DNA of 64,000 nucleotides from the NCBI GenBank assembly GCA_019689555.1, contig JADGHE010000001.1:1-64000 (forward strand), given 5' to 3'. Origin of the DNA: Variibacter sp. Its GTDB lineage: Bacteria > Pseudomonadota > Alphaproteobacteria > Rhizobiales > Xanthobacteraceae. The stretch's first letter is position 1. Each line of letters begins with the position of its first letter. Below, piece after piece: positions 1 to 64,000 of the stretch. The translations under genes were made by a program, and so were the position numbers. Below the pieces are notes generated by a model, which saw only the letters and a program-made list of their open reading frames with translations, had not been told where the DNA came from and ran no database searches.

Positions 1-1007
1 CTCTGAACGAAGCCGGTGACGAAGAGCGCCAGCATCCCGCCCGCCAGGTTCTGCACCTGCGCGAACACCAGCAGCATCGCATACCAGGCCGCGCCGAACA
101 GGATCATCATCCGCGCCGGGCGGATGCGGCTGCTCACGAAGCTCAGCACGACAGAGCCCGCGAACGCGCCGCCCGCGAAGCTCGCCGCGAGGTAGCCGAG
201 CCCTGTCTGGTCGCTGCCGTACAGCTCCCGCGCCACATAGGGCAGCAGCCCGCCGGAGAACGGAAAGGCCGTGAGGTTGACGAGAAAGGCGAGCCACATG
301 GCGGCGAGCAGATGCGGCGTTCGCCAGATATAGGCGATGCCCTCGCCAAGCTCGCGCCACGCCGACGGGCGTCGAACGGCCCCCGCCGCGGAGCCGGGCG
401 CCGGCGGCGCGAAGCAGCGTCTCGGCACGCAGAGGGTGAGAACGAGGCCCGCTGCATAAAAGCCGGAGACGACGAGATAGGCCGGCCCCATGCCCAGCGC
501 GGCGAACAGGCCTGCGCCCGCGAGCGCCCCGGCGACGCGGGCGGAGTCCGACGTCGTGCGGGAGATGCTGGCCGCCGAAGCGAGGTGCTCGACCGGCATC
601 GTCTCCGCCACCAGCGCCGCGCGCATCCCCATGTCCGAGGGGCGGACGAGACCCGAAAGCCCGGCGATGACGAGCACAAGAAATGGCTCCAGAAGGCGCG
701 CGAACGCGAACGCCATCAGCGTCGAGGCAAGCGCCGTGTAGACGCTGCGCATGCCGGCCAGCAGATTGCGGTGGCCGATGCGGTCGCCCACCACCCCGAA
801 CATCGGCGCGATCAGCGTGCCGAGATATTGCAGCGCGCCGAACACGGTGAGCATCAGCACCGATCCGGTCTCGACCAGCACGTACCAGCCGAGGATCAGC
901 GTCTCCATCTCGAAGGCCCAGGAGGTGAAAAGATCCGCGGGCCACTGGAAACGAAAGCTGCGCACCCGGAACGGCGCCAGCGCCGACGATCGCGACGGCA
1001 CGCTCAC
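1..1007 (-). CDS. MFS transporter (EntS-like, MFS_3), 3' end cut by window
   Basis: The minus-strand frame encodes about 335 visible residues of a major facilitator superfamily protein; the C-terminus lies outside the window. The protein has a short basic N-terminus, then many hydrophobic helices, including a loop reading GDRIGHRNLL that fits the conserved MFS cytoplasmic loop between helices 2 and 3, and a segment with PSDMGMRAALVAETMP. This arrangement is typical of the enterobactin-exporter-like MFS_3 group; substrate cannot be read from the sequence. The start is taken as GTG at 1007, with a second in-frame GTG at 1001; an ATG further upstream runs into a stop, so translation must begin near here. 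The gene lies alone, downstream of tRNA-Thr on the same strand. Confidence 0.85.
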   Translation of the reverse strand, partial: MSVPSRSSALAPFRVRSFRFQWPADLFTSWAFEMETLILGWYVLVETGSVLMLTVFGALQYLGTLIAPMFGVVGDRIGHRNLLAGMRSVYTALASTLMAFAFARLLEPFLVLVIAGLSGLVRPSDMGMRAALVAETMPVEHLASAASISRTTSDSARVAGALAGAGLFAALGMGPAYLVVSGFYAAGLVLTLCVPRRCFAPPAPGSAAGAVRRPSAWRELGEGIAYIWRTPHLLAAMWLAFLVNLTAFPFSGGLLPYVARELYGSDQTGLGYLAASFAGGAFAGSVVLSFVSSRIRPARMMILFGAAWYAMLLVFAQVQNLAGGMLALFVTGFVQ

Positions 1008-1340
1008 GCTGCAAGGCTGCGGTGCATCGCCTTCCCCCCGGCTTCTTCGCTCTTGCGGCCTGCCGCCCCGTGTCAGAGCCCGCGCCTCCGCGGCGGCCTT
1101 GCGCCGCCGCTTCTTCGCGGCGCGCTCGCGCCGGCGCGCGATGCGGGGCGCAAGCGCGATCGCGAGTCTTATAGCTCGTTATAGCTCGGCGGCGGGACGG
1201 CGGGAACGGCGGTGCGCGGTCGCAGGCCAGCCATGCCGGCGCTGCGGATGCTCTGGCGATCCCAGACTTGCGGCGCGCGAGCGCCGCCGCCTCGATGCCG
1301 CGTGCGAAAAAACGGGAAAGGCTCTGGGGGGAGTGAGGGC
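1008..1340. other. Intergenic region with a 10-bp tandem repeat
   Basis: This 333-base stretch separates the MFS gene from tRNA-Thr. I see no convincing gene: open frames here have no recognisable product. It contains a perfect tandem duplication of TTATAGCTCG at 1169-1188. Read on the minus strand, the repeat gives two CTATAA hexamers upstream of the MFS gene that resemble -10 elements, but no good -35 is visible. A run of six T on the minus strand near 1314-1319, after the tRNA, has no stable GC stem before it, so it is not called a terminator. Confidence 0.4.
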
Positions 1341-1416
1341 TGGTGCCGCAAGAGGGATTCGAACCCCCGACCCACGCATTACGAATGCGTTGCTCTACCA
1401 GCTGAGCTATTGCGGC
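1341..1416 (-). tRNA. tRNA-Thr (anticodon CGT)
   Basis: A complete cloverleaf of 76 nt including encoded CCA. The acceptor stem pairs GCCGCAA with TTGCGGC; the D arm holds GCTCAGCTGGTAGAGC; the anticodon stem is ACGCA/TGCGT around the loop TTCGTAA, giving anticodon CGT, which reads ACG threonine codons. The T arm contains GGTTCGAATCC. It lies just upstream of the MFS gene and downstream of hemY, all on the minus strand. No integrase gene or duplicated tRNA end is seen nearby, so there is no sign that it has served as an integration site. Confidence 0.97.
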
Positions 1417-1468
1417 ATGTCGCGCTGAGATAGCCGCGGGCGTCCGCGTTGGCAAGCGCGGCCGCATA

Positions 1469-3130
1469 TCAGCCGTAAGGGCCGCGCAGGGGATTGGCGC
1501 TTGGCGGCGCGCCCTCGTCGAGATCGGGCTCGGGGCCCGGATCGTCGGGGGCGCGCATGAGCGGGATCACGGCCGCTCGGGAAGGCGCCGCCGGCCTGAC
1601 CGCGCGGCCGGGGGGCGGGGATGACGCCGCCGGTGCAGCCGCCGCGGGGGCTCCCGTCACAGAGGCCGCAGCCGGCGGAGCCGCGGCCGGGGAGGGGGCT
1701 TCCGCGCCTGTCGCCCGGGGCTCGGCTTTGGTCTTCACCGGCGGCTCCGCCCCGGGCGCCTCTGCCCCCGCGTTTGCGCCGGCGCTTGCCGGCAGCGCCG
1801 CGGCCGGGGCCGCGGCGGCGCGCGCGTCCAGGGCCGGTCCGGCGGGGCCGATCTCCGCGACCGGCACTTTCCATGCGAAGGCGTCGATCCGCCCCGTCAC
1901 CGGCGAGACCGGCAGCCAGCGGTCGGAGACGATGCCGTCCGCCGTCCAGGCGGGGTCGCGCTGCGCCCGCACCGCCCGCGCCATCCATTCGCGCGCGCGG
2001 CCGGAATCGCCGCGCTCGCGCTCCTCCAGCTCGGCCATCAGCATCGCCACGCGCTGCGTGGGCTGCGCGACGAGCGGGGCGAGCGCCGCGCGGGCCTCCT
2101 CGAATTCCTGCGCGTCGATGGCGGCCCGGGCGATGGCGAGCGCGCTCTCGCAATCACCGGGGCGCAGGCGCGCGAGCAGGCGCACGCGCTGCAGGCGGTC
2201 GTGCGCCGAGTCGCCCGGGCGCAGATGCGCGTAAAGGTCGGCGATGTCCGGATGCGCGTTGCGCCGCCAGGCCGCTTCGAGCAGCTTCGCGGCGCGCCGC
2301 CACTCGCCGCTCTCGGCGCACAGATGCGCGGCGAGCGTGGCTGCCGGCACGAGATCGGGCGTGAGCTTGGCTGCCTCGAGGGCGAGCGCCTTGGCGGCCG
2401 CGGCGTCGCGGTGCTCGAGGTCGAGCGCGCGCGCCGTGAGCAGCACCGCACGGTGGCGCCGGTAGGTCGCGCGGTCGACGAGGCCGGCGCGCAAATTGGC
2501 TTCGAGCGCCTCGAGCGCGCCCGACCAGTCGCCCGCGGCGCAGCGGAACTCGAACACCGCCTGTCCCGCCCACGGCAAAGCGGGCGCGCTGCGCGCGGCC
2601 TGCTCGGCATAGCGGCGCGCGGCCTCGCGGTCACCGCGCCGCTCGGCCTCGATGAAGAGGCCGCGCAATCCGAGCAGCTTCGTCTCCTGCCGCTCGGTCA
2701 TGGCGCGAAACGCGGCGTCGGCGGCCCCACGGTCGCCGGCCACCTGCGCGACCTGCGCCTTGAGCAGCAAAGTCAGCGGTTCGGCGCCTGCCAGCCGCGT
2801 GGCCTCGCCGGCGAAGCGCTGTGCCGCCGGCAGGTCGCCGGAGGCGAGCGCGATCAGCCCCCGCGACAGGGCGCGCTGGCCCCTCCGCCGGCGGCGCTCG
2901 CGCAGCGCATGGGCCGCAAGCCGCGGGGAGCGCAGCAGGAAGCGCAGAAGCGTCCAGACGAAAATGGAAAAGGCGACGAGCGCGGCCAGGGCCGCGACGA
3001 CCACCATGACCGAGGTCTCGATCCGCCACCCCAGCCAAGTGACGACGACCTCGCCCGGCCTGTCGGCGAGCCAGGCGGCGGCCAGCGAGGCGGCCGCGAC
3101 CGCGCCCAGAAAGACGAGGATGCGGATCAT
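1469..3130 (-). CDS. hemY: HemY-like inner membrane protein with TPR repeats
   Basis: The 553-residue product starts MIRILVFLGAV and has two N-terminal membrane segments (about residues 3-20 and 40-62), followed by an alpha-helical TPR-like region rich in Ala, Leu and Arg. This is the layout of the HemY_N family, annotated as a heme biosynthesis protein although its biochemical role is not settled; it should not be confused with protoporphyrinogen oxidase HemY of Bacillus. From about residue 400 the tail is a low-complexity Ala/Pro-rich extension, longer than in enterobacterial HemY. The ATG overlaps the TGA of the upstream mitofilin homologue (ATGA), which shows tight translational coupling and fixes the start. 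Confidence 0.9.
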   Translation of the reverse strand: MIRILVFLGAVAAASLAAAWLADRPGEVVVTWLGWRIETSVMVVVAALAALVAFSIFVWTLLRFLLRSPRLAAHALRERRRRRGQRALSRGLIALASGDLPAAQRFAGEATRLAGAEPLTLLLKAQVAQVAGDRGAADAAFRAMTERQETKLLGLRGLFIEAERRGDREAARRYAEQAARSAPALPWAGQAVFEFRCAAGDWSGALEALEANLRAGLVDRATYRRHRAVLLTARALDLEHRDAAAAKALALEAAKLTPDLVPAATLAAHLCAESGEWRRAAKLLEAAWRRNAHPDIADLYAHLRPGDSAHDRLQRVRLLARLRPGDCESALAIARAAIDAQEFEEARAALAPLVAQPTQRVAMLMAELEERERGDSGRAREWMARAVRAQRDPAWTADGIVSDRWLPVSPVTGRIDAFAWKVPVAEIGPAGPALDARAAAAPAAALPASAGANAGAEAPGAEPPVKTKAEPRATGAEAPSPAAAPPAAASVTGAPAAAAPAASSPPPGRAVRPAAPSRAAVIPLMRAPDDPGPEPDLDEGAPPSANPLRGPYG

Positions 3131-4584
3131 GGGCGGCCCGGCGCTGCGGCGTTCGCACCCAGCGCCGCGATGCCCTCGCGGGTGAGCGCCCGCGCCGTCT
3201 CCAGCGCCGCGATGCGGGTGCGGGCCTTCTGCATCCACGGCTCGAGCGGGGCGCGCAGCGCATCGGGCAGTTTCTCGGCCTCGGCGAGCGCGCCGGCGAT
3301 GTCGGCACGCGCGGCCTTGGCCTCGAGCGCCGCGAGCGCATCTTCCGCCGCGGGGCTCGTCTCCTCTCCGGCGGGACGGATGCGCACGAGCTTCGAAGCG
3401 CTCGCCTGCAGCCGGTCCAAGAGGCCGCCGGTTTCCGGACCCGCGTCCGCCGGCGGGCGCAGGCCGACGATGAGCCGCGACAGCTCGCGCGCGAGCGCGC
3501 CGGCGCCGACGATTCCTTCGGTGGCCGCTTCTTCGAGCGGCTTCAGGCGCTCCGGGTTCTCGACGAGTGCCTCCATGGCGGCAAGCTCGGCCGCGTAGGG
3601 CTCGCCGCGCTCGACCGCGAGCCGCAGCGCGAGCGCCGCGGCGGCAAAGCGCGCCGCGCGGTCGCGGTCGCGCGTGGAGTCGGCGGCAAGGCGCTCCTGC
3701 AAGGTCCTGGCGACGGCTTCGAGCGACCCGACGCGCCTGCCCAGGTTGTCGATCTCGCCGGCGGCGCCTGCGCTTGCGGCGCTCGAGGAGCCTGCGGCAC
3801 GCGCCGCCGCGTCGCGCGCGGCCGCGGCGGCCGCCGCGATCTCGTCCACGCGCCGGCGCAGCGCCGCGACTTCCTCCCGCAGCGCCTCGGGCGTGCCGGC
3901 GCTTGCGCCTGGCTGCGCCGCCGCGTCCGCAGGCCGGCTTTGCAGCGCCGTTTCGAGCCGCGCCACGCGCGCCTGCAGGTCCTTCACGGATTCGAGGGCC
4001 TGTTCGCCCGCCGCCGCCCGTGCGGCCAGGGCCTGCAAGGCCTCTGGCGCGTCCGCCGGCCGCGCCGCGAGAGCGCGCAGCTGCGCTTCGAGGCTCGCGA
4101 TGCGGGGCAGCGCGTCGTCTTCGCCGGTCTTCACGATCCCGAGCGACCAGCCGATGCCGAAAGCCGCGATCACGCCGATCGCGGCGCCCGCCGCCGCGGC
4201 TTCGATCGCGCGCGGGCGGGAGGGCGGAGGCGGCGGCGCGGTCGCCCCGGGGGGCGCTGCGGCCGCGCCGGATTCCGCTGCCGCTTCATCTGATGAAGCG
4301 GCCGCCTTTTGGGCGAAGGGCTCGCCTGCGGCGGCCCGCTCGCCGGAGCCCGGGTCCGCGAACGATCCGCCGGAGACCTCGGCCGATGCAGGCGCGGCCT
4401 CCTCGCGGCCGCTCGCGGGGGAGGGGTCCGGCAGGGAAGCGGGCGGCCCGGCCGGCGTTTCGCCTTCCGCCGGCGCATCGGTCACTTCGATCGCCTTGAG
4501 ATCGAGGATCGGCTGCTGCGGACGGCGGCGCTTGGTCCCGGCGTCGGTCCCCGCGCCCGGGGGCTCGCGCGATGCGTCGTCCAT
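3127..4584 (-). CDS. Mic60/mitofilin homologue (COG4223)
   Basis: The 485-residue protein has a charged and Pro/Ala-rich N-terminal region (residues 1-127), one membrane helix (about 128-151, ending WSLGIVK), a long coiled-coil-prone region rich in Ala, Glu, Arg and Leu, and a C-terminal helical domain. This is the layout of the alphaproteobacterial relatives of mitochondrial Mic60/mitofilin, which are known to sit between hemD and hemY; the mitochondrial protein shapes cristae junctions and the bacterial ones affect envelope invaginations. The start MDDASREPPG at 4584 is chosen over longer upstream frames because those overlap noncoding sequence between hemD and this gene and lack the family's features. 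Its stop overlaps the start of hemY by the ATGA arrangement. Confidence 0.88.
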   Translation of the reverse strand: MDDASREPPGAGTDAGTKRRRPQQPILDLKAIEVTDAPAEGETPAGPPASLPDPSPASGREEAAPASAEVSGGSFADPGSGERAAAGEPFAQKAAASSDEAAAESGAAAAPPGATAPPPPPSRPRAIEAAAAGAAIGVIAAFGIGWSLGIVKTGEDDALPRIASLEAQLRALAARPADAPEALQALAARAAAGEQALESVKDLQARVARLETALQSRPADAAAQPGASAGTPEALREEVAALRRRVDEIAAAAAAARDAAARAAGSSSAASAGAAGEIDNLGRRVGSLEAVARTLQERLAADSTRDRDRAARFAAAALALRLAVERGEPYAAELAAMEALVENPERLKPLEEAATEGIVGAGALARELSRLIVGLRPPADAGPETGGLLDRLQASASKLVRIRPAGEETSPAAEDALAALEAKAARADIAGALAEAEKLPDALRAPLEPWMQKARTRIAALETARALTREGIAALGANAAAPGRP

Positions 4585-4655
4585 GAGAGCCTCACTGCGG
4601 TTCGCCGATGGTTGCGACGAGATACTGCGGCCGGGTTGCGGCGGCAACTTGGCCG

Positions 4656-5369
4656 TCACACGCCCTCGAGCAGGGCAAACAGCGCCGCTTCGTCGGGACG
4701 GGCCGCAACCCGCAGATCGGCGGCGCCGCCGGCCTGCAGCGCCGCGCCGATTTCGTGCGACAGGCAGTAGTGCGTCGGGCACATCGCGGCGCGACGGATG
4801 TCAGCCAGGTCGGCGCACTGCAGGTAGGTTTCCGCCGTGCGGCGGGAATAGTGCAGCACGCCGTCGACGCGCCCCTCGGCAAGGGCCGCGACGACGTCCT
4901 GCGGAAACGCCGCGACGGGGTTCATCCGGTAGGTGATCGCGGTGCGCACGCGGATGCCCCGCGCGCCCAACATCCCGGCGAGATCGGCCGCCTGGTTCGC
5001 GCCGGCGAGGTAGAGCACCTGGCGCGTCGTGCCCCGAAAGGTCGACGCCGCCAGCGCGGCGAGATCGCGCGCATCGCCGTCGGCCGCGCGCACGTCGCGG
5101 AAGCCAATCTCGCGGGCGGCCTGCGCGGTGCGGCTGCCGACCGCGAGCAGCGGGAGGCCGAGCAGCTCCTCGCGCTTGCGATGGTCGGCGATCGCTCGCA
5201 GCGCGTTAGCGCTGGTGGCGAGCACGCCCGCCCACGGGCCGAGGCCGAAGCGCGCCTCCAGCGGCTCCATCCGCAGCAGCGGCGCGACGAGCGTCTGGTG
5301 CCCGCGCTTTTGCAGCGCCGCGGCCGTGCGCGCGGCGTCGGGCTGCGGGCGCGTGACGAGAAGGCGCAA
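4656..5369 (-). CDS. hemD: Uroporphyrinogen-III synthase
   Basis: This cytosolic enzyme closes hydroxymethylbilane to uroporphyrinogen III, the branch point for heme, siroheme and cobalamin. The 237-residue product begins MRLLVTRPQPDA, the typical HemD N-terminus, and contains the ATSANALRAI segment and the C-terminal CLSHEIGAAL segment expected for the two-domain fold. The initiator appears to be TTG at 5369: it lies a few bases after the hemC stop and is preceded by GGGGTGAGG, a usable ribosome binding site that overlaps the hemC terminus. No better in-frame ATG or GTG gives the conserved LLVTRP start. It follows hemC with almost no gap, so the two are surely co-translated. Confidence 0.93.
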   Translation of the reverse strand: MRLLVTRPQPDAARTAAALQKRGHQTLVAPLLRMEPLEARFGLGPWAGVLATSANALRAIADHRKREELLGLPLLAVGSRTAQAAREIGFRDVRAADGDARDLAALAASTFRGTTRQVLYLAGANQAADLAGMLGARGIRVRTAITYRMNPVAAFPQDVVAALAEGRVDGVLHYSRRTAETYLQCADLADIRRAAMCPTHYCLSHEIGAALQAGGAADLRVAARPDEAALFALLEGV

Positions 5370-5373
5370 CGCC

Positions 5374-6309
5374 TCACCCCGGCCCGAAGAAGTCGGGCGC
5401 CGCCCGGCGCCGCAGCTCGCGGCCGGCGTTCTCGCCGAGCGCGGCCGCCTCCGCGGGCGCGCCCGAGCGGGTCGTCTCGTGCAGCTCGCTGCCGTCCGGC
5501 TTCACGATGAGGCCGTGGAAATGCAGGCGCCCTTCGAGGATGTGCGCATGGCCGGCGATGGGCGTGCGGCACGAGCCCTCGAGGGCCGCGAGGAAAGCGC
5601 GCTCGGCGGTTACGGCGGTCGCCGTATCGGGGTCGTTGATCGCCGCGACGAAAGCGCAAATGCGGGCGTCGTCGGCGCGCGCTTCGAGGGCGATCGCGCC
5701 CTGGCCGATCGCCGGCGGGAATTCTTCGACGGAGAGGATTGCGGTTGCGACATCGCTGCGGCCGAGCCGCTTGAGACCGGCGAGCGCAAGCAGCGTCGCG
5801 TCGACCTGACCTTCCGCGAGCTTGCGCAGCCGCGTTTCCACGTTGCCGCGAAACGGGATCACCTGAAGGTCGGGGCGCCGGCGCTTCACCAGCGCCTGGC
5901 GGCGCAGCGAGGCGGTGCCCACCACGGCCCCGCGCGGCAGGTCCGCGAGCGAAGCGGCCTTGCGGGCAATGAACACGTCGCGGACATCCTCGCGCGGCAG
6001 ATAGCCGGCGATCACGAGCCCCGGCGGCAGCCACGTGGGCAGATCCTTCGCCGAATGCACCGCGAGATCGATCTCGCCGTCCAGCAGCGCCTGCTCGATC
6101 TCCTTCGTGAACAGTCCTTTGCCGCCGGCCTCGGCGAGGGGCCGGTCCTGGATGCGGTCGCCGGTGGTGCGGATGATCCGCAGGGCGATCGTCTGCGGAT
6201 CAAGCCCGCAAGCCGCGGCGAGGCGCCCGCGCACCTCCTCGGCCTGCGCGAGGGCGAGCGGCGAGCCGCGCGTGCCGACGCGCACCAGCGGGAGCGAAGA
6301 TTGCGCCAT
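5374..6309 (-). CDS. hemC: Porphobilinogen deaminase (hydroxymethylbilane synthase)
   Basis: HemC polymerises four porphobilinogen molecules to hydroxymethylbilane, using a dipyrromethane cofactor bound to a cysteine. The 311-residue product is of normal length; it shows VRVGTRGSPLALAQ at the N-terminus, the HSAKDLPT segment with the catalytic Asp region, and EGSCRTPIAGHA with the cofactor-bearing Cys in the C-terminal half. The start is ATG at 6309 (MAQSSLPL); an open frame continues upstream but would run into tsaD, which is on the other strand. It is the first gene of the minus-strand heme cluster hemC-hemD-mitofilin homologue-hemY. A TATGAT hexamer on the minus strand at 6352-6357 could be its -10, without a clear -35. 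Confidence 0.97.
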   Translation of the reverse strand: MAQSSLPLVRVGTRGSPLALAQAEEVRGRLAAACGLDPQTIALRIIRTTGDRIQDRPLAEAGGKGLFTKEIEQALLDGEIDLAVHSAKDLPTWLPPGLVIAGYLPREDVRDVFIARKAASLADLPRGAVVGTASLRRQALVKRRRPDLQVIPFRGNVETRLRKLAEGQVDATLLALAGLKRLGRSDVATAILSVEEFPPAIGQGAIALEARADDARICAFVAAINDPDTATAVTAERAFLAALEGSCRTPIAGHAHILEGRLHFHGLIVKPDGSELHETTRSGAPAEAAALGENAGRELRRRAAPDFFGPG

Positions 6310-6421
6310 GCGACCCCACAATGCTACTCGTGCGAACCAGTTGCTTAGTCGATCATAGAAGCCCGCTCGGCAAGGCGAAAGCTGCGGCGCGCCCCGCGAC
6401 CTATTCGCAGACGGAGGCATG

Positions 6422-7480
6422 ATGCTGGTGCTCGGCATCGAGACGACCTGCGACGAGACCGCCGCGTCCGTCGTGCGCCGCGACGCCGACGGCAAGGGCA
6501 CCATCCTCTCCAACGTCGTGCTGTCGCAGGCCGCGCAGCATGCCGCCTATGGCGGCGTGGTGCCGGAGATCGCGGCGCGCGCGCATGTGGAGATCCTCGA
6601 TCATGTCATCGCCGCCGCGATGGTCGAGGCGGGCTTGAGCTTCCGCTGGATCGACGGCGTCGCGGCGGCGGCCGGCCCCGGTCTCATCGGCGGGGTCATC
6701 GTCGGGCTCACGACCGCGAAGGCCATCGCCATGGTGGCGGAAAAGCCGCTCATCGCCGTCAACCACCTCGAGGCGCATGCGCTCACCCCGCGCCTCACCC
6801 ACGGCACGCCGTTTCCCTATTGCCTGTTTCTCGCCTCGGGCGGTCACACGCAGATCATCGCCGTGCGCGGCGTCGGCGACTATGTCCGGCTCGGCACGAC
6901 GATCGACGACGCGATCGGCGAGGCCTACGACAAGACCGCGAAGCTGCTCGGCCTCCCTTATCCCGGCGGGCCGGATGTGGAGCGCCGCGCCGAGCGCGGC
7001 CGCGCCGCGCGCTTTTCCCTGCCGCGGCCGATGCTCGGCCGCGCTGAGCCCGATTTCTCCCTTTCGGGACTGAAGACCGCGCTGCGACTCGAGGCGGAGC
7101 GGATCGCGCCCTTGAGTGAGACCGACGTGTGCGACCTCTGCGCCGCTTTCCAGGCGGCGGTGGTCGACATCGTGGTCGACCGCGTGAAGACAGGGCTTGC
7201 GCGCTTCGCCGAGCGTTTCGGCCGGCCGACCGCGCTCGTCGCGGCCGGCGGCGTCGCCAGCAACAAAGCGGTGCGCGCGGGCCTGCAGCGCGTCGCGGAC
7301 GCGGCGGGCGTGCCGATGATCGCCCCGCCGCCTGCCCTCTGCACCGACAACGGCGCGATCATCGCCTGGGCGGGCGCCGAGCGGCTCGCGCTCGGCCTGA
7401 CCGACGACCTTGAAGTCAGCCCGCGCGCCCGCTGGCCGCTCGAACAGCTCTCACCCCCACCGGCGCCCGGCGGCCCATGA
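6422..7480 (+). CDS. tsaD: tRNA threonylcarbamoyltransferase TsaD
   Basis: TsaD transfers the threonylcarbamoyl group to A37 of ANN-decoding tRNAs, together with TsaB and TsaE. The 352-residue product has the ASKHA-fold N-terminus [13 protein letters not shown], the AAGPGLIGG loop, the metal-binding NHLEAH (about residues 114-119), the ASGGHTQ nucleotide loop, and the C-terminal [12 protein letters not shown]. Two ATG codons stand in tandem (6419 and 6422); the second is better spaced from the GGAGG at 6413-6417. The gene is divergent from hemC and overlaps gpsA by the ATGA arrangement, so tsaD-gpsA-EVE forms one transcription unit, an order common in Bradyrhizobium-like genomes. Confidence 0.97.
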
Positions 7481-8466
7481 CGTTCCAGCGCTTCGCCGTT
7501 CTGGGAGCCGGCGCCTGGGGCACGGCGCTCGCCAATGCGCTCGCGCGCGCAGGGCGCGCCGTCACGTTGTGGGCGCGCGAAGAGGCCGCCGTCGAGGCGC
7601 TGCGCACGCGCCGCGAAAGCCCGCGCCTTGCGGGCTTTCCGCTCGAACCGTCGGTCAGGCCGACCGGCGATCTCCATGAGGCGCTCGCGGCCGATGCCGT
7701 GCTTCTCGCCGTTCCTGCGCAGCAGACGCGGGCGCTGGCGAGCAAGGCTGCGCCCGCCTTGCGCCGCGGCGCGCCGGTGATCGCCTGCGCCAAGGGCATC
7801 GAACGCGGCACCCGCTGCTTCATGACCGAGATCATCGCGCAAGCGATGCCGCACGCGCGGCCGGCGATCCTTTCGGGCCCGAGCTTTGCGACCGATGTGG
7901 CGCGCGGGCTGCCCACCGCGGTGACGCTTGCGGCCGCGGACGCGGATCTCGCACGCGCGCTCGCGGCGGCCTGCGGTTCGGCGACGTTTCGGCCCTACCA
8001 CTCGACCGACGTGCGCGGCGTCGAAATCGGCGGCGCGGCCAAGAACGTGCTGGCGATCGGCGCCGGCATCGTCGCCGGCCGCCGGCTCGGCGCCAGCGCC
8101 GCGGCGGCCCTGACGACGCGCGGCTTCGCCGAGCTCGTGCGTTTCGGGCGCGCCTTCGGTGCCCGGCCGGAAACGCTGACGGGACTGTCGGGCCTCGGCG
8201 ACCTCATGCTCACCTGCTCCACGGCGCAGTCGCGCAACTTCTCGCTCGGGATGGCGCTCGGCGAAGGGCGCGCCGCGGAGCCGGCCGCCGAGGGCGCAAA
8301 GCTCGCCGAGGGCGCGTTCACCGCCTCCGTGTTGGTCGAGCTTGCGAATGCGCGCGGAGTCGACATGCCGATCGCGACGGCCGTGGCGGCGGTCTTGGAA
8401 GGCCGGCTCAGCATCGATGCGGCGATCGAGTCGCTGCTGACGCGGCCGTTCAAGGCGGAAGCGTGA
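7477..8466 (+). CDS. gpsA: NAD(P)-dependent glycerol-3-phosphate dehydrogenase
   Basis: GpsA reduces dihydroxyacetone phosphate to sn-glycerol-3-phosphate, the backbone of phospholipids. The 329-residue product has the dinucleotide-binding [11 protein letters not shown] near the N-terminus, the [10 protein letters not shown] segment, [14 protein letters not shown], the catalytic-lysine region [16 protein letters not shown], and the C-terminal glycerol-phosphate binding half with [12 protein letters not shown]. The length is normal. ATG overlaps the tsaD stop codon, so translation is coupled. The downstream EVE gene begins 11 bases after its stop. Confidence 0.97.
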
Positions 8467-8477
8467 AGGAGGAGCCG

Positions 8478-8897
8478 ATGGCCTACTGGCTGGTGAAGTC
8501 CGAGCCCGACGCCTGGTCCTGGGACCAGCAGGTCCAGGCGGGCGCGAAGGGCGAGCCGTGGACGGGCGTGCGCAACCACGCCGCCAAGCTCAATCTCATG
8601 AAAATGAAGAAGGGCGACCGCGCATTCTTCTACCATTCGAACGTCGGCAAGGAGATCGTCGGCGTGGTCGAGGTCACGCGCGAGGCCTATCCCGACCCCA
8701 CGGCGGAGCCCGGCAGCCCCTGGGTGGTGGTCGACGTCAGGGCGGTCGCGCCGATGCCGAAGCCGGTCTCGCTCGAAGCGATCAAGCGCGAGCCGCAGCT
8801 GAAGAACATGGCGCTGTTGAAGCAGTCCCGCCTCTCCGTGCAGCCGGTGACGGAGAGCGAGTGGGCGATCATCATCAAGCTCGGCGGAATGAAGTGA
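8478..8897 (+). CDS. EVE-domain protein
   Basis: The 139-residue product starts MAYWLVKSEPDAWSW and is a single EVE domain, a PUA-related fold that recognises modified bases in nucleic acids. Aromatic residues typical of the base-binding cage are visible in AYWLVKSEP, FFYHSN and WVVVDV. The ATG at 8478 is preceded by AAGGAGGA with a good spacing; an upstream GTG at 8463 that overlaps the gpsA stop is in frame but lies before the ribosome binding site, so it is rejected. The gene ends the tsaD-gpsA-EVE unit and converges with the topoisomerase gene. Its target in this organism cannot be inferred. Confidence 0.93.
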   Translation: MAYWLVKSEPDAWSWDQQVQAGAKGEPWTGVRNHAAKLNLMKMKKGDRAFFYHSNVGKEIVGVVEVTREAYPDPTAEPGSPWVVVDVRAVAPMPKPVSLEAIKREPQLKNMALLKQSRLSVQPVTESEWAIIIKLGGMK

Positions 8898-8928
8898 CGC
8901 GACGTGAAGGGCGCCGCGCGCGGCGGCG

Positions 8929-10023
8929 TCACGCCCCCGCCTGGGCGACGAGTTTCGCGAGCACCTTTTCCCGCTGCGCGGGGGAGGACGTGCGCAAGGT
9001 CTCGGCGAAGCGTTCGAGCACACCTTTCTCGAAGGCGTTGACGACGCTGTCGTGCACATAGCTCTTGGCGCAGGTCGCCGGCGTATTGGCGAGGTCGGCG
9101 GCGGCGGCGCGGATCGCTTCCAGCACCTGACGGCGGCGGGCGCGCTTCGCCTGCGCCGGCGCTTCGCGCGCAAGCGCGTCCAGCGCCGTCACCGATGCGA
9201 GCAGGGTGCGGAAATCCTTGAGCGAGATGCGTGCGCCGGCGATCTCGCGCAGGAAGGCGTTGACGTCGCGCGCCGTCGCGGCGCGGAGGTCGCCCGTCTC
9301 GGTCCGGTACTGGAAGAGCCGGCGGCCGGGCAGGCGCGCAAGAATCGTCACCACCCGGCAGAGGCGCGGCGCCTGAAGCTCCTTGCGTACCTCCTGGCCG
9401 CCCTTGGCGCGGAACCCGAACGTCAGCGTCTCATCACCCTGGAGGGAGACGTTCGACTTGAGCAGCGTCGTTGCGCCGCGGCTGCCGTTCATGCGCGCAT
9501 AGGCTTCGCCGCCCGCGCGAATCGCGCTCAGCGCCACGAGCTCGATCACCGCCGCAAGCGCGAATTCGCGCGTCGGCTCCGTGCCGGCGAGATGCCGGGC
9601 GACGCTGCGTCGAATCCGCGGCAGCGCCTCAGCGAGCGCCGCGAGCCGGCGCGCTTTGCGCATTTCGCGCACCTTGTCCCAGTCGGGATGATAGCGATAC
9701 TGCAGGCGCCCGGCCGCATCGCGCCCCACCGCCTGCAGATGCGCCCGCGGATCCTCGGAAAAGACCACGTTCTCGTAGGCGGGGGGCACCGCAAGGCTCT
9801 TCAACCGCGCGACCGTCTGTGGATCGCGGATCGGCGCGCCGTCGGCCGTGACGTAGCGAAAGCCTCTGCCGTGTCGCAGCCGCCGGATGGACAGCGAATC
9901 CGCAGAGACAAGATTGAGGCCGAGGCGCTTCGCGAGCCTGACTGCGGACGCCGCATCCTTCCGCTCGCCCGTGGCGAGAAGCCTGCTGCGCTTCGATCCA
10001 TCGCCCGCGTCCGCGACGCCCAT
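8929..10023 (-). CDS. DNA topoisomerase IB
   Basis: The 364-residue product is a bacterial (poxvirus-like) type IB topoisomerase, which relaxes supercoils by nicking one strand through a 3'-phosphotyrosine. Visible features are the N-terminal DNA-binding region (LRHGRGFRYVTADG, the IRDP and PPAYENVVF segments), an arginine in ALSAIRAGGEAYARMNGS followed by ATTLLKSNV, a GFRAKGGQEV segment that fits the conserved catalytic lysine, and ATCAKSYVHDSVV near the end, where the tyrosine of SYVHD is the expected nucleophile. The ATG at 10023 gives MGVADAGDG; longer upstream frames overlap the divergent methyltransferase gene and are rejected. It converges with the EVE gene. Confidence 0.93.
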   Translation of the reverse strand: MGVADAGDGSKRSRLLATGERKDAASAVRLAKRLGLNLVSADSLSIRRLRHGRGFRYVTADGAPIRDPQTVARLKSLAVPPAYENVVFSEDPRAHLQAVGRDAAGRLQYRYHPDWDKVREMRKARRLAALAEALPRIRRSVARHLAGTEPTREFALAAVIELVALSAIRAGGEAYARMNGSRGATTLLKSNVSLQGDETLTFGFRAKGGQEVRKELQAPRLCRVVTILARLPGRRLFQYRTETGDLRAATARDVNAFLREIAGARISLKDFRTLLASVTALDALAREAPAQAKRARRRQVLEAIRAAAADLANTPATCAKSYVHDSVVNAFEKGVLERFAETLRTSSPAQREKVLAKLVAQAGA

Positions 10024-10243
10024 GACGGTTTCCTCGACCGGCCGATCGGCGTGCGGGGAATGCGGGCGCACCGTCGTTGGTTCCCCTTTTCGCGTCCCGC
10101 GGCTCGCGGGCGGGCCGGCGGCGCGCCGCGAAGGCCCCGCAGGCCCGGGCGGTGGACTCCGCTCCGCCCGGCGCCGAAGGTTATGGAACGGTCGCCGACG
10201 CGATCGGCCGGTTGGACGGCAACGCAATGCCTGCAGGACGCTC

Positions 10244-10990
10244 ATGAGCGACGAGCCCGCGACGCGAGCCAAGCCGGCGCACCAGGACGAGCCCGCGCCT
10301 GAGGCGGCGCCGAACGAGGCCGGCCACCCGATCACGGCGGCCGGCGCGACGGATTTCATTCGCGCCAACACCCGCCTTCAGCCGGTGCCGCACGCGCCCG
10401 AGATCGTGCTGCATCTCGCCGACGAGGCGCTGCCGCTGTGGCATCGCACCGAGGAGGAACTGGGGCGCATGGGCCTGCCGCCGCCATACTGGGCCTTCGC
10501 CTGGGCGGGCGGGCAGGCGCTCGCGCGCTTCGTGCTCGACAATCCCGCCCTCGTCGCGGGCCGGCGCGTCCTCGATCTCGCGTCGGGCTCGGGCCTGGTC
10601 GCGATCGCGGCCGCCAAGGCGGGAGCCGCGCCCGTCGTCGCAAGCGAGATCGACGTCTTCGCGGAAGCGGCGATCGCGCTCAACGCCGCCGCGAACGGCG
10701 TTCATGTCGATGTTCTGGCGCGCGACGTGCTCGACGATTCGCCGGCGGCCGCGCCGCGCTACGACGCCGTCATGGTCGGCGACTTCTTCTATGAGCGCGA
10801 AACCGCCGCGCGGGCGCTCGCCTTTCTCGAGCGCCAGGCCGCGGCCGGCGTCCAGGTGCTGATCGGCGATCCGGGACGCACCTATCTGCCGAAAGACCGG
10901 CTGGTGCAGCTCGCCGAATACCGGGTGCCGGTGACGCGCGAGCTGGAGGACGAGGAGATCAAGCGCACGGCCGTGTGGACGCTCGCCTGA
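10244..10990 (+). CDS. Class I methyltransferase, ETF-beta lysine methyltransferase homologue
   Basis: The 248-residue protein has an Ala/Pro/Glu-rich leader of about 35 residues and then FIRANTRLQPVPHAPEI, a LWHRTEEELGRMGLPPPYWAFAW block, the SAM-binding loop RVLDLASGSGLVAIAA, an acidic SEID at the end of strand 2, and VMVGDFFYER. This combination is the signature of the METTL20/ETFBKMT family, which methylates lysines of the electron transfer flavoprotein beta subunit; an Agrobacterium member has been reported active. The etfB gene is not in the window. ATG 10244 is chosen because frames further upstream overlap the divergent topoisomerase gene. An annotation as a nicotinamide N-methyltransferase-like enzyme would reflect the same superfamily. 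Confidence 0.85.
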   Translation: MSDEPATRAKPAHQDEPAPEAAPNEAGHPITAAGATDFIRANTRLQPVPHAPEIVLHLADEALPLWHRTEEELGRMGLPPPYWAFAWAGGQALARFVLDNPALVAGRRVLDLASGSGLVAIAAAKAGAAPVVASEIDVFAEAAIALNAAANGVHVDVLARDVLDDSPAAAPRYDAVMVGDFFYERETAARALAFLERQAAAGVQVLIGDPGRTYLPKDRLVQLAEYRVPVTRELEDEEIKRTAVWTLA

Positions 10991-10998
10991 CCGACCCG

Positions 10999-11151
10999 CT
11001 ACGCCTGACTCGCGCTCCTGCCCCGGGGACGCATCGTCATCGGCATCGCCCGGCCGGTCTCGAGCCGCGTCTTGAGGTTCGACAGCGCCGCGGGCCAGCC
11101 TTGGGTGACGCCGCGCAGCATGGCGGAATCGGGCTCAAGTGCAATGACGCG
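10999..11151 (-). pseudogene. Remnant of an SRPBCC (AHSA1-like) protein, C-terminal end only
   Basis: A minus-strand frame ending in TAG at 10999-11001 encodes a short stretch with LRGVTQGWPAALSNLKTRLE followed by TGRAMP. This matches the usual C-terminus of SRPBCC/activator of Hsp90 ATPase-like proteins, where the motif GWP-x-hLSsLKthLETG is common. Nothing upstream in this frame looks like the rest of the roughly 150-residue domain; it runs into the 5' region of the pyruvate dehydrogenase gene, which is on the other strand. I therefore call it a gene fragment left between two intact genes. The upstream boundary is approximate. Confidence 0.55.
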
Positions 11152-11194
11152 TCCGATCGGGTATGAGTAGGGCGGCGCGCGGAGGTGGCGACCC

Positions 11195-13588
11195 ATGGAC
11201 CGGCAGACACTTGCCCTCCTCCGGGAACTCGAACGCAAGGTGCTGTGGCTCGCGTCGTGGACGATCCATCACGCGAACCATGTGCGCGCGAACGTCGACG
11301 GGCTGAAGATCGGAGGGCATCAGGCCTCGTCCGCCTCGCTCGTCACCATCATGACGGCGCTCTACTTCCATGTGCTGCGGCCGCAGGACCGCGTGGCGGT
11401 GAAACCGCACGCAAGCCCCGTGTTTCACGCGATCCAGTATCTGCTCGGCCGGCAGACGCGCGAGAAGCTCGAAGCGTTCCGCGGCTACAAGGGCGCGCAG
11501 AGCTATCCGTCGCGCACCAAGGACGTGGACGACGTCGATTTCTCGACCGGCTCCGTCGGTCTCGGCGTGGCGCAGACGCTGTTCTCCTCGCTGGTGCAGG
11601 ACTATGTGCGCGCCCACGGCTGGGCTCGCGAGCAGCCCGAAGGGCGCATGGTCGCGCTGGTCGGCGACGCCGAGCTCGACGAGGGCAACATCTTCGAGGC
11701 GATCCTCGAGGGCTGGAAGCAGGGCCTGCGCAATTGCTGGTGGATCATCGACTACAACCGCCAGAGCCTCGACGCCGTCGTGCGCGAGGGCCTTTGGGCG
11801 CGCTACGAGGCGCTGTTCCGCGAGTTCGGCTGGGACGTCGTGATCCTCAAATACGGCTCGCTGCTGGAAGAGGCGTTCCGGGAGCCGGGGGGCGAGGCCT
11901 TGCGCGCCTGGATCGACCGCTGCCCCAACCCGCTCTACTCGGCGCTCGTGTTCCAGGGTGGCGCGGCCTGGCGCCGGCGCCTGCTCGAAGACCTTGGCGA
12001 TCAGGGCGATGTGTCCCGGCTCATCGAGAAGCGCTCGGACGAGGAACTGGCGCGGCTCATGACCAATCTCGCCGGCCACGACCTGCCGAGCCTGCTCGAC
12101 GCCTTCGGCAGGATCGACCACGACCGGCCGACCTGCTTCATCGCCTACACGATCAAGGGCTTCGGCCTTCCCTTCGCCGGGCACAAGGACAACCATGCCG
12201 GGCTGATGACGCCGGCGCAGATGGAACGCTTCCGCGCCGCGATGAACATCCGCCCCGGGCACGAGTGGGACCCCTACGAAGGGCTCGCCTTCGCGCCCGA
12301 AACGATCGAGGCTTTCATCAAGGCCTCGCCGCTCGCGGCGGCGCAGAACCGGCGCCTGAAGGCGCAGACAATTCCGATCCCGCCCGAGCTGCCCGTTTCG
12401 CCCCACAAGGTGGTCTCGACGCAGGCCGGTTTCGGCAACCTGCTCAACGAGATCGCGCGCAGCAGCGAGCCCTTCGCCGACCGCATCGTCACCGCCTCGC
12501 CGGACGTGACGGTCTCGACCAATCTCGGCCCCTGGGTGAACCGGCGCCGCCTGTTCGCGCGCGAGGAGGTGGCCGATACGTTCCGGCAGGAGCGCATCCC
12601 CTCGACCTACACCTGGGAGTTCTCCCCGAAAGGCCAGCACATCGAGCTCGGCATCGCCGAGAACAACCTGTTCATCCTGCTCTCGGCGCTTGGGCTTTCG
12701 CATGCGCTCAACGGCGAGCGGCTGCTGCCGATCGGCACTCTCTACGATCCCTTCATCGCGCGCGGGCTCGATGCGCTCAACTACGCCTGCTACCAGGATG
12801 CGCGGTTCATTCTCGTGGCGACGCCGTCCGGCGTCACGCTCGCGCCGGAGGGCGGCGCGCACCAGTCGATCGGCACGCCCCTCATCGGGATGGCGCAGGA
12901 CGGGCTTGCGGCCTTCGAGCCCGCCTTCGTCGACGAGCTCGCGGTGGTGCTGCGCTGGGCGCTCGAATACATCCAGAAGGACGGCGACGGCGCGCCCTCC
13001 GAGCGCAATTGGCTGCGCGACGAGACCGGCGGCTCGGTCTATCTGCGGCTCACCACCCGCGCCATCGAGCAGGTGCAGCGCACGCTCACGCCGGAGCTCA
13101 AGCAGGCGATCATCGACGGCGCCTACTGGATGCGGCGGCCGGGGCCGAACTGCCAGGTGGTGGTCGCCTATATGGGCGCGGTCGCGCCGGAGGCGATCCA
13201 GGCGGTCGGGCTGATGGCGGAGGACCGGCGGGACGTCGGCCTCCTCGCGGTCACCTCCGCCGACCGGCTCAACGCCGGATGGACGGCGGCGGCACGCGCC
13301 CGGGAGCGCGGCCTCGTGCATGCGCGCTCGCATATCGAGCGGCTGCTCGCCGAGGTGCCGTCACATTGCGGCCTCGTCACGGTGCTCGACGGCCATCCGG
13401 CGACGCTCGCCTGGCTCGGCGCCGTACGCGGCCACCGCGTGCGCTCGCTCGGCGTCGAGCATTTCGGTCAGACCGGGTCGGTGCCCGACCTCTACCGGCA
13501 CTACGGCATCGACGCCAACGCCATCGTCGCCGCGGCCGAAGCCATTGCGCCCGGCCGGCCGATCCGTCACCTCAGGGCGCTGCCGTAG
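11195..13588 (+). CDS. Homodimeric pyruvate dehydrogenase-type E1 / transketolase-like enzyme
   Basis: The 797-residue protein has the three-domain layout of the AceE-type E1: an N-terminal ThDP-binding domain, with the motif VALVGDAELDEGN about residues 153-165 and the closing N of IIDYNRQSLD; a central pyrimidine domain with GIAENNLFILLSALG; and a C-terminal domain. Family members decarboxylate a 2-oxo acid and acetylate a lipoyl E2. It is shorter than Escherichia coli AceE (887), and no E2 or E3 gene is adjacent. MdeB of Pseudomonas, which acts on 2-oxobutyrate, is a similar stand-alone case, so the substrate is open. ATG 11195 follows GGAGG with 9 bases spacing. Confidence 0.85.
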   Translation: MDRQTLALLRELERKVLWLASWTIHHANHVRANVDGLKIGGHQASSASLVTIMTALYFHVLRPQDRVAVKPHASPVFHAIQYLLGRQTREKLEAFRGYKGAQSYPSRTKDVDDVDFSTGSVGLGVAQTLFSSLVQDYVRAHGWAREQPEGRMVALVGDAELDEGNIFEAILEGWKQGLRNCWWIIDYNRQSLDAVVREGLWARYEALFREFGWDVVILKYGSLLEEAFREPGGEALRAWIDRCPNPLYSALVFQGGAAWRRRLLEDLGDQGDVSRLIEKRSDEELARLMTNLAGHDLPSLLDAFGRIDHDRPTCFIAYTIKGFGLPFAGHKDNHAGLMTPAQMERFRAAMNIRPGHEWDPYEGLAFAPETIEAFIKASPLAAAQNRRLKAQTIPIPPELPVSPHKVVSTQAGFGNLLNEIARSSEPFADRIVTASPDVTVSTNLGPWVNRRRLFAREEVADTFRQERIPSTYTWEFSPKGQHIELGIAENNLFILLSALGLSHALNGERLLPIGTLYDPFIARGLDALNYACYQDARFILVATPSGVTLAPEGGAHQSIGTPLIGMAQDGLAAFEPAFVDELAVVLRWALEYIQKDGDGAPSERNWLRDETGGSVYLRLTTRAIEQVQRTLTPELKQAIIDGAYWMRRPGPNCQVVVAYMGAVAPEAIQAVGLMAEDRRDVGLLAVTSADRLNAGWTAAARARERGLVHARSHIERLLAEVPSHCGLVTVLDGHPATLAWLGAVRGHRVRSLGVEHFGQTGSVPDLYRHYGIDANAIVAAAEAIAPGRPIRHLRALP

Positions 13589-13658
13589 CTTCGTTCCCTC
13601 TTCCAGGATGCGGGGGAGGCTGGCGAACGCCGCGGGCGTGAGCGCCCCGCGATTGGGA

Positions 13659-14498
13659 TCATGCGGCGGAAAACAGCTTCGCCTTCGCCTCCAGCGCCGC
13701 CTCCTCCATGGTCATGAACACGGCGCCCTCGCGGATCAGCTTCTCGACCAGATCCTCGAAGTTGAGCATGCGGTAGCCGCGGCCGATGACATAAGGGTGC
13801 ATGGTATAGGTGAGGATGCCCCAGTCGACGGTCTTCTTCATGTAGAGGAACTCGTCGTACCAGTTGGCCATCACGGTGCGGGCGGACTGCAGGCCCGGCA
13901 GGATGCCCTGCGGCGTGCGCAGATATTCGAAGTGCGGATGGTCGTCGAGCGACCAGCTGATCGGCATCTCGATCAGCGACGTCTCCTCGCCGAAGCGGTA
14001 CGGCTCGCCGAGCGCGAACTTGTCGCCGCGCCGCGCGCGATAGGGGATGTAGTCGGCCCCCATCAGGCTCGAATCGTAGATCATGCCGTGCTTGATCAAG
14101 AGGTCGATGGTGTGGGGGCTGAGGTCCCACGACGGCGAGCGGTATCCGCGCGCCTTGCGGCCGGTGAGGCGCTCGATCGATTCGTTGGCGCGCACGAGGT
14201 CCGCTTCCTCCTCCTCGGGCGTCTGATCGGCGGGCGGAATGTGCGCCCAGCTATGGTGCGCGATCTCGTGGCCCGCCCTCACCACCTCCTCGCAGAGGCG
14301 CGGATAGCTGTCGATCGTGAAGCCGGCGACGAACCAGGTCGCGCGGATGTCGTAGGACTTGAGCAGGCTCAGAATGCGCCGGGCGCCGACGAGGCCGAAC
14401 TCGCCGCGCGAGAGCGCGGTCGGCGAGGTCATTCCCCGGGCGATCAGGCCGGACTGGGTGTCGAAGTCGAAGGTGAGGCAGACGATATGGCGCGGCAC
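13659..14498 (-). CDS. Polysaccharide deacetylase family protein (NodB-type)
   Basis: The product of about 279 residues is a NodB-fold, metal-dependent deacetylase/amidohydrolase. It shows the first motif CLTFDFDTQ with the catalytic and metal Asp, the HHSWAH motif that supplies two metal histidines, the RSPSWDLSPHT segment, and a distal histidine in LTYTMHPYVIG. It resembles the cytosolic PuuE/HpPgdA-type group, without a signal peptide. The start GTG at 14498 has GCGAGGG five bases before it; a GTG at 14537 gives 13 extra residues (MLLDAAHPTARVT) and is possible. It lies downstream of the DUF1127 gene but a terminator separates them. Confidence 0.85.
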   Translation of the reverse strand: MPRHIVCLTFDFDTQSGLIARGMTSPTALSRGEFGLVGARRILSLLKSYDIRATWFVAGFTIDSYPRLCEEVVRAGHEIAHHSWAHIPPADQTPEEEEADLVRANESIERLTGRKARGYRSPSWDLSPHTIDLLIKHGMIYDSSLMGADYIPYRARRGDKFALGEPYRFGEETSLIEMPISWSLDDHPHFEYLRTPQGILPGLQSARTVMANWYDEFLYMKKTVDWGILTYTMHPYVIGRGYRMLNFEDLVEKLIREGAVFMTMEEAALEAKAKLFSAA

Positions 14499-14584
14499 GG
14501 TGACCCTCGCGGTTGGATGCGCCGCGTCCAATAACACATCCGACTCTTCGCGGCCGCCCGTCTCCCAATCGTCGGGCCGGCAAC

Positions 14585-14611
14585 AAAAAAGGCGGGCCTT
14601 GCGGGCCCGCC
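14585..14611 (-). terminator. Rho-independent terminator of the DUF1127 gene
   Basis: A perfect 8-bp GC stem, GGCGGGCC (14591-14598) with GGCCCGCC (14604-14611), closes a 5-base loop. On the minus strand it is followed by six T residues (14590 down to 14585). It lies 26 bases after the DUF1127 stop codon, so it ends that transcript before the deacetylase gene. Confidence 0.88.
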
Positions 14612-14636
14612 TCGCATCCCGGCCGGCTCCTCCGGC

Positions 14637-14855
14637 TCAGCGCGCGTCGATACCGCGCACCGCGGCCAGCGCGATCTGGGAGCGGTCGAGGCCGTGGCGC
14701 TTGAGCTCGCTGTCCGAGAGGCGCGACAGCCGCTCGTACCGGTCCCGGATCTCCAGGCCCTCGCGGATGCCCTCGATCAGATTGGCGAAGAAGGCGCAAA
14801 CGCCCCGGAGGAACTCGGCGAACCGGGCGTTGGCGGGGAAGGTCAGAGTGGTCAT
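14637..14855 (-). CDS. DUF1127 small protein
   Basis: The 72-residue product starts MTTLTFPANARFAEF and has the DUF1127 C-terminal pattern: RYERLSRLSDSELKRHGLDR, with the conserved LsDseLkdiGl-like stretch and a final Arg-rich end. DUF1127 proteins are short, basic and widespread in Hyphomicrobiales; some are RNA-binding or respond to phosphate, virulence or oxidative regulators, but the function here is unknown. ATG 14855 is preceded by GCCGAGGATTTTTCGCC, giving a GAGG ribosome binding site. The gene is monocistronic, with its own promoter and operator-like repeats upstream and a strong terminator downstream, so its expression is likely controlled on its own. Confidence 0.92.
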   Translation of the reverse strand: MTTLTFPANARFAEFLRGVCAFFANLIEGIREGLEIRDRYERLSRLSDSELKRHGLDRSQIALAAVRGIDAR

Positions 14856-14927
14856 GGCGAAAAATCCTCGGCGGCTGCTTTGCGCTCTATATACACTGGA
14901 ATACCAGAGCCTGCATCGTGACTTACC

Positions 14928-14969
14928 GCATAGCAGCAAAATATCTTTTGCATAGCAGCATAAGGTCAA
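14928..14969 (-). promoter_or_regulatory. Promoter and operator-like repeats of the DUF1127 gene
   Basis: On the minus strand, TTGACC (14969-14964) and GATATT (14945-14940) are spaced by 18 bases and lie about 85 bases before the ATG. Two perfect 11-bp direct repeats of GCATAGCAGCA (plus-strand reading, 14928-14938 and 14950-14960) have a centre-to-centre distance of 22 bp, two helical turns. A palindrome GCAAAA-TATC-TTTTGC (14936-14951) sits between them and covers the -10. One direct repeat falls in the -35/-10 spacer and the other just after the -10. This is what a regulator binding site looks like; the regulator is not identified. Confidence 0.65.
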
Positions 14970-15135
14970 GCCCACCGCCGCAGGCGGCGGCCGGGTTTCG
15001 GGGCCGGATGGAAGAGAGGACGGGCGGAGGGCGGTTCCGCAGGGCCGGCTCCGCAGGCGGGGGCCGGATGAATAGGCAGGGCGGAGGAGCAGCTCCCGCA
15101 GAGCCGGATCCGAAAAGCCGGGTCGAAAACCCCGA

Positions 15136-16125
15136 TCAGAGGGAGCGGATCTGCGCGAGCAGGCGGTCGTCGACCGCAAGACCTTCGGCCGCGGCACGGC
15201 GGCGAAGCTTGAGCCGCCGCGCGCCCGGCAGGCGGGCGCCGGGCTGCTCCTCGATCGATCGGGCGAGCACGGCAAAGCGCGGCAGCGCATCCGCCGCGAA
15301 GGCTGAGGGGTCGAAGGCGATGATGAGCTGGCCGGTGCCGGGCGGCGGGCCGTCCGCATCCAGGAAGGAGGGGGCCTCGGCCGCAAAGTTCGCCCCCGTC
15401 AGGCCGGCGGCGAGCAGCTCCACCATGAGCGCGAGCGCCGTGCCCTTGGCGTCCCCGGCCGGCAGCATGGTTCCGCCGAGCGCCGCGTCGGGATCGGTGG
15501 TGGGGCGCCCCTGCGCGTCCAGCGCCCAGCCCTCGGGAATGCGCTCGCCGCGCTGCTTGGCAGCGAGAATGTTGCCGCGCGCGATCTTCGACAGCGACAG
15601 GTCGATCACGAGCGGCGGCCGGCCGGGCAGCGGGCAGGCGAAGGCGATCGGGTTCGTGCCGAGCACGCCGCGGGAGCCGCCCCAGGGCGCCATGGCGGCC
15701 GGCGTATTGGCGAACATCAGGGCCACGAGTCCGCGCGCCGCGAGCCGCTCGACCGGATGGCCCGCCGCGCCGCAGTGGTGCGACCGGCGAATCGCGGCCG
15801 CGGCGACGCCGCATTCCCGCGCCGCACCCGCCACGGCGGCTTCCGCCGCCTCCAGTGCCGGAAAGGCGAAGCCGTGCCCCGCATCGACCGCCACCACGGC
15901 CGGGCGCGGGCGCGTGACGACCGGAACCGCAAAGCCGTCCACCTTGCCGGCGGCGGCCTGCGCCGCATAGCTCGGCACGCGCGAAAGGCCGTGGCCTTTC
16001 AGCCCGTCGGCCTCTGCGGCCACGAGCGCGCGCGCGACGCAGCGGGCGTTCTCTGCGCCGGTGCGGCAGCGCATCAGCGCCTGCGCCACAAGGTCTTCGG
16101 CTTCCGCGAGGGTGAGCGTCGGCAT
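15136..16125 (-). CDS. Malate/L-lactate (sulfolactate) dehydrogenase family, Ldh_2
   Basis: The 329-residue protein belongs to the NAD(P)-dependent Ldh_2 family, which has no Rossmann fold. Diagnostic segments are the helical N-terminus with DGLKGHGLSRVP, the IRRSHHCGAAGHPVERLA segment with the catalytic histidine region, GTNPIAFACP and DLSLSKIARG. Known members include malate, ureidoglycolate, 2,3-diketogulonate and (R)-sulfolactate (ComC) dehydrogenases. Because the next upstream genes on the same strand encode SuyB- and SuyA-like subunits, a ComC-like role on sulfolactate is attractive but remains inference. ATG 16125 (MPTLTLAEAED) is chosen; the longer frame runs through low-complexity Arg/Pro sequence. 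Confidence 0.85.
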   Translation of the reverse strand: MPTLTLAEAEDLVAQALMRCRTGAENARCVARALVAAEADGLKGHGLSRVPSYAAQAAAGKVDGFAVPVVTRPRPAVVAVDAGHGFAFPALEAAEAAVAGAARECGVAAAAIRRSHHCGAAGHPVERLAARGLVALMFANTPAAMAPWGGSRGVLGTNPIAFACPLPGRPPLVIDLSLSKIARGNILAAKQRGERIPEGWALDAQGRPTTDPDAALGGTMLPAGDAKGTALALMVELLAAGLTGANFAAEAPSFLDADGPPPGTGQLIIAFDPSAFAADALPRFAVLARSIEEQPGARLPGARRLKLRRRAAAEGLAVDDRLLAQIRSL

Positions 16126-16255
16126 GGGATTCTCGGCGCAGGCTCGCCGCGGGAGGGGCCGTTCGAGGGGCGGGCCGAGCCGGAAGCCCCCTCTCGCGCG
16201 AATCGCGTTTCGGCAGCCTGCCATTCTTTCCCCGCAACCGGGGCGCGGGACAAGC

Positions 16256-17470
16256 TCATGCGCTCCGATAGAGCTTGGTCATCACGAATTCGCGGTGGCC
16301 GAGCGCCTCGGCGGCGGTGAGACGCCCGTTCGCGGTGCGCAGGATCATGTCGATCAAAGCGTCGCCCGCCTCGTCGAGCGTCATCTCGCGCCGCAGGATG
16401 CCGGACACATCGAGGTCGATGTGCTCCGACATGGTGCGCACGGTGCGCGGATTGCCGGTGATTTTGATCACCGGCAAGATCGGGTTGCCGATCACGTTGC
16501 CCTGGCCGGTCGGGAAGGTGTGCACCGTGAAGCCGGCCGCCGCCATGAGCGTCACGCACTCGGCCGCGGCGGAGGACGTGTCCATATAGTAGAGGCCCGG
16601 GCCCTTCGACGGCGTCTCGGCGGGCGCGAGCACGTCGATATAGCGGCAGGTGCGGCCGATCTTCTCGAGATTGCCGAGCGCCTTTTCCTCGATGGTCGTG
16701 AGGCCGCCCGCGATGTTGCCCTTGGTCGGCTGTGATTCCGACAGATCGTCGACCTTGTGGGCCTCGATGACTTCGTCCTGGTAGGCCTTCCAGACGCGAT
16801 ACCACTTCTCGCCGATCTCCGGCGTCGCGGCGCGCGCTTCGGCGATGTGCTCGGCGCCGGTGATTTCCGAGGTCTCGCCGAACACGCCGTAGATGCCCTG
16901 CGGGATCAGCTTGTCGTACATGTTGCCGACCGTCGGACAGGAGGCGAGGCCCGTCGTCGTGTCGCTCTCCCCGCATTTCGTGGACACCCACAGCTCGGAA
17001 ATCGGGCACTCTTCGCGCCTGAGCTCCGAAGCCCATTGCAGATAGTCCTTGGCGACCCGCGAGGCCTTGGCGATGGTGCCGAGGTCGCCCGTGCCCTCGA
17101 TGCCGAAGCCCGTGACCGGCTTGCCGGTCTTGGCGATGCCGTCGACGACGCGCTGGGTCCAGCCGTCCTCGATCCCGATCACCACCACCGCCGCGACATT
17201 GGGGTTGGAGCCGGCGCCGATCAGCGTGCGGAAGTGCAGGTCGAGGTCGGCGCCGAACTGCAGCCGGCCGTAATGGTGCGGCAGCGCGAGCGTGCCCTTG
17301 ATGGTGTTCGCCACCGCCTCGCACGCCGCGTTGGACAGATCGTCGAGCGGCAGAATGACAACATGGTTGCGCACGCCGACGCGCCCGTTCTCGCGCCGCC
17401 AGCCGAGAAACGTGCCGTGGCCGTTCCGGTTCGACGTCCGAATGCTTCTCCTGGATGTGCGCGCCGCCAT
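16256..17470 (-). CDS. UxaA-family hydro-lyase large subunit, SuyB-like ((2R)-sulfolactate sulfo-lyase beta)
   Basis: The 404-residue protein is a UxaA/GarD C-domain enzyme. It has [19 protein letters not shown] at the N-terminus, [12 protein letters not shown] (a cysteine candidate for the metal or Fe-S site), [19 protein letters not shown], and a C-terminal [14 protein letters not shown]. It comes with a separate small SAF-domain subunit upstream, the arrangement of SuyA plus SuyB, which split (2R)-sulfolactate into pyruvate and sulfite. The segment with [10 protein letters not shown] differs from altronate dehydratases and resembles what I recall of SuyB. Altronate, galactarate or another hydroxy-acid remains possible. 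ATG 17470 is the only in-frame start before GWRRENG. Confidence 0.7.
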
Positions 17471-17691
17471 CGCGTCCTCCCCACGTTTTGCCGGCCCGGC
17501 CGCGCCGCCGGATCGGCGTTCGCACCGTCCGCCCTCACCATCTGCTCGCGGGCGAGAGCCGGCGCTTTCAGCTCACGGTCTTCGCGGCCGTTTCCTTCTC
17601 TGCGGTTGCGCGACGCGGGCGGCCCCCTCCGCGCGGCTCCCGTGTTCGGATTTCGCGCCGGCGCGATCGGCCGCGCCGCGCGGCGGCGCGT

Positions 17692-17979
17692 TCACCAGCG
17701 CTTGGTCTTGAGGTTGTGCACGTGAACGTGCTCGCCCTTCTTGATGTCGGCGACCGCCTGGCCGATGTCCTGGCCGTACTTCCACACCGTGTCGCCCTTC
17801 TTGATGTCGACGAGGGCGATCTTGTGGCCGATCGGCACGTTCATCTTTGCTTTGAGGCGGAAGGAGGAGTCGTCCTCGGTCACGACGCACAGCATGTCGG
17901 TGCCCGCCTTCAGGTCCTCGACGACGACGACCCCGACCGTGTCCTTTTTGGCATGAACGAGCAGATGCGGCGCCCCCAT
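17692..17979 (-). CDS. SAF-domain small subunit, SuyA-like
   Basis: The 95-residue protein starts MGAPHLLVHAKKDTVGVVVV and is a single SAF (UxaA N-terminal) domain: a beta-rich fold ending in IGHKIALVDIKKGDTVWKY and GQDIGQAVADIKKGEHVHVHN. In two-subunit enzymes such as SuyAB this subunit pairs with the large UxaA-family subunit. The spacing to the SuyB-like gene is 221 bases, with no recognisable gene between, which is unusual for obligate partners; the interval holds only GC-rich sequence. ATG 17979 is chosen because the domain begins directly after it. The nitroreductase gene lies 98 bases upstream on the same strand. Confidence 0.78.
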   Translation of the reverse strand: MGAPHLLVHAKKDTVGVVVVEDLKAGTDMLCVVTEDDSSFRLKAKMNVPIGHKIALVDIKKGDTVWKYGQDIGQAVADIKKGEHVHVHNLKTKRW

Positions 17980-18077
17980 TGCACGGTTCCTTATTTGCGT
18001 TTCCTCCTGCGCCTTCGGATGAAACCATCGCGACGGCGAATCATCAAGGGAAGCGCGGGCCGCCGCGAACCGCCGCC

Positions 18078-18935
18078 TCAATCGAGGCGGAATCCCTTGG
18101 CGCGCACGAAGGCGCCGAAGTCCGTGCGCTGGGGCCGGGCATACTGGCGCGCCTTGTCCTCCGACCATCCGTAAAACGCCGCCTCGCCCCAGCGGGCCAC
18201 GTCGCGCTGCGGAAGCGCCTGGATGCCGGCCCGGCGGCGGTCGTAGGCGTCGATCTGCTGGGCGAACTCGCCTTCGTCGTAGCGGTCCTCGTGCAGCGTG
18301 AGCGAGAGCGGCAGGCGGGGGCTGATCTGTCCCGGCTCCGCCGGCCAGCCGACCGTCATGCCGGCGACGGGGATCACCCGTTCCGGCAGGCCGAGCATCG
18401 CGCTCACGGCGGCGGCATGGTCGCGGATGACGCTGATCGGGCAGCAGCCGAGGCCGACGGCGTTCGCCGCATGCATGAAGGTGGTGAGCGCGATCGCCGC
18501 GTCGACCGTGGCGTTGAAGAACAAGTCGAGGTGGTCGTTGGGAAAGGGCTTGCCGCGCAGGGCGGCGATGCGCGGCGTGCGCCGGCCGTTGGCGCAGAAG
18601 ACCAGGAAGGCCGCGGCTTCGCGCACCCACGGCATTTCGGGAAGAAGATCGGCGATGGCGTCGCGCGTCGCGCGCTCGCGCACGATCACGATGTCCGCTT
18701 GCTGCAGGTCGCTCTTGCTCGGACCCGAAAGCGCGCAGGCGCAGAGGAGCCGCAGCAGCGCGGGCTCGATCGCGCGCGAAAGATAGCGCCGCTGCACGCG
18801 GCGGCTTGCGATGCGCGCCAGCGTGTCGACGCCTTGAAGACCGGGATCGACCGCGAACTCCTCGCCGAAGCGGCGCGCCAGGGATGCGCGCAGGCTCCCG
18901 GCGTCGCGCGCTCGCGCCTCCCGGTCGTCGGTCAT
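18078..18935 (-). CDS. Nitroreductase family protein (NfsA/FRP-like flavoprotein)
   Basis: The 285-residue product is an FMN-dependent nitroreductase-fold protein. It has the RRVQRRYLSRAIEP segment that binds FMN phosphate through arginines, ACALSGPSKSDLQ, FNATVDAAIALTTFMHAANAVGLGCCPISVIR for the dimer helix and flavin contact, and GMTVGWP. The C-terminal part, with YDRRRAG and YARPQRTDFG, fits the NADPH-using NfsA branch. The natural substrate is unknown. ATG 18935 has GAGG seven bases before it; an ATG at 18965 adds ten residues. It could be the first gene of a unit running into the SuyA-like, SuyB-like and Ldh_2 genes, since all are on the minus strand with gaps of 98 to 221 bases. Confidence 0.82.
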   Translation of the reverse strand: MTDDREARARDAGSLRASLARRFGEEFAVDPGLQGVDTLARIASRRVQRRYLSRAIEPALLRLLCACALSGPSKSDLQQADIVIVRERATRDAIADLLPEMPWVREAAAFLVFCANGRRTPRIAALRGKPFPNDHLDLFFNATVDAAIALTTFMHAANAVGLGCCPISVIRDHAAAVSAMLGLPERVIPVAGMTVGWPAEPGQISPRLPLSLTLHEDRYDEGEFAQQIDAYDRRRAGIQALPQRDVARWGEAAFYGWSEDKARQYARPQRTDFGAFVRAKGFRLD

Positions 18936-18982
18936 CTCAACCTCGCCCCACGAAGCTCGTTTCATCGGCGCCGGTTCGCGTC

Positions 18983-19011
18983 TTGACGCTCCCTCGGCAG
19001 ACGACTCTTAT
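18983..19011 (+). promoter_or_regulatory. Candidate promoter of the TauE/SafE gene
   Basis: TTGACG (18983-18988) and TCTTAT (19006-19011) are separated by exactly 17 bases, about 75 bases before the GTG start at 19087. The -35 matches the consensus well and the -10 less so. Its position between two divergent genes supports a role. Confidence 0.45.
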
Positions 19012-19086
19012 TGGATCGGTCTCGCGACCGAAAGCGCCGCCGCGCCCGGCGGTGGTCCCGTTCTTCGAATTTTCATAGAGAGCCGC

Positions 19087-19821
19087 GTGGATACGGAGTT
19101 GACGCTGCAAGCCCTGGGCGTCGTCTGGCTCGGCGCTTTCCTCGGGGGAATTTCGTCCGGCGGCGCCGGCTTCGGTTTCGCGGTGGTGGCGTCCGCGATC
19201 TGGCTGCATGCGATCGATCCGGTGCGCGCGACGGCGCTCGTCGTCGCCAGCGGGATCACGCTCCAGGCGGCGCTGATCTGGCCGATGCGGCGCAAGCTCG
19301 ACCCGCAGCGGCTGTGGCCTTTCCTCGTCGCCGGCCTCGCCGGCGTGCCGATCGGGGTTTATCTGCTGGCCCACCTGAAGACAGACGCCCTTAAGCTTTC
19401 GCTCGGCCTGTTTCTCGTTCTGTTCGGGCTCTACGCGCTCATGCGCCCGCGTCTGCCCTATGTCGGCGGCGGCGGGCGCGCCGCGGATGCCGCCGTCGGC
19501 TTCGTCAGCGGCATCATGGGGGGCATCGGCGGCTATTCGGGCGTGCTGCCGACGATCTGGACGCAGCTTCGCGGCTGGCCGAAGGACGTCGCCCGCGGCG
19601 TCTACCAGCCGTTCATTCTGACGGCCCATGTCGCCACGCTGGCGCTCGTTGGCTTCGTGGCGTTCGACCGCATGGGGCTCATCCTGCTCGCGCACGCGAT
19701 CCCGCCGCTCCTGGCGGGCGGCTGGGTGGGATGGAAGATCTACGGGCGGCTCGACGAGCGGCGGTTCCGGCAGGCGCTCGCGGTGCTGCTCGTCGTCTCG
19801 GGCGCGGCCCTGGTCCTCTGA
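19087..19821 (+). CDS. TauE/SafE family membrane exporter
   Basis: The 244-residue protein is almost wholly hydrophobic, with about eight membrane helices in two repeated halves. The first half has the family motif GGISSGGAGFGFAVVASA and the second the related GIMGGIGGYSGVLPTIW, the inverted repeat typical of TSUP (TauE/SafE/DUF81) transporters. Members export sulfite, sulfoacetate or related organosulfur anions. It is divergent from the nitroreductase, SuyA-, SuyB- and Ldh_2-like genes, and sulfite export would be needed if those genes release sulfite. GTG 19087 is the start closest to the first helix; it has a possible promoter 75 bases upstream. Confidence 0.88.
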   Translation: MDTELTLQALGVVWLGAFLGGISSGGAGFGFAVVASAIWLHAIDPVRATALVVASGITLQAALIWPMRRKLDPQRLWPFLVAGLAGVPIGVYLLAHLKTDALKLSLGLFLVLFGLYALMRPRLPYVGGGGRAADAAVGFVSGIMGGIGGYSGVLPTIWTQLRGWPKDVARGVYQPFILTAHVATLALVGFVAFDRMGLILLAHAIPPLLAGGWVGWKIYGRLDERRFRQALAVLLVVSGAALVL

Positions 19822-19839
19822 TCCGGCTATTCCGACGTC

Positions 19840-20631
19840 CTAGCCCTGCCGGTCCGGCCCGGCCTCCGCGCGCCGGCCGGCGAGACGGCCGGACGCCGCC
19901 GCGGCGAACGGGCGGCGCAGCGCAAGGGCGAAGCGTTCGATCGCCTGCTCCACCGCCTCGTCGGTCAGGCGGGTCCGGCGCCAGCGATACAGCCAGCCGT
20001 GGACAAGCCAGACGATCACGAAAGTGATGACGCCGGCAAAGACGACGTCGCTCAAAAAGTGCCCGCCGAAGCTCACGCGCAGAAGGCCGATGACCGCGCC
20101 GAAGGTCAGCGCGCCGGCATAGGCCAGCGGCCGCCACGGCGGCGGCGCAAGGGAGGCCGGCGCAACGGTCCAGAACGCGCCCGCCGCCTCGCCCGCCACG
20201 AAGGAGCAGTTGGCAGGGCATCGGCCGCGCGGGTCCCACCACGGCAGGAACGGCTGGGCGCCGCCGAAGGCGATGACGTCGCGCGGGCGCGGGCGGCCCC
20301 AATGGTCCTTGAGAACGATGTTGGTGGCGAGCAGCGGCCCGAGCAGCAGGGTGGAAAAAAGGAACACGATCGCCCGACCGCGCACGAGCAGCGGCCGCCG
20401 CGGCCGCGCCAGCTTCAGGACGAGCGCAAGGCCGGCCGGCGCGACGAGGAGGCCGACGATCACCATGCCGGCATGGCGCACGAAGTTGAGAACGGGATCG
20501 GCGCCGAGCGTGAACGTCCCCTCGGGGGCGAACAGCCGGCTGACCGCGAGATCGAGCTCCGGAAAGAGCCCGAACGTGAGTCCTGCGAGGGCTCCGATCA
20601 CGAGCGCGACCACGAGTCCGGTCCGGGTCAT
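19840..20631 (-). CDS. PAP2-family membrane phosphatase
   Basis: The 263-residue integral membrane protein has the three phosphatase motifs: KDHWGRPRP (motif 1), CSFVAGEA in place of the common PSGH (motif 2), and RVSFGGHFLSDV (motif 3), in which the histidine and aspartate are catalytic. The altered motif 2 is common in alphaproteobacterial members. Four to six helices surround these. Such enzymes dephosphorylate lipid phosphates such as undecaprenyl pyrophosphate, lipid A or phosphatidate; the exact substrate cannot be told. It converges with the TauE gene (18 bases apart) and lies downstream of the thiolase on the same strand with a 41-base gap. Confidence 0.88.
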   Translation of the reverse strand: MTRTGLVVALVIGALAGLTFGLFPELDLAVSRLFAPEGTFTLGADPVLNFVRHAGMVIVGLLVAPAGLALVLKLARPRRPLLVRGRAIVFLFSTLLLGPLLATNIVLKDHWGRPRPRDVIAFGGAQPFLPWWDPRGRCPANCSFVAGEAAGAFWTVAPASLAPPPWRPLAYAGALTFGAVIGLLRVSFGGHFLSDVVFAGVITFVIVWLVHGWLYRWRRTRLTDEAVEQAIERFALALRRPFAAAASGRLAGRRAEAGPDRQG

Positions 20632-20672
20632 AAACGCGGGCTCCGTTCCGTGCTCCGTCCGGGGCGAAGGAC

Positions 20673-21839
20673 CTATCGGATGCGCTCGAGGATGCTCACG
20701 TAGTTGGCGACCGCGGCGCCGCCCATGTTGAACAGGCCCGCGAGCTTCGCGCCCTTCACCTGCATGCCGCCTGCCGTTTCGGTGAGCTGCATGGCGGCGA
20801 GCGCATGCATCGAGACCCCCGTCGCGCCGATGGGATGGCCCTTGGCCTTGAGGCCGCCGGAGGGGTTGACCGGCAGCGGGCCGTCCTTGGCGGTGAGCCC
20901 GTCCTTGATCACGCGGGCGCCTTCGCCTTCCGGCGCAAGACCCATCGCCTCGTACTCGATCAGCTCCGCGATCGTGAAGCAGTCATGGGTCTCGACCAGA
21001 GAGAGGTCCCGCAGGGAGACGCCGGCCTCGGCGAGCGCCCGCTTCCAGGCGAGCGCGCAGCCTTCGAACTTCAAGATGTCGCGCTTCGACATCGGCAAAA
21101 AATCCTGCACGTGCTGCGCGGCGCGGAAGGCGACCGCCTTCTCGCGCTTGAGCGCGGTCTCGACGTCCGTCAGCACCAGGGCGGCCGCTCCGTCGGAGAC
21201 GAGCGAGCAGTCGGTGCGCTTGAGCGGCCCGGCAACGTAAGGGTTCTTGTCGCTCGCCGTCCGGCAGAACTCGTAGCCGAGATCCTTGCGCATCTGGGCG
21301 AAGGGGTTGTCGACCCCGTTGCGGTGATTCTTGGCGGCGATGAGCGCGAGCGCGTCGGACTGGTCGCCGTATTTCTGGAAGTACTGCCCCGCGATGGTCC
21401 CGAAGATGCCGGCAAAGCCGCCCTCGATGTTCGCCTCTTCGCGGACATAGGAGGCCTTGAGCAAGTTGCGGCCGATCTCCGGCCCGGGGATCGTCGTCAT
21501 CTGCTCGACCCCGACCACCAGGACGATGCGCGCGGCTCTCGCTTCGATCGCCTTGAGCCCCTGGTGCACGGCGGCCGAGCCGGTGGCGCAGGCGTTCTCG
21601 ACCCTCGTTGCGCGCTTGAAGCGGAAATCGGGGGAGGCCTGCAGCACCAGCGACGCGGTGAAGTCCTGGGGCGAGAACCCGGCGTTGAAGTGGCCGAGCA
21701 CGATCTCGTCCACCTCCTTCGCCTCAATGCCGGCGTCGGCGAGCGCCTCGTTCGCGACCCGCACGATCAGACTTTCCACCGTCTCGCCGTCGAGGCGGCC
21801 GAAGGGCGTATGCGCCCAGCCTACGATGCACGCGGTCAT
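20673..21839 (-). CDS. Thiolase family protein (SCP2-type acetyl-CoA acetyltransferase)
   Basis: The 388-residue protein is a thiolase-fold enzyme. The nucleophilic cysteine is in ENACATGSAA (Cys84); ETHDCFTIAEL and GLKAKGHPIGATG give the histidines that activate CoA and substrate. The spacing and the HDCFT variant place it in the SCP2-thiolase-like branch rather than the classical AtoB/FadA group, which has a second catalytic cysteine near the C-terminus in CxGGG; here the end reads FNMGGAAVANYVSIL without that cysteine. Such proteins often act on unusual acyl chains. ATG 21839 starts MTACIVGWAHTPFG, the expected N-terminus. It is divergent from the dacF-type gene. Confidence 0.9.
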   Translation of the reverse strand: MTACIVGWAHTPFGRLDGETVESLIVRVANEALADAGIEAKEVDEIVLGHFNAGFSPQDFTASLVLQASPDFRFKRATRVENACATGSAAVHQGLKAIEARAARIVLVVGVEQMTTIPGPEIGRNLLKASYVREEANIEGGFAGIFGTIAGQYFQKYGDQSDALALIAAKNHRNGVDNPFAQMRKDLGYEFCRTASDKNPYVAGPLKRTDCSLVSDGAAALVLTDVETALKREKAVAFRAAQHVQDFLPMSKRDILKFEGCALAWKRALAEAGVSLRDLSLVETHDCFTIAELIEYEAMGLAPEGEGARVIKDGLTAKDGPLPVNPSGGLKAKGHPIGATGVSMHALAAMQLTETAGGMQVKGAKLAGLFNMGGAAVANYVSILERIR

Positions 21840-22036
21840 GGAAAAGACCTCCCTCTGCCGAGATTTCGCCGCCTTCGCCGAACTTTCGTCGTTTTCCGCG
21901 GCGATCAAAACCCCCCTCGCAAGCGGGGAGCTTCGCGCCATATTTGCGCCGCTGCCCGCCCTGCTACATAGTTCACCCGGGGCCTGACGTCTAACCGCTT
22001 GTCGAGGCCCGTCGATGAAAGTGCGGACCTGAGCCC

Positions 22037-23377
22037 GTGCACCGTCGTTTCGCGCCGATCGCTGCTCTCGTCGTCGGCCTCGTTGCCTGCGCCGCCGGCG
22101 CAACGGCCGCGCAGGCCCGCCCCGAGGCCTTGCTGCTGATCGAGGCCGACAGCGGAAAGGTGCTGCACGCCGAGAACGCGACCTATCCCTGGTATCCGGC
22201 GTCGATCACCAAGCTGATGACCGCTTATGTGACGCTGCGCGCCGTCAAGGAAGGCCGCATCCGGCTCGACACGCTGCTCACCGTGTCCGAGAACGCGCTC
22301 GCGCAGCAGCCCTCGAAGATGGGCTTCCCGGTCGGCACGCGGGTCACGGTCGACAACGCGCTCAAGATGATGATGGTCAAGTCCGCGAACGACATGGCCG
22401 TCGTGCTGGCCGAAGGCGTCGCCGGCTCGGTCGAGGCGTTCGCGGAGGAAATGAACCGGACCTCGGCCCGGCTCGGCATGACCCAGTCGAGCTGGGTCAA
22501 CCCCAACGGCCTTCCCGCCGACATGCAGGTGACCTCGGCGCGCGACATGGCGATCCTCGCCCGCGCCCTGATCCGCGAGTTTCCCGAATACGACCTCTAC
22601 TGGCGCATTCCCGCGATCAAGTTCGGGCGCCGGGTCATGCGCAACTACAACAAGCTGATCGACCGCTATCCCGGCGCCGACGGCATGAAGACCGGCTTCA
22701 TCTGCGCCTCCGGCTACAATCTCGTCGCCAGCGCCACCCGCAACGGACGGCGCCTGATCGCCGTCGTGCTGGGCGCCGCCTCCGGCAAGGAGCGCGCGGA
22801 GACGGCGGCGGCGCTTCTGGAGCGGGGATTCAACAGCGGAGGCCTCTCGTGGCTCACGCCCTCGCTCGGCACGGTCGACGCCCTGCAGCCGATCGCCGCC
22901 GAGCCGCCCAATCTGCGCGACGAGATCTGCGGGGGGCAGCGGCGCGCGCGCACCGACCATGCGGAGGAGGAAGAGACCGCCGCGCGCGAGGGCGACGCGA
23001 CCTCGGCCTATGCGAGCGTGCTGCAGGCCACGGGCCCGATCGACAAGGCGTCCCTGCTCGGCCCGCTGACGCCGTCCATGCCGCCGATCGAGGTGAGCGT
23101 CATTCCTCCCGCCGGCGCGCCCAGCGATCCCGAGGCGCTCGTGGCGCAAGGCGGCAAGACGAAGCGCAGCGTCGCCCTCGGCAAGGGGGAGCAGGGCCGC
23201 AAGTCGGCGGTGATCAACGTGTCCGGCGACAAGAACGGGGAGTCCGGGAAAAAGTCCGCGAGCAGCAAAGCAGCCGCCACGAAGCCCGCCCCGGCCGCGA
23301 AGCCGAACAGCAAGGGCAAACCACAAACCGCCGCGAAGCCCGCGCCCAAGGGCGCCAAGGCCGCGTCCTCGCGCTGA
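22037..23377 (+). CDS. D-alanyl-D-alanine carboxypeptidase (penicillin-binding protein, DacF-type)
   Basis: The 446-residue protein trims the terminal D-Ala from peptidoglycan stem peptides in the periplasm. It has a signal peptide (about residues 1-27, ending AQA-RPEA), the SxxK nucleophile motif SITK (about 56-59), the SAN motif (near 120) and KTG (near 219). After the catalytic domain comes a low-complexity tail rich in Lys, Ala, Pro and Ser, about 110 residues long, which may bind the negatively charged wall or membrane. GTG 22037 is the start that yields a complete signal peptide. The gene lies 19 bases before the CobW gene, suggesting cotranscription. Confidence 0.93.
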   Translation: MHRRFAPIAALVVGLVACAAGATAAQARPEALLLIEADSGKVLHAENATYPWYPASITKLMTAYVTLRAVKEGRIRLDTLLTVSENALAQQPSKMGFPVGTRVTVDNALKMMMVKSANDMAVVLAEGVAGSVEAFAEEMNRTSARLGMTQSSWVNPNGLPADMQVTSARDMAILARALIREFPEYDLYWRIPAIKFGRRVMRNYNKLIDRYPGADGMKTGFICASGYNLVASATRNGRRLIAVVLGAASGKERAETAAALLERGFNSGGLSWLTPSLGTVDALQPIAAEPPNLRDEICGGQRRARTDHAEEEETAAREGDATSAYASVLQATGPIDKASLLGPLTPSMPPIEVSVIPPAGAPSDPEALVAQGGKTKRSVALGKGEQGRKSAVINVSGDKNGESGKKSASSKAAATKPAPAAKPNSKGKPQTAAKPAPKGAKAASSR

Positions 23378-23396
23378 TCCGAAAGCGCCCGCTCCG

Positions 23397-24554
<1,158 letters not shown>

Positions 24555-24710
24555 GCCGGCTTCGGCGCGCGTGAAGGCGATGCGGTTCCGGGCGGCGCAA
24601 GGCCGCGCGCGTGGGGCGGCGCCACGCCGCACTTGTCACGGCATAGGGGGTGGCCGATGATCGACGCCGCAAGGCCCGCGCGCGCCGAGAGGCCGGCTGG
24701 GGGAGGCGCC

Positions 24711-26408
24711 ATGGACCGCATCTGGCTCAATCACTATCCGCCCGGCGTTCCCGCCGAGATCGACCCGGATCAATATCCCTCGATCGTCGCCCTGCTCGAG
24801 GAAAGCTTCGCGACACACCGCGCCCGCAGGGCCTTCGTATGCATGGACAAGGCGCTGACCTACGGGGAGCTCGACGCGCTGTCGCGTGCCTTCGGCGCCT
24901 GGCTGCAGAGCAGGGGGCTCGCGCCGGGCGCGCGCATCGCCATCATGATGCCGAACGTACTCCAGTATCCGGTCGCCATCGCCGCCATTCTCCGCGCCGG
25001 TTTCACGGTGGTGAACGTCAACCCGCTCTACACGCCGCGCGAACTCGAGTTCCAGCTCGCCGATTCCGGCGCCGAGGCGATCGTCGTGCTCGAGAACTTC
25101 GCCGCGACGGTCGCCGCCGCGATCGCGAAGACCCGCGTGAAACACGTGGTGGTCGCGACCATGGGCGACCTTCTGGGCGCCGTCAAAGGAGCGATCGTCA
25201 ATCTGGTGGTGCGGCGGGTGAAGAAGATGGTGCCCGCCTATTCGCTTCCCGGCGCGACATCGTTCAACGACGCCGTTGCGGCCGGGCGCCGGCTCACGCT
25301 CCACAAGCCGAACATCGGCCCGCAGGACATCGCGTTCCTGCAATACACCGGCGGCACGACCGGCGTCGCCAAGGGCGCGATCCTCACCCATCGCAACGTG
25401 GTCGCCAACACGCTGCAGACCGACGCCTGGATTCAGCCGGTGCTCGCGCGCGAGCCGAAGGTGGAGCAGCTCGTTATCGTCACGGCGTTGCCGCTCTATC
25501 ACGTTTTTGCGCTCACCGCCTGCTTTCTGCTCGGCGTGCGCATCGGCGGTCTCTGCCTCCTCATTCCCAATCCGCGCGACATCGCCAATCTCATCAAGGA
25601 ACTCAAGAAGTACAAGGTGAACTCCTTCCCCGCCGTGAACACGCTCTACAATGCGCTCTTGAATCATCCGAATTTCGGCGAGATCGACTGGAGCATGCTG
25701 AAATGCTCGGTCGGCGGCGGCATGGCGGTGCAGCAGACGGTGGCCGAGCGCTGGCTCGCCGCCACCGGCTGCCCCATCGTGGAAGGCTACGGCCTGACGG
25801 AGACCTCGCCGACGCTCACCTGCAATCCCCCCGACAATCCGCGCTGGAGCGGCACCATCGGCCTGCCGCTGCCGTCCACCGAAATCTCGATTCGCGACGA
25901 GGACGGAAACGAGCTTCCCATCGGCGAGACCGGCGAGATCTGCGCGCGCGGGCCGCAGGTCATGGCCGGCTACTGGCAGCGTCCCGACGAGACCGCGCAG
26001 GTGATGACGCGCGACGGCTTCTTCCGTACCGGCGACGTCGGCGTGATGAACGCGCGCGGCGAGGTGACGATCGTCGACCGCAAGAAGGACATGATCGTCG
26101 TGTCGGGATTTAACGTCTTTCCCAACGAGGTCGAGGCCGTGGTCGCCGCGCATCCCGGCGTGCTCGAATGCGCGGTCATCGGCGTGCCGGATGCGCATTC
26201 GGGCGAAACGGTCAAGCTGTTCGTCGTCAGGCGCGACCCCAACCTCACCAAGGAGGACCTGCTGAGCTTCTGCGCCGCCCAGCTCACGGGTTACAAGGTG
26301 CCGCGCATCGTCGAGTTCCGCTCCGAACTGCCGAAGACCGCCGTCGGCAAGATTCTCCGCCGCGCGTTGCGCGAGGAGGCGCGCAGGGCCGAGCCCGTGT
26401 CGGCGTGA
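24711..26408 (+). CDS. fadD: Long-chain fatty acid--CoA ligase
   Basis: The 565-residue cytosolic enzyme activates fatty acids to acyl-CoA through an acyl-adenylate. It has the AMP-binding motif QYTGGTTGVAKGA, the VEGYGLTETSPTL segment, the GDVG and RKKDMIVVSGFNVFPNEVE segments, and the C-terminal catalytic lysine in PKTAVGKILRR. The length is normal for FadD. ATG 24711 (MDRIWLNHYPPGVP) follows GGGGGAGG with good spacing, and WxxxYPxGVP is the usual FadD N-terminus; in-frame ATG at 24657 and upstream codons are rejected because they lie before the ribosome binding site. Confidence 0.93.
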   Translation: MDRIWLNHYPPGVPAEIDPDQYPSIVALLEESFATHRARRAFVCMDKALTYGELDALSRAFGAWLQSRGLAPGARIAIMMPNVLQYPVAIAAILRAGFTVVNVNPLYTPRELEFQLADSGAEAIVVLENFAATVAAAIAKTRVKHVVVATMGDLLGAVKGAIVNLVVRRVKKMVPAYSLPGATSFNDAVAAGRRLTLHKPNIGPQDIAFLQYTGGTTGVAKGAILTHRNVVANTLQTDAWIQPVLAREPKVEQLVIVTALPLYHVFALTACFLLGVRIGGLCLLIPNPRDIANLIKELKKYKVNSFPAVNTLYNALLNHPNFGEIDWSMLKCSVGGGMAVQQTVAERWLAATGCPIVEGYGLTETSPTLTCNPPDNPRWSGTIGLPLPSTEISIRDEDGNELPIGETGEICARGPQVMAGYWQRPDETAQVMTRDGFFRTGDVGVMNARGEVTIVDRKKDMIVVSGFNVFPNEVEAVVAAHPGVLECAVIGVPDAHSGETVKLFVVRRDPNLTKEDLLSFCAAQLTGYKVPRIVEFRSELPKTAVGKILRRALREEARRAEPVSA

Positions 26409-26708
26409 GCCGGCGATCGGCAGGACGGCGATGACCGCGCGCCGCCCGATCCGCTCCCGCTTCGCCTCGCATGGCCCGCGGGCCGCCGCCCATTTTTCCG
26501 CAGCGATCGAAAGGCCCCCGGTCTTCGGCGACGGACCAACCGATCGTTAAGCGCTATGCGACCATCATCGCGGCGCGACGGAGGTCGGTCGAGGGCACGC
26601 GGCCGCCGCGGGCCGCAATTTCGCTTCGCGTGGGCGTGCGTCGCGTGATCGCCTCGCAGGCCGTGGCGCGGCTCAGCGCCCGCACCTGTGCCGATGGGAG
26701 AAGACGGC
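26409..26708. other. Intergenic region
   Basis: About 300 bases between fadD and the acetyltransferase gene. No coding frame with recognisable product and no clear promoter, hairpin terminator or repeat was seen. The GGGAGAAG at 26696-26703 is the likely ribosome binding site of the next gene. Confidence 0.5.
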
Positions 26709-28013
26709 GTGGCGCATTTCAGCTCCGGGGACGCACGCATCCCCCGTCGCCTCGGTTTTTTCCATCGCTTCGGCGTTGCGGGTCTTGTGTCGCCCGTGCG
26801 GGTATTGCTTTCCGACCGCAATGACAACGCGCTCTCCGCGCAGCGGCCGAGCGAGGGCGGCTTGGGCCTTTCGGTCGAGTGGCGGCCGCTCGGCGCGCTC
26901 GCATCCATTGTGGAGGCCTGGCGCGCGCTCGCCGGCCGCGCTGTCGACCCCAATGTCTTCTACGAGCCGGCCTTCGCGCTCGCCGCCGCGCCGGTTTTCG
27001 GCCGCGACGTCGGGGCGGTCCTCGTGTGGTCGGGCGAGGCGCCGCGCCGGCTGACGGGCCTTTTTCCGGCGCGCGTCGCGACCTGGCGCCGCGGGTTCCT
27101 CCGTCCCGTGACGCTCGGCTGGACGCATCCCTTCGCGCCGCTCGGCATCCCGCTGGTCGATCGCGACCAGGTCGGCCGAACGATCGCCGCTTGGCTCGAT
27201 TTCATCGCGTCCCACAAGGCGCTGCCGAAACGCGTGCTGCTGCCCTTCGTGCCGGCGGAGAGTCGGTTTGCGACGGCGCTCGCCGCGGCGCTCGCGGAGC
27301 GGGACCTGCCGAGCGCGCTGTTCGCCGCGCACCGCCGGGCGCTGCTCGCCCCCGCGGGCGACCGGGCCGGCTATCTGTCGCGCGCGCTGTCCGGCAAGAA
27401 GCGCAAAGAGCTGTCGCGCCAGCGCCGGCGGCTCGCCGAAGCGGGCGAGGTGGCAACGGTCATCGTCTCCGACCCTGAGAAGGTCGCCGCCGCGCTCGAG
27501 GTCTTCCTGGCGATCGAGCAGAGCGGCTGGAAGGGGCGCGGCGGAACGGCGGCAGCGCAGGACCCCGCCATCCGCCGCTTCATGCAGCAGGCCGTGAGGG
27601 GCCTTGCGGAAACCGGCCAGGCGCAGGTCGCCGAGCTCTGCGCCGGCGTGCGGCCCCTCGCCGCCGGCATTTTCTTGCGCAGCGGCGCGACGGGCTGGTT
27701 CTGGAAGATCGCCTATGACGAAGAGGCCGCGCGCGCTTCCCCGGGGGTGCAGCTCGCCCTCGATCTCACGCAGGCCGCGCTTGGCGATGCGTCGCTCGCC
27801 GCGGTCGACTCCTGCGCGACGGCGGACCACCCCATGATCGACCACCTCTGGCGCGAGCGCCTGCTCGTCGCCGACTTGTTGTTCGCTGCAGACATCTCTT
27901 CCGGTTCGGACGTGCGCTTTGCGCTGGCGCGCGGCGCCGAGACGGCGCGCCGACGCGCGTTCGATGCGGCCCGGTGGCTGCGCAAACGCCTGCGCGGCCC
28001 GCGGGGCCGTTGA
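26709..28013 (+). CDS. GNAT-type acetyltransferase (CelD/BcsL-like)
   Basis: The protein of about 434 residues contains a C-terminal GNAT_6-like domain, seen from SGKKRKELSRQRRRLAEAG through FLAIEQSGWKGRGGTA to ELCAGVRPLAAGIFLR and FWKIAYDEEAARASPGVQLALD. This pattern is shared by proteins named CelD or BcsL, found near cellulose and other exopolysaccharide genes in rhizobia. The N-terminal part is less conserved, with VFYEPAFALAAAPVF. No polysaccharide genes are in the immediate neighbourhood, so the acceptor is unknown. GTG 26709 is chosen because GGGAGAAG stands five bases before it; ATG 26694 and GTG 26688 are alternatives without a ribosome binding site. Confidence 0.8.
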   Translation: MAHFSSGDARIPRRLGFFHRFGVAGLVSPVRVLLSDRNDNALSAQRPSEGGLGLSVEWRPLGALASIVEAWRALAGRAVDPNVFYEPAFALAAAPVFGRDVGAVLVWSGEAPRRLTGLFPARVATWRRGFLRPVTLGWTHPFAPLGIPLVDRDQVGRTIAAWLDFIASHKALPKRVLLPFVPAESRFATALAAALAERDLPSALFAAHRRALLAPAGDRAGYLSRALSGKKRKELSRQRRRLAEAGEVATVIVSDPEKVAAALEVFLAIEQSGWKGRGGTAAAQDPAIRRFMQQAVRGLAETGQAQVAELCAGVRPLAAGIFLRSGATGWFWKIAYDEEAARASPGVQLALDLTQAALGDASLAAVDSCATADHPMIDHLWRERLLVADLLFAADISSGSDVRFALARGAETARRRAFDAARWLRKRLRGPRGR

Positions 28014-28093
28014 CGCGCTGAGCCCGCCGGGCTTGGCCAGCCATCGAAGATGGGAACACCGGGGGAGGGGGCCGTCCGCGCAGCGGGCGGCGT

Positions 28094-28384
28094 TCAGCTC
28101 GCGCTTGCGAGCTTCTTCGCGATCTGCCGCTTGATCTCCAGCGCGCGCGGGGACAGCTCGCTGTCCTTCGCCTTGGCGAGGAAGGCGTCGAGCCCGCCGC
28201 GATGGTCGATCGACTTGAGCGCATTGGCGGAAATCCGCAGCCGGAAGCTGCGCCCAAGCGTGTCCGACATCATCGTGACGTTGCACAGATTGGGGAGGAA
28301 CCGCCGCTTGGTCTTGCGGTTCGAATGGCTCACCTTATGGCCGGTCTGTGCCGCCTTGCCGGTCAAATCGCACCGCCGCGACAT
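28094..28384 (-). CDS. rpmB: 50S ribosomal protein L28
   Basis: The 96-residue protein starts [29 protein letters not shown], with the L28 hallmark of a basic N-terminus and the [14 protein letters not shown] segment, and ends in a helix [16 protein letters not shown]. It is part of the large ribosomal subunit. It lacks the CxxC zinc motif of some bacterial L28 forms. AGAGG lies eight bases before the ATG. A consensus promoter is found about 100 bases upstream. The gene stands alone on the minus strand; in this order L33 is not next to it. Confidence 0.97.
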
Positions 28385-28477
28385 GGCTAAAACCTCTGGT
28401 CTCGGCCGCGCGAACGAGGGCGCTGCGCCGTCGGCGGCGCTCGGTCCCAGGCGCGCAGCAGGGGAATTCGCGCGGAG

Positions 28478-28506
28478 CTATAGTCGCTCGCCGATGCAGC
28501 CGTCAA
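28478..28506 (-). promoter_or_regulatory. Promoter of rpmB
   Basis: On the minus strand, TTGACG (28506-28501) and CTATAG (28483-28478) are separated by exactly 17 bases. This is a close match to the alphaproteobacterial housekeeping consensus (CTTGAC, CTATAT). It lies 94 bases before the rpmB ATG, and fits the strong expression expected of a ribosomal protein gene. Confidence 0.75.
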
Positions 28507-28719
28507 GCCGAGGCACGGGGAGGGATGGCCCGCCAGCGGCTCTGCGCAGGGCCACGTCGGCCATGCGCATCACATATTCGACGCATTCGGCCTAGCATAA
28601 AACCTATTTTGCGGGCTATGCCGCGTCGGCAAGGGGGGGCCCGGTCTTGCGGGACGCGTGCGGGCGCGGCGAGCTCGGGCGGCCTCTGGGCTTCGGGCGG
28701 ACGGCATGAAGGTCTGACG

Positions 28720-29577
28720 ATGGTGCTCTCGCCCCGGCGGCCCATGCGCGGGCACATCCTTTCGATCGCGTGCGCGGCAGCCCTTCTCGGCGCCGGGGGC
28801 GAGCGCGCCTGCGGACAGCAGAGGTTCGAAGCGAGCTACCGCGCGACGCTTGCGGGGCTGCCCGTCGGAAGCGGCTCCGTGGTTCTCGACATCGCCGGCG
28901 ATCGCTACGCCATGGAGGCGAGCGGGCAGGCCATGGGTCTGATGCGGATGTTCGCCAGCGGCTCGGGCGAAGCCACGGCGCGCGGCGCGATCAGCGGGGG
29001 CAAATTCCTCCCCGCGAGCTATGCCCTCAACATCCGCACGCGCAACAAGATCCAAGAGGTCAAGATGGCGCTCGTCGGCGGCGCCGTGCAGCGCCTCGTG
29101 CTCGAACCGCCGTTCGAGCCGAGCACGGACCATGCGCCGCTGACGGAGGCGCACAAGCGCGGCGTGCTCGATCCCTTGAGCGCCAGCATCGTGGCCGGCG
29201 CAGGGCCCAATGGCCTCGCGCCCGAAGCCTGCCAACGCCGCATGCCCGTGTTCGACGGCCGCATGCGTTTCGATCTCACCCTGGCCTACAAGCGCATCGA
29301 GACCGTCCGCACCGCGCAGGGATACGAAGGGCCGGCGATCGTCTGCGCGGTCACCTTCACGCCGATCGGCGGCCACGAGAAGGAGAAGTTCGCGATCAAA
29401 TTCCTGCGCGAGAACCGCGACATGGAAATCTGGTTCGCGCCGATTGCCGGTACACCGTTTCTCGCGGTCTACCGCATCGCGGTGCCGACCATGTTGGGGC
29501 CAGCGGTGCTGCAGGCCACGCGCTTCGTCGCCGGCCGGACGACGCAGACGGGCGCGGCCGGGGCGCGCACGCAGTGA
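28720..29577 (+). CDS. DUF3108 domain secreted protein
   Basis: The 285-residue protein has an N-terminal signal sequence (MRGHILSIACAAALLGAGGERACG from residue 9 on, a hydrophobic core with a possible cleavage at ACG-QQ), followed by a beta-rich domain from RFEASYRATLAGLPVGSGSV to the end. The repeated alternating pattern, GKFLPASYALNIRTRNKIQEVKM and WFAPIAGTPFLAVYRI, fits DUF3108, an envelope protein of unknown function common in Hyphomicrobiales. It might bind lipid or hydrophobic ligands, but this is a guess from the fold. ATG 28720 follows AAGG; an in-frame ATG at 28744 is also suitable. It precedes the helicase on the same strand by about 300 bases. Confidence 0.8.
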   Translation: MVLSPRRPMRGHILSIACAAALLGAGGERACGQQRFEASYRATLAGLPVGSGSVVLDIAGDRYAMEASGQAMGLMRMFASGSGEATARGAISGGKFLPASYALNIRTRNKIQEVKMALVGGAVQRLVLEPPFEPSTDHAPLTEAHKRGVLDPLSASIVAGAGPNGLAPEACQRRMPVFDGRMRFDLTLAYKRIETVRTAQGYEGPAIVCAVTFTPIGGHEKEKFAIKFLRENRDMEIWFAPIAGTPFLAVYRIAVPTMLGPAVLQATRFVAGRTTQTGAAGARTQ

Positions 29578-29696
29578 CGGCGCGTCGCCCGCCCCGCTCG
29601 GCCCGCTTGACTCTCCGGCCCGATTGTGGACGCGGTGCGCCGGTAACAAAATCGTCGCGGCACGGAAGCGCATGCCCCCGCCTGCGACCCAGGATT

Positions 29697-29726
29697 TTGT
29701 AGCCGAGAAACCGTGGGACCCTATAT
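29697..29726 (+). promoter_or_regulatory. Candidate promoter of the helicase-S4-fdxA cluster
   Basis: TTGTAG (29697-29702) and CTATAT (29721-29726) are 18 bases apart, 146 bases before the helicase ATG. The -10 is a perfect match to the alphaproteobacterial CTATAT consensus; the -35 is weaker. The leader that follows has a potential stem AGAATGACGC/GCGTCACATTCT (about 29802-29830) with a two-base bulge. Confidence 0.5.
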
Positions 29727-29872
29727 GCGTTGAGAACGAAATTCGAAATCCGCTGAGTCAGCGATTCGGCCGCGATTCGTTCGAGACTCGTTCCGTTTCC
29801 TAAGAATGACGCCGGCAAGCGTCACATTCTGAGACAGACCGGCCCCGCCGCCGGTCGAATGGCAAAGATTCG

Positions 29873-32800
29873 ATGGCGCTGTCCTTCACTTCGCCCGCCA
29901 GTCGGTCCGACCGTGCCGCCGGCAGCGGAGTCACGGCCGTGCTCGGGCCGACCAATACCGGCAAGACCCATCTCGCGATCGAGCGCATGCTCGCGCATTC
30001 GAGCGGGATGATCGGCCTGCCGCTGCGGCTCCTGGCGCGCGAGGTCTACAACAAGATCGTCGAGCGCGTGGGCGCCGAGGCGGTCGCCCTCGTCACCGGC
30101 GAGGAGAAGATCAAGCCGCCCAATCCGCGCTTCTGGGTCTCGACCGTCGAGGCGATGCCGCGCGACATCGACGTCGCCTTCGTCGCCATCGACGAGGTGC
30201 AGCTCGGGGCCGACCTCGAGCGCGGTCACGTGTTCACCGACCGCATGCTCAACCGGCGCGGGCGCGAGGAGACGCTGGTGCTGGGCGCCCAGACCGTCCG
30301 GCCCATGATCGAGAAGCTTCTGCCCGGCGCGCATATTCTCAGCCGCCCGCGGCTCTCTCAGCTCACCCATGCGGGCGACCGCAAGCTCACGCGGCTGCCG
30401 CGGCGCTCGGCCATCGTCGCCTTCTCGGCGGAGGAGGTCTACGCCATCGCCGAGCTGATCCGGCGCCAGCGCGGCGGGGCCGCCGTCGTGCTCGGGGCGC
30501 TCTCCCCGCGCACGCGCAACGCGCAGGTCGCGCTCTATCAGGCCGGCGAGGTCGATTATCTGGTGGCCACGGACGCGATCGGCATGGGCCTCAACCTCGA
30601 CGTCGACCACGTCGCCTTCGCGGCCGACCGCAAGTTCGACGGCTACCAGTACCGGCGCCTCACGCCGGCGGAATTCGCTCAGATCGCCGGCCGCGCCGGG
30701 CGCGCCACGCGCGACGGCACCTTCGGCACCACCGGGCGTTGCGAGCCGTTCGACGCCGAACTGGTGCAGGCGCTCGAAAGCCACAGCTTCGAGCCGATCA
30801 AGGTGCTGCAGTGGCGCAATACGAATCTCGACATGTCCTCGATCGGCGCGCTGCAGGCTTCGCTCGCGATGGCGCCGCCCGTTCCCGGGCTCACCCGCGC
30901 CCCGGTCGGGGAGGATATCCTGGTGCTCGAGCACGCCGTGCGCGACGAGGAGGTGCGGGCGCTCACGCGCGATCCCAAGGCGGTGGAGCGGCTGTGGGAC
31001 GTCTGCCAGATCCCCGACTACCGCAAAATTTCCCCGTCGGCCCATGCCGAACTCGTCATTACCCTCTATGGCTTTCTGATGCGGAACGGTACGATCCCGA
31101 CCGACTGGTTCGCGCGCCAGATCGCGTTCGCGGATCGCACCGACGGTGATATCGATACGCTGTCGACGCGCATCGCCCATATCAGGACGTGGACCTTCGC
31201 GGCCAACCGCCCGGACTGGCTCGACGATCCGGAACACTGGCAGGGCATCACGCGCGCCGTGGAGGACAAGCTTTCGGATGCGCTGCACGAACGCCTGCTG
31301 CAACGCTTCGTCGATCGGCGCACCAGCGTGCTGATGCGACGGCTCAGAGAAAACGCAATGCTCGAGACTGAAATCACCAAGACCGGCGAAGTCCTCGTCG
31401 AGGGCCATGCGCTTGGCCGCCTCGAAGGCTTCCGCTTCGCAGCCGACGCCAATGCCGGCGGACCCGAAGCCAAGGCGCTGCGCGCCGCCGCGCAGAAGGC
31501 GCTCGCAGGCGAAATCAACGCGCGCTCGGCGCGACTTTCCGCGGCGGGCGACGAGCAGTTCGTGCTCGCGTCCGACGGCACCATCCGCTGGCTCGGCGAT
31601 GCGGTGGGCAAGCTCACGGCCGGCGACGACGTCTTGAAGCCGCGGGTGCGCATTCTCGCCGACGACCAGCTCACCGGCGCGGCGCGCGACGCCGTGCAGG
31701 CGCGCCTCGATCTGTGGATCAAGGCGCATATCGAGAAGCTCCTCGGCCCGCTGCTCACGCTGCAGAACGCGGAGGACGTGACCGGAATCGCGCGCGGAAT
31801 CGCCTTCCAGCTCGTCGAGGCGCTCGGAGTGCTGGAGCGGCAGAAGGTCGCCGAGTCGGTGAAGAACCTCGATCAGACGGCGCGGGCCGCGCTGCGCAAA
31901 TACGGCGTGCGCTTCGGGGCCTATCACATCTACATGCCGGCCCTGCTCAAGCCCGCCCCGCGCCTGCTTGCGCTGCAGCTCTGGGCGCTCAAGCAGAGCG
32001 AGAGCGAGCTCAAGGGCATCGACGAGCTGCCGCATCTTGCGGCGAGCGGCCGCACCTCGCTGCCGGTCGACAAGACCATTTCCAAGGCGCTCTACCGCAC
32101 GATCGGCTACCGCGTCTGCGGCGAGCGCGCCGTGCGCGTCGACATTCTCGAACGGCTGGCGGACGCCATCCGCCCGGCGCTCGCGTGGCGCCCCGGCTCG
32201 CCGGGGGAGAAGCCGCCCGGCGCCGTCGACGGCTCGGGCTTCACCGTCACGGGGACCATGACCTCCCTGGTCGGCGCCTCGGGCGAGGATTTCGCCTCCA
32301 TCCTGCGCTCGCTCGGCTATCGCATGGAGCGCCGGCCGAAGCCCGTCGAGCCGCAGCCCGCCGCGCCCGTCGCGGACCCGGCCACCCAACCGGCGACCGA
32401 GTCCGCGGCCGAGGTCTCGCCGGCCGCGCTCGGCGCCGCGCCGGTCGCCCCCGACGGCGATGCGGGCGAATTCGCGTCGGCCGCGCCGGCCGGAGGGGAA
32501 GGCGGGGAGGCCGCCCTCCCGGCCGACGCGCCCCGCAGCGCGCCGGAAGCCGCGGTCGGCCTCGGGGAGGCCCCCGTCGCGCCCTCGCAAGAGCCGCTTT
32601 CGCCGACCCCTGTCGCCGCCGAGGCCTCGTCCGGCGAAGAAGCTTCCGCCGGTGCGTCCTCCACGGAGGAGATGATCGAGGTCTGGCGGCCGGTCCGGTT
32701 CGAGGATCGGCGCGCCGCCCGGCACCGCCCGGCGCGCGGCAGACAACGCCCGCAGCGGCCTGGGGAGCAGCCCGGCGAAGCCCCTGCGGCCCCCGATGCG

Positions 32801-33112
32801 GGCGCCTCGGCCGCGGAGTCCGCGGCCGGCGGAGAGCCTCGCCCTCGGGCGGATCGGCCGCGCGATCGGGGGCAGGACGATCGCCGCCCCGAGGACAGGC
32901 CGGGCCGCATGGCCAAGGGCGAGGACAGCCGCGCCGAGCGCGACCGATCCCGCGAGCGGGGACGGGGACGCGACCGCAGAGACAACGCCGAATGGAGGCA
33001 ACACCTCCCTCCGCGCGAGCGCCGCGAGAAGCAGCCCGACCCGGACTCGCCGTTCGCCAAGCTCGCGGCCCTCAAGGCTCAGCTCGAGGCCGCCGCCAAG
33101 GAGCGCCGCTAG
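29873..33112 (+). CDS. Suv3-like RNA helicase with long disordered tail
   Basis: This 1079-residue superfamily 2 helicase has Walker A GPTNTGKT (25-32), the DEVQ box (about 109), LGAQTVRPM, the ATDAIGMGLNLDVDHVAF segment, and QIAGRAGRATRDGTFG (motif VI). These match the Suv3 family, the mitochondrial RNA helicase that works with exoribonuclease; the bacterial relatives are thought to act in RNA turnover. A Suv3-type C-terminal domain with LRKYGVRFGAYHIYMP follows. From about residue 820 the tail is low complexity, first Ala/Pro/Glu and then Arg/Asp/Gly-rich, ending in a helical FAKLAALKAQLEAAAK segment. It begins the conserved order helicase, S4 protein, ferredoxin, CarD. Confidence 0.92.
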   Translation: MALSFTSPASRSDRAAGSGVTAVLGPTNTGKTHLAIERMLAHSSGMIGLPLRLLAREVYNKIVERVGAEAVALVTGEEKIKPPNPRFWVSTVEAMPRDIDVAFVAIDEVQLGADLERGHVFTDRMLNRRGREETLVLGAQTVRPMIEKLLPGAHILSRPRLSQLTHAGDRKLTRLPRRSAIVAFSAEEVYAIAELIRRQRGGAAVVLGALSPRTRNAQVALYQAGEVDYLVATDAIGMGLNLDVDHVAFAADRKFDGYQYRRLTPAEFAQIAGRAGRATRDGTFGTTGRCEPFDAELVQALESHSFEPIKVLQWRNTNLDMSSIGALQASLAMAPPVPGLTRAPVGEDILVLEHAVRDEEVRALTRDPKAVERLWDVCQIPDYRKISPSAHAELVITLYGFLMRNGTIPTDWFARQIAFADRTDGDIDTLSTRIAHIRTWTFAANRPDWLDDPEHWQGITRAVEDKLSDALHERLLQRFVDRRTSVLMRRLRENAMLETEITKTGEVLVEGHALGRLEGFRFAADANAGGPEAKALRAAAQKALAGEINARSARLSAAGDEQFVLASDGTIRWLGDAVGKLTAGDDVLKPRVRILADDQLTGAARDAVQARLDLWIKAHIEKLLGPLLTLQNAEDVTGIARGIAFQLVEALGVLERQKVAESVKNLDQTARAALRKYGVRFGAYHIYMPALLKPAPRLLALQLWALKQSESELKGIDELPHLAASGRTSLPVDKTISKALYRTIGYRVCGERAVRVDILERLADAIRPALAWRPGSPGEKPPGAVDGSGFTVTGTMTSLVGASGEDFASILRSLGYRMERRPKPVEPQPAAPVADPATQPATESAAEVSPAALGAAPVAPDGDAGEFASAAPAGGEGGEAALPADAPRSAPEAAVGLGEAPVAPSQEPLSPTPVAAEASSGEEASAGASSTEEMIEVWRPVRFEDRRAARHRPARGRQRPQRPGEQPGEAPAAPDAGASAAESAAGGEPRPRADRPRDRGQDDRRPEDRPGRMAKGEDSRAERDRSRERGRGRDRRDNAEWRQHLPPRERREKQPDPDSPFAKLAALKAQLEAAAKERR

Positions 33113-33227
33113 GAGGCCCCGCCGGGAGACAGCGTCTCGGATGGCGCCTGCCGCCGCATCTCGCTTCGCGCGGCCGCCGAGCCGGCGGAGGGCGCGCGTC
33201 CGGGCCAAGTCCTGAACGGGAATTCGC

Positions 33228-33509
33228 GTGGACACGAGCCGCCAGCGCATCGACAAGTGGCTGTGGCACGCCCGGTTCGTGCGCACGCGGACGGCCGCCG
33301 CGGCGCTGGCAGAAAGCGGCCATGTTCGCGTGAACGGCGCGCGCATCCGCGCGGCGAGCCAGCCGGTGCGCCCCGGCGACGTGGTCACCCTCGCACTCGA
33401 CCGCGCCGTGCGCGTGATCCGGGTCGTCGCTTTCAGCGAGCGCAGGGGGTCCGCGGCGCAGGCCGCGACACTATATGAATGGGTGGATTTGGACCGGCCG
33501 ACGGGATGA
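33228..33509 (+). CDS. S4-domain RNA-binding protein (HslR-like)
   Basis: The 93-residue protein is a single S4 domain: QRIDKWLWHARFVRTRTAAAALAESGHVRVNGARI, followed by SQPVRPGDVVTLALD. It resembles E. coli HslR (Hsp15), which binds stalled 50S subunits that carry nascent chains. The start is GTG at 33228, with an upstream AACGGGAATTC that is a poor ribosome binding site; no earlier start in this frame is usable. It lies 115 bases after the helicase and 75 bases before fdxA, an order conserved in Hyphomicrobiales. Confidence 0.9.
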   Translation: MDTSRQRIDKWLWHARFVRTRTAAAALAESGHVRVNGARIRAASQPVRPGDVVTLALDRAVRVIRVVAFSERRGSAAQAATLYEWVDLDRPTG

Positions 33510-33584
33510 TCAGCGGGCCGCTTGCGCTGCCTCGGCCCATGCGATACGCCGAACGGAGCCGCACTCTCAAGGACAAGCCGCCGA

Positions 33585-33923
33585 ATGACTTATGTCGTCG
33601 TCGATAACTGCATCAAGTGCAAGTACATGGATTGCGTGGAGGTGTGTCCTGTCGACTGCTTCTACGAAGGCGAGAACATGCTCGTCATCCATCCGGACGA
33701 GTGCATCGACTGCGGGGTCTGCGAGCCCGAATGCCCGGCCGAGGCGATCAAGCCGGACACCGAGCCGGGTTTGGAGAAGTGGTTGAAGTTGAACGCGGAT
33801 TTCGCGAAGATCTGGCCCAATATCACGCGCAAGCGCGAGCCGCCGCCGGACGCCAAGGAGTGGGACGGCGTGCCCAACAAATTCGAGAAATACTTTTCGC
33901 CGAATCCGGGCGAGGGGGACTGA
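33585..33923 (+). CDS. fdxA: Seven-iron ferredoxin FdxA
   Basis: The 112-residue electron carrier has the Cys pattern of the Azotobacter-type 7Fe ferredoxin: Cys9, Cys17 and Cys21 for a 3Fe-4S cluster, an additional Cys12 and Cys25, and [11 protein letters not shown] for the 4Fe-4S cluster. The C-terminal extension ([19 protein letters not shown] to PNPGEGD) is normal for FdxA in alphaproteobacteria. ATG 33585 gives MTYVVVDNC, the canonical N-terminus; the longer frame upstream is dropped. Its electron partner is unknown. It lies between the S4 gene and carD. Confidence 0.95.
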
Positions 33924-34290
33924 AGGCGTTAACCTCGGGGGGCAAAACCCCGCTCCGGCCTTGCAAATGCGCGATTTTTGCCGCCGTGAAGCTATGAATC
34001 CGGCTGGAAGTATGATATGTTTAACTTATATGACGACTGGCGACACGTGCGCTCCCTCCCGGGGAGCCTAATTTTTCGGGTCGCTCCCCGTAACGGTGTG
34101 TAGAGGGCGTGAGTTCCACGCGCGAGCTGTGGCTGCAAAATCGCGTCATCCTCAGAGAAAGGCTTCGTCGGGGACCGACCGGCGAACCTCCCGGACGTCA
34201 TCTGCCGCTTCTGCCGCCGCCCGTCGGACGACGGCCAAGACCAAAGCCTCCGGCACAGCCAAGCCAAAGCAGCAAGGAGCCAAAAACCGC
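33924..34290. other. Leader region before carD with an AT-rich island
   Basis: This stretch of 367 bases lies between fdxA and the chosen carD start. It contains an unusual AT-rich island (about 34005-34032) with TTATAT at 34026-34031 as a possible -10 for carD. The carD frame is open upstream to 34096 and encodes Lys/Ala/Thr-rich residues that resemble the low-complexity start of other CarD proteins, so the true start may be further upstream than annotated. Confidence 0.45.
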
Positions 34291-35169
34291 ATGACTGGCA
34301 AGAAAATCGCCGCCTCCCAGCAGGTGGCCAAGAACAAGAAATCCCTCGAACATGCGGCCAAGAAGCCGGCCGAGCAGGTACGTAAGCCTGTCGAGCATGG
34401 CAAGAAATTGGCGCAGCAGACCCGCAAAGCGCCGGAGCAGGTCCGCAAGCCCGTCGAACAGACCAAGAAGCCGGCCGAGCCGGTGAAGCCGGTGAAGAAG
34501 GCGCCCGAGACCGCCAAGAAGCCCGAGCAGGCCAGCAAGCCGGCGGAGGCCCACGAAGCCGGCAAGAAGACGCCCGAGGCGGCGGCGAAGAAGCCGAACC
34601 AGCGCCAGGGCTTCAAGACGAACGAGTTCATCGTCTACCCCTCCCACGGGGTGGGGCAGATCGTGGGCATCGAGGAGCAGGAGGTTGCGGGCTACAAGCT
34701 CGAACTGTTCGTGATCTCCTTCGCCAAGGACAAGATGACGCTGCGGGTGCCCACCACGAAGGTGGCGGCGGTCGGCATGCGCAAGCTGTCCGAACCGGCA
34801 GTCGTCAAGCGCGCGCTCGAGACGCTCAAGGGCCGCGCCCGCATCAAGCGCACCATGTGGTCGCGCCGTGCGCAGGAATACGAGGCGAAGATCAATTCCG
34901 GCGACATCGTCGCCATCGCCGAGGTGGTGCGCGATCTCTTCCGCTCGGAGAGCCAGCCGGAGCAGTCCTACAGCGAGCGGCAGCTCTACGAAGCCGCTCT
35001 CGACCGCCTCGCGCGCGAGATCGCCGCGGTCGAGCGGATCACGGAGACCGAGGCGATCAAGCAGATCGAGGCCGCCCTCGCCAAGGGGCCGCGCCGCGGG
35101 GCCGCAAAGCCCGCGGAAGCCTCCGAAGCGGACGAGGAGACGCTGGTCGAGGAGGCGGAGGCAGCCTGA
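34291..35169 (+). CDS. carD: CarD family transcriptional regulator
   Basis: The 292-residue protein has a CarD/CdnL-like domain in its second half: FKTNEFIVYPSHGVGQIVGIEEQEVAG, then KLELFVISFAKDKMTLRVP, and a helical region KRTMWSRRAQEYEAKINSGD. CarD binds RNA polymerase beta and stabilises the open complex, mostly at rRNA and housekeeping promoters. The first 100 residues are a Lys/Ala/Pro/Glu low-complexity extension with loose repeats of EQVRKPVE and KKPAEP; the tail is acidic. ATG 34291 has AAGGAG 11 bases upstream, but the frame is open further upstream with similar composition, so the start is uncertain. A duplicated terminator follows the gene. Confidence 0.93.
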   Translation: MTGKKIAASQQVAKNKKSLEHAAKKPAEQVRKPVEHGKKLAQQTRKAPEQVRKPVEQTKKPAEPVKPVKKAPETAKKPEQASKPAEAHEAGKKTPEAAAKKPNQRQGFKTNEFIVYPSHGVGQIVGIEEQEVAGYKLELFVISFAKDKMTLRVPTTKVAAVGMRKLSEPAVVKRALETLKGRARIKRTMWSRRAQEYEAKINSGDIVAIAEVVRDLFRSESQPEQSYSERQLYEAALDRLAREIAAVERITETEAIKQIEAALAKGPRRGAAKPAEASEADEETLVEEAEAA

Positions 35170-35244
35170 AGGCCCGGCCGCGCTCGTTTTTCAAGCAGGC
35201 GCCATCGCATTCAAGAAAGGCAAAGGCGCAAGCCCGCATTCAAG

Positions 35245-35276
35245 AAAAGGCCCGGCCGTACCGGGCCTTTTCTTTT
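35245..35276 (+). terminator. Terminator after carD, copy 1
   Basis: A perfect 11-bp stem, AAAAGGCCCGG (35245-35255) with CCGGGCCTTTT (35261-35271), closes the loop CCGTA and runs into CTTTTCC. It is 75 bases after the carD stop. Confidence 0.88.
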
Positions 35277-35330
35277 CCGCTTGTCTTTTCGCTTGGGGCG
35301 ATCATCACGGACCGACATCGACATTTCGGG

Positions 35331-35362
35331 AAAAGGGCCCGGCCGTACCGGGCCTTTTCTTT
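35331..35362 (+). terminator. Terminator after carD, copy 2
   Basis: The same hairpin recurs: GGCCCGG (35336-35342), loop CCGTA, CCGGGCC (35348-35354), then TTTTCTTTT. The 35 bases from GGCCCGG to CCGCTTG (35249-35283 and 35336-35370) are identical in the two copies, 87 bases apart. An extra G at 35335 is bulged relative to copy 1. Confidence 0.82.
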
Positions 35363-35395
35363 TCCGCTTGAACCGATCGTCAGGGGCCGACATCA

Positions 35396-35455
35396 ACCAG
35401 ACCGATCATCGACGGACCGGTCATCGACCGGGCTATCGTCGACCGGGCGATCGTC
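35396..35455. repeat. Four imperfect 15-bp tandem repeats
   Basis: Four units of 15 bases follow each other: 35396-35410, 35411-35425, 35426-35440 and 35441-35455. All share a core of the form GACCGG-N-TATCGTC or a variant (GACCGATCATC, GACCGGTCATC, GACCGGGCTATCGTC, GACCGGGCGATCGTC). They lie between the carD terminators and the convergent M48 gene and are not in a recognised gene. Confidence 0.6.
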
Positions 35456-35554
35456 GGGTCGCAGGTCTTCCCCTCTCCGTCTGCCGCAACGCCGCTTCCC
35501 TTCGCCTGCCCTGCCGCAAGGCCGGCGGCCGCGGACGGGTATGCCTCGGCGCCG

Positions 35555-37039
35555 TCACTCGGTGACGATCTTGACCTGCGTGCCCGGCGTCAGCGCCTGT
35601 CCGGGGCTCAGGCCGTTGAGCACCAGGAAGCGCTCCAGCGCCCGGTCGGTCGCCATCCGCGCGGCGAGCTGCTCCACGGTGTCGCCGGGCCGCACGGTGA
35701 CGATCTGAATGCGCAGCGGCCGCGCGCTCTCGATCTCCTCCCGGCTCATGCGGCGGAAGGTGCCGATCGAGGCGCGGAAGGCGCGGTCGGCCGCGGCGCT
35801 GGGGGTGCGGGTCGCGAACACGAAGCGGTAGACGTCGCCGCCGAAGCGCACCGCATAGAGGCGGAACGTCCACGGCTCGCCCTTCGCCACCGCCGTCGCG
35901 GCGGGGAAGCCGTTGATCGTCAGGTTCTCGGCGGAACGGGCGTCCACGCCTTCCATCCAGCCGGAGGTGAGGTAGTCGGCGAGGCTCTGCTCGGGTGGCA
36001 CGCGCACGACGTCCATCCGCAGCGCCTGCTCGCCATCGTCCTTGATGCCCAGCACCGCCTGGGCGGTATTGTCGAGCGAGAAGCCCTCCGGCGCCGTGAA
36101 AGTGAAGCCGAGCCGCGGATGCAGGAACCGGCGGCCGCGCGCGAAACCGTCGCTCGGATCCTCGCCGAACGGCACGCCGCTGATCGCGGCGAGATAGGCG
36201 GCACGGTCGCGCGCGCCCGTGCCCGGCGCGCTGAGCTGGCGGGCTCGCGCGAGCGCGTTCTTCACCCGCTCCGGCGTCGAGGGATGCGACGAGAAGAAAT
36301 CGACGATGCGCGGATCGGCGGCGCCGCCCGCGCCCAGGGGCTTGAGGGCGGCGTTGCGGCCCATGGCGCTGAGAAAGCGGCTCGCGCCGTAAGGGTCGTA
36401 GCCCGCGCGCGCTGCCAGCGCGACGCCGATGCCGTCGGCCTCGAGCTCCTGGGCCCGCGAGAAGCTCGCGAGCGCGATCTTCGATTTCGCGAGCGCGAGC
36501 GCGCCCATCTGCGGATCGTTCAGCACGTCGTTGACGACGCGGCTCACGATCGCCGCCTGCCGCGCCTTGTCCTCGCGGATCGCCGCATGGCGCGCGATCA
36601 CGTGCGCCATCTCGTGGGCGAGCACGGAGGCGAGCTCGGACGTATCGTTGGCGAGCGCCAGCATGCCGCGCGTGACATAGAGCTGCCCCGACGGCAGCGC
36701 GAAGGCGTTGACGGCCGGAGAATTGAGGATGGTCACCCGGTAGTGCAGGTCGGGCCGCTCGGAGGCGGCCACCAGCTTCTCGACGGTCTGGCTCACGAGC
36801 TGTTCGAGCCGCGGGTTGTGGTAGGGCCCGCCGTAGCTTGCGAGAATGCGCTGGTGCTCGCGCTGCGCGGCCGAGACGGTTTCCGCCATCTGCGGCGGAT
36901 CCGGCAGCGAGACCTGACGATCGGCCGGGGGTGTGAAGGCGCAGCCGGTCCCCAGCAGCCCCATGGCGAGCAGCGCCGCCCCGCGACGCGCCCGCCGCCC
37001 CAGTATCCTCAACCGCCCTTCGATCACCGGACAACCCAC
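35555..37039 (-). CDS. M48-family metalloprotease lipoprotein with C-terminal LysM-like domain
   Basis: The 494-residue protein has a signal peptide with a lipobox-like LLGTGCAF, which would anchor it to the outer membrane, then an M48 peptidase domain with the zinc motif HEMAHVIARH and downstream glutamate in ELEADGIG. This resembles BepA/YfgC-type periplasmic proteases that tend outer membrane proteins. The central part is a beta-rich region, and the last 60 residues (QIVTVRPGDTVEQLAARMATD) form a LysM-like peptidoglycan-binding domain. GTG 37039 is chosen because it gives a signal peptide; GTG 37027 is also possible. It is four bases from the next upstream gene's stop, so the two are an operon. 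Confidence 0.88.
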   Translation of the reverse strand: MGCPVIEGRLRILGRRARRGAALLAMGLLGTGCAFTPPADRQVSLPDPPQMAETVSAAQREHQRILASYGGPYHNPRLEQLVSQTVEKLVAASERPDLHYRVTILNSPAVNAFALPSGQLYVTRGMLALANDTSELASVLAHEMAHVIARHAAIREDKARQAAIVSRVVNDVLNDPQMGALALAKSKIALASFSRAQELEADGIGVALAARAGYDPYGASRFLSAMGRNAALKPLGAGGAADPRIVDFFSSHPSTPERVKNALARARQLSAPGTGARDRAAYLAAISGVPFGEDPSDGFARGRRFLHPRLGFTFTAPEGFSLDNTAQAVLGIKDDGEQALRMDVVRVPPEQSLADYLTSGWMEGVDARSAENLTINGFPAATAVAKGEPWTFRLYAVRFGGDVYRFVFATRTPSAAADRAFRASIGTFRRMSREEIESARPLRIQIVTVRPGDTVEQLAARMATDRALERFLVLNGLSPGQALTPGTQVKIVTE

Positions 37040-37042
37040 ACT

Positions 37043-37867
37043 TTATTCTGGCCCCAAGAGCTCGATCTGCTCGGGACTCGTGACCTCGATCCAGGGCCCC
37101 CCGCGCTCCTCCACCCAGCCCCGCACCCGCACCCAACGGCGCTCCATCCGCTTCGGCGCCAGCCCGCCTGCGGCGAACAGTTCCTCATTGCGTTTCGCGA
37201 TCGTGGCCGTGAAGTCCTGGGACCATCGGCGTCCGAAGTTCACGTAGATCGTGCCGCCGCTTTCGCGCACGGACAGCACCCGCCCTTCGACCAAAGCCAT
37301 TCGACCGCGCAGCGCCAGGATCGATGCGGGATCGTCCGCGCGCCGCACCGCATAATCTGGATCGGCCCAAAGTCCGCGTTTTGCGGCCCGTGCCCACCGC
37401 TCGCGCGCGAGCAATTCCGCCGCGCAAGCGCGCCCGGCGCCGCGAACGGCCACCCGGGCGAGCCCTCGACTTACCATATCGTGCTGAACCGAGCCTTCCA
37501 AGCCCGAGCCGTCGGCGAAAACGAAGGCCGGCAGGCGTCCGTGGCGGTCGGGGGAGGCGGGATTGCCGCTCCATGTCACGGCCCGTCCGACGAGCTTCGC
37601 CTTCAGCGCGGCGACGGCGCGCGCCGCCGGCGCGTCCGCGCCTGCTGCGGCGGCCCCTCGCGGCACTTCGATGCCCTCGAGCAGCAGCTGCCGCCCGTCT
37701 TCGAGCACGAGGGTGCGCGCGTCCGCCACCGTGCGCACGACGCCGCTTGCGCGCGCGGCGCCCCCGCACGGCTGCGCCATGGCGGCGTCCGCCGCCACGA
37801 TCGCATCGGCCACGATCGCGGCCGCGGCGGCCGCCGTCCATGAAGCGAGAACAGTCCGCTCGAACAT
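37043..37867 (-). CDS. Secreted TNase-like (SNase-fold) protein, degenerate active site
   Basis: The 274-residue protein has a signal peptide (residues 1-32, ending AMAQP) and a TNase-like domain: VVRTVADARTLVLEDGRQLLLEGIEVP, then a basic-turn segment RHGRLPAFVF and ARERWARAAKRGLW. A second half (FGRRWSQDFTATI and WVRVRGWVEERGGPWIEV) resembles an OB-like region often found in these secreted proteins. Compared with staphylococcal nuclease, the active-site residues are poorly kept: the first Asp lies in an altered ADAR, the Arg of the beta-strand is replaced by Leu, and the second Asp of GIDAPE is Glu and is followed by Arg. It may be a non-catalytic binding protein. ATG 37867 is chosen; GTG 37882 is possible. 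Confidence 0.75.
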   Translation of the reverse strand: MFERTVLASWTAAAAAAIVADAIVAADAAMAQPCGGAARASGVVRTVADARTLVLEDGRQLLLEGIEVPRGAAAAGADAPAARAVAALKAKLVGRAVTWSGNPASPDRHGRLPAFVFADGSGLEGSVQHDMVSRGLARVAVRGAGRACAAELLARERWARAAKRGLWADPDYAVRRADDPASILALRGRMALVEGRVLSVRESGGTIYVNFGRRWSQDFTATIAKRNEELFAAGGLAPKRMERRWVRVRGWVEERGGPWIEVTSPEQIELLGPE

Positions 37868-38169
37868 CCCGCTCGTGCTCACCTCGGCGCGCCGCCGCCG
37901 CGACCGGCCCGCTCCGCGGGGCCTGACCATGGCACGGCCACAGGCTTCCGCACCGAGAACGCGATTTTGAACGCTCGCCCGCCGCCGGACAATCGTGCAA
38001 ACGGATGTTGTCCGCGGGCGCGATCGGTGCGCCCCAGGCCGCCGCCCGCGCGGCCGAGGGTCGCATCTGGGCAACCCTGCTCCATGCAAACTGCGCTTGA
38101 CGAAGGTGCGAGGCCCGCTCGTAGACTGGGACGAGGCCGCTTTCCCGTGCCGCAAACCCTGGAGGCAAG

Positions 38170-40521
38170 ATGCCGGACCTGTCCCCCGCACCGACCTCGA
38201 CCACCGCCAAGAAGCCCTTCCGGCTCGAAGAGGCGACGATCGACGAGCTGCACGAAGCCATCCGCGCCGGCGAAACCACCTGCGTGAAGGTGGTGCAGCA
38301 CTACATCGCGCGCGCCCGGGCCTTCAACGGCGTGTCCAGCATGTTGGTGACCGAGGACGGAAAGCCGATCCCCGAAGCCACCGGAACGGTGCGCGCGCAG
38401 GCGCCGCTGCGCTTCCCCACGCAGACGGTCAAGGCCTCCACCCTGCTTCCCGACCTCGACAAGTACAAGGGCCCGCCGCTCGAATTCGGGCGCATGGAGC
38501 CCACCGCCTCCGACCCGACCGTGCAGCAGCAGTACGGCATGATCGTCGGCATTCCCAATGCCGGCCAGGTCAATGCGCTGTCGACGCTCAACATCCGCGG
38601 CGAGCGCTCGGTGACCTGCAAGGGCGAGTTCGACCGGCATCCCTCGCTTGGGCCGCTGCCGCCCGGCGCGCCGCCGATCTGCGAGTATTTCCGCCATCTG
38701 CCGGATGCGCTCGAACAGGCGGCCGCGCTCGATGCGAAATACGGCCGCAATCCCGACCTCGAAAAGCTGCCGATGTACGGCGTCGTCTTTTCGTTCAAGG
38801 ACTCCTTCGACACGAAGGACATGCGCTCGACCGGCGGCGGCGACGCCCGCTACGACATCGACTTCCCGGCGCGCGACCACATTCTCGTCGAGCAGCTGCG
38901 CAAGAAGGGCGCGATCATCTTCGCCAAGGCCGTGTGCACCGAATACAACGGCCGCGCGGGCGACCCCGGCGGGCGCCATCGTCCGGAGAAGGTGCTGCCC
39001 TCGACCATCGGCTATCAGCGCAGCTCCTGGGGCGGCAACCCGTCGAACCCCTACGACACGACCCGCTCAGCCTCCCTCGGCTCGAGCTCGGGCTCCGCGC
39101 TTTCGGTCAGCATCAATCTCGTGATGGCGAGCATCGGCGAGGAGACGCGCGCCTCCTGCCGCGGCCCCTCCAATCACAACGCGGTGGCGCTGATCCTGCC
39201 GCACAAGGCGATGCTGGGATTCGACGGCGGCGCCATCGGCGCCGACATCTATTGCGACCGCAGCGGCATCCATGCGCGCACGATCACGGACTGCGCCAAG
39301 ATTCTCGATGCGCTCAAGGACCCCGAGAACGGCTACTACGATCCGCGCGATCCGTACACGACGGTGCCGCGCTCCTCGATCCTCAGCACGCGCTACGCCG
39401 ACCACGCGAAGATGCCGGGCCATGCGGGCGCGCTCGCCGGCATCCGGCTCGGCGTCATCCGCGAGTCGATGGTCTATCAGCCGGGCTCCAAGGCCGAGGA
39501 GCCGATCGTCACGGCCGCCGCGAAGGAGATCAAGGAGGTCCTCGGCAAGCATCTCGGCGCAACGCTCGTCGAGTCCACCGATCCGTTGTGGAAGAAGGAC
39601 CCCGAAATCGAGACGATGACGGTGGACTTCCGCCGGGCGCTCGCGCGGCTCGTGCCGATCTTCATGCCGGATCTTCTGTTCCGGCTCGACGAGAAGGGCG
39701 AGCCCGTCTTCAAGGAGTTCGCCGCCGCCATCGTCCCGACCGAGTTCATGCCGGGCAAGGTCTTCGGCTCGGGCACCATGCAGCCCATCGACTATATGGT
39801 CGCGATGGCCGAGGAGCGCATTCCGCCGCCCTCGAACCTCGACCTCGCCACCATCCAGCAGCAGGAACTGGCGATGGCGTTCCGGTTCCACATCTCGCAG
39901 TATCTGATGCGCCGCGCCGCCGACTGGAAGGAAAAGGGCTTCACCGAAACCCTCGACAACTGGGCCGCGCTCAATGCGCGCTCGAAGTTCTGGGGCGACG
40001 ATCAGCGCGCCGCCTTCAAGAACTGGGAGGATGTGGCCGATCCGCGCAATCCGCTCGGGCAGCGTCAGGGCGTGAACGAGCGCATCATGTTGCGCGAGCT
40101 TTTGCGGCGCGTGGACATGATGGTGATCCTCGAGAACAAGCTCGATGCGCTCGTGCGCCTGCACACGCCCTTCCCGCCGGCGCTCATCGGCGGGGCGGGG
40201 CAGCCGGGGCTGCAGCACAACCTGACGCGCGAATCGCTGAGCGGCCCCAACGCCGGCCTGACGGAAGTGCTGGTCCCGGCGGGCTACGTCACCACGGTCT
40301 ACGACCCGGTGTTCAAGCTGAGCGCCGACGGCACGCGCTACGAGTGGGTGCCGTCCGACGTGCCGACGAAGATCCCGGAGCCCGGCCTGCCGTTCTCGCT
40401 TGTCTTCCGCGCCGAGCCGGGCAAGGAGGACGTCCTGTTGAAGATCGCGTCGGCCTACGAGGCCGCTTCGCGGCGGCGCATTCCGCCGCCGGCCTTCGGG
40501 CCGTTGCCGCCGCAGGAGTAG
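38170..40521 (+). CDS. Long amidase-signature family enzyme
   Basis: The 783-residue protein is far longer than typical amidases (about 450-550). It has a PFRLEEATIDELHEAIRAGETTC start, the catalytic Lys in VVFSFKDSFDTKDMRS, the SASLGSSSGSALS segment for the cis-Ser, and GEETRASCRGPSNHNAVAL for the nucleophile Ser, which differ from the standard GTDTGGSIRxPA. The gene has at least two insertions relative to the family, one between residues 60 and 200 and one in the middle. It hydrolyses an unknown amide. ATG 38170 follows GGAGGCAAG. TTGACG (38097-38102) and TAGACT (38122-38127) 19 bases apart may be a weak promoter. Confidence 0.85.
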   Translation: MPDLSPAPTSTTAKKPFRLEEATIDELHEAIRAGETTCVKVVQHYIARARAFNGVSSMLVTEDGKPIPEATGTVRAQAPLRFPTQTVKASTLLPDLDKYKGPPLEFGRMEPTASDPTVQQQYGMIVGIPNAGQVNALSTLNIRGERSVTCKGEFDRHPSLGPLPPGAPPICEYFRHLPDALEQAAALDAKYGRNPDLEKLPMYGVVFSFKDSFDTKDMRSTGGGDARYDIDFPARDHILVEQLRKKGAIIFAKAVCTEYNGRAGDPGGRHRPEKVLPSTIGYQRSSWGGNPSNPYDTTRSASLGSSSGSALSVSINLVMASIGEETRASCRGPSNHNAVALILPHKAMLGFDGGAIGADIYCDRSGIHARTITDCAKILDALKDPENGYYDPRDPYTTVPRSSILSTRYADHAKMPGHAGALAGIRLGVIRESMVYQPGSKAEEPIVTAAAKEIKEVLGKHLGATLVESTDPLWKKDPEIETMTVDFRRALARLVPIFMPDLLFRLDEKGEPVFKEFAAAIVPTEFMPGKVFGSGTMQPIDYMVAMAEERIPPPSNLDLATIQQQELAMAFRFHISQYLMRRAADWKEKGFTETLDNWAALNARSKFWGDDQRAAFKNWEDVADPRNPLGQRQGVNERIMLRELLRRVDMMVILENKLDALVRLHTPFPPALIGGAGQPGLQHNLTRESLSGPNAGLTEVLVPAGYVTTVYDPVFKLSADGTRYEWVPSDVPTKIPEPGLPFSLVFRAEPGKEDVLLKIASAYEAASRRRIPPPAFGPLPPQE

Positions 40522-40676
40522 GCGCGAACGCCGGGCTTGCGCTTTCGACCGCCGTGTCAATGGCGCGGGCCCCTCGCGGGAGGGGGCCGCGCCGCACGGG
40601 GCCGGAGCCCCTTCCATTGCCCGATGGGCGGGGATGGTCTAGGTGAACACGCGCGGCGCACAGCCCGCGCCGGCGC

Positions 40677-40753
40677 GGTCCCGTAGCTCAGCCGGATAGA
40701 GCAGCGGTTTCCTAAACCGAAGGTCGCAGGTTCGAGTCCTGCCGGGACCGCCA
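40677..40753 (+). tRNA. tRNA-Arg (anticodon CCT)
   Basis: A 77-nt cloverleaf with encoded CCA. The acceptor stem pairs GGTCCCG with CGGGACC plus discriminator G; the D arm has GCTCAGCCGGATAGAGC; the anticodon stem GCGGT/ACCGA (outermost pair G:A) holds the loop TTCCTAA with anticodon CCT, reading AGG. The T arm has GCAGGTTCGAGTCCTGC. It stands between the amidase gene and a DapA-like gene. A strong hairpin, GGCGCGGGCCCCT with AGGGGGCCGCGCC (40562-40593, one mismatch), lies 84 bases upstream but has no T run. Confidence 0.97.
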
Positions 40754-40797
40754 GCCGCCCGAACGCTCGCCCTCGCCCGCCGCGGGGAAGACGCCGC

Positions 40798-41760
40798 TCA
40801 TGCCGCGGCCGCGAAGGCGCCCGCGGGCTCGATGCGCGCCTCTACGAGCGCGGCCTTCAGGCGCTCGATTTCCGCGGGCGGCAGCTTCACGAGCGGCGGC
40901 CGCACCACGGCGCGCTTGAGCCGGCCGAGCAGCACCAGGCACTCCTTCATGCGGTTGTGCATGTCGAGGAAGGGGGCGGCGTAGAACGCCTGCTGCAACG
41001 GATAGAGCCGGTCGTTGATGCGCTGCGCGGCCGCGAGGTCCTGCGCCTTCACCGCCTCGAACAGCGCCACCTGCAGATCGGCGACCACGCTGCCGGCGCC
41101 GGAGAGGAGCCCCCTCGCCCCCATCGTGAGGGAGGCCATCAGCCAGCCGCTGTGGGTCGTCAGCACGTTCACGGGTCGCGGCAGCGCCTGGAGCGTGCGG
41201 ATGTGCCGCTCGTGCAGGAGCGGGTCGGCGCACCAGTCCTTGATGGCGCGGATGCTTGGCACCGCCTCGATCATCCGCAGCAGCGTCTCGAGCGGATAGC
41301 CGAGGCCGGACGCGATGGGATACTGGAAGACGATGAGCGGCAGGTCGGTCGCATCGGCGATGCGCTGCACGTGCGCCAGCGCCATTTCCGGGCGCATCTG
41401 GCCGCCCCAGGCCATGCTGTTCGGCGGAAAGACGAGAAGCGCGGAAGCGCCCTCCGCCGCGGCCATGCGGGCGATGCGCGCCGCCTCGAGGCTGCCGTCC
41501 GCATAGACGCCGCTCACCAGCGGCAGCCTGTCCCCGACCTCGGCGAGCGAGAAGGCGAGCACGCGCTTCTGCTCCTCGAAGGTGAGCGCGTGCACCTCGT
41601 TCGAGTGGCCGTTCACCGTGATCGCCGAAATGCCGCGCGTCGCGGCCACATGCGCGAGGTGCCGCCGCGTCTCGGCCTCGTCGATCGAGTAGTCGTCATG
41701 GAAGGCGAGCAGGGTGGCCGGAATGACCCCGGTCGGCTCGAATCCGCGCTGTCGTGCCAT
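40798..41760 (-). CDS. DHDPS/N-acetylneuraminate lyase family aldolase
   Basis: The 320-residue protein is a class I aldolase of the dihydrodipicolinate synthase family. It shows the ITVNGHSNEVHALTFEEQKRV segment in place of the GGSTGEF motif, the Tyr of IVFQYPIASG, the Schiff-base Lys of IRAIKDWCAD, and GARGLLSGAGSV. The altered NGHSNE and the FQYP setting suggest it is not the lysine-pathway enzyme but one of the many relatives that act on other 2-oxo acids. ATG 41760 has GGGAGAGGGAG upstream. It is divergent from the GGDEF/EAL gene, with 342 bases between. Confidence 0.82.
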   Translation of the reverse strand: MARQRGFEPTGVIPATLLAFHDDYSIDEAETRRHLAHVAATRGISAITVNGHSNEVHALTFEEQKRVLAFSLAEVGDRLPLVSGVYADGSLEAARIARMAAAEGASALLVFPPNSMAWGGQMRPEMALAHVQRIADATDLPLIVFQYPIASGLGYPLETLLRMIEAVPSIRAIKDWCADPLLHERHIRTLQALPRPVNVLTTHSGWLMASLTMGARGLLSGAGSVVADLQVALFEAVKAQDLAAAQRINDRLYPLQQAFYAAPFLDMHNRMKECLVLLGRLKRAVVRPPLVKLPPAEIERLKAALVEARIEPAGAFAAAA

Positions 41761-42102
41761 GGCGCCGCTCCCTCTCCCGTCGGTGCGATCGGGCACCGCA
41801 ACCTAGCATCGCGCCCGCAGGGCTGTCATCCGCTCGCCAGGAACTCGCGTTTCCCCAAGGCGTCGCCTGCTGCCGCTGCCGCCGCTTCGCGCCGCGCGGC
41901 GCGTGCTCGTTCGCTCGGAGGGAGCGCCCCTTCGGCGCGGGCCGGGTTGCGGGCGTTCGCGACAGGCTTAACGGAAGCTTTCGCCAAAGAACGAAGTCGA
42001 ACGGTCGGCACGGCGGATTTCAAATCTTTATCGAACGCGCTGAACGAAATCTTCATCTCGAAATGCGAGCCTCGGCCCGGCGTCGTCAATCTGGCGTCGG
42101 TC
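41761..42102. other. Divergent intergenic region
   Basis: About 340 bases between the aldolase and the GGDEF/EAL gene. No gene is recognisable, and I found neither a consensus promoter nor a terminator. The GC content falls toward the GGDEF/EAL start, which is where its promoter should lie. Confidence 0.35.
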
Positions 42103-44415
42103 ATGACAGATTCGGATAAAGACCAGAAATCCTATCACGGTCAGGAGTTGCCGGCGGACATTTATCTGCCGCTGGTCGACTCGTTGTTTGGCGACGCCAA
42201 GTCGCTGTTCATCGGCTCGATCGCAACCTCCGCGGCGGTGTTGCTGAGCGCATGGAAGACGGGCGAGACGCTGCTCGTCTTCTGCGCCGTCGCCATGATT
42301 CTGGTGGCGACCGCCCGCCATCTCGACATGCGGTTCTATGCTTCGCGCCGATCGCAGATCGCGACGACCGAAGAGGCGCACCGATGGGAGGTGCGCTACG
42401 TCGTCGGCTCGGCCACCTATGTCACCCTGCTCGGCCTGTGGTGCGTCGTCGCCTTCGCCCGCACTTCCGACCCGTTCGTGAAAGAGCTGAGCCTGGTGGT
42501 GACGATCGCCCACCTCATCGGCGTCTCCGGCCGCAATTTCGGCAGCGCGCGCCTGGTGCTCGTGCTGATCCTGTGCGCGGGCGTGCCGATCACCACGGCG
42601 CTCTTGCTCGCGGGCGATCTCTATCACGTGCTCTTCGCCGTGATCCTGGCGCCGTTCTTCATCGCGCTCAAGCTCATCTCCGACCGGCTGCGCAAGACCT
42701 TGCTCGACGCCGTCATCGCCACGCGCAACGTCACGTTCTTGGCGCGCCGGTTCGACGCCGCGCTCAACAACATGCCGCATGGCCTGTGCATGTTCGACGC
42801 GCAGGGGCGGCTCGCCGTGTGGAACCGTCGGCTCAATCAGATTCTGGGCCTGCGCGCCGACGCCCTCCAGGGGGGCCAGACCGTGCGCGAGCTGCTGCAG
42901 AAATGCGTCGAGGCCGGAACGGTGCTGCCGATCGGCGCGGACCGCATCCGCGAGGAGGTCGAGCGCCGGCTTGTGCACAAGGCGGACGGCAAGCTCATCG
43001 TCGCCATTCAGGAGGGCCGCACCCTCGATCTCACCTTCCAGCCCATGGACAACGGCGGTTCGGTCGTCCTCGTCGAGGATGTGACCGAGCGCCGGAACGC
43101 CCAGGCCAAGATCAATCATCTGGCGCGCTACGACACACTCACCGGCCTGCCCAACCGCACCTTCTTCCGCGCCCAGATGGATCGCGCGCTGGCGATGCGG
43201 CGGCCCAACGACCGTTGCGCGCTGCTGTTCGTCGATCTCGACCAGTTCAAGCAGGTAAACGACACGCTGGGCCACCCCTGCGGCGACGTGCTGCTCTGCG
43301 CCGTCGCGCAGCGACTGCGCGGCCTGATCCGCAGCTCGGACGTGGTGGGCCGGTTCGGCGGCGACGAGTTCGTGGTGCTGCAATATCCCGTCGCCCGGCC
43401 GGAGGAGGCGGCCTCGCTCGCCCGGCGCATCGTGAGCACGCTCTCGGAGCCGTTCGAGATCGAGGGCCATCAGATCGTGATCGGCGCGAGCGTCGGCATC
43501 GCCCTGGCCCCGAACGACGGCCGCGACGCCGACCTGCTGCTCCGCAACGCGGACATGGCGCTCTACCGCGCGAAGTCCGAGGGCAGGGCGGGCTGGCGCT
43601 TCTTCGAGCCGGAGATGGACGTGAAGACGCAGGCGCGGCGCAGCCTCGAGCTCGACCTGCGCACCGCGCTCGCCGAGGATGCCTTCGAGGTCTACTACCA
43701 GCCGATCCTCGACCTGAAGACCCGGCGCATCTCCTCGTGCGAGGCGCTGGTGCGTTGGCGCCATCCGGAGCGCGGCATGATCTCCCCGGCCGAGTTCATT
43801 CCCGTGGCCGAGGAAATGGGTCTGATCCTCCAGATCGGCAACAGCGTCCTGCGCAAGGCCTGCATCGAATGCACGCGCTGGCCCGACGACGTCCACGTCG
43901 CCGTCAATCTGTCGCCGATCCAGTTCAAACGCGGCAACGTCGTCGCCGCCATCCGCGAGACGCTCGCCGAATCCGGCCTGGCGCCGAACCGGCTCGAGAT
44001 CGAGATCACGGAATCCGTCCTCCTGCAGGACACGGAAGCGACCCGTGTCGCCCTGCAGCAGCTGCGCGAGCTCGGCGTGCGGATTTCGCTCGACGATTTC
44101 GGCACCGGCTATTCGAGCCTCAGCTATCTGCACAGCTTCCCGCTCCACAAGGTCAAGATCGACCGCTCGTTCCTGGAGGACATCGTCACCGACGAGCGCT
44201 CGCGCACGCTGCTCAGGGGGGTGACGCGGCTGAGCGTCGACCTCGGCATGTCCGTCGTCGTCGAAGGCGTCGAGACCGAGGAGCAGCTCGCGCTCGTCAT
44301 GGCCGAGCCGAGCATCAGCGAGGCGCAAGGTTATCTTTTCAGCCCGCCGGTCCCGGGCCGCGACGTCCGCACTCTGCTCAAGGCGACGGTTTCGCCGCTG
44401 GAAAAGGTCGCCTGA
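42103..44415 (+). CDS. Membrane GGDEF-EAL protein with PAS domain
   Basis: The 770-residue protein handles cyclic di-GMP. The N-terminal third has about six membrane helices (residues 40-200), followed by a PAS domain (FDAALNNMPHGLCMFDAQGRLAVW). The GGDEF domain is intact: RFGGDEFVVL, with an inhibitory-site-like RSSD five residues before it. The EAL domain keeps every key residue: CEALVRW, the Asn of VAVNLSPIQF, Glu of IEIEITES, SLDDFGTGYSS, the Lys of HKVKIDRSF, and VVEGVETEEQ. Both activities may be present. ATG 42103 (MTDSDKDQKSYHG) is the first ATG in frame before the membrane region. The 3' end overlaps the convergent NicO gene by 85 bases. Confidence 0.92.
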   Translation: MTDSDKDQKSYHGQELPADIYLPLVDSLFGDAKSLFIGSIATSAAVLLSAWKTGETLLVFCAVAMILVATARHLDMRFYASRRSQIATTEEAHRWEVRYVVGSATYVTLLGLWCVVAFARTSDPFVKELSLVVTIAHLIGVSGRNFGSARLVLVLILCAGVPITTALLLAGDLYHVLFAVILAPFFIALKLISDRLRKTLLDAVIATRNVTFLARRFDAALNNMPHGLCMFDAQGRLAVWNRRLNQILGLRADALQGGQTVRELLQKCVEAGTVLPIGADRIREEVERRLVHKADGKLIVAIQEGRTLDLTFQPMDNGGSVVLVEDVTERRNAQAKINHLARYDTLTGLPNRTFFRAQMDRALAMRRPNDRCALLFVDLDQFKQVNDTLGHPCGDVLLCAVAQRLRGLIRSSDVVGRFGGDEFVVLQYPVARPEEAASLARRIVSTLSEPFEIEGHQIVIGASVGIALAPNDGRDADLLLRNADMALYRAKSEGRAGWRFFEPEMDVKTQARRSLELDLRTALAEDAFEVYYQPILDLKTRRISSCEALVRWRHPERGMISPAEFIPVAEEMGLILQIGNSVLRKACIECTRWPDDVHVAVNLSPIQFKRGNVVAAIRETLAESGLAPNRLEIEITESVLLQDTEATRVALQQLRELGVRISLDDFGTGYSSLSYLHSFPLHKVKIDRSFLEDIVTDERSRTLLRGVTRLSVDLGMSVVVEGVETEEQLALVMAEPSISEAQGYLFSPPVPGRDVRTLLKATVSPLEKVA

Positions 44416-45572
44416 GGAGCCGCCGGCGCGGGCGCGCCCCCTGCGCCGGCCGGCCTCTCGGTTGACCCGATCGTCAGCCGTTCGCTCGCCATGTAACCTG
44501 CGAGCAGAAGCACGCCGAAGGCGAGCACGAGCGCGGCCGCGGCGACTTCGAGCGTGCGCAGGGCGAACGTGCCCACGCCGCTGCGCCGCGCGGCGATGCG
44601 ACCCGCAAAGTCCTTCGCCCCGACGGCAACCGTTGCGATCGCCGCAACCATGAGGGCCGTGCCCGCGCTCATCAGCAGGGTCGCGGCGACGCCCGTCCAG
44701 AACAGGCCCTGCGCCAGCGCGAAGACCAGAACCAGGATCGCGCCCGAGCATGGCCTCAAGCCCACGGCCAGAACCGCCGAGAGTCCCCGCCGCCAGCCGC
44801 CGCGCCCGGCGAGCGTCGCGGGCTCCGGCGCGTGCAGGTGCCCGCAGTCCGCGCCGTGGAACCCGTGCGCGCCGGCGTGATCGTGGCCGGCGGCGGCTGC
44901 GGCGCAGGCGTGATGCTCGTGCGCATGGCCCTCGGCGTGCCCGTCGCAGGCGTGGCGGTGCGCGTCGTGAGAAGCGGTCGGACCGGCCGCGGCAGAAGCC
45001 ACGCTGCGCGGGCGCACGGCCTCGAACGCCGCAAGCCATGCGCGGCCCTTCCTCCACAGAAGGTGGGCGCCGAGCAGGGCGATCAGCGCATAGCTCGCGA
45101 TCTCGATCCAGCGCACGGACTCGCCGATCGTCTTCGCGGTCGCCCCGATGAGGCCGGCCGCCACGGCGACGACGGCGATCGCCGTCAGCGCCTGCATCAG
45201 CGCGGACGCGAAGGAGAGCACGAGCCCGCGCCGCAGGGTCTCGTCGTTCGCGATCAGGTAGGAGGAGATGACGGCCTTTCCGTGCCCCGGACCGGCGGCG
45301 TGGAAGAGGCCGTAGAGAAACGATACGCCGAGCAGGCCCCAGGCCGCGCTGCCGTCCGCCTTGGCGGCGCGCAAGAGGCTCGCCATGGCGCGGTAAAACT
45401 CCGCCTGCTTGGCGAGCAGCCAGCCGGCGAGGCCCTCGGCCGCGGGCGGCGGCGCCGCCGCGGGCGGGCGGCCGACGCCGAACGGATTGCCCTGCGCGAC
45501 CGCCGCATCGGCGAGGCACAAGCACGCTGCGAGCAGAATCAGAACGGCGACAGGACGCGAGATCCGCTGCAC
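44331..45572 (-). CDS. NicO/RcnA-type nickel/cobalt transporter
   Basis: The 413-residue membrane protein has a signal-like first helix (ending AVAQ), then FLYGLFHAAGPGHGKAVISSYL, the metal motif of the NicO family, and GLRPCSGAILVLVFALAQG in the second half. Between helices lies a His-rich loop with many HAH and HDH elements and a Cys (HACDGHAEGHAHEHHAC), which probably binds Ni, Co or Zn. The direction of transport cannot be told; many homologues are exporters. Its last about 25 residues, after YMASERL, are low complexity and overlap the 3' end of the GGDEF/EAL gene. It forms an operon with the DUF1007 gene, which lies 18 bases upstream. Confidence 0.88.
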   Translation of the reverse strand: MQRISRPVAVLILLAACLCLADAAVAQGNPFGVGRPPAAAPPPAAEGLAGWLLAKQAEFYRAMASLLRAAKADGSAAWGLLGVSFLYGLFHAAGPGHGKAVISSYLIANDETLRRGLVLSFASALMQALTAIAVVAVAAGLIGATAKTIGESVRWIEIASYALIALLGAHLLWRKGRAWLAAFEAVRPRSVASAAAGPTASHDAHRHACDGHAEGHAHEHHACAAAAAGHDHAGAHGFHGADCGHLHAPEPATLAGRGGWRRGLSAVLAVGLRPCSGAILVLVFALAQGLFWTGVAATLLMSAGTALMVAAIATVAVGAKDFAGRIAARRSGVGTFALRTLEVAAAALVLAFGVLLLAGYMASERLTIGSTERPAGAGGAPAPAAPQATFSSGETVALSRVRTSRPGTGGLKR

Positions 45573-45590
45573 CGACTCACCTCCAGGCCG

Positions 45591-46235
45591 TCACGGGCAT
45601 GTCACGGAGATGCGGTTCGCGAACTGCGCCCCCCAGTTGCTCGATGCGTCGAGGTTCTGGAAAAAGGCTTCGCCCAGGGGCGCCTGTGCGGCCGTCCCCT
45701 CGCGCGGGCGCTCCGCCGCCACCGTGCAGGACGCCGGCGCGCCGACGAGCGTGGCCGCCTCCTTCTTGTCGAGGCTGAAATCGACGAAATAGCTCGGATC
45801 GTAGATTTCGAGGCTGAGCCGCTTCGCCTTCACCGGGGTCTTGAACGGCAGCGTGAAGGTGAGGGTCAGCGCGCCGTCCTTGTATTCGAGCCAGTAGTCC
45901 TTGGGTTCGGCGAACGGCGTCTTCTTGCCCTCGGCGCGCGCGCGGGTGAAGTAATCGAACTCCTTGAGCGAAGTGATGTTCACCTCCGCGAGCGGGGCGA
46001 GATCGTCGCGGGTGAGGCCGCCTGGCTTCTTGGCGTCCATGCCCTGGATCGCGAAGGTGGAGAACATCTCGTCGAAGGTCCAGCGATGGCGCACCGCCGT
46101 CGCCGAGCCGTCGGGCGCATAGACCACTTCGCTCCTGATCGTGACCCACACATGGGGGTGCGCGAGCGCCGTCCCGGCGCTTGCCGCCAAGGCTCCCAGG
46201 CTCAGAAGAACGGCCGTCAAACGGTCGAGCAGCAT
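45591..46235 (-). CDS. DUF1007 periplasmic protein
   Basis: The 214-residue protein has a signal peptide (residues 1-25, ending ALA) and a mature start HPHVWVTIRSEVVY, the hallmark of the DUF1007 family: a His-rich N-terminus that may bind a metal after cleavage. The rest is a beta-rich domain with YFTRARAEGKKTPF and DPSYFVDFSLDKK and a Cys near each end. DUF1007 genes are commonly adjacent to NicO or nickel and zinc transporter genes, as here. The likely role is a periplasmic metal-binding partner of the transporter. The first ATG of the frame at 46235 is the start. Confidence 0.85.
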   Translation of the reverse strand: MLLDRLTAVLLSLGALAASAGTALAHPHVWVTIRSEVVYAPDGSATAVRHRWTFDEMFSTFAIQGMDAKKPGGLTRDDLAPLAEVNITSLKEFDYFTRARAEGKKTPFAEPKDYWLEYKDGALTLTFTLPFKTPVKAKRLSLEIYDPSYFVDFSLDKKEAATLVGAPASCTVAAERPREGTAAQAPLGEAFFQNLDASSNWGAQFANRISVTCP

Positions 46236-46713
46236 CGGGAGAAGACTGTCGGTTGGACGCGCCCATGCGAATGGCGCGCCGGAATCGCGGCCAGGATACC
46301 ACGGAGTGGGGCCAAACCGAGGCTGCGCGGGCGGGCCGCGGCCGCCGGCCTCGATCTGCTCGAATTCGGCCCATTCTGCGGCGGGAAGGCCCGCTCACGT
46401 CCTCGCGCGTTGCGTGCAGCCGAGGGCCCCGGCGGCAGCGTGGACCCGCCGCGCGGTCTCGCGGTGCGGTCATGGCCCGGCGGGCGGGGCGCGCGGGCAA
46501 AACAGGGCGGCGTCTTGACGGCGCGCTCCCCGCGCCGCATTGACCCCGCCTTTGGCTATTCCCCTGTGGACCGGGGATCGGGCGGCGCCGTAACCGCCTC
46601 CGCGCGTGAAACCGAACCGTAACAAGGCGTAAACGGCTGCAGAGATGGGCGCGGAGGCGCGGCGACCGGGCCTCCTTTGATGCCCGGAGAGGATCAGTCC
46701 AGAGGATCAGTCC
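46236..46713. other. Intergenic region before the M3 peptidase with a duplicated ribosome binding region
   Basis: This stretch of 478 bases holds no recognisable gene. I looked for a cobalamin riboswitch because a metal transporter is near and did not see its conserved boxes. The last 26 bases are a perfect tandem repeat of AGAGGATCAGTCC (46688-46700 and 46701-46713), which ends just before the ATG at 46714. Confidence 0.45.
46688..46713 (+). repeat. Tandem 13-bp duplication containing the ribosome binding site
   Basis: Two exact copies of AGAGGATCAGTCC stand directly before the ATG of the M3 peptidase gene. Each has an AGAGG that could pair with 16S rRNA. The second copy is 8 bases from the ATG and the first 21 bases. 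The duplication could raise or alter initiation, or be a neutral slippage event. Confidence 0.7.
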
Positions 46714-48798
46714 ATGAGCGAGGCGACGACGGACCAGGCGACCGAGAACCCCCTCTTGAGCCATTGGGACACGCCCTTCGGGCTGCCGCCGTTCGACCGC
46801 ATCCGGCCCGAGCATTTCCGCCCGGCCTTCGACCGCGCGCTCGCGGCGCATCGCGCGGCCGTCGAAGCCATCGCCGCCGACCCCGCGCCGGCGAGCTTCG
46901 ACAACACCGTCGCGGCGCTGGAGCGGAGCTGGCAGGCGCTGTCGCGCGTCTCCGCAACCTTCCACCTGCTGACCGGCGCCCACACCAACGACGCGCTGGA
47001 AGCCGTCGATCTCGAAGTGTCGCCCCGGCTCGCGCGCCACCACAGCGAGGTCTTTCAGCACGAAAAGCTCTTTCGTCGCATCGATGCGCTCTATGCGCGG
47101 CGCGAGAGCCTCGGGCTCGACGCCGAGCAGCAGCGCGTGCTCGAGCGCTACCACACCGCCTTCGTGCGCGCGGGCGCTGCGCTCGCGCCACAGGCCCGCG
47201 ACCGGCTGGCCGCGATCAACGAGCGGCTCGCGCTGCTCGGCACCACGTTCGGGCAGAACGTGCTCGCCGACGAGAAATCGTTCGTGCTCGTGCTCGAAGG
47301 CGAAGACGATCTTGCGGGCCTGCCGGATTTCGTGCGCGAGGCGGCCCGCGCCGCCGCCGAGGAGCGCGGCCTTGCCGGCCAGCACGTCATCACGCTGGCG
47401 CGCTCGAGCATCGAGCCGTTCCTGCAGTTCTCCGCGCGGCGGGATTTGCGGGAGAAGGCGTTCCGCGCCTTCATCGCGCGCGGCGACAATGGCGGCGCGA
47501 CCGACAACAAGGCCCTCGTCGCCGAGATGGTGGCCCTGCGCGAGGAACGCGCCCGCCTGCTCGGCTTCGCGAGCCACGCGCATTTTCGCCTCGCCGAGGC
47601 CATGGCCAAGACGCCGGAGGCCGCGCGCGCCATGCTCGATGCCGTCTGGGCGCCGGCGCGGGCGCACGCGCTCCGCCATCGCGACGAGTTGCAGGCGCTG
47701 ATGACGGCGGAAGGCGTCAACGCCGCCCTCGCGGCGTGGGACTGGCGCTACTACGCCGAGAAGCTGCGCAAGGCGCGCTACGATCTCGACGAGGCCGAGA
47801 TCAAGCCCTACCTGCAGCTCGACCGCCTGATCGAGGCCGCCTTCTACACGGCGGGCCGCCTGTTCGGGCTCAGCTTCACGCCGCTCGCCGGTGTGCCCGT
47901 CTATCACCCGGACGTGCGCGTGTGGGAGGTGCGCGGCGCCGACGGACGTCACGTCGGCATCTTCATCGGCGACTATTTCGCGCGCCCCTCCAAGCGCAGC
48001 GGCGCCTGGATGACATCGCTGCGCGCCCAGGAGAAGCTCTCGGGCGAGATTGCGCCGGTCGTCGTCAACGTCATGAACTTCTCCAAGGCGGCGCCGGGCG
48101 AGCCGGCGCTCTTGAGCTTCGACGACGCGCGCACGCTGTTTCACGAGTTCGGCCACGCGCTGCACGGGCTCATGTCCGACGTCACCTATCCGCTCATATC
48201 CGGCACGGCGGTCGCGACCGATTTCGTCGAACTTCCCTCTCAGCTCTATGAGCACTGGCTGGAGCGGCCTGAGGTGCTCGGCCGCTTCGCCGTGCACTAC
48301 AAAACCGGCGAACCCATTCCTCAACGGCTTCTCGACAGGCTCCTGACGGCGCGCCACTTCGATCAGGACTTTGCCACGGTGGAATATGTCGCCTCTGCGA
48401 TCGTCGATCTCGATTTCCACACGGCCGAGGCGCGGGAGGCGGCCGACCCGGCAGCCTTCGAACGCAGGACGCTGGAGCGGATCGGCATGCCGGCCGAGAT
48501 CGTCATGCGCCACAGAACGCCGCACTTCCTGCACGCCTTCTCCGGCGAGGGCTATGCGGCCGCCTATTACAGCTACATGTGGTCCGAGATGCTGGATGCG
48601 GACGCCTTCGCGGCGTTCGAAGAGGCGGGCGACGTGTTCGACCCTTCGACCGCGCAGCGGCTGCGCGACTACATCTATGCCGCCGGGAACCGGCGCGACC
48701 CGGCCGAGGCCTATCGCCTCTTCCGCGGCGCGCTGCCGAAGGTCGATGCCGTGCTGAAGAAGCGGGGGCTTTCGGGCGCTCCGTCGCCCGCGACTTGA
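46714..48798 (+). CDS. M3-family oligopeptidase (Dcp/oligopeptidase A-like)
   Basis: The 694-residue cytosolic zinc peptidase cleaves short peptides. The zinc motif is TLFHEFGHALHG, with a distal Glu in TDFVELPSQLYEHW. The N-terminal PLLSHWDTPFGLPPFDRIRPEHFRPAF is the usual Dcp/OpdA start, and the C-terminus has YYSYMWSEMLDADAF. The length is normal for Dcp or oligopeptidase A. The start at 46714 follows the duplicated AGAGG. The next gene, gamma-glutamyltransferase, begins 151 bases later and could share its transcript, although the gap makes this uncertain. Confidence 0.93.
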   Translation: MSEATTDQATENPLLSHWDTPFGLPPFDRIRPEHFRPAFDRALAAHRAAVEAIAADPAPASFDNTVAALERSWQALSRVSATFHLLTGAHTNDALEAVDLEVSPRLARHHSEVFQHEKLFRRIDALYARRESLGLDAEQQRVLERYHTAFVRAGAALAPQARDRLAAINERLALLGTTFGQNVLADEKSFVLVLEGEDDLAGLPDFVREAARAAAEERGLAGQHVITLARSSIEPFLQFSARRDLREKAFRAFIARGDNGGATDNKALVAEMVALREERARLLGFASHAHFRLAEAMAKTPEAARAMLDAVWAPARAHALRHRDELQALMTAEGVNAALAAWDWRYYAEKLRKARYDLDEAEIKPYLQLDRLIEAAFYTAGRLFGLSFTPLAGVPVYHPDVRVWEVRGADGRHVGIFIGDYFARPSKRSGAWMTSLRAQEKLSGEIAPVVVNVMNFSKAAPGEPALLSFDDARTLFHEFGHALHGLMSDVTYPLISGTAVATDFVELPSQLYEHWLERPEVLGRFAVHYKTGEPIPQRLLDRLLTARHFDQDFATVEYVASAIVDLDFHTAEAREAADPAAFERRTLERIGMPAEIVMRHRTPHFLHAFSGEGYAAAYYSYMWSEMLDADAFAAFEEAGDVFDPSTAQRLRDYIYAAGNRRDPAEAYRLFRGALPKVDAVLKKRGLSGAPSPAT

Positions 48799-48949
48799 GT
48801 TGTCGTCATTCCGGGGCGCGGCGCGAAGCCCGCAGGTTCGCCCTCCATGGCTCTTGCGGCGGCGCTTGGATCGCTTCTATGCGGCGTCCCGGACAGACGA
48901 TACTTCGCTCGGTCCCAAAAGGTCGCGATTCGGGAAGTCTATCTGAACC

Positions 48950-50539
48950 ATGGACCTTCACACAGCCGGACACCGCCGCGGGGTCGTCGCAGCGCCGCAT
49001 CGCGCCGCCTGCGAGGCGGGTCGAATGGTGCTCGCCGAGGGCGGCAACGCCGTCGAGGCCATGGTGGCGATGGCGGCGCAGATCGCCGTCGTCTACCCGC
49101 ACATGAACCATCTCGGCGGCGACGGCTTCTGGCTCATCCGCGAACCCTCCGGCCGCGTGCGCGCGATCGAGGCCTGCGGCCCCGCGGGCGCGCGCGCCGT
49201 GCCGGAGCTCTATCGCGAGCACGAGGCCATTCCGCCCCGCGGGCCGCTCGCGGCGTTGACCGTGCCGGGCGCCGTCGGAGGCTGGATCGTCGCGCTCGAA
49301 GCTGCGCGGGCCGCGGGCGGCCGCATGCCGCGCGACGTGCTGCTCGGCCCAGCCGTTCGCGCGGCGCGCGAGGGCTATGTGGTGACGCGCGGCCAGGCGC
49401 GGCTTGCGGCCGAGAATTTCGACGAGCTGCGCAGCGCGCCGGGCTTTGCCGCGACGTTTCTGGCGGACGGCAAGCCGCCCGAGGCGGGCGCGGTGCTGCG
49501 CCAGAGCGCGCTCGCCGCAACGCTCGACCATCTCGCGCATGCAGGGCTCGACGACTTCTATCGGGGCGACGTGGGACGCGAGATCGCGGCCGATCTCGAA
49601 CGTATCGGCAGCCCGGTCACGCGCGCCGACCTCGAACGCTATCACGCCGTCGCGCGCGAGCCGCTCGAAGTGGCCATCGCGGCCGGCACGCTCTTCAACA
49701 CGCCGCCGCCCACACAAGGCCTCGCCTCGCTCATCATCCTCGCGCTGTTCGACCGGCTCGCCGTGCGCGAGGCGGAGAGTTTCGAGCACGTTCACGGGCT
49801 CGTCGAGGCGACGAAGCGCGCCTTCCGCGTGCGCGACCGCTTCATCACCGATTTCGACCATCTGCCGCACCCGCCCGAGCGCTTTCTCACGCCGGCCTTC
49901 CTCGATGCCGAAGCGCGCAAGATCGATCCGCGGCGCGCGGCCAAGTGGCCGGCGCCACCTGGCGAAGGCGACACGATCTGGATGGGCGCGGCCGACGCCT
50001 CGGGCCTCGTCGTCTCCTACATCCAGTCGCTCTACTGGGAGTTCGGCTCCGGCTGCGTGCTGCCGACGACCGGCGTGCTGATGCAGAACCGCGGCACGAG
50101 CTTTTCGCTCGAGCGCGGCGCCCTCAATGCGTTGCGGCCGGGGCGCAAGCCCTTCCACACGCTCAACCCCGCGCTTGCCGAGCTGCGGGATGGACGTGTA
50201 ATCGCCTACGGGACGATGGGCGGCGACGGCCAGCCGCAGACCCAGGCGGCGGTCTTCACCCGCTACGTCATGTTCCGGCAGCCGCTCGAGGCCGCGCTTG
50301 ACAAGCCGCGCTGGCTGCTCGGCCGCACCTGGGGCTCGCCGGTTGTGAACCTGCGGCTCGAAGCGCGGTTTCCCGAACGCCTCGTGGATCGGCTGCTTTC
50401 CGCCGGGCATGACGTCGACGTGCTCGCCGAGCCATACTCGGACACGATGGGCCATGCGGGAGCGGTCGTGCTGCATCCGGACGGAACGCTGGAAGGCGGG
50501 CACGACCCGCGCGCCGACGGCGGCGCCGCCGGCCTTTGA
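48950..50539 (+). CDS. Gamma-glutamyltransferase family protein (YwrD-like)
   Basis: The 529-residue protein is an Ntn-hydrolase that is expected to cleave itself into two subunits. The N-terminus has VVAAPHRAACEAGRMVLAEGGNAVEA and HMNHLGGDGFW; the predicted processing Thr is in GEGDTIWMGAADASG, followed by SYIQSLYWEFGSGCVLPTTG and FHTLNPALAEL. The YwrD-like subgroup lacks a signal peptide, and none is seen here. Proteins of this type act on glutathione-like or acylase substrates; the precise substrate is unknown. ATG 48950 gives MDLHTAGHRRGVV. The gene is close to and on the same strand as ybaB (24 bases). Confidence 0.85.
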   Translation: MDLHTAGHRRGVVAAPHRAACEAGRMVLAEGGNAVEAMVAMAAQIAVVYPHMNHLGGDGFWLIREPSGRVRAIEACGPAGARAVPELYREHEAIPPRGPLAALTVPGAVGGWIVALEAARAAGGRMPRDVLLGPAVRAAREGYVVTRGQARLAAENFDELRSAPGFAATFLADGKPPEAGAVLRQSALAATLDHLAHAGLDDFYRGDVGREIAADLERIGSPVTRADLERYHAVAREPLEVAIAAGTLFNTPPPTQGLASLIILALFDRLAVREAESFEHVHGLVEATKRAFRVRDRFITDFDHLPHPPERFLTPAFLDAEARKIDPRRAAKWPAPPGEGDTIWMGAADASGLVVSYIQSLYWEFGSGCVLPTTGVLMQNRGTSFSLERGALNALRPGRKPFHTLNPALAELRDGRVIAYGTMGGDGQPQTQAAVFTRYVMFRQPLEAALDKPRWLLGRTWGSPVVNLRLEARFPERLVDRLLSAGHDVDVLAEPYSDTMGHAGAVVLHPDGTLEGGHDPRADGGAAGL

Positions 50540-50563
50540 CGCCGAAATTCAGGAGGACGACCG

Positions 50564-50884
50564 ATGGCCGATTTTCTTGGCCTGATGAAACAGGCCGCGC
50601 AGCTCCAGTCCAAGATGCAGGAACTGCAGGAGGAGCTGGACAAGATCGAGGTCGAGGGCACCGCCGGCGGCGGCCTCGTCACCGCGACCATGACGGCGAA
50701 GGGCGAGCTCAAGGGCGTCCGTATCGACGTCTCGCTGCTCAAGCCGGAGGAGAAGGAGATCGTCGAGGATCTCATCGCCGCCGCGCACGCCGATGCGCGC
50801 CGCAAGATCGAGGCCGTCGTGCAGGAAAAGATGAAGAGCCTCACCGGCGGCCTGCCGCTGCCCCCGGGCCTGAAGCTGTTCTGA
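50564..50884 (+). CDS. YbaB/EbfC nucleoid-associated protein
   Basis: The 106-residue protein begins MADFLGLMKQAAQLQSKM and has the YbaB/EbfC dimer fold, with QELDKIEVEG-like helix, GGGLVTATMTAKGELKGVRI and EKMKSLTGGLPLPPGLKLF. It binds DNA weakly and sequence-nonspecifically. The usual neighbours are dnaX and recR; neither is in this window, and the upstream gene is a gamma-glutamyltransferase. GGAGGACG stands before the ATG. Confidence 0.95.
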   Translation: MADFLGLMKQAAQLQSKMQELQEELDKIEVEGTAGGGLVTATMTAKGELKGVRIDVSLLKPEEKEIVEDLIAAAHADARRKIEAVVQEKMKSLTGGLPLPPGLKLF

Positions 50885-50965
50885 AGGCCGGACTTGATGC
50901 GAAGCCGCTCGGATGTGCGGCTTCCGTCCTCGGAAAGGGCGGGGCTCGCCGGGCTCCGGCGTGGT

Positions 50966-51517
50966 CTACCGCGGGGCGCGCTTGGCGAGGATGCGCTGCA
51001 GCGTGCGGCGATGCATGTTGAGCCGGCGCGCCGTCTCCGAGACGTTGCGTCCGCACAGCTCGTAGATGCGCTGGATGTGCTCCCAGCGCACGCGGTCGGC
51101 CGACATCGGGTTTTCCGGCGGCTGCGGGCTCTTCCCGTCCGCCGCGAGCAGCGCCGCGACCACGTCGTCGGCGTCGGCGGGCTTGGCGAGATAGTCGACC
51201 GCGCCGCGCTTCACGGCGTTCACCGCGGTGGCGATGTTGCCGTAGCCCGTGAGGATGATGGCGCGCGAATCCGGCCGCCGCCGCTTCAGCGCCGAGACGA
51301 CGTCGAGCCCGTTGCCGTCGCCGAGCCGCATGTCGACCACCGCGAAGGCGGGCGGCGCGCTTTCCACCTGCAACAGGCCGTCGGCCACGGATTCCGCGGT
51401 CGTCACCACGAAGCCGCGCGCTTCCATGGCCCGCGCCAGGCGCGAGAGGAACGACTTGTCGTCCTCGACGATGAGGAGCGAGCGGTCCGGGGGCAGTTCG
51501 GGGGATGCGTCGGCCAT
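50966..51517 (-). CDS. regA: Response regulator RegA/ActR
   Basis: The 183-residue regulator has an N-terminal receiver domain with VEDDKSF, the phosphorylated Asp in [13 protein letters not shown], and ILTGYG; and a C-terminal Fis-type helix-turn-helix [28 protein letters not shown], which is nearly invariant in the alphaproteobacterial RegA/ActR/PrrA family. It controls redox-responsive genes for respiration, carbon and nitrogen fixation. ATG 51517 ([10 protein letters not shown]) is chosen; the longer frame is a continuation past the regB stop. It follows regB with a 50-base gap on the same strand, forming the regBA operon. Confidence 0.95.
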
Positions 51518-51567
51518 CGCAGATCTCGACTTCAAGGCCTCTAAGAGTAATCGACAAAGCCGTCGGC

Positions 51568-52899
51568 TCAAGGGGTGGCGGGGCCGGCGCTCTGCGCCGC
51601 GGCCTCGAAGTCGGCGCGGTCCCAGCGCACGCGCACCACCGCGCCATGCTCCGGCGCCGTGCGGTTGGCGAAGGCCAGCGTCGCGCCGGAGCGCTCCAGG
51701 AGCGTCTTGGCGATGAAGAAGCCGAGGCCGAGGCCGGTCGGCTCGTCCTCCGCGCCGATCCGGCGCGCGCCGCGCGTCGTCAGATACGGCTCACCGAGCC
51801 GGTCCATCACCTCGGGCGGGAAGCCCGGGCCGTCGTCGGCGATCGTCACCGCCACCTCCCGCGGGTTCCAGCGCACCGCGATCTCGACCCGGGATTCGGC
51901 GAAGTCGACCGCGTTCTCCACCAGGTTGCCGAGCCCGTAGAGCAGCGGCGGATGCCGGCGCGCGATCGGCTCGTCGGCGCGATCGTCCGGCAGCATGATG
52001 TCGATCTCGACGCCGAAATTGCGGTGCGGCGCCACGACCTCCTCGATCAGCGCCGACAGCGGCGCGCGGTCGAATGGCTCGTTGGTCGGCGACAGTTCGG
52101 TGAGCTTGCCGAGAATGTCGCGGCAGCGCTGCGCCTGCTCGCGCAGGAGGCGGATGTCGTCCGCGTGGGGGGCGTCCTTCGGCAGCGCGCGCTCCAGCTC
52201 CTTGGCGATCACCGCGATGGTCGACAGCGGGGTCGCGAGTTCGTGGGCGGCCGCGGCCGCAAGGCCGTCGAGCTGCGACAGGTGCTGCTCCCGGGCGAGC
52301 ACCAGTTCCGTCGCCGCGAGCGCGTCCGCCAGGCGGCGCGCCCCCTCGGCGATCTGCCACGCATAGACGCCGATATAGCCGAGCGCGAGCAGGATGCAGA
52401 GCCAGATGCCGAGCATGTAGAGCGGCGGCAAAACCAGCGGCTCTTCGCTCGCCCAGGGCAGCGGCTCATGGACGAAGAGCAGCACCGTCGCCCAGGCGAC
52501 CGCCAAGGCGCCCAGCATCAGCGTATGGCGCGGCGGCAGCGCCATGGCCGAAACGAGCACCGGCCCGAGGAACAGGAAGGCAAACGGGTTCTGCAACCCC
52601 CCGGTGAGGTAGAGCAGCAGCCCCAGCTCGGTGACGTCGAAGGCCAGCACCCAGGCGGCGAGGGCGGGGCCGATGCGCGGGGCCATGCGGTCGCGCAGCA
52701 TCAGCGCCACGTTGACCCAGGCGGAGACCGCGATCACGGCGAGGCACGGCCACAGCGGAAGCTCGAAATCGAGCCCGAAGCGCACGATCAGCACGGCGCC
52801 GGCCTGGCCGACGACCGCGAGCCAGCGCAGGCGCACCAACGTGTCGAGCCGCACATATTGCTGCGCGTCGTGGTGCTGTTTCAGGGGCCTCGTCAGCAT
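51568..52899 (-). CDS. regB: Redox-sensing histidine kinase RegB/ActS
   Basis: The 443-residue membrane kinase has six membrane helices in the first 180 residues. The heptapeptide GGLQNPF (100-106) is the ubiquinone-binding motif of RegB, and the H-box [16 protein letters not shown] contains the phosphorylated His (about 219). The redox-active cysteine seems to be in [10 protein letters not shown] (about 259), close to Cys265 of Rhodobacter RegB. The catalytic ATPase domain has [17 protein letters not shown] and [13 protein letters not shown]. It signals to RegA. The N-terminal [21 protein letters not shown] is a normal start at 52899. Confidence 0.94.
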
Positions 52900-53051
52900 C
52901 GCGGGCCAGTGTACCGGCTAAACGGCGCCCGGGATATCTGCCGCGAGCCCGCGGCAGGCGAGGGCGGACCTGTCGTTTGCTCGGCGCCTCGGCGCCGCGC
53001 AAGCGGAAGGATGAAGGGTGATCCTGCGTCACTTCGCCCTGGCCTTCACGG

Positions 53052-53134
53052 CTTGATGCGGCGCGCCGCCCTCCCAACATTTCGGGCGCTTCGGGCGGGC
53101 GCGCGGCGCGTCGCGACCGCCCGTCGTTGGAGGG
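53052..53134 (+). promoter_or_regulatory. htpX leader: heat-shock-like promoter or structured 5' leader
   Basis: Two alternative readings exist. First, CTTGATG (53052-53058) and CCCAACAT (53073-53080), 14 bases apart, resemble an RpoH promoter. Second, CCCTCCCAAC (53069-53078) can pair with GTTGGAGGG (53126-53134), which contains the ribosome binding site of htpX, as nine pairs with one bulged C; an inner stem CGGGCGG/CCGCCCG (53092-53098 with 53117-53123) would support it. The second reading would be a thermometer-like structure. They are mutually exclusive if transcription starts near 53087. Confidence 0.45.
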
Positions 53135-53139
53135 TTCCG

Positions 53140-54075
53140 ATGAATTTCCTGCGTACCGCGATCCTGCTGGCCGGGCTGACGGGCCTGTTCATGGCCGTGG
53201 GATTCGCCATCGGCGGCCAGAACGGCATGATCATTGCGCTCCTGGTCGCGGCCGGCATGAACTTCTTCGCCTACTGGAACGCCGACCGCATGGTCCTGGC
53301 GATGACCAACGCGCAGGAGGTCGACGAGACGACCGCGCCGGAATTCGTCGGGCTGGTGCGGGAGCTTGCGCAGCGCGCCGGCCTGCCGATGCCGCGCGTC
53401 TATATCATTGACGAGGACCAGCCGAACGCCTTCGCCACCGGCCGCAATCCGGAAAACGCGGCGGTCGCCGCGAGCACCGGCCTGCTGCGGACGCTGACGC
53501 GCGAGGAGGTCGCGGGCGTGATGGCGCACGAGCTCGCCCACATCAGGAACCGCGACACGTTGACGATGACCATCACGGCCACCATCGCGGGCGCGATCTC
53601 GATGCTCGGCCAGTTCGGCATGGTCTTCGGCGGCAACCGCGACAACAACAGCGGCGGGCTCGGCGTCGTCGGCACGCTGGCGATGATCGTGCTCGCCCCG
53701 CTCGCCGCCATGCTGGTGCAGCTCGCGATCAGCCGCACGCGCGAATATGCGGCCGACCGCATGGGCGCGCAGATCTGCGGCAATCCGCTGTGGCTCGCCT
53801 CCGCGCTCGAGAAGATTTCGAGCGCCGCCCATGTGATCGAGAATCAGACGGCGGAAGCCAATCCCGCGACCGCGCATCTGTTCATCGTCAACCCGCTCTC
53901 GGGCGCGCGCATGGACAATCTGTTCTCCACCCATCCGGCGACCGAGAACCGCATCGCCGCCCTGCAGGCGCTGGCGCAGGAGATGGGCGTCTACGGCTAC
54001 GGCGCGCCGCGTGCGGCCGGGTGGGGTGGTGCCGGGCCGTGGGGGGCCGGGCGCCGGCCCGGACCCTGGGGCTGA
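53140..54075 (+). CDS. htpX: Membrane zinc protease HtpX
   Basis: The 311-residue inner membrane protease of the M48B family degrades misfolded membrane proteins after heat or envelope stress. It has two N-terminal membrane helices ([20 protein letters not shown] and [16 protein letters not shown]), the zinc motif HELAH (130-134), a membrane segment around [11 protein letters not shown], and the third zinc ligand region [12 protein letters not shown]. The C-terminal tail is Gly/Trp/Pro-rich ([17 protein letters not shown]), a low-complexity end. ATG 53140 follows GGAGGG with 6 bases spacing. It precedes rsmB by about 110 bases. Confidence 0.95.
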
Positions 54076-54162
54076 TCGCACCGCTCGCCTCTCCGCTCGC
54101 CTCAAAGAACCGAGGACATGGCGCCGCGCCCGGCTTTTGCCAAAGGACGGGTGTATGAGAGC

Positions 54163-54180
54163 GTTTCGTCAACACGAAAC
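54163..54180 (+). promoter_or_regulatory. Small inverted repeat before rsmB
   Basis: GTTTCG (54163-54168) and CGAAAC (54175-54180) flank a 6-base spacer, 6 bases before the chosen rsmB start at 54187. It may form a hairpin or an operator; its function is unknown. Confidence 0.3.
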
Positions 54181-54186
54181 AGCCTC

Positions 54187-55527
54187 ATGATTCGTCCCCG
54201 TTCGGGCCAACAGACCGAGGCGCCCGGCCTCGTCGCGCGGCGCATCGCCGCCGAAATCATCGAAAACGTTCTGCGCCGCCGGCGCCCGCTCGACGAACAG
54301 CTTGACGGAGAGCAGGCGCATCCCGGGCTCGCGACGCTGGACGAGCGCGACCGCGCGCTGGTGCGCATGCTGTGCGCGACCGTGCTGCGACGGCTCGGCT
54401 CGCTGCGCCACCTCTTGCAGGCCTATCTGACGGACGGCTTTCCCGCCGAGGCGCCGCGCGTCGAAACGGCACTGCTGCTCGGCTCGGCACAGATCCTGTG
54501 GCTCGACGTTCCGGACCATGCGGCCGTCGACCTCGCGGTGCGGCTCGTCCAGGCGGACCGGCGGGCGGCGCGCTATCCCGGCTTGGTCAACGCCGTACTG
54601 CGGCGCGTCGCGCGCGAAGGAAAGCACGATCTGCCCGCCATCGAGGAGACGCCGCTCGACACGCCTCAATGGCTGTTCCGGCGCTGGGTTGCGGCTTACG
54701 GCGAAAGAGCGGCGCGCGCGATCGCGGCGGCGCAGCGGCATCAGCCGGCGCTCGACCTGACCACGAAGCAGAACGCGGCCGAATGGGCGGCGCGTCTGCG
54801 CGGAATCGTGCTGCCCACCGGCAGCGTGCGCATGCTCGCCCACGGGCCGGTGACGCGCCTGCCGGGGTTCGACGAAGGCCAATGGTGGGTGCAGGACGCC
54901 GCCGCCGCCCTGCCGGCGCGCCTCCTGGGCGAGGTCGCCGGACTGCGCGTGGCCGATCTTTGCGCCGCGCCCGGCGGCAAGACCGCGCAGCTCGCCCTCG
55001 CGGGCGCGCAGGTGACCGCGGTCGACCGGTCCGCCGCCCGGCTCGCGCGGCTCGCCGCGAACCTGGCGCGGCTCGGTCTGCGGGCCGACATCGTCGCCGC
55101 CGACGCGACGCAATGGGAGGCCGAGCCTTTCGACGCGGTGCTGCTCGATGCGCCGTGCCTTTCGACCGGCACCATCCGCCGGCATCCCGACATCGCCTGG
55201 ATCAAGCGCGAGGACGACCTCGCCCCGCTCGCCGACCTGCAGCGGCGTCTGCTCGACCGCGCCGTGGCGCTCACGAAGCCTGGCGGGCTCATCGTCTATT
55301 GCACCTGCTCGCTCGAGCCGGAGGAGGGCGAGCGGCAGATCGCGGCGCTGCTCGCGCGCGACGGGCGGGTGCGCCGGCGTCCCATCGCGCCGGACGAAGT
55401 CGGAGGCTTGCGCGAACTCGTCAGCCCCGCCGGCGATCTGCGCACGCTGCCCTGCCATCTGCCGGCGGACGATCCGCGTCTTGCCGGCCTCGACGGTTTC
55501 TACGCGGCGCGCCTGGAGCGCGTCTGA
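54187..55527 (+). CDS. rsmB: 16S rRNA m5C967 methyltransferase RsmB-like
   Basis: The 446-residue protein has an N-terminal NusB-like RNA-binding domain (PGLVARRIAAEIIENVL to about residue 140) and a C-terminal SAM-dependent methyltransferase domain with the SAM loop ADLCAAPGGKTAQLAL, DAPCLSTGTIRRHPD (motif IV Cys) and VYCTCSLEPEEGERQ (catalytic Cys of motif VI). Together these define RsmB, which methylates C967 of 16S rRNA. ATG 54187 (MIRPRSGQQTEAPGLV) is preferred as it begins just before the conserved NusB helix; ATG 54118 gives 23 more residues and lies too near its possible ribosome binding site. Confidence 0.93.
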   Translation: MIRPRSGQQTEAPGLVARRIAAEIIENVLRRRRPLDEQLDGEQAHPGLATLDERDRALVRMLCATVLRRLGSLRHLLQAYLTDGFPAEAPRVETALLLGSAQILWLDVPDHAAVDLAVRLVQADRRAARYPGLVNAVLRRVAREGKHDLPAIEETPLDTPQWLFRRWVAAYGERAARAIAAAQRHQPALDLTTKQNAAEWAARLRGIVLPTGSVRMLAHGPVTRLPGFDEGQWWVQDAAAALPARLLGEVAGLRVADLCAAPGGKTAQLALAGAQVTAVDRSAARLARLAANLARLGLRADIVAADATQWEAEPFDAVLLDAPCLSTGTIRRHPDIAWIKREDDLAPLADLQRRLLDRAVALTKPGGLIVYCTCSLEPEEGERQIAALLARDGRVRRRPIAPDEVGGLRELVSPAGDLRTLPCHLPADDPRLAGLDGFYAARLERV

Positions 55528-55689
55528 TCCGCCGGCCGCGGCGGCTTTTCTCAAGTTCTCGAGGAATACTTACGAGATCCGTGCCGATCCGGGACGCCGC
55601 CGTTGGCCCCGAATCGCCCGTTCGGCTATTTTTCGGCCCCGCACCGGGCGAGAGCGCCCATAGAGGAACCAAAAGAGGCCATCCCGCAC

Positions 55690-57447
55690 ATGTCCCGCGG
55701 TCTGATCGCGGAACGCGCCCGTTTGTCCCTCTTCGTGGCGCAGCGGGGCCTGCATGCCTTGGGTGGACGTGCGCAGGCGCACCCGCTCCTGCGCTGGCGC
55801 TTCTCCTCCGCGGCCGCCGACCGCATCGTCATCGCGCCCCAAGATCTGCGGACCGCCGATCCGACGCGGGCGAGCGAAATCTATGCCGGCCGCTTCGCCT
55901 TTGCCGGCAAGGTGGTGATGTGCGAAGGCCGCTCGCCGTTCCGCATCACCCCGCCCTCCACCCAATGGGCCGAGATGCTCGCGGGCTTCGGCTGGCTGCG
56001 CCACCTGCGCGCGGCGGACTCGAACGTCACCCGCGCGCAGGCACGCGCGCTGATCGACCAGTGGATCGCCGCGCAGGGACGCTGGAACGCCGTGTCCTGG
56101 CGGCCGGAGATCGTGGCGCGGCGCGTCATCGCGTGGATCACGCATGCGCCGTTTATCCTCGGCGACGCGGATGCGCGCTTCTATCGCCGCTTCCTGCGCA
56201 ACCTCACGCGCCAGGTGCGCTTTCTGCGCCGGACGGTGAAGGTGCTGCGCGACGGCCTGCCGCGGCTTCAGGCGATCTGCGCGCTCACCTACGCGGCCCT
56301 GTGCATGGCCGGCCAGGCGCGGCTCATGCGCTTCGCGACCCAGAGGCTGGTCGATGAGCTCCAGCGCCAGATTCTGCCCGACGGCGGGCACATCAGCCGC
56401 AATCCAGGCGTCCTGATCGAGCTCTTGCTCGACCTGTTGCCGCTGCGGCAGGCGTTCGGCGCGCGCAACCTGACGCCGCCTCCGGCGCTCGTGAACGCCA
56501 TCGACCGCATGATGCCGATGCTGCGTTTCTTCCGCCACGGCGACGGCTCCTTCGCCACCTTCAACGGCATGGGGCCGACGCCGCCCGACCTGCTCGCGAC
56601 CGTGCTCGCCTATGACGACGCGCGCGGCCGCCCCGTCGCCAATGCGGCGCATTCGGGCTACCAGCGGCTGGAAGCGCCGGGCGTCGTCGTGCTCATGGAC
56701 ACGGGGGTCCCGCCGCCGATGGCGCTGAGCCAGGAGGCGCACGCCGGCTGCCTGTCCTTCGAGTTCTCGGCCGGGCGGCACCGCATCGTGGTGAACTGCG
56801 GCCTGCCGGTGCTCGGCCGCGAAGGCTGGCGCCATTTCGCGCGTACGACCGCCGCGCATTCGACGCTCACCTTCGCGGGGCTCTCCTCGTGCCGATTCCT
56901 GCTCTCGCCGCGGCTGCAGCGCCTCGTCGGCGCGCCGGTGCTCGAAGGGCCGACCGAGGTGCCGGTGACCCGCGAGCAGCTCGCGGACGGCGTGCGGGTG
57001 CGCGCCGCCCACGACGGCTATGCGAACCGCTGCGGGATCGTCCACGAACGCACCGTCACGCTCAGCGCCGACGGCCGGCGGCTCGACGGCGTCGACGTGC
57101 TGCGGCCCGCCCCCAGTGCCCGCAGGCCGCGGCGCGGACCGGACACCTATGCGGTGCGCTTCCACCTGCATCCCGCGGTCGCGGCAAGAGTCCTCACGCA
57201 CCGCAACGCCGTGATGCTGATGCTGCCGAACCGCGACGTGTGGACCTTCGAGGCGCACGAGCACCCGGTCACGCTCGAGGAAAGCGTCTATCTCGCCGGG
57301 CCGCACGGCCCGCAGAAGACGCGGCAGATCGTCATCCACGGCCGGGCGCGGCAGACGCCGCGGGTCGCGTGGAGCTTCGTGCTGATGGACCCGTCGGAAA
57401 CGCAGCGGCTTGCGCGCCTGCAGGCCGAGCCGGAGCTGCCCCTGTAG
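55690..57447 (+). CDS. Heparinase II/III family protein
   Basis: The 585-residue protein has a helical (alpha/alpha-toroid-like) N-terminal part, with WRPEIVARRVIAWITHAPFIL and GGHISRNPGVLIELLLDLLPL, and a C-terminal beta-sandwich of the Heparinase_II_III type, from SGYQRLEAPGVVVLMDTG through EFSAGRHRIVVNCG to the AAHSTLTFAG segment and the C-terminal GIVHERTVTLSADG. Members are polysaccharide lyases, but in alphaproteobacteria this conserved chromosomal copy next to rsmB has no proven substrate. ATG 55690 (MSRGLIAERARL) is chosen; AGAGG stands 11 bases before it. In many genomes purH follows this gene, but here an OsmC gene on the other strand does. Confidence 0.85.
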   Translation: MSRGLIAERARLSLFVAQRGLHALGGRAQAHPLLRWRFSSAAADRIVIAPQDLRTADPTRASEIYAGRFAFAGKVVMCEGRSPFRITPPSTQWAEMLAGFGWLRHLRAADSNVTRAQARALIDQWIAAQGRWNAVSWRPEIVARRVIAWITHAPFILGDADARFYRRFLRNLTRQVRFLRRTVKVLRDGLPRLQAICALTYAALCMAGQARLMRFATQRLVDELQRQILPDGGHISRNPGVLIELLLDLLPLRQAFGARNLTPPPALVNAIDRMMPMLRFFRHGDGSFATFNGMGPTPPDLLATVLAYDDARGRPVANAAHSGYQRLEAPGVVVLMDTGVPPPMALSQEAHAGCLSFEFSAGRHRIVVNCGLPVLGREGWRHFARTTAAHSTLTFAGLSSCRFLLSPRLQRLVGAPVLEGPTEVPVTREQLADGVRVRAAHDGYANRCGIVHERTVTLSADGRRLDGVDVLRPAPSARRPRRGPDTYAVRFHLHPAVAARVLTHRNAVMLMLPNRDVWTFEAHEHPVTLEESVYLAGPHGPQKTRQIVIHGRARQTPRVAWSFVLMDPSETQRLARLQAEPELPL

Positions 57448-57474
57448 GGCCGGAGCTGCCCGCAGGGCTTGCGC

Positions 57475-57990
57475 CTACGAGGCCGCGCGCTGCATCTTGA
57501 CTTCGACGGGCGGGCCGGAGCGGATGGTCTGATAGACGACGCAGTAGCGCTCGGTGAGCTTGAGGAGCTGGTCGAGCTTCTCCTGCGGCGCGTCGGTGTC
57601 GACGTCGAAGGTCAGGCGGATCTGCGCAAAGCCCACCGGCGCGTCCTTGGCCACCCCGAGCGTGCCGCGAAAATCGAGGTCGCCCTCGGCCGACACGACG
57701 CCCGACTTCAAGGGGATGTCGAGCGCGGTGGCGACCGCCTTCAGCGTCACGCCCGCGCAGGCGACGAGCGCCTCGAGCAGCATGTCGCCGGAGCAGAGTT
57801 CGAGGCCCGAGCCGCCGGTGGCGGGGTGCAGGCCGGCGACCGCGAGCGCCCGCCCCGTCTCCACCTTGCAGGCGATGTTGGTGTCGTCGAGCGTGCCGCG
57901 CGCCTTCAGCGTGATGTAGGCGGCCTTCGGATCGGTCTTGTAGCGCTCCTTGATGGGCGCCTGCAGGGCGCGCAGTGCAGCGGAATCCAT
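57475..57990 (-). CDS. OsmC family peroxidase-like protein
   Basis: The 171-residue protein starts MDSAALRALQAPIKERYK and has the OsmC fold, with two conserved Cys: one in GDMLLEALVACAGVTL and another in TERYCVVYQTI. These match the peroxidatic and resolving cysteines of OsmC/Ohr, which reduce organic hydroperoxides. The overall spacing is closer to OsmC-like proteins of the general group than to Ohr. ATG 57990 follows AAGGAGAACGAC, a good ribosome binding site. It converges with the heparinase gene and is on the same strand as the alcohol dehydrogenase upstream. Confidence 0.92.
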   Translation of the reverse strand: MDSAALRALQAPIKERYKTDPKAAYITLKARGTLDDTNIACKVETGRALAVAGLHPATGGSGLELCSGDMLLEALVACAGVTLKAVATALDIPLKSGVVSAEGDLDFRGTLGVAKDAPVGFAQIRLTFDVDTDAPQEKLDQLLKLTERYCVVYQTIRSGPPVEVKMQRAAS

Positions 57991-58142
57991 GTCGTTCTCC
58001 TTTCTTTCGCGTCCCGAACGCGGCGCAGCGCGCAAGCGTGCACCGCAGGTGCGGGACCCTGGTTCATGTCACAAGCGGCCCGCCGGGTCTGCGGTGCGGC
58101 CGTTGCCGGCTGCACCGCGCCCGGGGGAACCCAAGCCCGAGG

Positions 58143-59204
58143 TCAGGCGGCCGGCGTCAGCACCACGCGACCGACGACCCTGCCGTTGCGCAGATCCTCG
58201 AGCGCGGCATTGACCTCCTCGAGCCTGCGAGTGCGGATCGGAATCGGCGGCGCGCCGGTGCGGCGCACGAGATCGAGCAGCTCGCGCATCTCCGTGAGGC
58301 TGCCGACATACGAACCCTGGATGGTCATTGCGCGCATCGGGAAGAACGGCGTCGAAACCGTGATGTCGCCCCCGAAGAGGCCGACGATGATGAGCTTGCC
58401 GCCCTTGACAAGGCTGTCGACACCGAGCCGCGCCGTCGACGAGGACCCGACGAGGTCGATCACGGCCCAGGCCCCGCCGCCAGTGGCCGCCTTGATCTGA
58501 TCCACGGCGTCCGCCGCCCCGCCGTCGATCGCCGCGAGCGCCCCGGCCGCAAGGGCTGCCTCGCGCTTGACCGGGTCGATGTCGACGGCGATGACGCCCC
58601 GGCCGCCCATCGCCTTGTTGAGCGCGAGGCCCATGAGGCCGAGCCCCCCGGCGCCGATGACCACGACCGGCTCCTCGCGCAGCAGCCTCTCGCCGACCTT
58701 CTTGAGCGCGCCGTAGGTGGTGATGCCCGAGCAGGCGAGCGGCGCCGCCTGCACGGGCGGGATGTCGCCGATCTCGAACAGATAGCGGGGATGCGGCACC
58801 AGGAGGTGCGTCGCATAGCCGCCGTTCGAGAAGACGCCGAGATTGCGCGGCCTGAGGCAGAGATTTTCGTCGCCGCGCCGGCACACGGGGCATTCGCCGC
58901 ATCCCATCCAGGGGTGGGCGAGCCGCACGTCGCCGACCTTCACGCCCTCGGCCTCGGGGCCGACCGCGACCACCTCGCCGACATTCTCGTGCCCCATGGT
59001 GAGCGGCAGCTTGATGCCGCGTTCGAGAAGCTGAAGCCTCTTGCCGCCGCCGAGGTCGTAGTAGCCCTCCCAGATGTGGATGTCGGAGTGGCAGACGCCG
59101 GAGGCCAGCACCTTGAGCAGCACCTCGCTGCCCTGCGGTTGCGGGGTCGGGCGATCGATCCGGCGCAGCGGTGCGCCGCATTCGCAGACATCGAAGCTGT
59201 GCAT
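58143..59204 (-). CDS. Zinc-dependent alcohol dehydrogenase family protein
   Basis: The 353-residue protein is a medium-chain dehydrogenase. The catalytic zinc ligands are Cys in ASGVCHSDIHIW and the His in MGHENVGEV; the four-Cys structural zinc site is in MGCGECPVCRRGDENLC. The NAD-binding GAGGLGLMGLAL and the acidic end of VDIDPVKR suggest NAD preference. It has one insertion, YDLGGGKRLQLLERG, between the catalytic Cys and His. The alcohol or formaldehyde substrate is unknown. ATG 59204 (MHSFDVCECGAPL) is chosen. It is followed upstream on the same strand by the SsuB-type gene with a 114-base gap. Confidence 0.9.
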   Translation of the reverse strand: MHSFDVCECGAPLRRIDRPTPQPQGSEVLLKVLASGVCHSDIHIWEGYYDLGGGKRLQLLERGIKLPLTMGHENVGEVVAVGPEAEGVKVGDVRLAHPWMGCGECPVCRRGDENLCLRPRNLGVFSNGGYATHLLVPHPRYLFEIGDIPPVQAAPLACSGITTYGALKKVGERLLREEPVVVIGAGGLGLMGLALNKAMGGRGVIAVDIDPVKREAALAAGALAAIDGGAADAVDQIKAATGGGAWAVIDLVGSSSTARLGVDSLVKGGKLIIVGLFGGDITVSTPFFPMRAMTIQGSYVGSLTEMRELLDLVRRTGAPPIPIRTRRLEEVNAALEDLRNGRVVGRVVLTPAA

Positions 59205-59318
59205 GGTCGGGCCCCGGTCGCTCGTCGTCGCCGGGGTCCGCCCCCGGCGATCCACGCCGTTAACTCGAAAGGAGTTGGATGCCCGGGTCAAGCCCAGCCA
59301 TGACAAAACGACTCTCGT

Positions 59319-60110
59319 TCACCACCAAAGGGCGGCGCCCGCCGTCGCCTGGGTCTCGCCGTCGTCGGTGACGACCGAGCGGTCGAGCGAACGGTCGAGC
59401 GCGGCGAGCACGCGCCGCTTGACGGAATCGAAAGCGGCGGACTGGCGGTCGCGGGGCCTCGCGAGGTCCGCCTCGATCTCGGCGAAGACGCGGCCGGGGC
59501 GCGGACGCATCACGATGATGCGGTCGGCGAGCACGATCGCCTCCTCGACGTCATGCGTCACGATGACGAGCGTCGGCTTGAGGTCGGCCCACAGCGAGAG
59601 CAGGTGGTCCTGCAGGTCGATGCGCGTGAAGGCGTCGAGCGCGGAGAACGGCTCGTCGAGCAGCAGCACCTCCGGACGCGGCACGAGCGCCCGCGCGATC
59701 GCGACGCGTTGCGCCTGGCCGCCCGACAGTTCGCGCGGCCACACCTTGGCCTTGTCGGCGAGGCCCACCCGGTCGAGCGCGTCGGCGACGCGCGCCTCCC
59801 GCTCCGCCTTGGGGCGATCGGCGAGCCCGAAGCCGACATTGCCGGCGACCGTGAGCCAGGGCAGCAGCCGCGGCTCCTGGAAGACGATGCCGATCTTCTC
59901 GTGCGGCGCGGTCACCCGCTCCTCGTCGAGAATCACCGCGCCCTGGGTCGGATGATCGAGCCCCGAGACGAGCCGCAGCAGGGTGGACTTGCCGCAGCCC
60001 GAGCCGCCCACGATGGCGACGATCTCGCCCGGCGCGACGCTGAACGAAATTCCCTCGAGCGCGTGCACGCCGTTCGGATACGTCTTGCCGACGCGGTCAA
60101 GCACGAGCAT
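59319..60110 (-). CDS. ABC transporter ATP-binding protein, SsuB/TauB/NrtD-type
   Basis: The 263-residue ATPase has Walker A VGGSGCGKSTLL, the Q loop VFQEPRLLPWLTV, the LSGGQAQRVAIARAL signature, Walker B VLLLDEPFSALD, and the H-loop VIVTHDVEEAI. The EPRLLPW motif is typical of the nitrate/sulfonate/taurine subfamily. It energises uptake of the substrate bound by SsuA-like protein. ATG 60110 (MLVLDRVGK) follows GGAGGCCGCAG; a TTG at 60137 is not needed. The permease gene lies 105 bases upstream on the same strand. Confidence 0.93.
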   Translation of the reverse strand: MLVLDRVGKTYPNGVHALEGISFSVAPGEIVAIVGGSGCGKSTLLRLVSGLDHPTQGAVILDEERVTAPHEKIGIVFQEPRLLPWLTVAGNVGFGLADRPKAEREARVADALDRVGLADKAKVWPRELSGGQAQRVAIARALVPRPEVLLLDEPFSALDAFTRIDLQDHLLSLWADLKPTLVIVTHDVEEAIVLADRIIVMRPRPGRVFAEIEADLARPRDRQSAAFDSVKRRVLAALDRSLDRSVVTDDGETQATAGAALWW

Positions 60111-60215
60111 CTGCGGCCTCCGCGGTGGGGGCGGCAAGCGGGCGCGGCGCGCCCGGCGCGGCTTCGATCGCCCTCTTGCTCGGGCGGAAAAGGGAGGAGG
60201 CGGAGCCCATGACCG

Positions 60216-61061
60216 TCAATCCCGCCTCACCACGTCTTCCCAGCGCAGGAAGGGGGCGGCGATCGCCGCGATGATCCAGTCGGTGGTCTTGCCGATGATG
60301 GCGAAGGCCACAATGGCGGCGACGATCTGCGCCGGCTTGCCGAGCTGCTGGCCATCGACGAGCAGGAAGCCCAGCCCTTCCGAGGCGCCCATGAACTCCG
60401 CGGCGACGACGAACATCCAGCCGAGGCCGAGACCCGAGCGCAGCGCGATCACGTAGGACGGCAGCACGGCAGGCAGCAGAATCCGCCGCACCATGGCGGC
60501 GTCGGAGAGGCGGAAGACGCGGCCCACCTCCACAAGCTTGCGGTCCACCGAGTGAATTGCCCCCATGACGCCGAGATAGACGGGAAAGAACACGCCGACG
60601 GCGATCAGCGCCACCTTCGATTCCTCGAAAATGCCGAGCCACAGGATGAACAGCGGCACCCAGGCGATCGACGGAATGGCGCGCAGCGCCTGCAGCGTCG
60701 GATCGAGCAGACGGCTTGCAAGCGACGAATAGCCGGTGATGGCGCCGAGCACCGTGCCGGCCGCGACGCCGAAGCCGAAGCCGGCGGCCACGCGCGCAAG
60801 CGTCGTGCTCGCGTGGCGCTGCAGTTCCCCGGTGCGGGCGAGCTCGGCAAAGGTCTCGAAGATCACGGAAGGCGGCGGCACCAGCCGGCCGTCGGAGAGG
60901 CCGAAGCGAACCGCGAGTTCCCACAGAACCGCGACGCCGACCGGCAGGATCAGCCCGAGCGCAGGCCGCGCCAGGCCATTGAGCCGGCGCAGCCGCGGCT
61001 CGCGGGTCGTGGCGCTCTGGGCGGACTGCTCGGCGGTCGCGGTCATCGGTACAACAGACAT
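60216..61061 (-). CDS. ABC transporter permease, SsuC/TauC-type
   Basis: The 281-residue membrane protein has about six helices and the BPD_transp_1 EAA-like loop AMVRRILLPAVLPSYVIALRSGLGLGWM. It begins with a short cytosolic tail; the first ATG at 61061 or the second at 61046 could be used. With SsuA- and SsuB-type partners it forms an importer of the sulfonate/taurine/nitrate class. Gaps of 105 and 169 bases separate it from the flanking genes, which is wider than in a tight operon, but all three lie on the same strand and in the order binding protein, permease, ATPase. Confidence 0.92.
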   Translation of the reverse strand: MSVVPMTATAEQSAQSATTREPRLRRLNGLARPALGLILPVGVAVLWELAVRFGLSDGRLVPPPSVIFETFAELARTGELQRHASTTLARVAAGFGFGVAAGTVLGAITGYSSLASRLLDPTLQALRAIPSIAWVPLFILWLGIFEESKVALIAVGVFFPVYLGVMGAIHSVDRKLVEVGRVFRLSDAAMVRRILLPAVLPSYVIALRSGLGLGWMFVVAAEFMGASEGLGFLLVDGQQLGKPAQIVAAIVAFAIIGKTTDWIIAAIAAPFLRWEDVVRRD

Positions 61062-61230
61062 GGCTCGGGTCCGGATTGCAACGCCATGACATCGCGCCTG
61101 CGGTCAAGGTGGCCCGTGCGCGCGTCCCCGCTTCGGTCCTTCTGCGAAGATCCCGCAGCCGCGTCGCGGCCGGTTCCGGCAAGCGGGAGTCCGGCCGCGC
61201 GGAAGCGCGATCCGCGCAGGAGGGCGCCCC

Positions 61231-62208
61231 TCAGTGGCTTGCGACCGCGAAGCTGTCGTCGACGAGGGCGTCGAGTGCGCCCTTCACGTCGACGCTCGTG
61301 GCGATGACGCCGGCCTGCTGCAGCGCGAGCCCCGCCGCCAGAATGGAGTCGCGCTGCGCCTTGCCGATCCTGCCGTTGGTGAGGTCCGTGCGCTCGGCGA
61401 GCTGCTTGGCGACCACATCCTTCGGCAGCTTGCTCGCGGCGATGAAGCTCTTCTCGACCTCCTGCGGGTTCGCGAGCGAAAACTTGCGCGCCTCCTCGTA
61501 GACCTTGAGCACGCGGCGCACGATGTCCGGGTGCTCCTTGGCGAAGTCCTCGCGCACATTGAGGATGCCGTAGGTGTTGGCGTCGGGGTCGCGGTAGAAG
61601 AGGCGGGCGCCGTCACGAATTTCCGCCTGCGCCATCATCGGGTCGAGGCCGGCCCAGGCATCGACGTCGCCGCGGATCAGCGCGGTCGCCCCGTCCGGGT
61701 GCTGCAGCAGCACCGGACGGATGTCCTTTTCGGTCAGGCCCGCCTTCTGCAGCGCGCGCACCAGGAAGATGTGCGGGTCGGTGCCGCGGGTCACCGCCAC
61801 GCGCTTGCCCTTGAGGTCCTCGACCTTGTCGATGCCGGTGTCCTTGCGGGTCACGAGCGCGGTCCACTCGGGCTTCGAGTAGACGTAGATCGACTTGATG
61901 GGATTGCCGTTGATCTTGCTCACCAGCGCGGCGGCGCCGGCGCTCGAGCCGAAGTCGATGGAGGCGGCATTGAGGAATTCGAGCGCCTTGTTGGAGCCGA
62001 GCGTCTGCACCCAGCGGATCTTGATGCCGTCCGGCTCGAACTCCTTCTCGAGCCAGCCGTGATCCTTCAGCACCATGGAGACGGGGTTGTAGGTCGCCCA
62101 GTCGATGCGGATCTCCTTCGGCTTGTCGGCCGCGAACAGCGCCGTGGTCGGCAACAGGCCGACGAGTACGGCGGAGGCAAGAAGATTGCGTCGGGTGAAG
62201 AGAGTCAT
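61231..62208 (-). CDS. Periplasmic binding protein, SsuA-like (aliphatic sulfonate family)
   Basis: The 325-residue protein has a twin-arginine-like or Sec signal peptide (MTLFTRRNLLASAVLVGLLPTTALFA, with an RRN near the start), then the SBP fold of the SsuA/NMT1 group: RIDWATYNPVSMVLKDHGWLEKEF, GIKIRWVQTLGSNKALEFLNA, and VRALQKAGLTEKDIRPVLLQ. It probably captures sulfonates, but taurine, nitrate and thiamine-precursor binding proteins share the fold. ATG 62208 follows GGAGGTCCCG; an ATG at 62220 lies in the ribosome binding region. A palindrome-rich leader lies upstream. There is no monooxygenase gene (ssuD, tauD) in the window. Confidence 0.9.
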   Translation of the reverse strand: MTLFTRRNLLASAVLVGLLPTTALFAADKPKEIRIDWATYNPVSMVLKDHGWLEKEFEPDGIKIRWVQTLGSNKALEFLNAASIDFGSSAGAAALVSKINGNPIKSIYVYSKPEWTALVTRKDTGIDKVEDLKGKRVAVTRGTDPHIFLVRALQKAGLTEKDIRPVLLQHPDGATALIRGDVDAWAGLDPMMAQAEIRDGARLFYRDPDANTYGILNVREDFAKEHPDIVRRVLKVYEEARKFSLANPQEVEKSFIAASKLPKDVVAKQLAERTDLTNGRIGKAQRDSILAAGLALQQAGVIATSVDVKGALDALVDDSFAVASH

Positions 62209-62224
62209 CGGGACCTCCATGGGC

Positions 62225-62248
62225 TTGCGTTCTTTATGGAGAACGCAA
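62225..62248 (-). promoter_or_regulatory. Hairpin in the ssuA-like leader
   Basis: A perfect 9-bp inverted repeat, TTGCGTTCT (62225-62233) with AGAACGCAA (62240-62248) around a 6-base spacer, lies 17 to 40 bases before the start codon. It may be an operator or an RNA hairpin that affects translation. The T-rich trace needed for a terminator is absent. Confidence 0.5.
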
Positions 62249-62352
62249 CGGGTTCAATGGAGGCGGGGCTAGCCCGCCATCAGCTGGCGTCGGGGCTGCC
62301 CCCGCGCTTTAGCTGCATTTGTTAAGCGCCCGCAAGCTGCTCGCTCAAATCG

Positions 62353-62392
62353 GCGCTGAAAGCCGTCTAGACGCTCTTTTCAGCGCTGTCAA
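62353..62392 (-). promoter_or_regulatory. Promoter and nested operator-like palindromes upstream of ssuA
   Basis: On the minus strand TTGACA (62392-62387) and TAGACG (62369-62364) are 17 bases apart, about 155 bases before the ssuA start. Just downstream of the -35 lies an inverted repeat, GCGCTGAAA (62353-62361) and TTTCAGCGC (62378-62386), which encloses a perfect 10-bp palindrome CGTCTAGACG (62364-62373). The elements cover the spacer and the -10 region, as expected for a repressor site. No regulator gene is adjacent. Confidence 0.55.
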
Positions 62393-62944
62393 TGGGAAAC
62401 TCGGCCACGGCACGGGCGGCTCGTGGCAGCCTTGCTGTGCAACCGCCAAGCTTTGGCGCGTTCAGGTCCTGTTCCTTATTCCGAACACATGGTCGTGATC
62501 GCGGCAGGCCTCTCTCCGCGACGATCGAGCCCGATCGGCTCCGCCCGCCCGAATTGGTCCTATATAGAAGGCACCGGCACGCGATGTGGGGCGGGGCCGA
62601 GAAGTGCGGGGAGGGCACGGTCGGCTTCGCGCGCGCTTCGTCGCGGCACGGTTCGCGGAGCGCCGGCAGCGGGCGTTCAGGCCGGCTCACAAGGGCATCC
62701 GGCGTTCGGCGCCGAGGCGCTGCGGTCCGTCCGCACGGACCGTCTGATCGGCGACCTTGCGGACAGGCCGGCGCGACGCGATGTTCTTCCGTTCCCCGTT
62801 TCGGGAACGGCCGCGCCAGGCAGAATTTGGACGGCGTCGCCTTGCGGGTGTACCAGACACTGGGACTGGAACCATCGAGCCCCCGCCTTTGCCTGTAAGG
62901 GAGCGGGGCGTGTTCAGCGTGCCGGCTGGGTCAGAGACAACGTC
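62393..62944. other. Intergenic region upstream of glnD
   Basis: About 550 bases between the ssuA promoter and glnD. No gene is recognisable; long open frames here are of high-GC origin without family features. CTATAT at 62560-62565 may be a -10 for glnD, with no good -35. I see no tRNA, terminator or repeat array. Confidence 0.4.
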
Positions 62945-64000
62945 ATGGATGTGGCGACAAGAACTCTCGAAGGCGATCCCCTCCTCGATGCGCCGGCGAT
63001 CGCGGCCGATCTGGAAAAGCTCGCGGCGGCCCATACGGGCAACGAGCGCGACCTGCGGACCGCCGTGGCGCAGCGGCTCAAGGCGGCTCTGGCGCAGGGC
63101 CGCGCCGAGGCCGAACGGCGGCTGCTCGCGGACCGGCACGGCCGCGGCTGCGCCGAGCGTCTGTGCGCGATGCACGACGCGGTGATCCACATCCTCTTCG
63201 ACTTCGTGCGCCGGCATCTCTATCCGCTGGACAACCCGTCCGAGGCCGAACGGATGGCCATTGTCGCGACCGGCGGCTACGGCCGCGGCCTGCTCGCGCC
63301 CGGCTCGGACATCGATCTCCTGTTCCTGCTGCCCTACAAGCAGACGGCTTGGGGCGAGTCGGTCGCCGAAGCCATCCTCTATTGCCTCTGGGACATGGGG
63401 CTCAAGGTCGGGCACGCGAGCCGATCGGTCGAGGAATGCATGCGGCAGGCGCGCGCGGACATGACGATCCGCACCGCGCTGCTCGAGGCGCGTCACCTGC
63501 TCGGCGATCGCAAGCTCACGGAGGAGATGACGGCGCGCCTGCGCAAGGAGGTGATGCAGGGCACCGCCGCCGAGTTCGTCGCCGCCAAGCTCGCCGAGCG
63601 CGAGGAGCGGCACCGCCGCGCCGGCCAGTCGCGCTACCTCGTCGAGCCCAATGTGAAGGACGGCAAGGGCGGCCTGCGCGACCTGCACACGCTGTTCTGG
63701 ATCGCCAAGTACGTCTACCAGGTCGACGAGCCGGAAGAGCTGATCGCCCGCGGCGTCTTCGATCGTGCCGAATACCGCCTGTTTCGGCGCGCCGAAGAAT
63801 TCCTGTGGGCCGTGCGCTGCCACATGCATTTCGTCACCGGCCGCGCGGAAGAACGCCTGTCGTTCGAGATCCAGCGCGAGATCGCCGTGCGCCTCGGCTA
63901 CACCGAGCATCCCGGCCAGCAGGACGTCGAGCGCTTCATGAAGCACTACTTCCTGATCGCCAAGGACGTCGGCGACCTCACGGCGATCCTCTGCGCCGCG
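62945..64000 (+). CDS. glnD: PII uridylyltransferase GlnD, 5' part (cut by window end)
   Basis: The first 352 residues of GlnD are visible; the full protein is about 900 residues. The N-terminal nucleotidyltransferase domain has GGYGRGLLAPGSDIDLLFLLPYK, with the metal-binding Asp pair, followed by the helical RYLVEPNVKDGKGGLRDLHTLFWIAKYVYQ segment that is diagnostic for GlnD. The enzyme adds UMP to PII when glutamine is low and removes it when glutamine is high; the HD and two ACT domains lie beyond the window. ATG 62945 (MDVATRTLEGDPL) is preceded by a weak AGAGA; no better start is in frame close by. Confidence 0.95.
   Translation, partial: MDVATRTLEGDPLLDAPAIAADLEKLAAAHTGNERDLRTAVAQRLKAALAQGRAEAERRLLADRHGRGCAERLCAMHDAVIHILFDFVRRHLYPLDNPSEAERMAIVATGGYGRGLLAPGSDIDLLFLLPYKQTAWGESVAEAILYCLWDMGLKVGHASRSVEECMRQARADMTIRTALLEARHLLGDRKLTEEMTARLRKEVMQGTAAEFVAAKLAEREERHRRAGQSRYLVEPNVKDGKGGLRDLHTLFWIAKYVYQVDEPEELIARGVFDRAEYRLFRRAEEFLWAVRCHMHFVTGRAEERLSFEIQREIAVRLGYTEHPGQQDVERFMKHYFLIAKDVGDLTAILCAA

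Follow-up and report, generated by a model that had tools for sequence, protein, structure and literature searches.

A predicted RpoH promoter before htpX in Variibacter sp. overlaps the bases of a proposed RNA thermometer

The htpX locus and its upstream region

The window analysed here is the whole stretch of 64,000 nucleotides (G000:C94:1-64000), taken from an assembly of 3.3 Mb in 108 contigs. It contains htpX, which encodes the zinc metalloprotease HtpX and begins with an ATG codon at 53140 (Table 1). Among the named loci, the closest HtpX proteins were found in Xanthobacteraceae and Bradyrhizobiaceae MAGs, at 75-76% identity. A redox two-component system of the RegA/RegB type is divergent from htpX, and the adjoining of ActS and htpX was found in the window genome only (1 of 110 htpX loci). 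On its downstream side htpX is followed by an rsmB-like gene, for which the top NCBIfam score falls short of the cut-off. A gene for the RpoH sigma factor is present in the genome (L003 1345-2244; TIGR02392, 386 bits against a cut-off of 323.1). The window also holds a SAM_alpha riboswitch aptamer at 62290-62366 on the minus strand (39.1 bits against a gathering score of 36).

The bases which a preliminary description had singled out upstream of htpX were all found in place. They include CTTGATG, separated by 14 bases from CCCAACAT, and the two words CCCTCCCAAC and GTTGGAGGG with which a thermometer had been proposed.

Table 1. Coordinates of htpX, its upstream elements and the divergent genes in the window
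Feature	Position	Strand	Basis or remark
actR and actS (RegA/RegB-type redox two-component system)	50966-52899	-	Divergent from htpX
-35 element CTTGATG, predicted RpoH promoter of htpX	53052-53058	+	Top htpX hit of the groES/dnaK/clpB model (300 bases scanned)
Spacer of 14 bases as modelled, htpX promoter	53059-53072	+	Spacer learned from the training set, 14 (or 13)
CCCTCCCAAC, proposed 5' arm of a thermometer	53069-53078
CCCAACAT	53073-53080
Predicted -10 element CCCAACATT	53073-53081	+	Promoter models; variant in relatives; overlaps CCCTCCCAAC
Expected htpX transcription start	53086-53088	+	Usual promoter geometry and position of the -10 element
Predicted short htpX 5' leader	53086-53139	+	Fold no better than shuffles (z -0.01 from 53086)
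GTTGGAGGG	53126-53134		Includes GGAGG of htpX from 53129
GGAGG ribosome binding site of htpX	53129-53133	+	Letters
htpX, zinc metalloprotease HtpX, 311 aa	53140-54075	+	NCBIfam NF002363, 525.8 bits against a cut-off of 422

A heat-shock promoter site and its conservation

A two-block position-weight model of heat-shock promoters was built from 83 upstream sequences of the window genome and its relatives (groES 30, dnaK 29, clpB 24), with no htpX sequence in the training set. Thirty loci each had been taken for the three genes, and one dnaK and six clpB loci were dropped as their start was not found. The model learned CTTG and, after a spacer of 13-14, a C-rich -10 similar to CCTATAT. Within the 300 bases ahead of htpX, its top site was CTTGATG-N14-CCCAACATT at 53052, with a score of 12.1, and this is the very RpoH -10 match behind CTTGATG with a 14-base spacer that had been described earlier. 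In the window genome the sites of groES (CTTGAGG-N14-TCCTATGTC, score 23.2) and dnaK (CTTGCGG-N14-CCCTATATG, score 25.9) score higher; the top site of clpB also has a spacer of 14 and scores 15.0, and all three belong to the training set. A score of 12.1 was reached in 2.8% of 850 intervals of 300 bases from the 64-kb window. It was also reached in 1.04% of 2992 control intervals, each 140 bases long and taken at the same loci, and it lies under the 99% control level. Against shuffles of the 140-base htpX upstream, the promoter site has a p value of 0.02. By itself, the score is modest evidence for a promoter, a 1-3% event.

The RpoH1 consensus, to which the motif learned by the model comes close, is given as CTTGAA-N15-16-CCTATAT, quoted from Barnett 2012, in an excerpt of PMC4843759. 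Set against it, the htpX site CTTGAT-N16-CCAACAT agrees at 5 of 6 positions in the -35 and at 5 of 7 in the -10, where two positions deviate; a CTTG-type -35 and a -10 rich in C are combined in it at the spacing of RpoH sites. Plain matching to a consensus was set aside as a line of evidence, since CTTGNNN-N(10-16)-CCNCATNT gave 24 matches genome-wide and its reversed control 23. A heat-shock-like site, CTTGATT-N14-CCCCATTT (score 15.7), was also observed about 200 bases before the ORF of an RpoD-like sigma factor (L138 1501-1529; G000:C103:24118-24146).

The RpoH promoter reading for htpX rests mainly on conservation of the site in relatives. The comparison covered the best 30 htpX loci of 61 genomes together with 80 named loci, 110 loci in all. 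With the groES/dnaK/clpB model, the htpX upstreams of 26 of 29 family and order relatives lie above the 95% control level and 19 of 29 above the 99% level, the sites standing 58-127 bases ahead of the htpX start codon; three of the 29 (L027, L029, L031) have no significant promoter site. Among the named loci, only 31 of 80 have a site at shuffle p <= 0.05, the 80 including L038, a repeat of L009, and the rest are mostly Rhizobiaceae. This repeat is likewise included in the duplex and ActS-neighbour counts and excluded from the dyad and 7-base-complement counts. Most Rhizobiaceae htpX upstreams were seen to carry another conserved element, ATTGAAA...ACCAAATCATA or similar (e.g. L061, L067, L093), at almost the same distance, and it scores poorly with the groES/dnaK/clpB model.

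A second model was made from the htpX sites of 24 relatives, with the window genome excluded; L027, L037, L029 and L031 (the last two having no site) and L025 (spacer 17) were left out. With this model, the top-scoring start among the 128000 of the two strands is position 53052, at 17.9 bits, and the runner-up reaches 15.0. The information in the 24-site alignment sits in the -35 CTTG, which is invariant, and in the -10 columns, and the remaining flanks are near background. The -10 variant CCAACAT also stands before htpX in L020, L023 and L035.

Taken on these sequence comparisons, the htpX upstream is very probably an ordinary RpoH (heat-shock sigma factor) promoter. The preliminary description had offered this as one of two alternatives, and it is supported by the independent promoter model, by conservation and by a published finding in Sinorhizobium meliloti, where the gene was RpoH1-dependent after an acid shift (excerpt of PMC2976971). 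In Caulobacter, htpX was raised 8.09-fold together with rpoH under iron limitation, and a possible RpoH response was suggested by the authors (excerpt of PMC3751524). RpoH-RNA polymerase would bind CTTGATG and CCCAACAT before htpX, and transcription would begin at the expected start, so that the leader would be about 52-54 bases long. Misfolded protein would raise the level of active RpoH and htpX would be induced, RpoH dependence and heat induction being presumed for this organism. Heat control of htpX would follow from the promoter reading alone.

The same bases could also serve a different sigma factor, either housekeeping or ECF, whose promoter has a chance likeness to RpoH sites. CTTG is indeed contained in the -35 of the alphaproteobacterial housekeeping promoter, given as cTTGAc-N16-cnATAA in an excerpt of PMC4167512. 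However, the C-rich start of the -10 at a fixed distance is a feature in common with the dnaK and groES sites, and a scan of 52880-53200 with an E. coli-type consensus found no sigma-70-like match. A different sigma factor is regarded as improbable.

Leader folding and the proposed RNA thermometer

The other alternative of the preliminary description was an RNA thermometer, in which the mRNA would start upstream of 53069 and pairing of CCCTCCCAAC with GTTGGAGGG would hide the ribosome binding site when cool and open on heating. The pairing is possible as described, with nine pairs, one bulged C and an energy of -11.7 kcal/mol. If both words are transcribed, most base pairs of this helix are modelled with probabilities near 0.62, 0.54 and 0.48 at 30, 37 and 42 C, and the arm-to-SD duplex in the window is somewhat better than in shuffles (z -1.8). 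The predicted change in pairing from 30 to 42 C is, however, small. The fold of 53052-53160 comes to -52.5, compared with -50.1 in shuffled sequences (z -0.66), and was equalled by 54 of 200 shuffles; the top fold does not contain the CCCTCCCAAC/GTTGGAGGG helix, which costs 0.7 kcal/mol when forced. The inner 7-bp stem, which had been held to support a long hairpin, does occur in the predicted fold as CGGGCGG/CCGCCCG (one strand at or close to 53092-53098, the other reaching as far as 53122), but the long helix itself is missing from the top fold. Besides a GC-rich stem reaching to 53122, the predicted leader has a small hairpin at about 53124-53143 that takes in the htpX start codon; this hairpin was considered as a thermal switch and rejected, being stable in the model at 30, 37 and 42 C.

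The relatives speak against a masked site as well. In the 58 of 110 loci having a significant promoter site, the duplex of the spacer/-10 region with the last 20 bases has a mean z of -0.14, and z lies below -1.64 in 7 of the 58, the window (-1.80) included. Over relatives, the start region has a mean openness of +0.29 z, which is the direction opposite to that of a masked site. An exact 7-base complement is present at 11 of 109 loci, while reversed words gave 5 of 109. An SD pairing which is both above chance and kept in relatives was thus not found.

Known thermometer classes were also looked for. In FourU thermometers a run of four U is paired with the SD, and no UUUU (TTTT in the DNA) is present within 53052-53139. 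The mark of ROSE elements is a U(U/C)GCU motif paired to the SD in the last hairpin (excerpt of PMC3669281), and neither TTGCT nor TCGCT occurs in the same interval. No thermometer match was obtained with Rfam at gathering or permissive thresholds, and the titles found by a literature search for an htpX RNA thermometer concern no such thermometer.

The position of the 5' arm decides between the two alternatives. CCCTCCCAAC shares bases with the -10 of the promoter that has the better support, and the expected start is downstream of this arm, so the arm would be absent from that transcript; the sigma-70-like scan mentioned above, with its E. coli-type consensus, found no upstream promoter for a longer one. 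Because the arm at 53069-53078 falls partly within the -10 and partly just ahead of it, the thermometer and the RpoH promoter are mutually exclusive for one transcript. With the arm placed so, a fold close to that of shuffles and a pairing that is not kept, the thermometer is judged very unlikely and this part of the preliminary description is given up. The two-way ambiguity is thereby settled, as the bases that look like one arm of a thermometer coincide in part with a -10.

Finally, the site at 53052 might be unused and htpX transcribed from elsewhere, which would agree with the 1-3% frequency of the window's score alone but is next to incredible for a site that is conserved before htpX in relatives and ranks first of 128000 with a model from which the window's own sequence was excluded.

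A GC-rich dyad and comparison with known systems

In 12 of 49 non-Rhizobiaceae relatives, the 150 bases ahead of htpX contain a GC-rich dyad of the pattern GCGRC-N4..6-GYCGC, against a shuffle mean of 1.64 and maximum of 5, and in 2 of 83 groES, dnaK and clpB upstreams; the pattern was chosen after inspection of the sequences, and these counts are exploratory. Six of the same 49 htpX loci also have a dyad further up, between -300 and -150. In several relatives the dyad ends exactly 10 bases before CTTG, and the form GCGACGC..GCCGC(A) about 10 bases before CTTG (e.g. L044, L045, L032, L033, L025) is possibly an activator site. In the window the dyad is missing upstream of the htpX -35, and the leader contains something close to it, in inverted orientation, at 53103-53114. 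An origin from the divergent actS was ruled out, ActS being beside htpX only in the window genome, and so was a dispersed repeat, since none of 37 genomes has more than 2 copies.

The RegA/RegR box has the form GNGRC-N5-GNCGC, and the htpX dyad resembles it. In part of this order, htpX might then receive two inputs, one from RpoH and one from a putative regulator, perhaps ActR/RegR-like, binding the GCGACGC..GCCGC dyad some 10 bases ahead of the -35. This proposal is speculative and is considered rather unlikely.

The masking of a ribosome binding site proposed for the stress gene htpX recalls the ROSE-type thermometers of rhizobial small heat-shock genes. Unlike these, the htpX leader lacks both a U(U/C)GCU motif and an Rfam match, its pairing is not conserved, and the 5' arm lies outside the expected transcript. 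The predicted RpoH promoter, in turn, is like those of S. meliloti RpoH1 and alphaproteobacterial RpoH (sigma-32), as far as these are described in the excerpts cited, in its CTTG -35 and C-rich -10, and its spacing matches groES and dnaK of the window genome. It is unlike the RpoH1 consensus, as quoted, in having CCAACAT as its -10 in place of CCTATAT, a variant which recurs in a few relatives. The gain is modest: htpX joins the predicted targets of RpoH in a lineage that has been little studied, and its -10 differs at two bases in a way that recurs. The likeness to S. meliloti extends to the gene itself, as htpX belongs to the RpoH1-dependent set there, according to the excerpt of PMC2976971.
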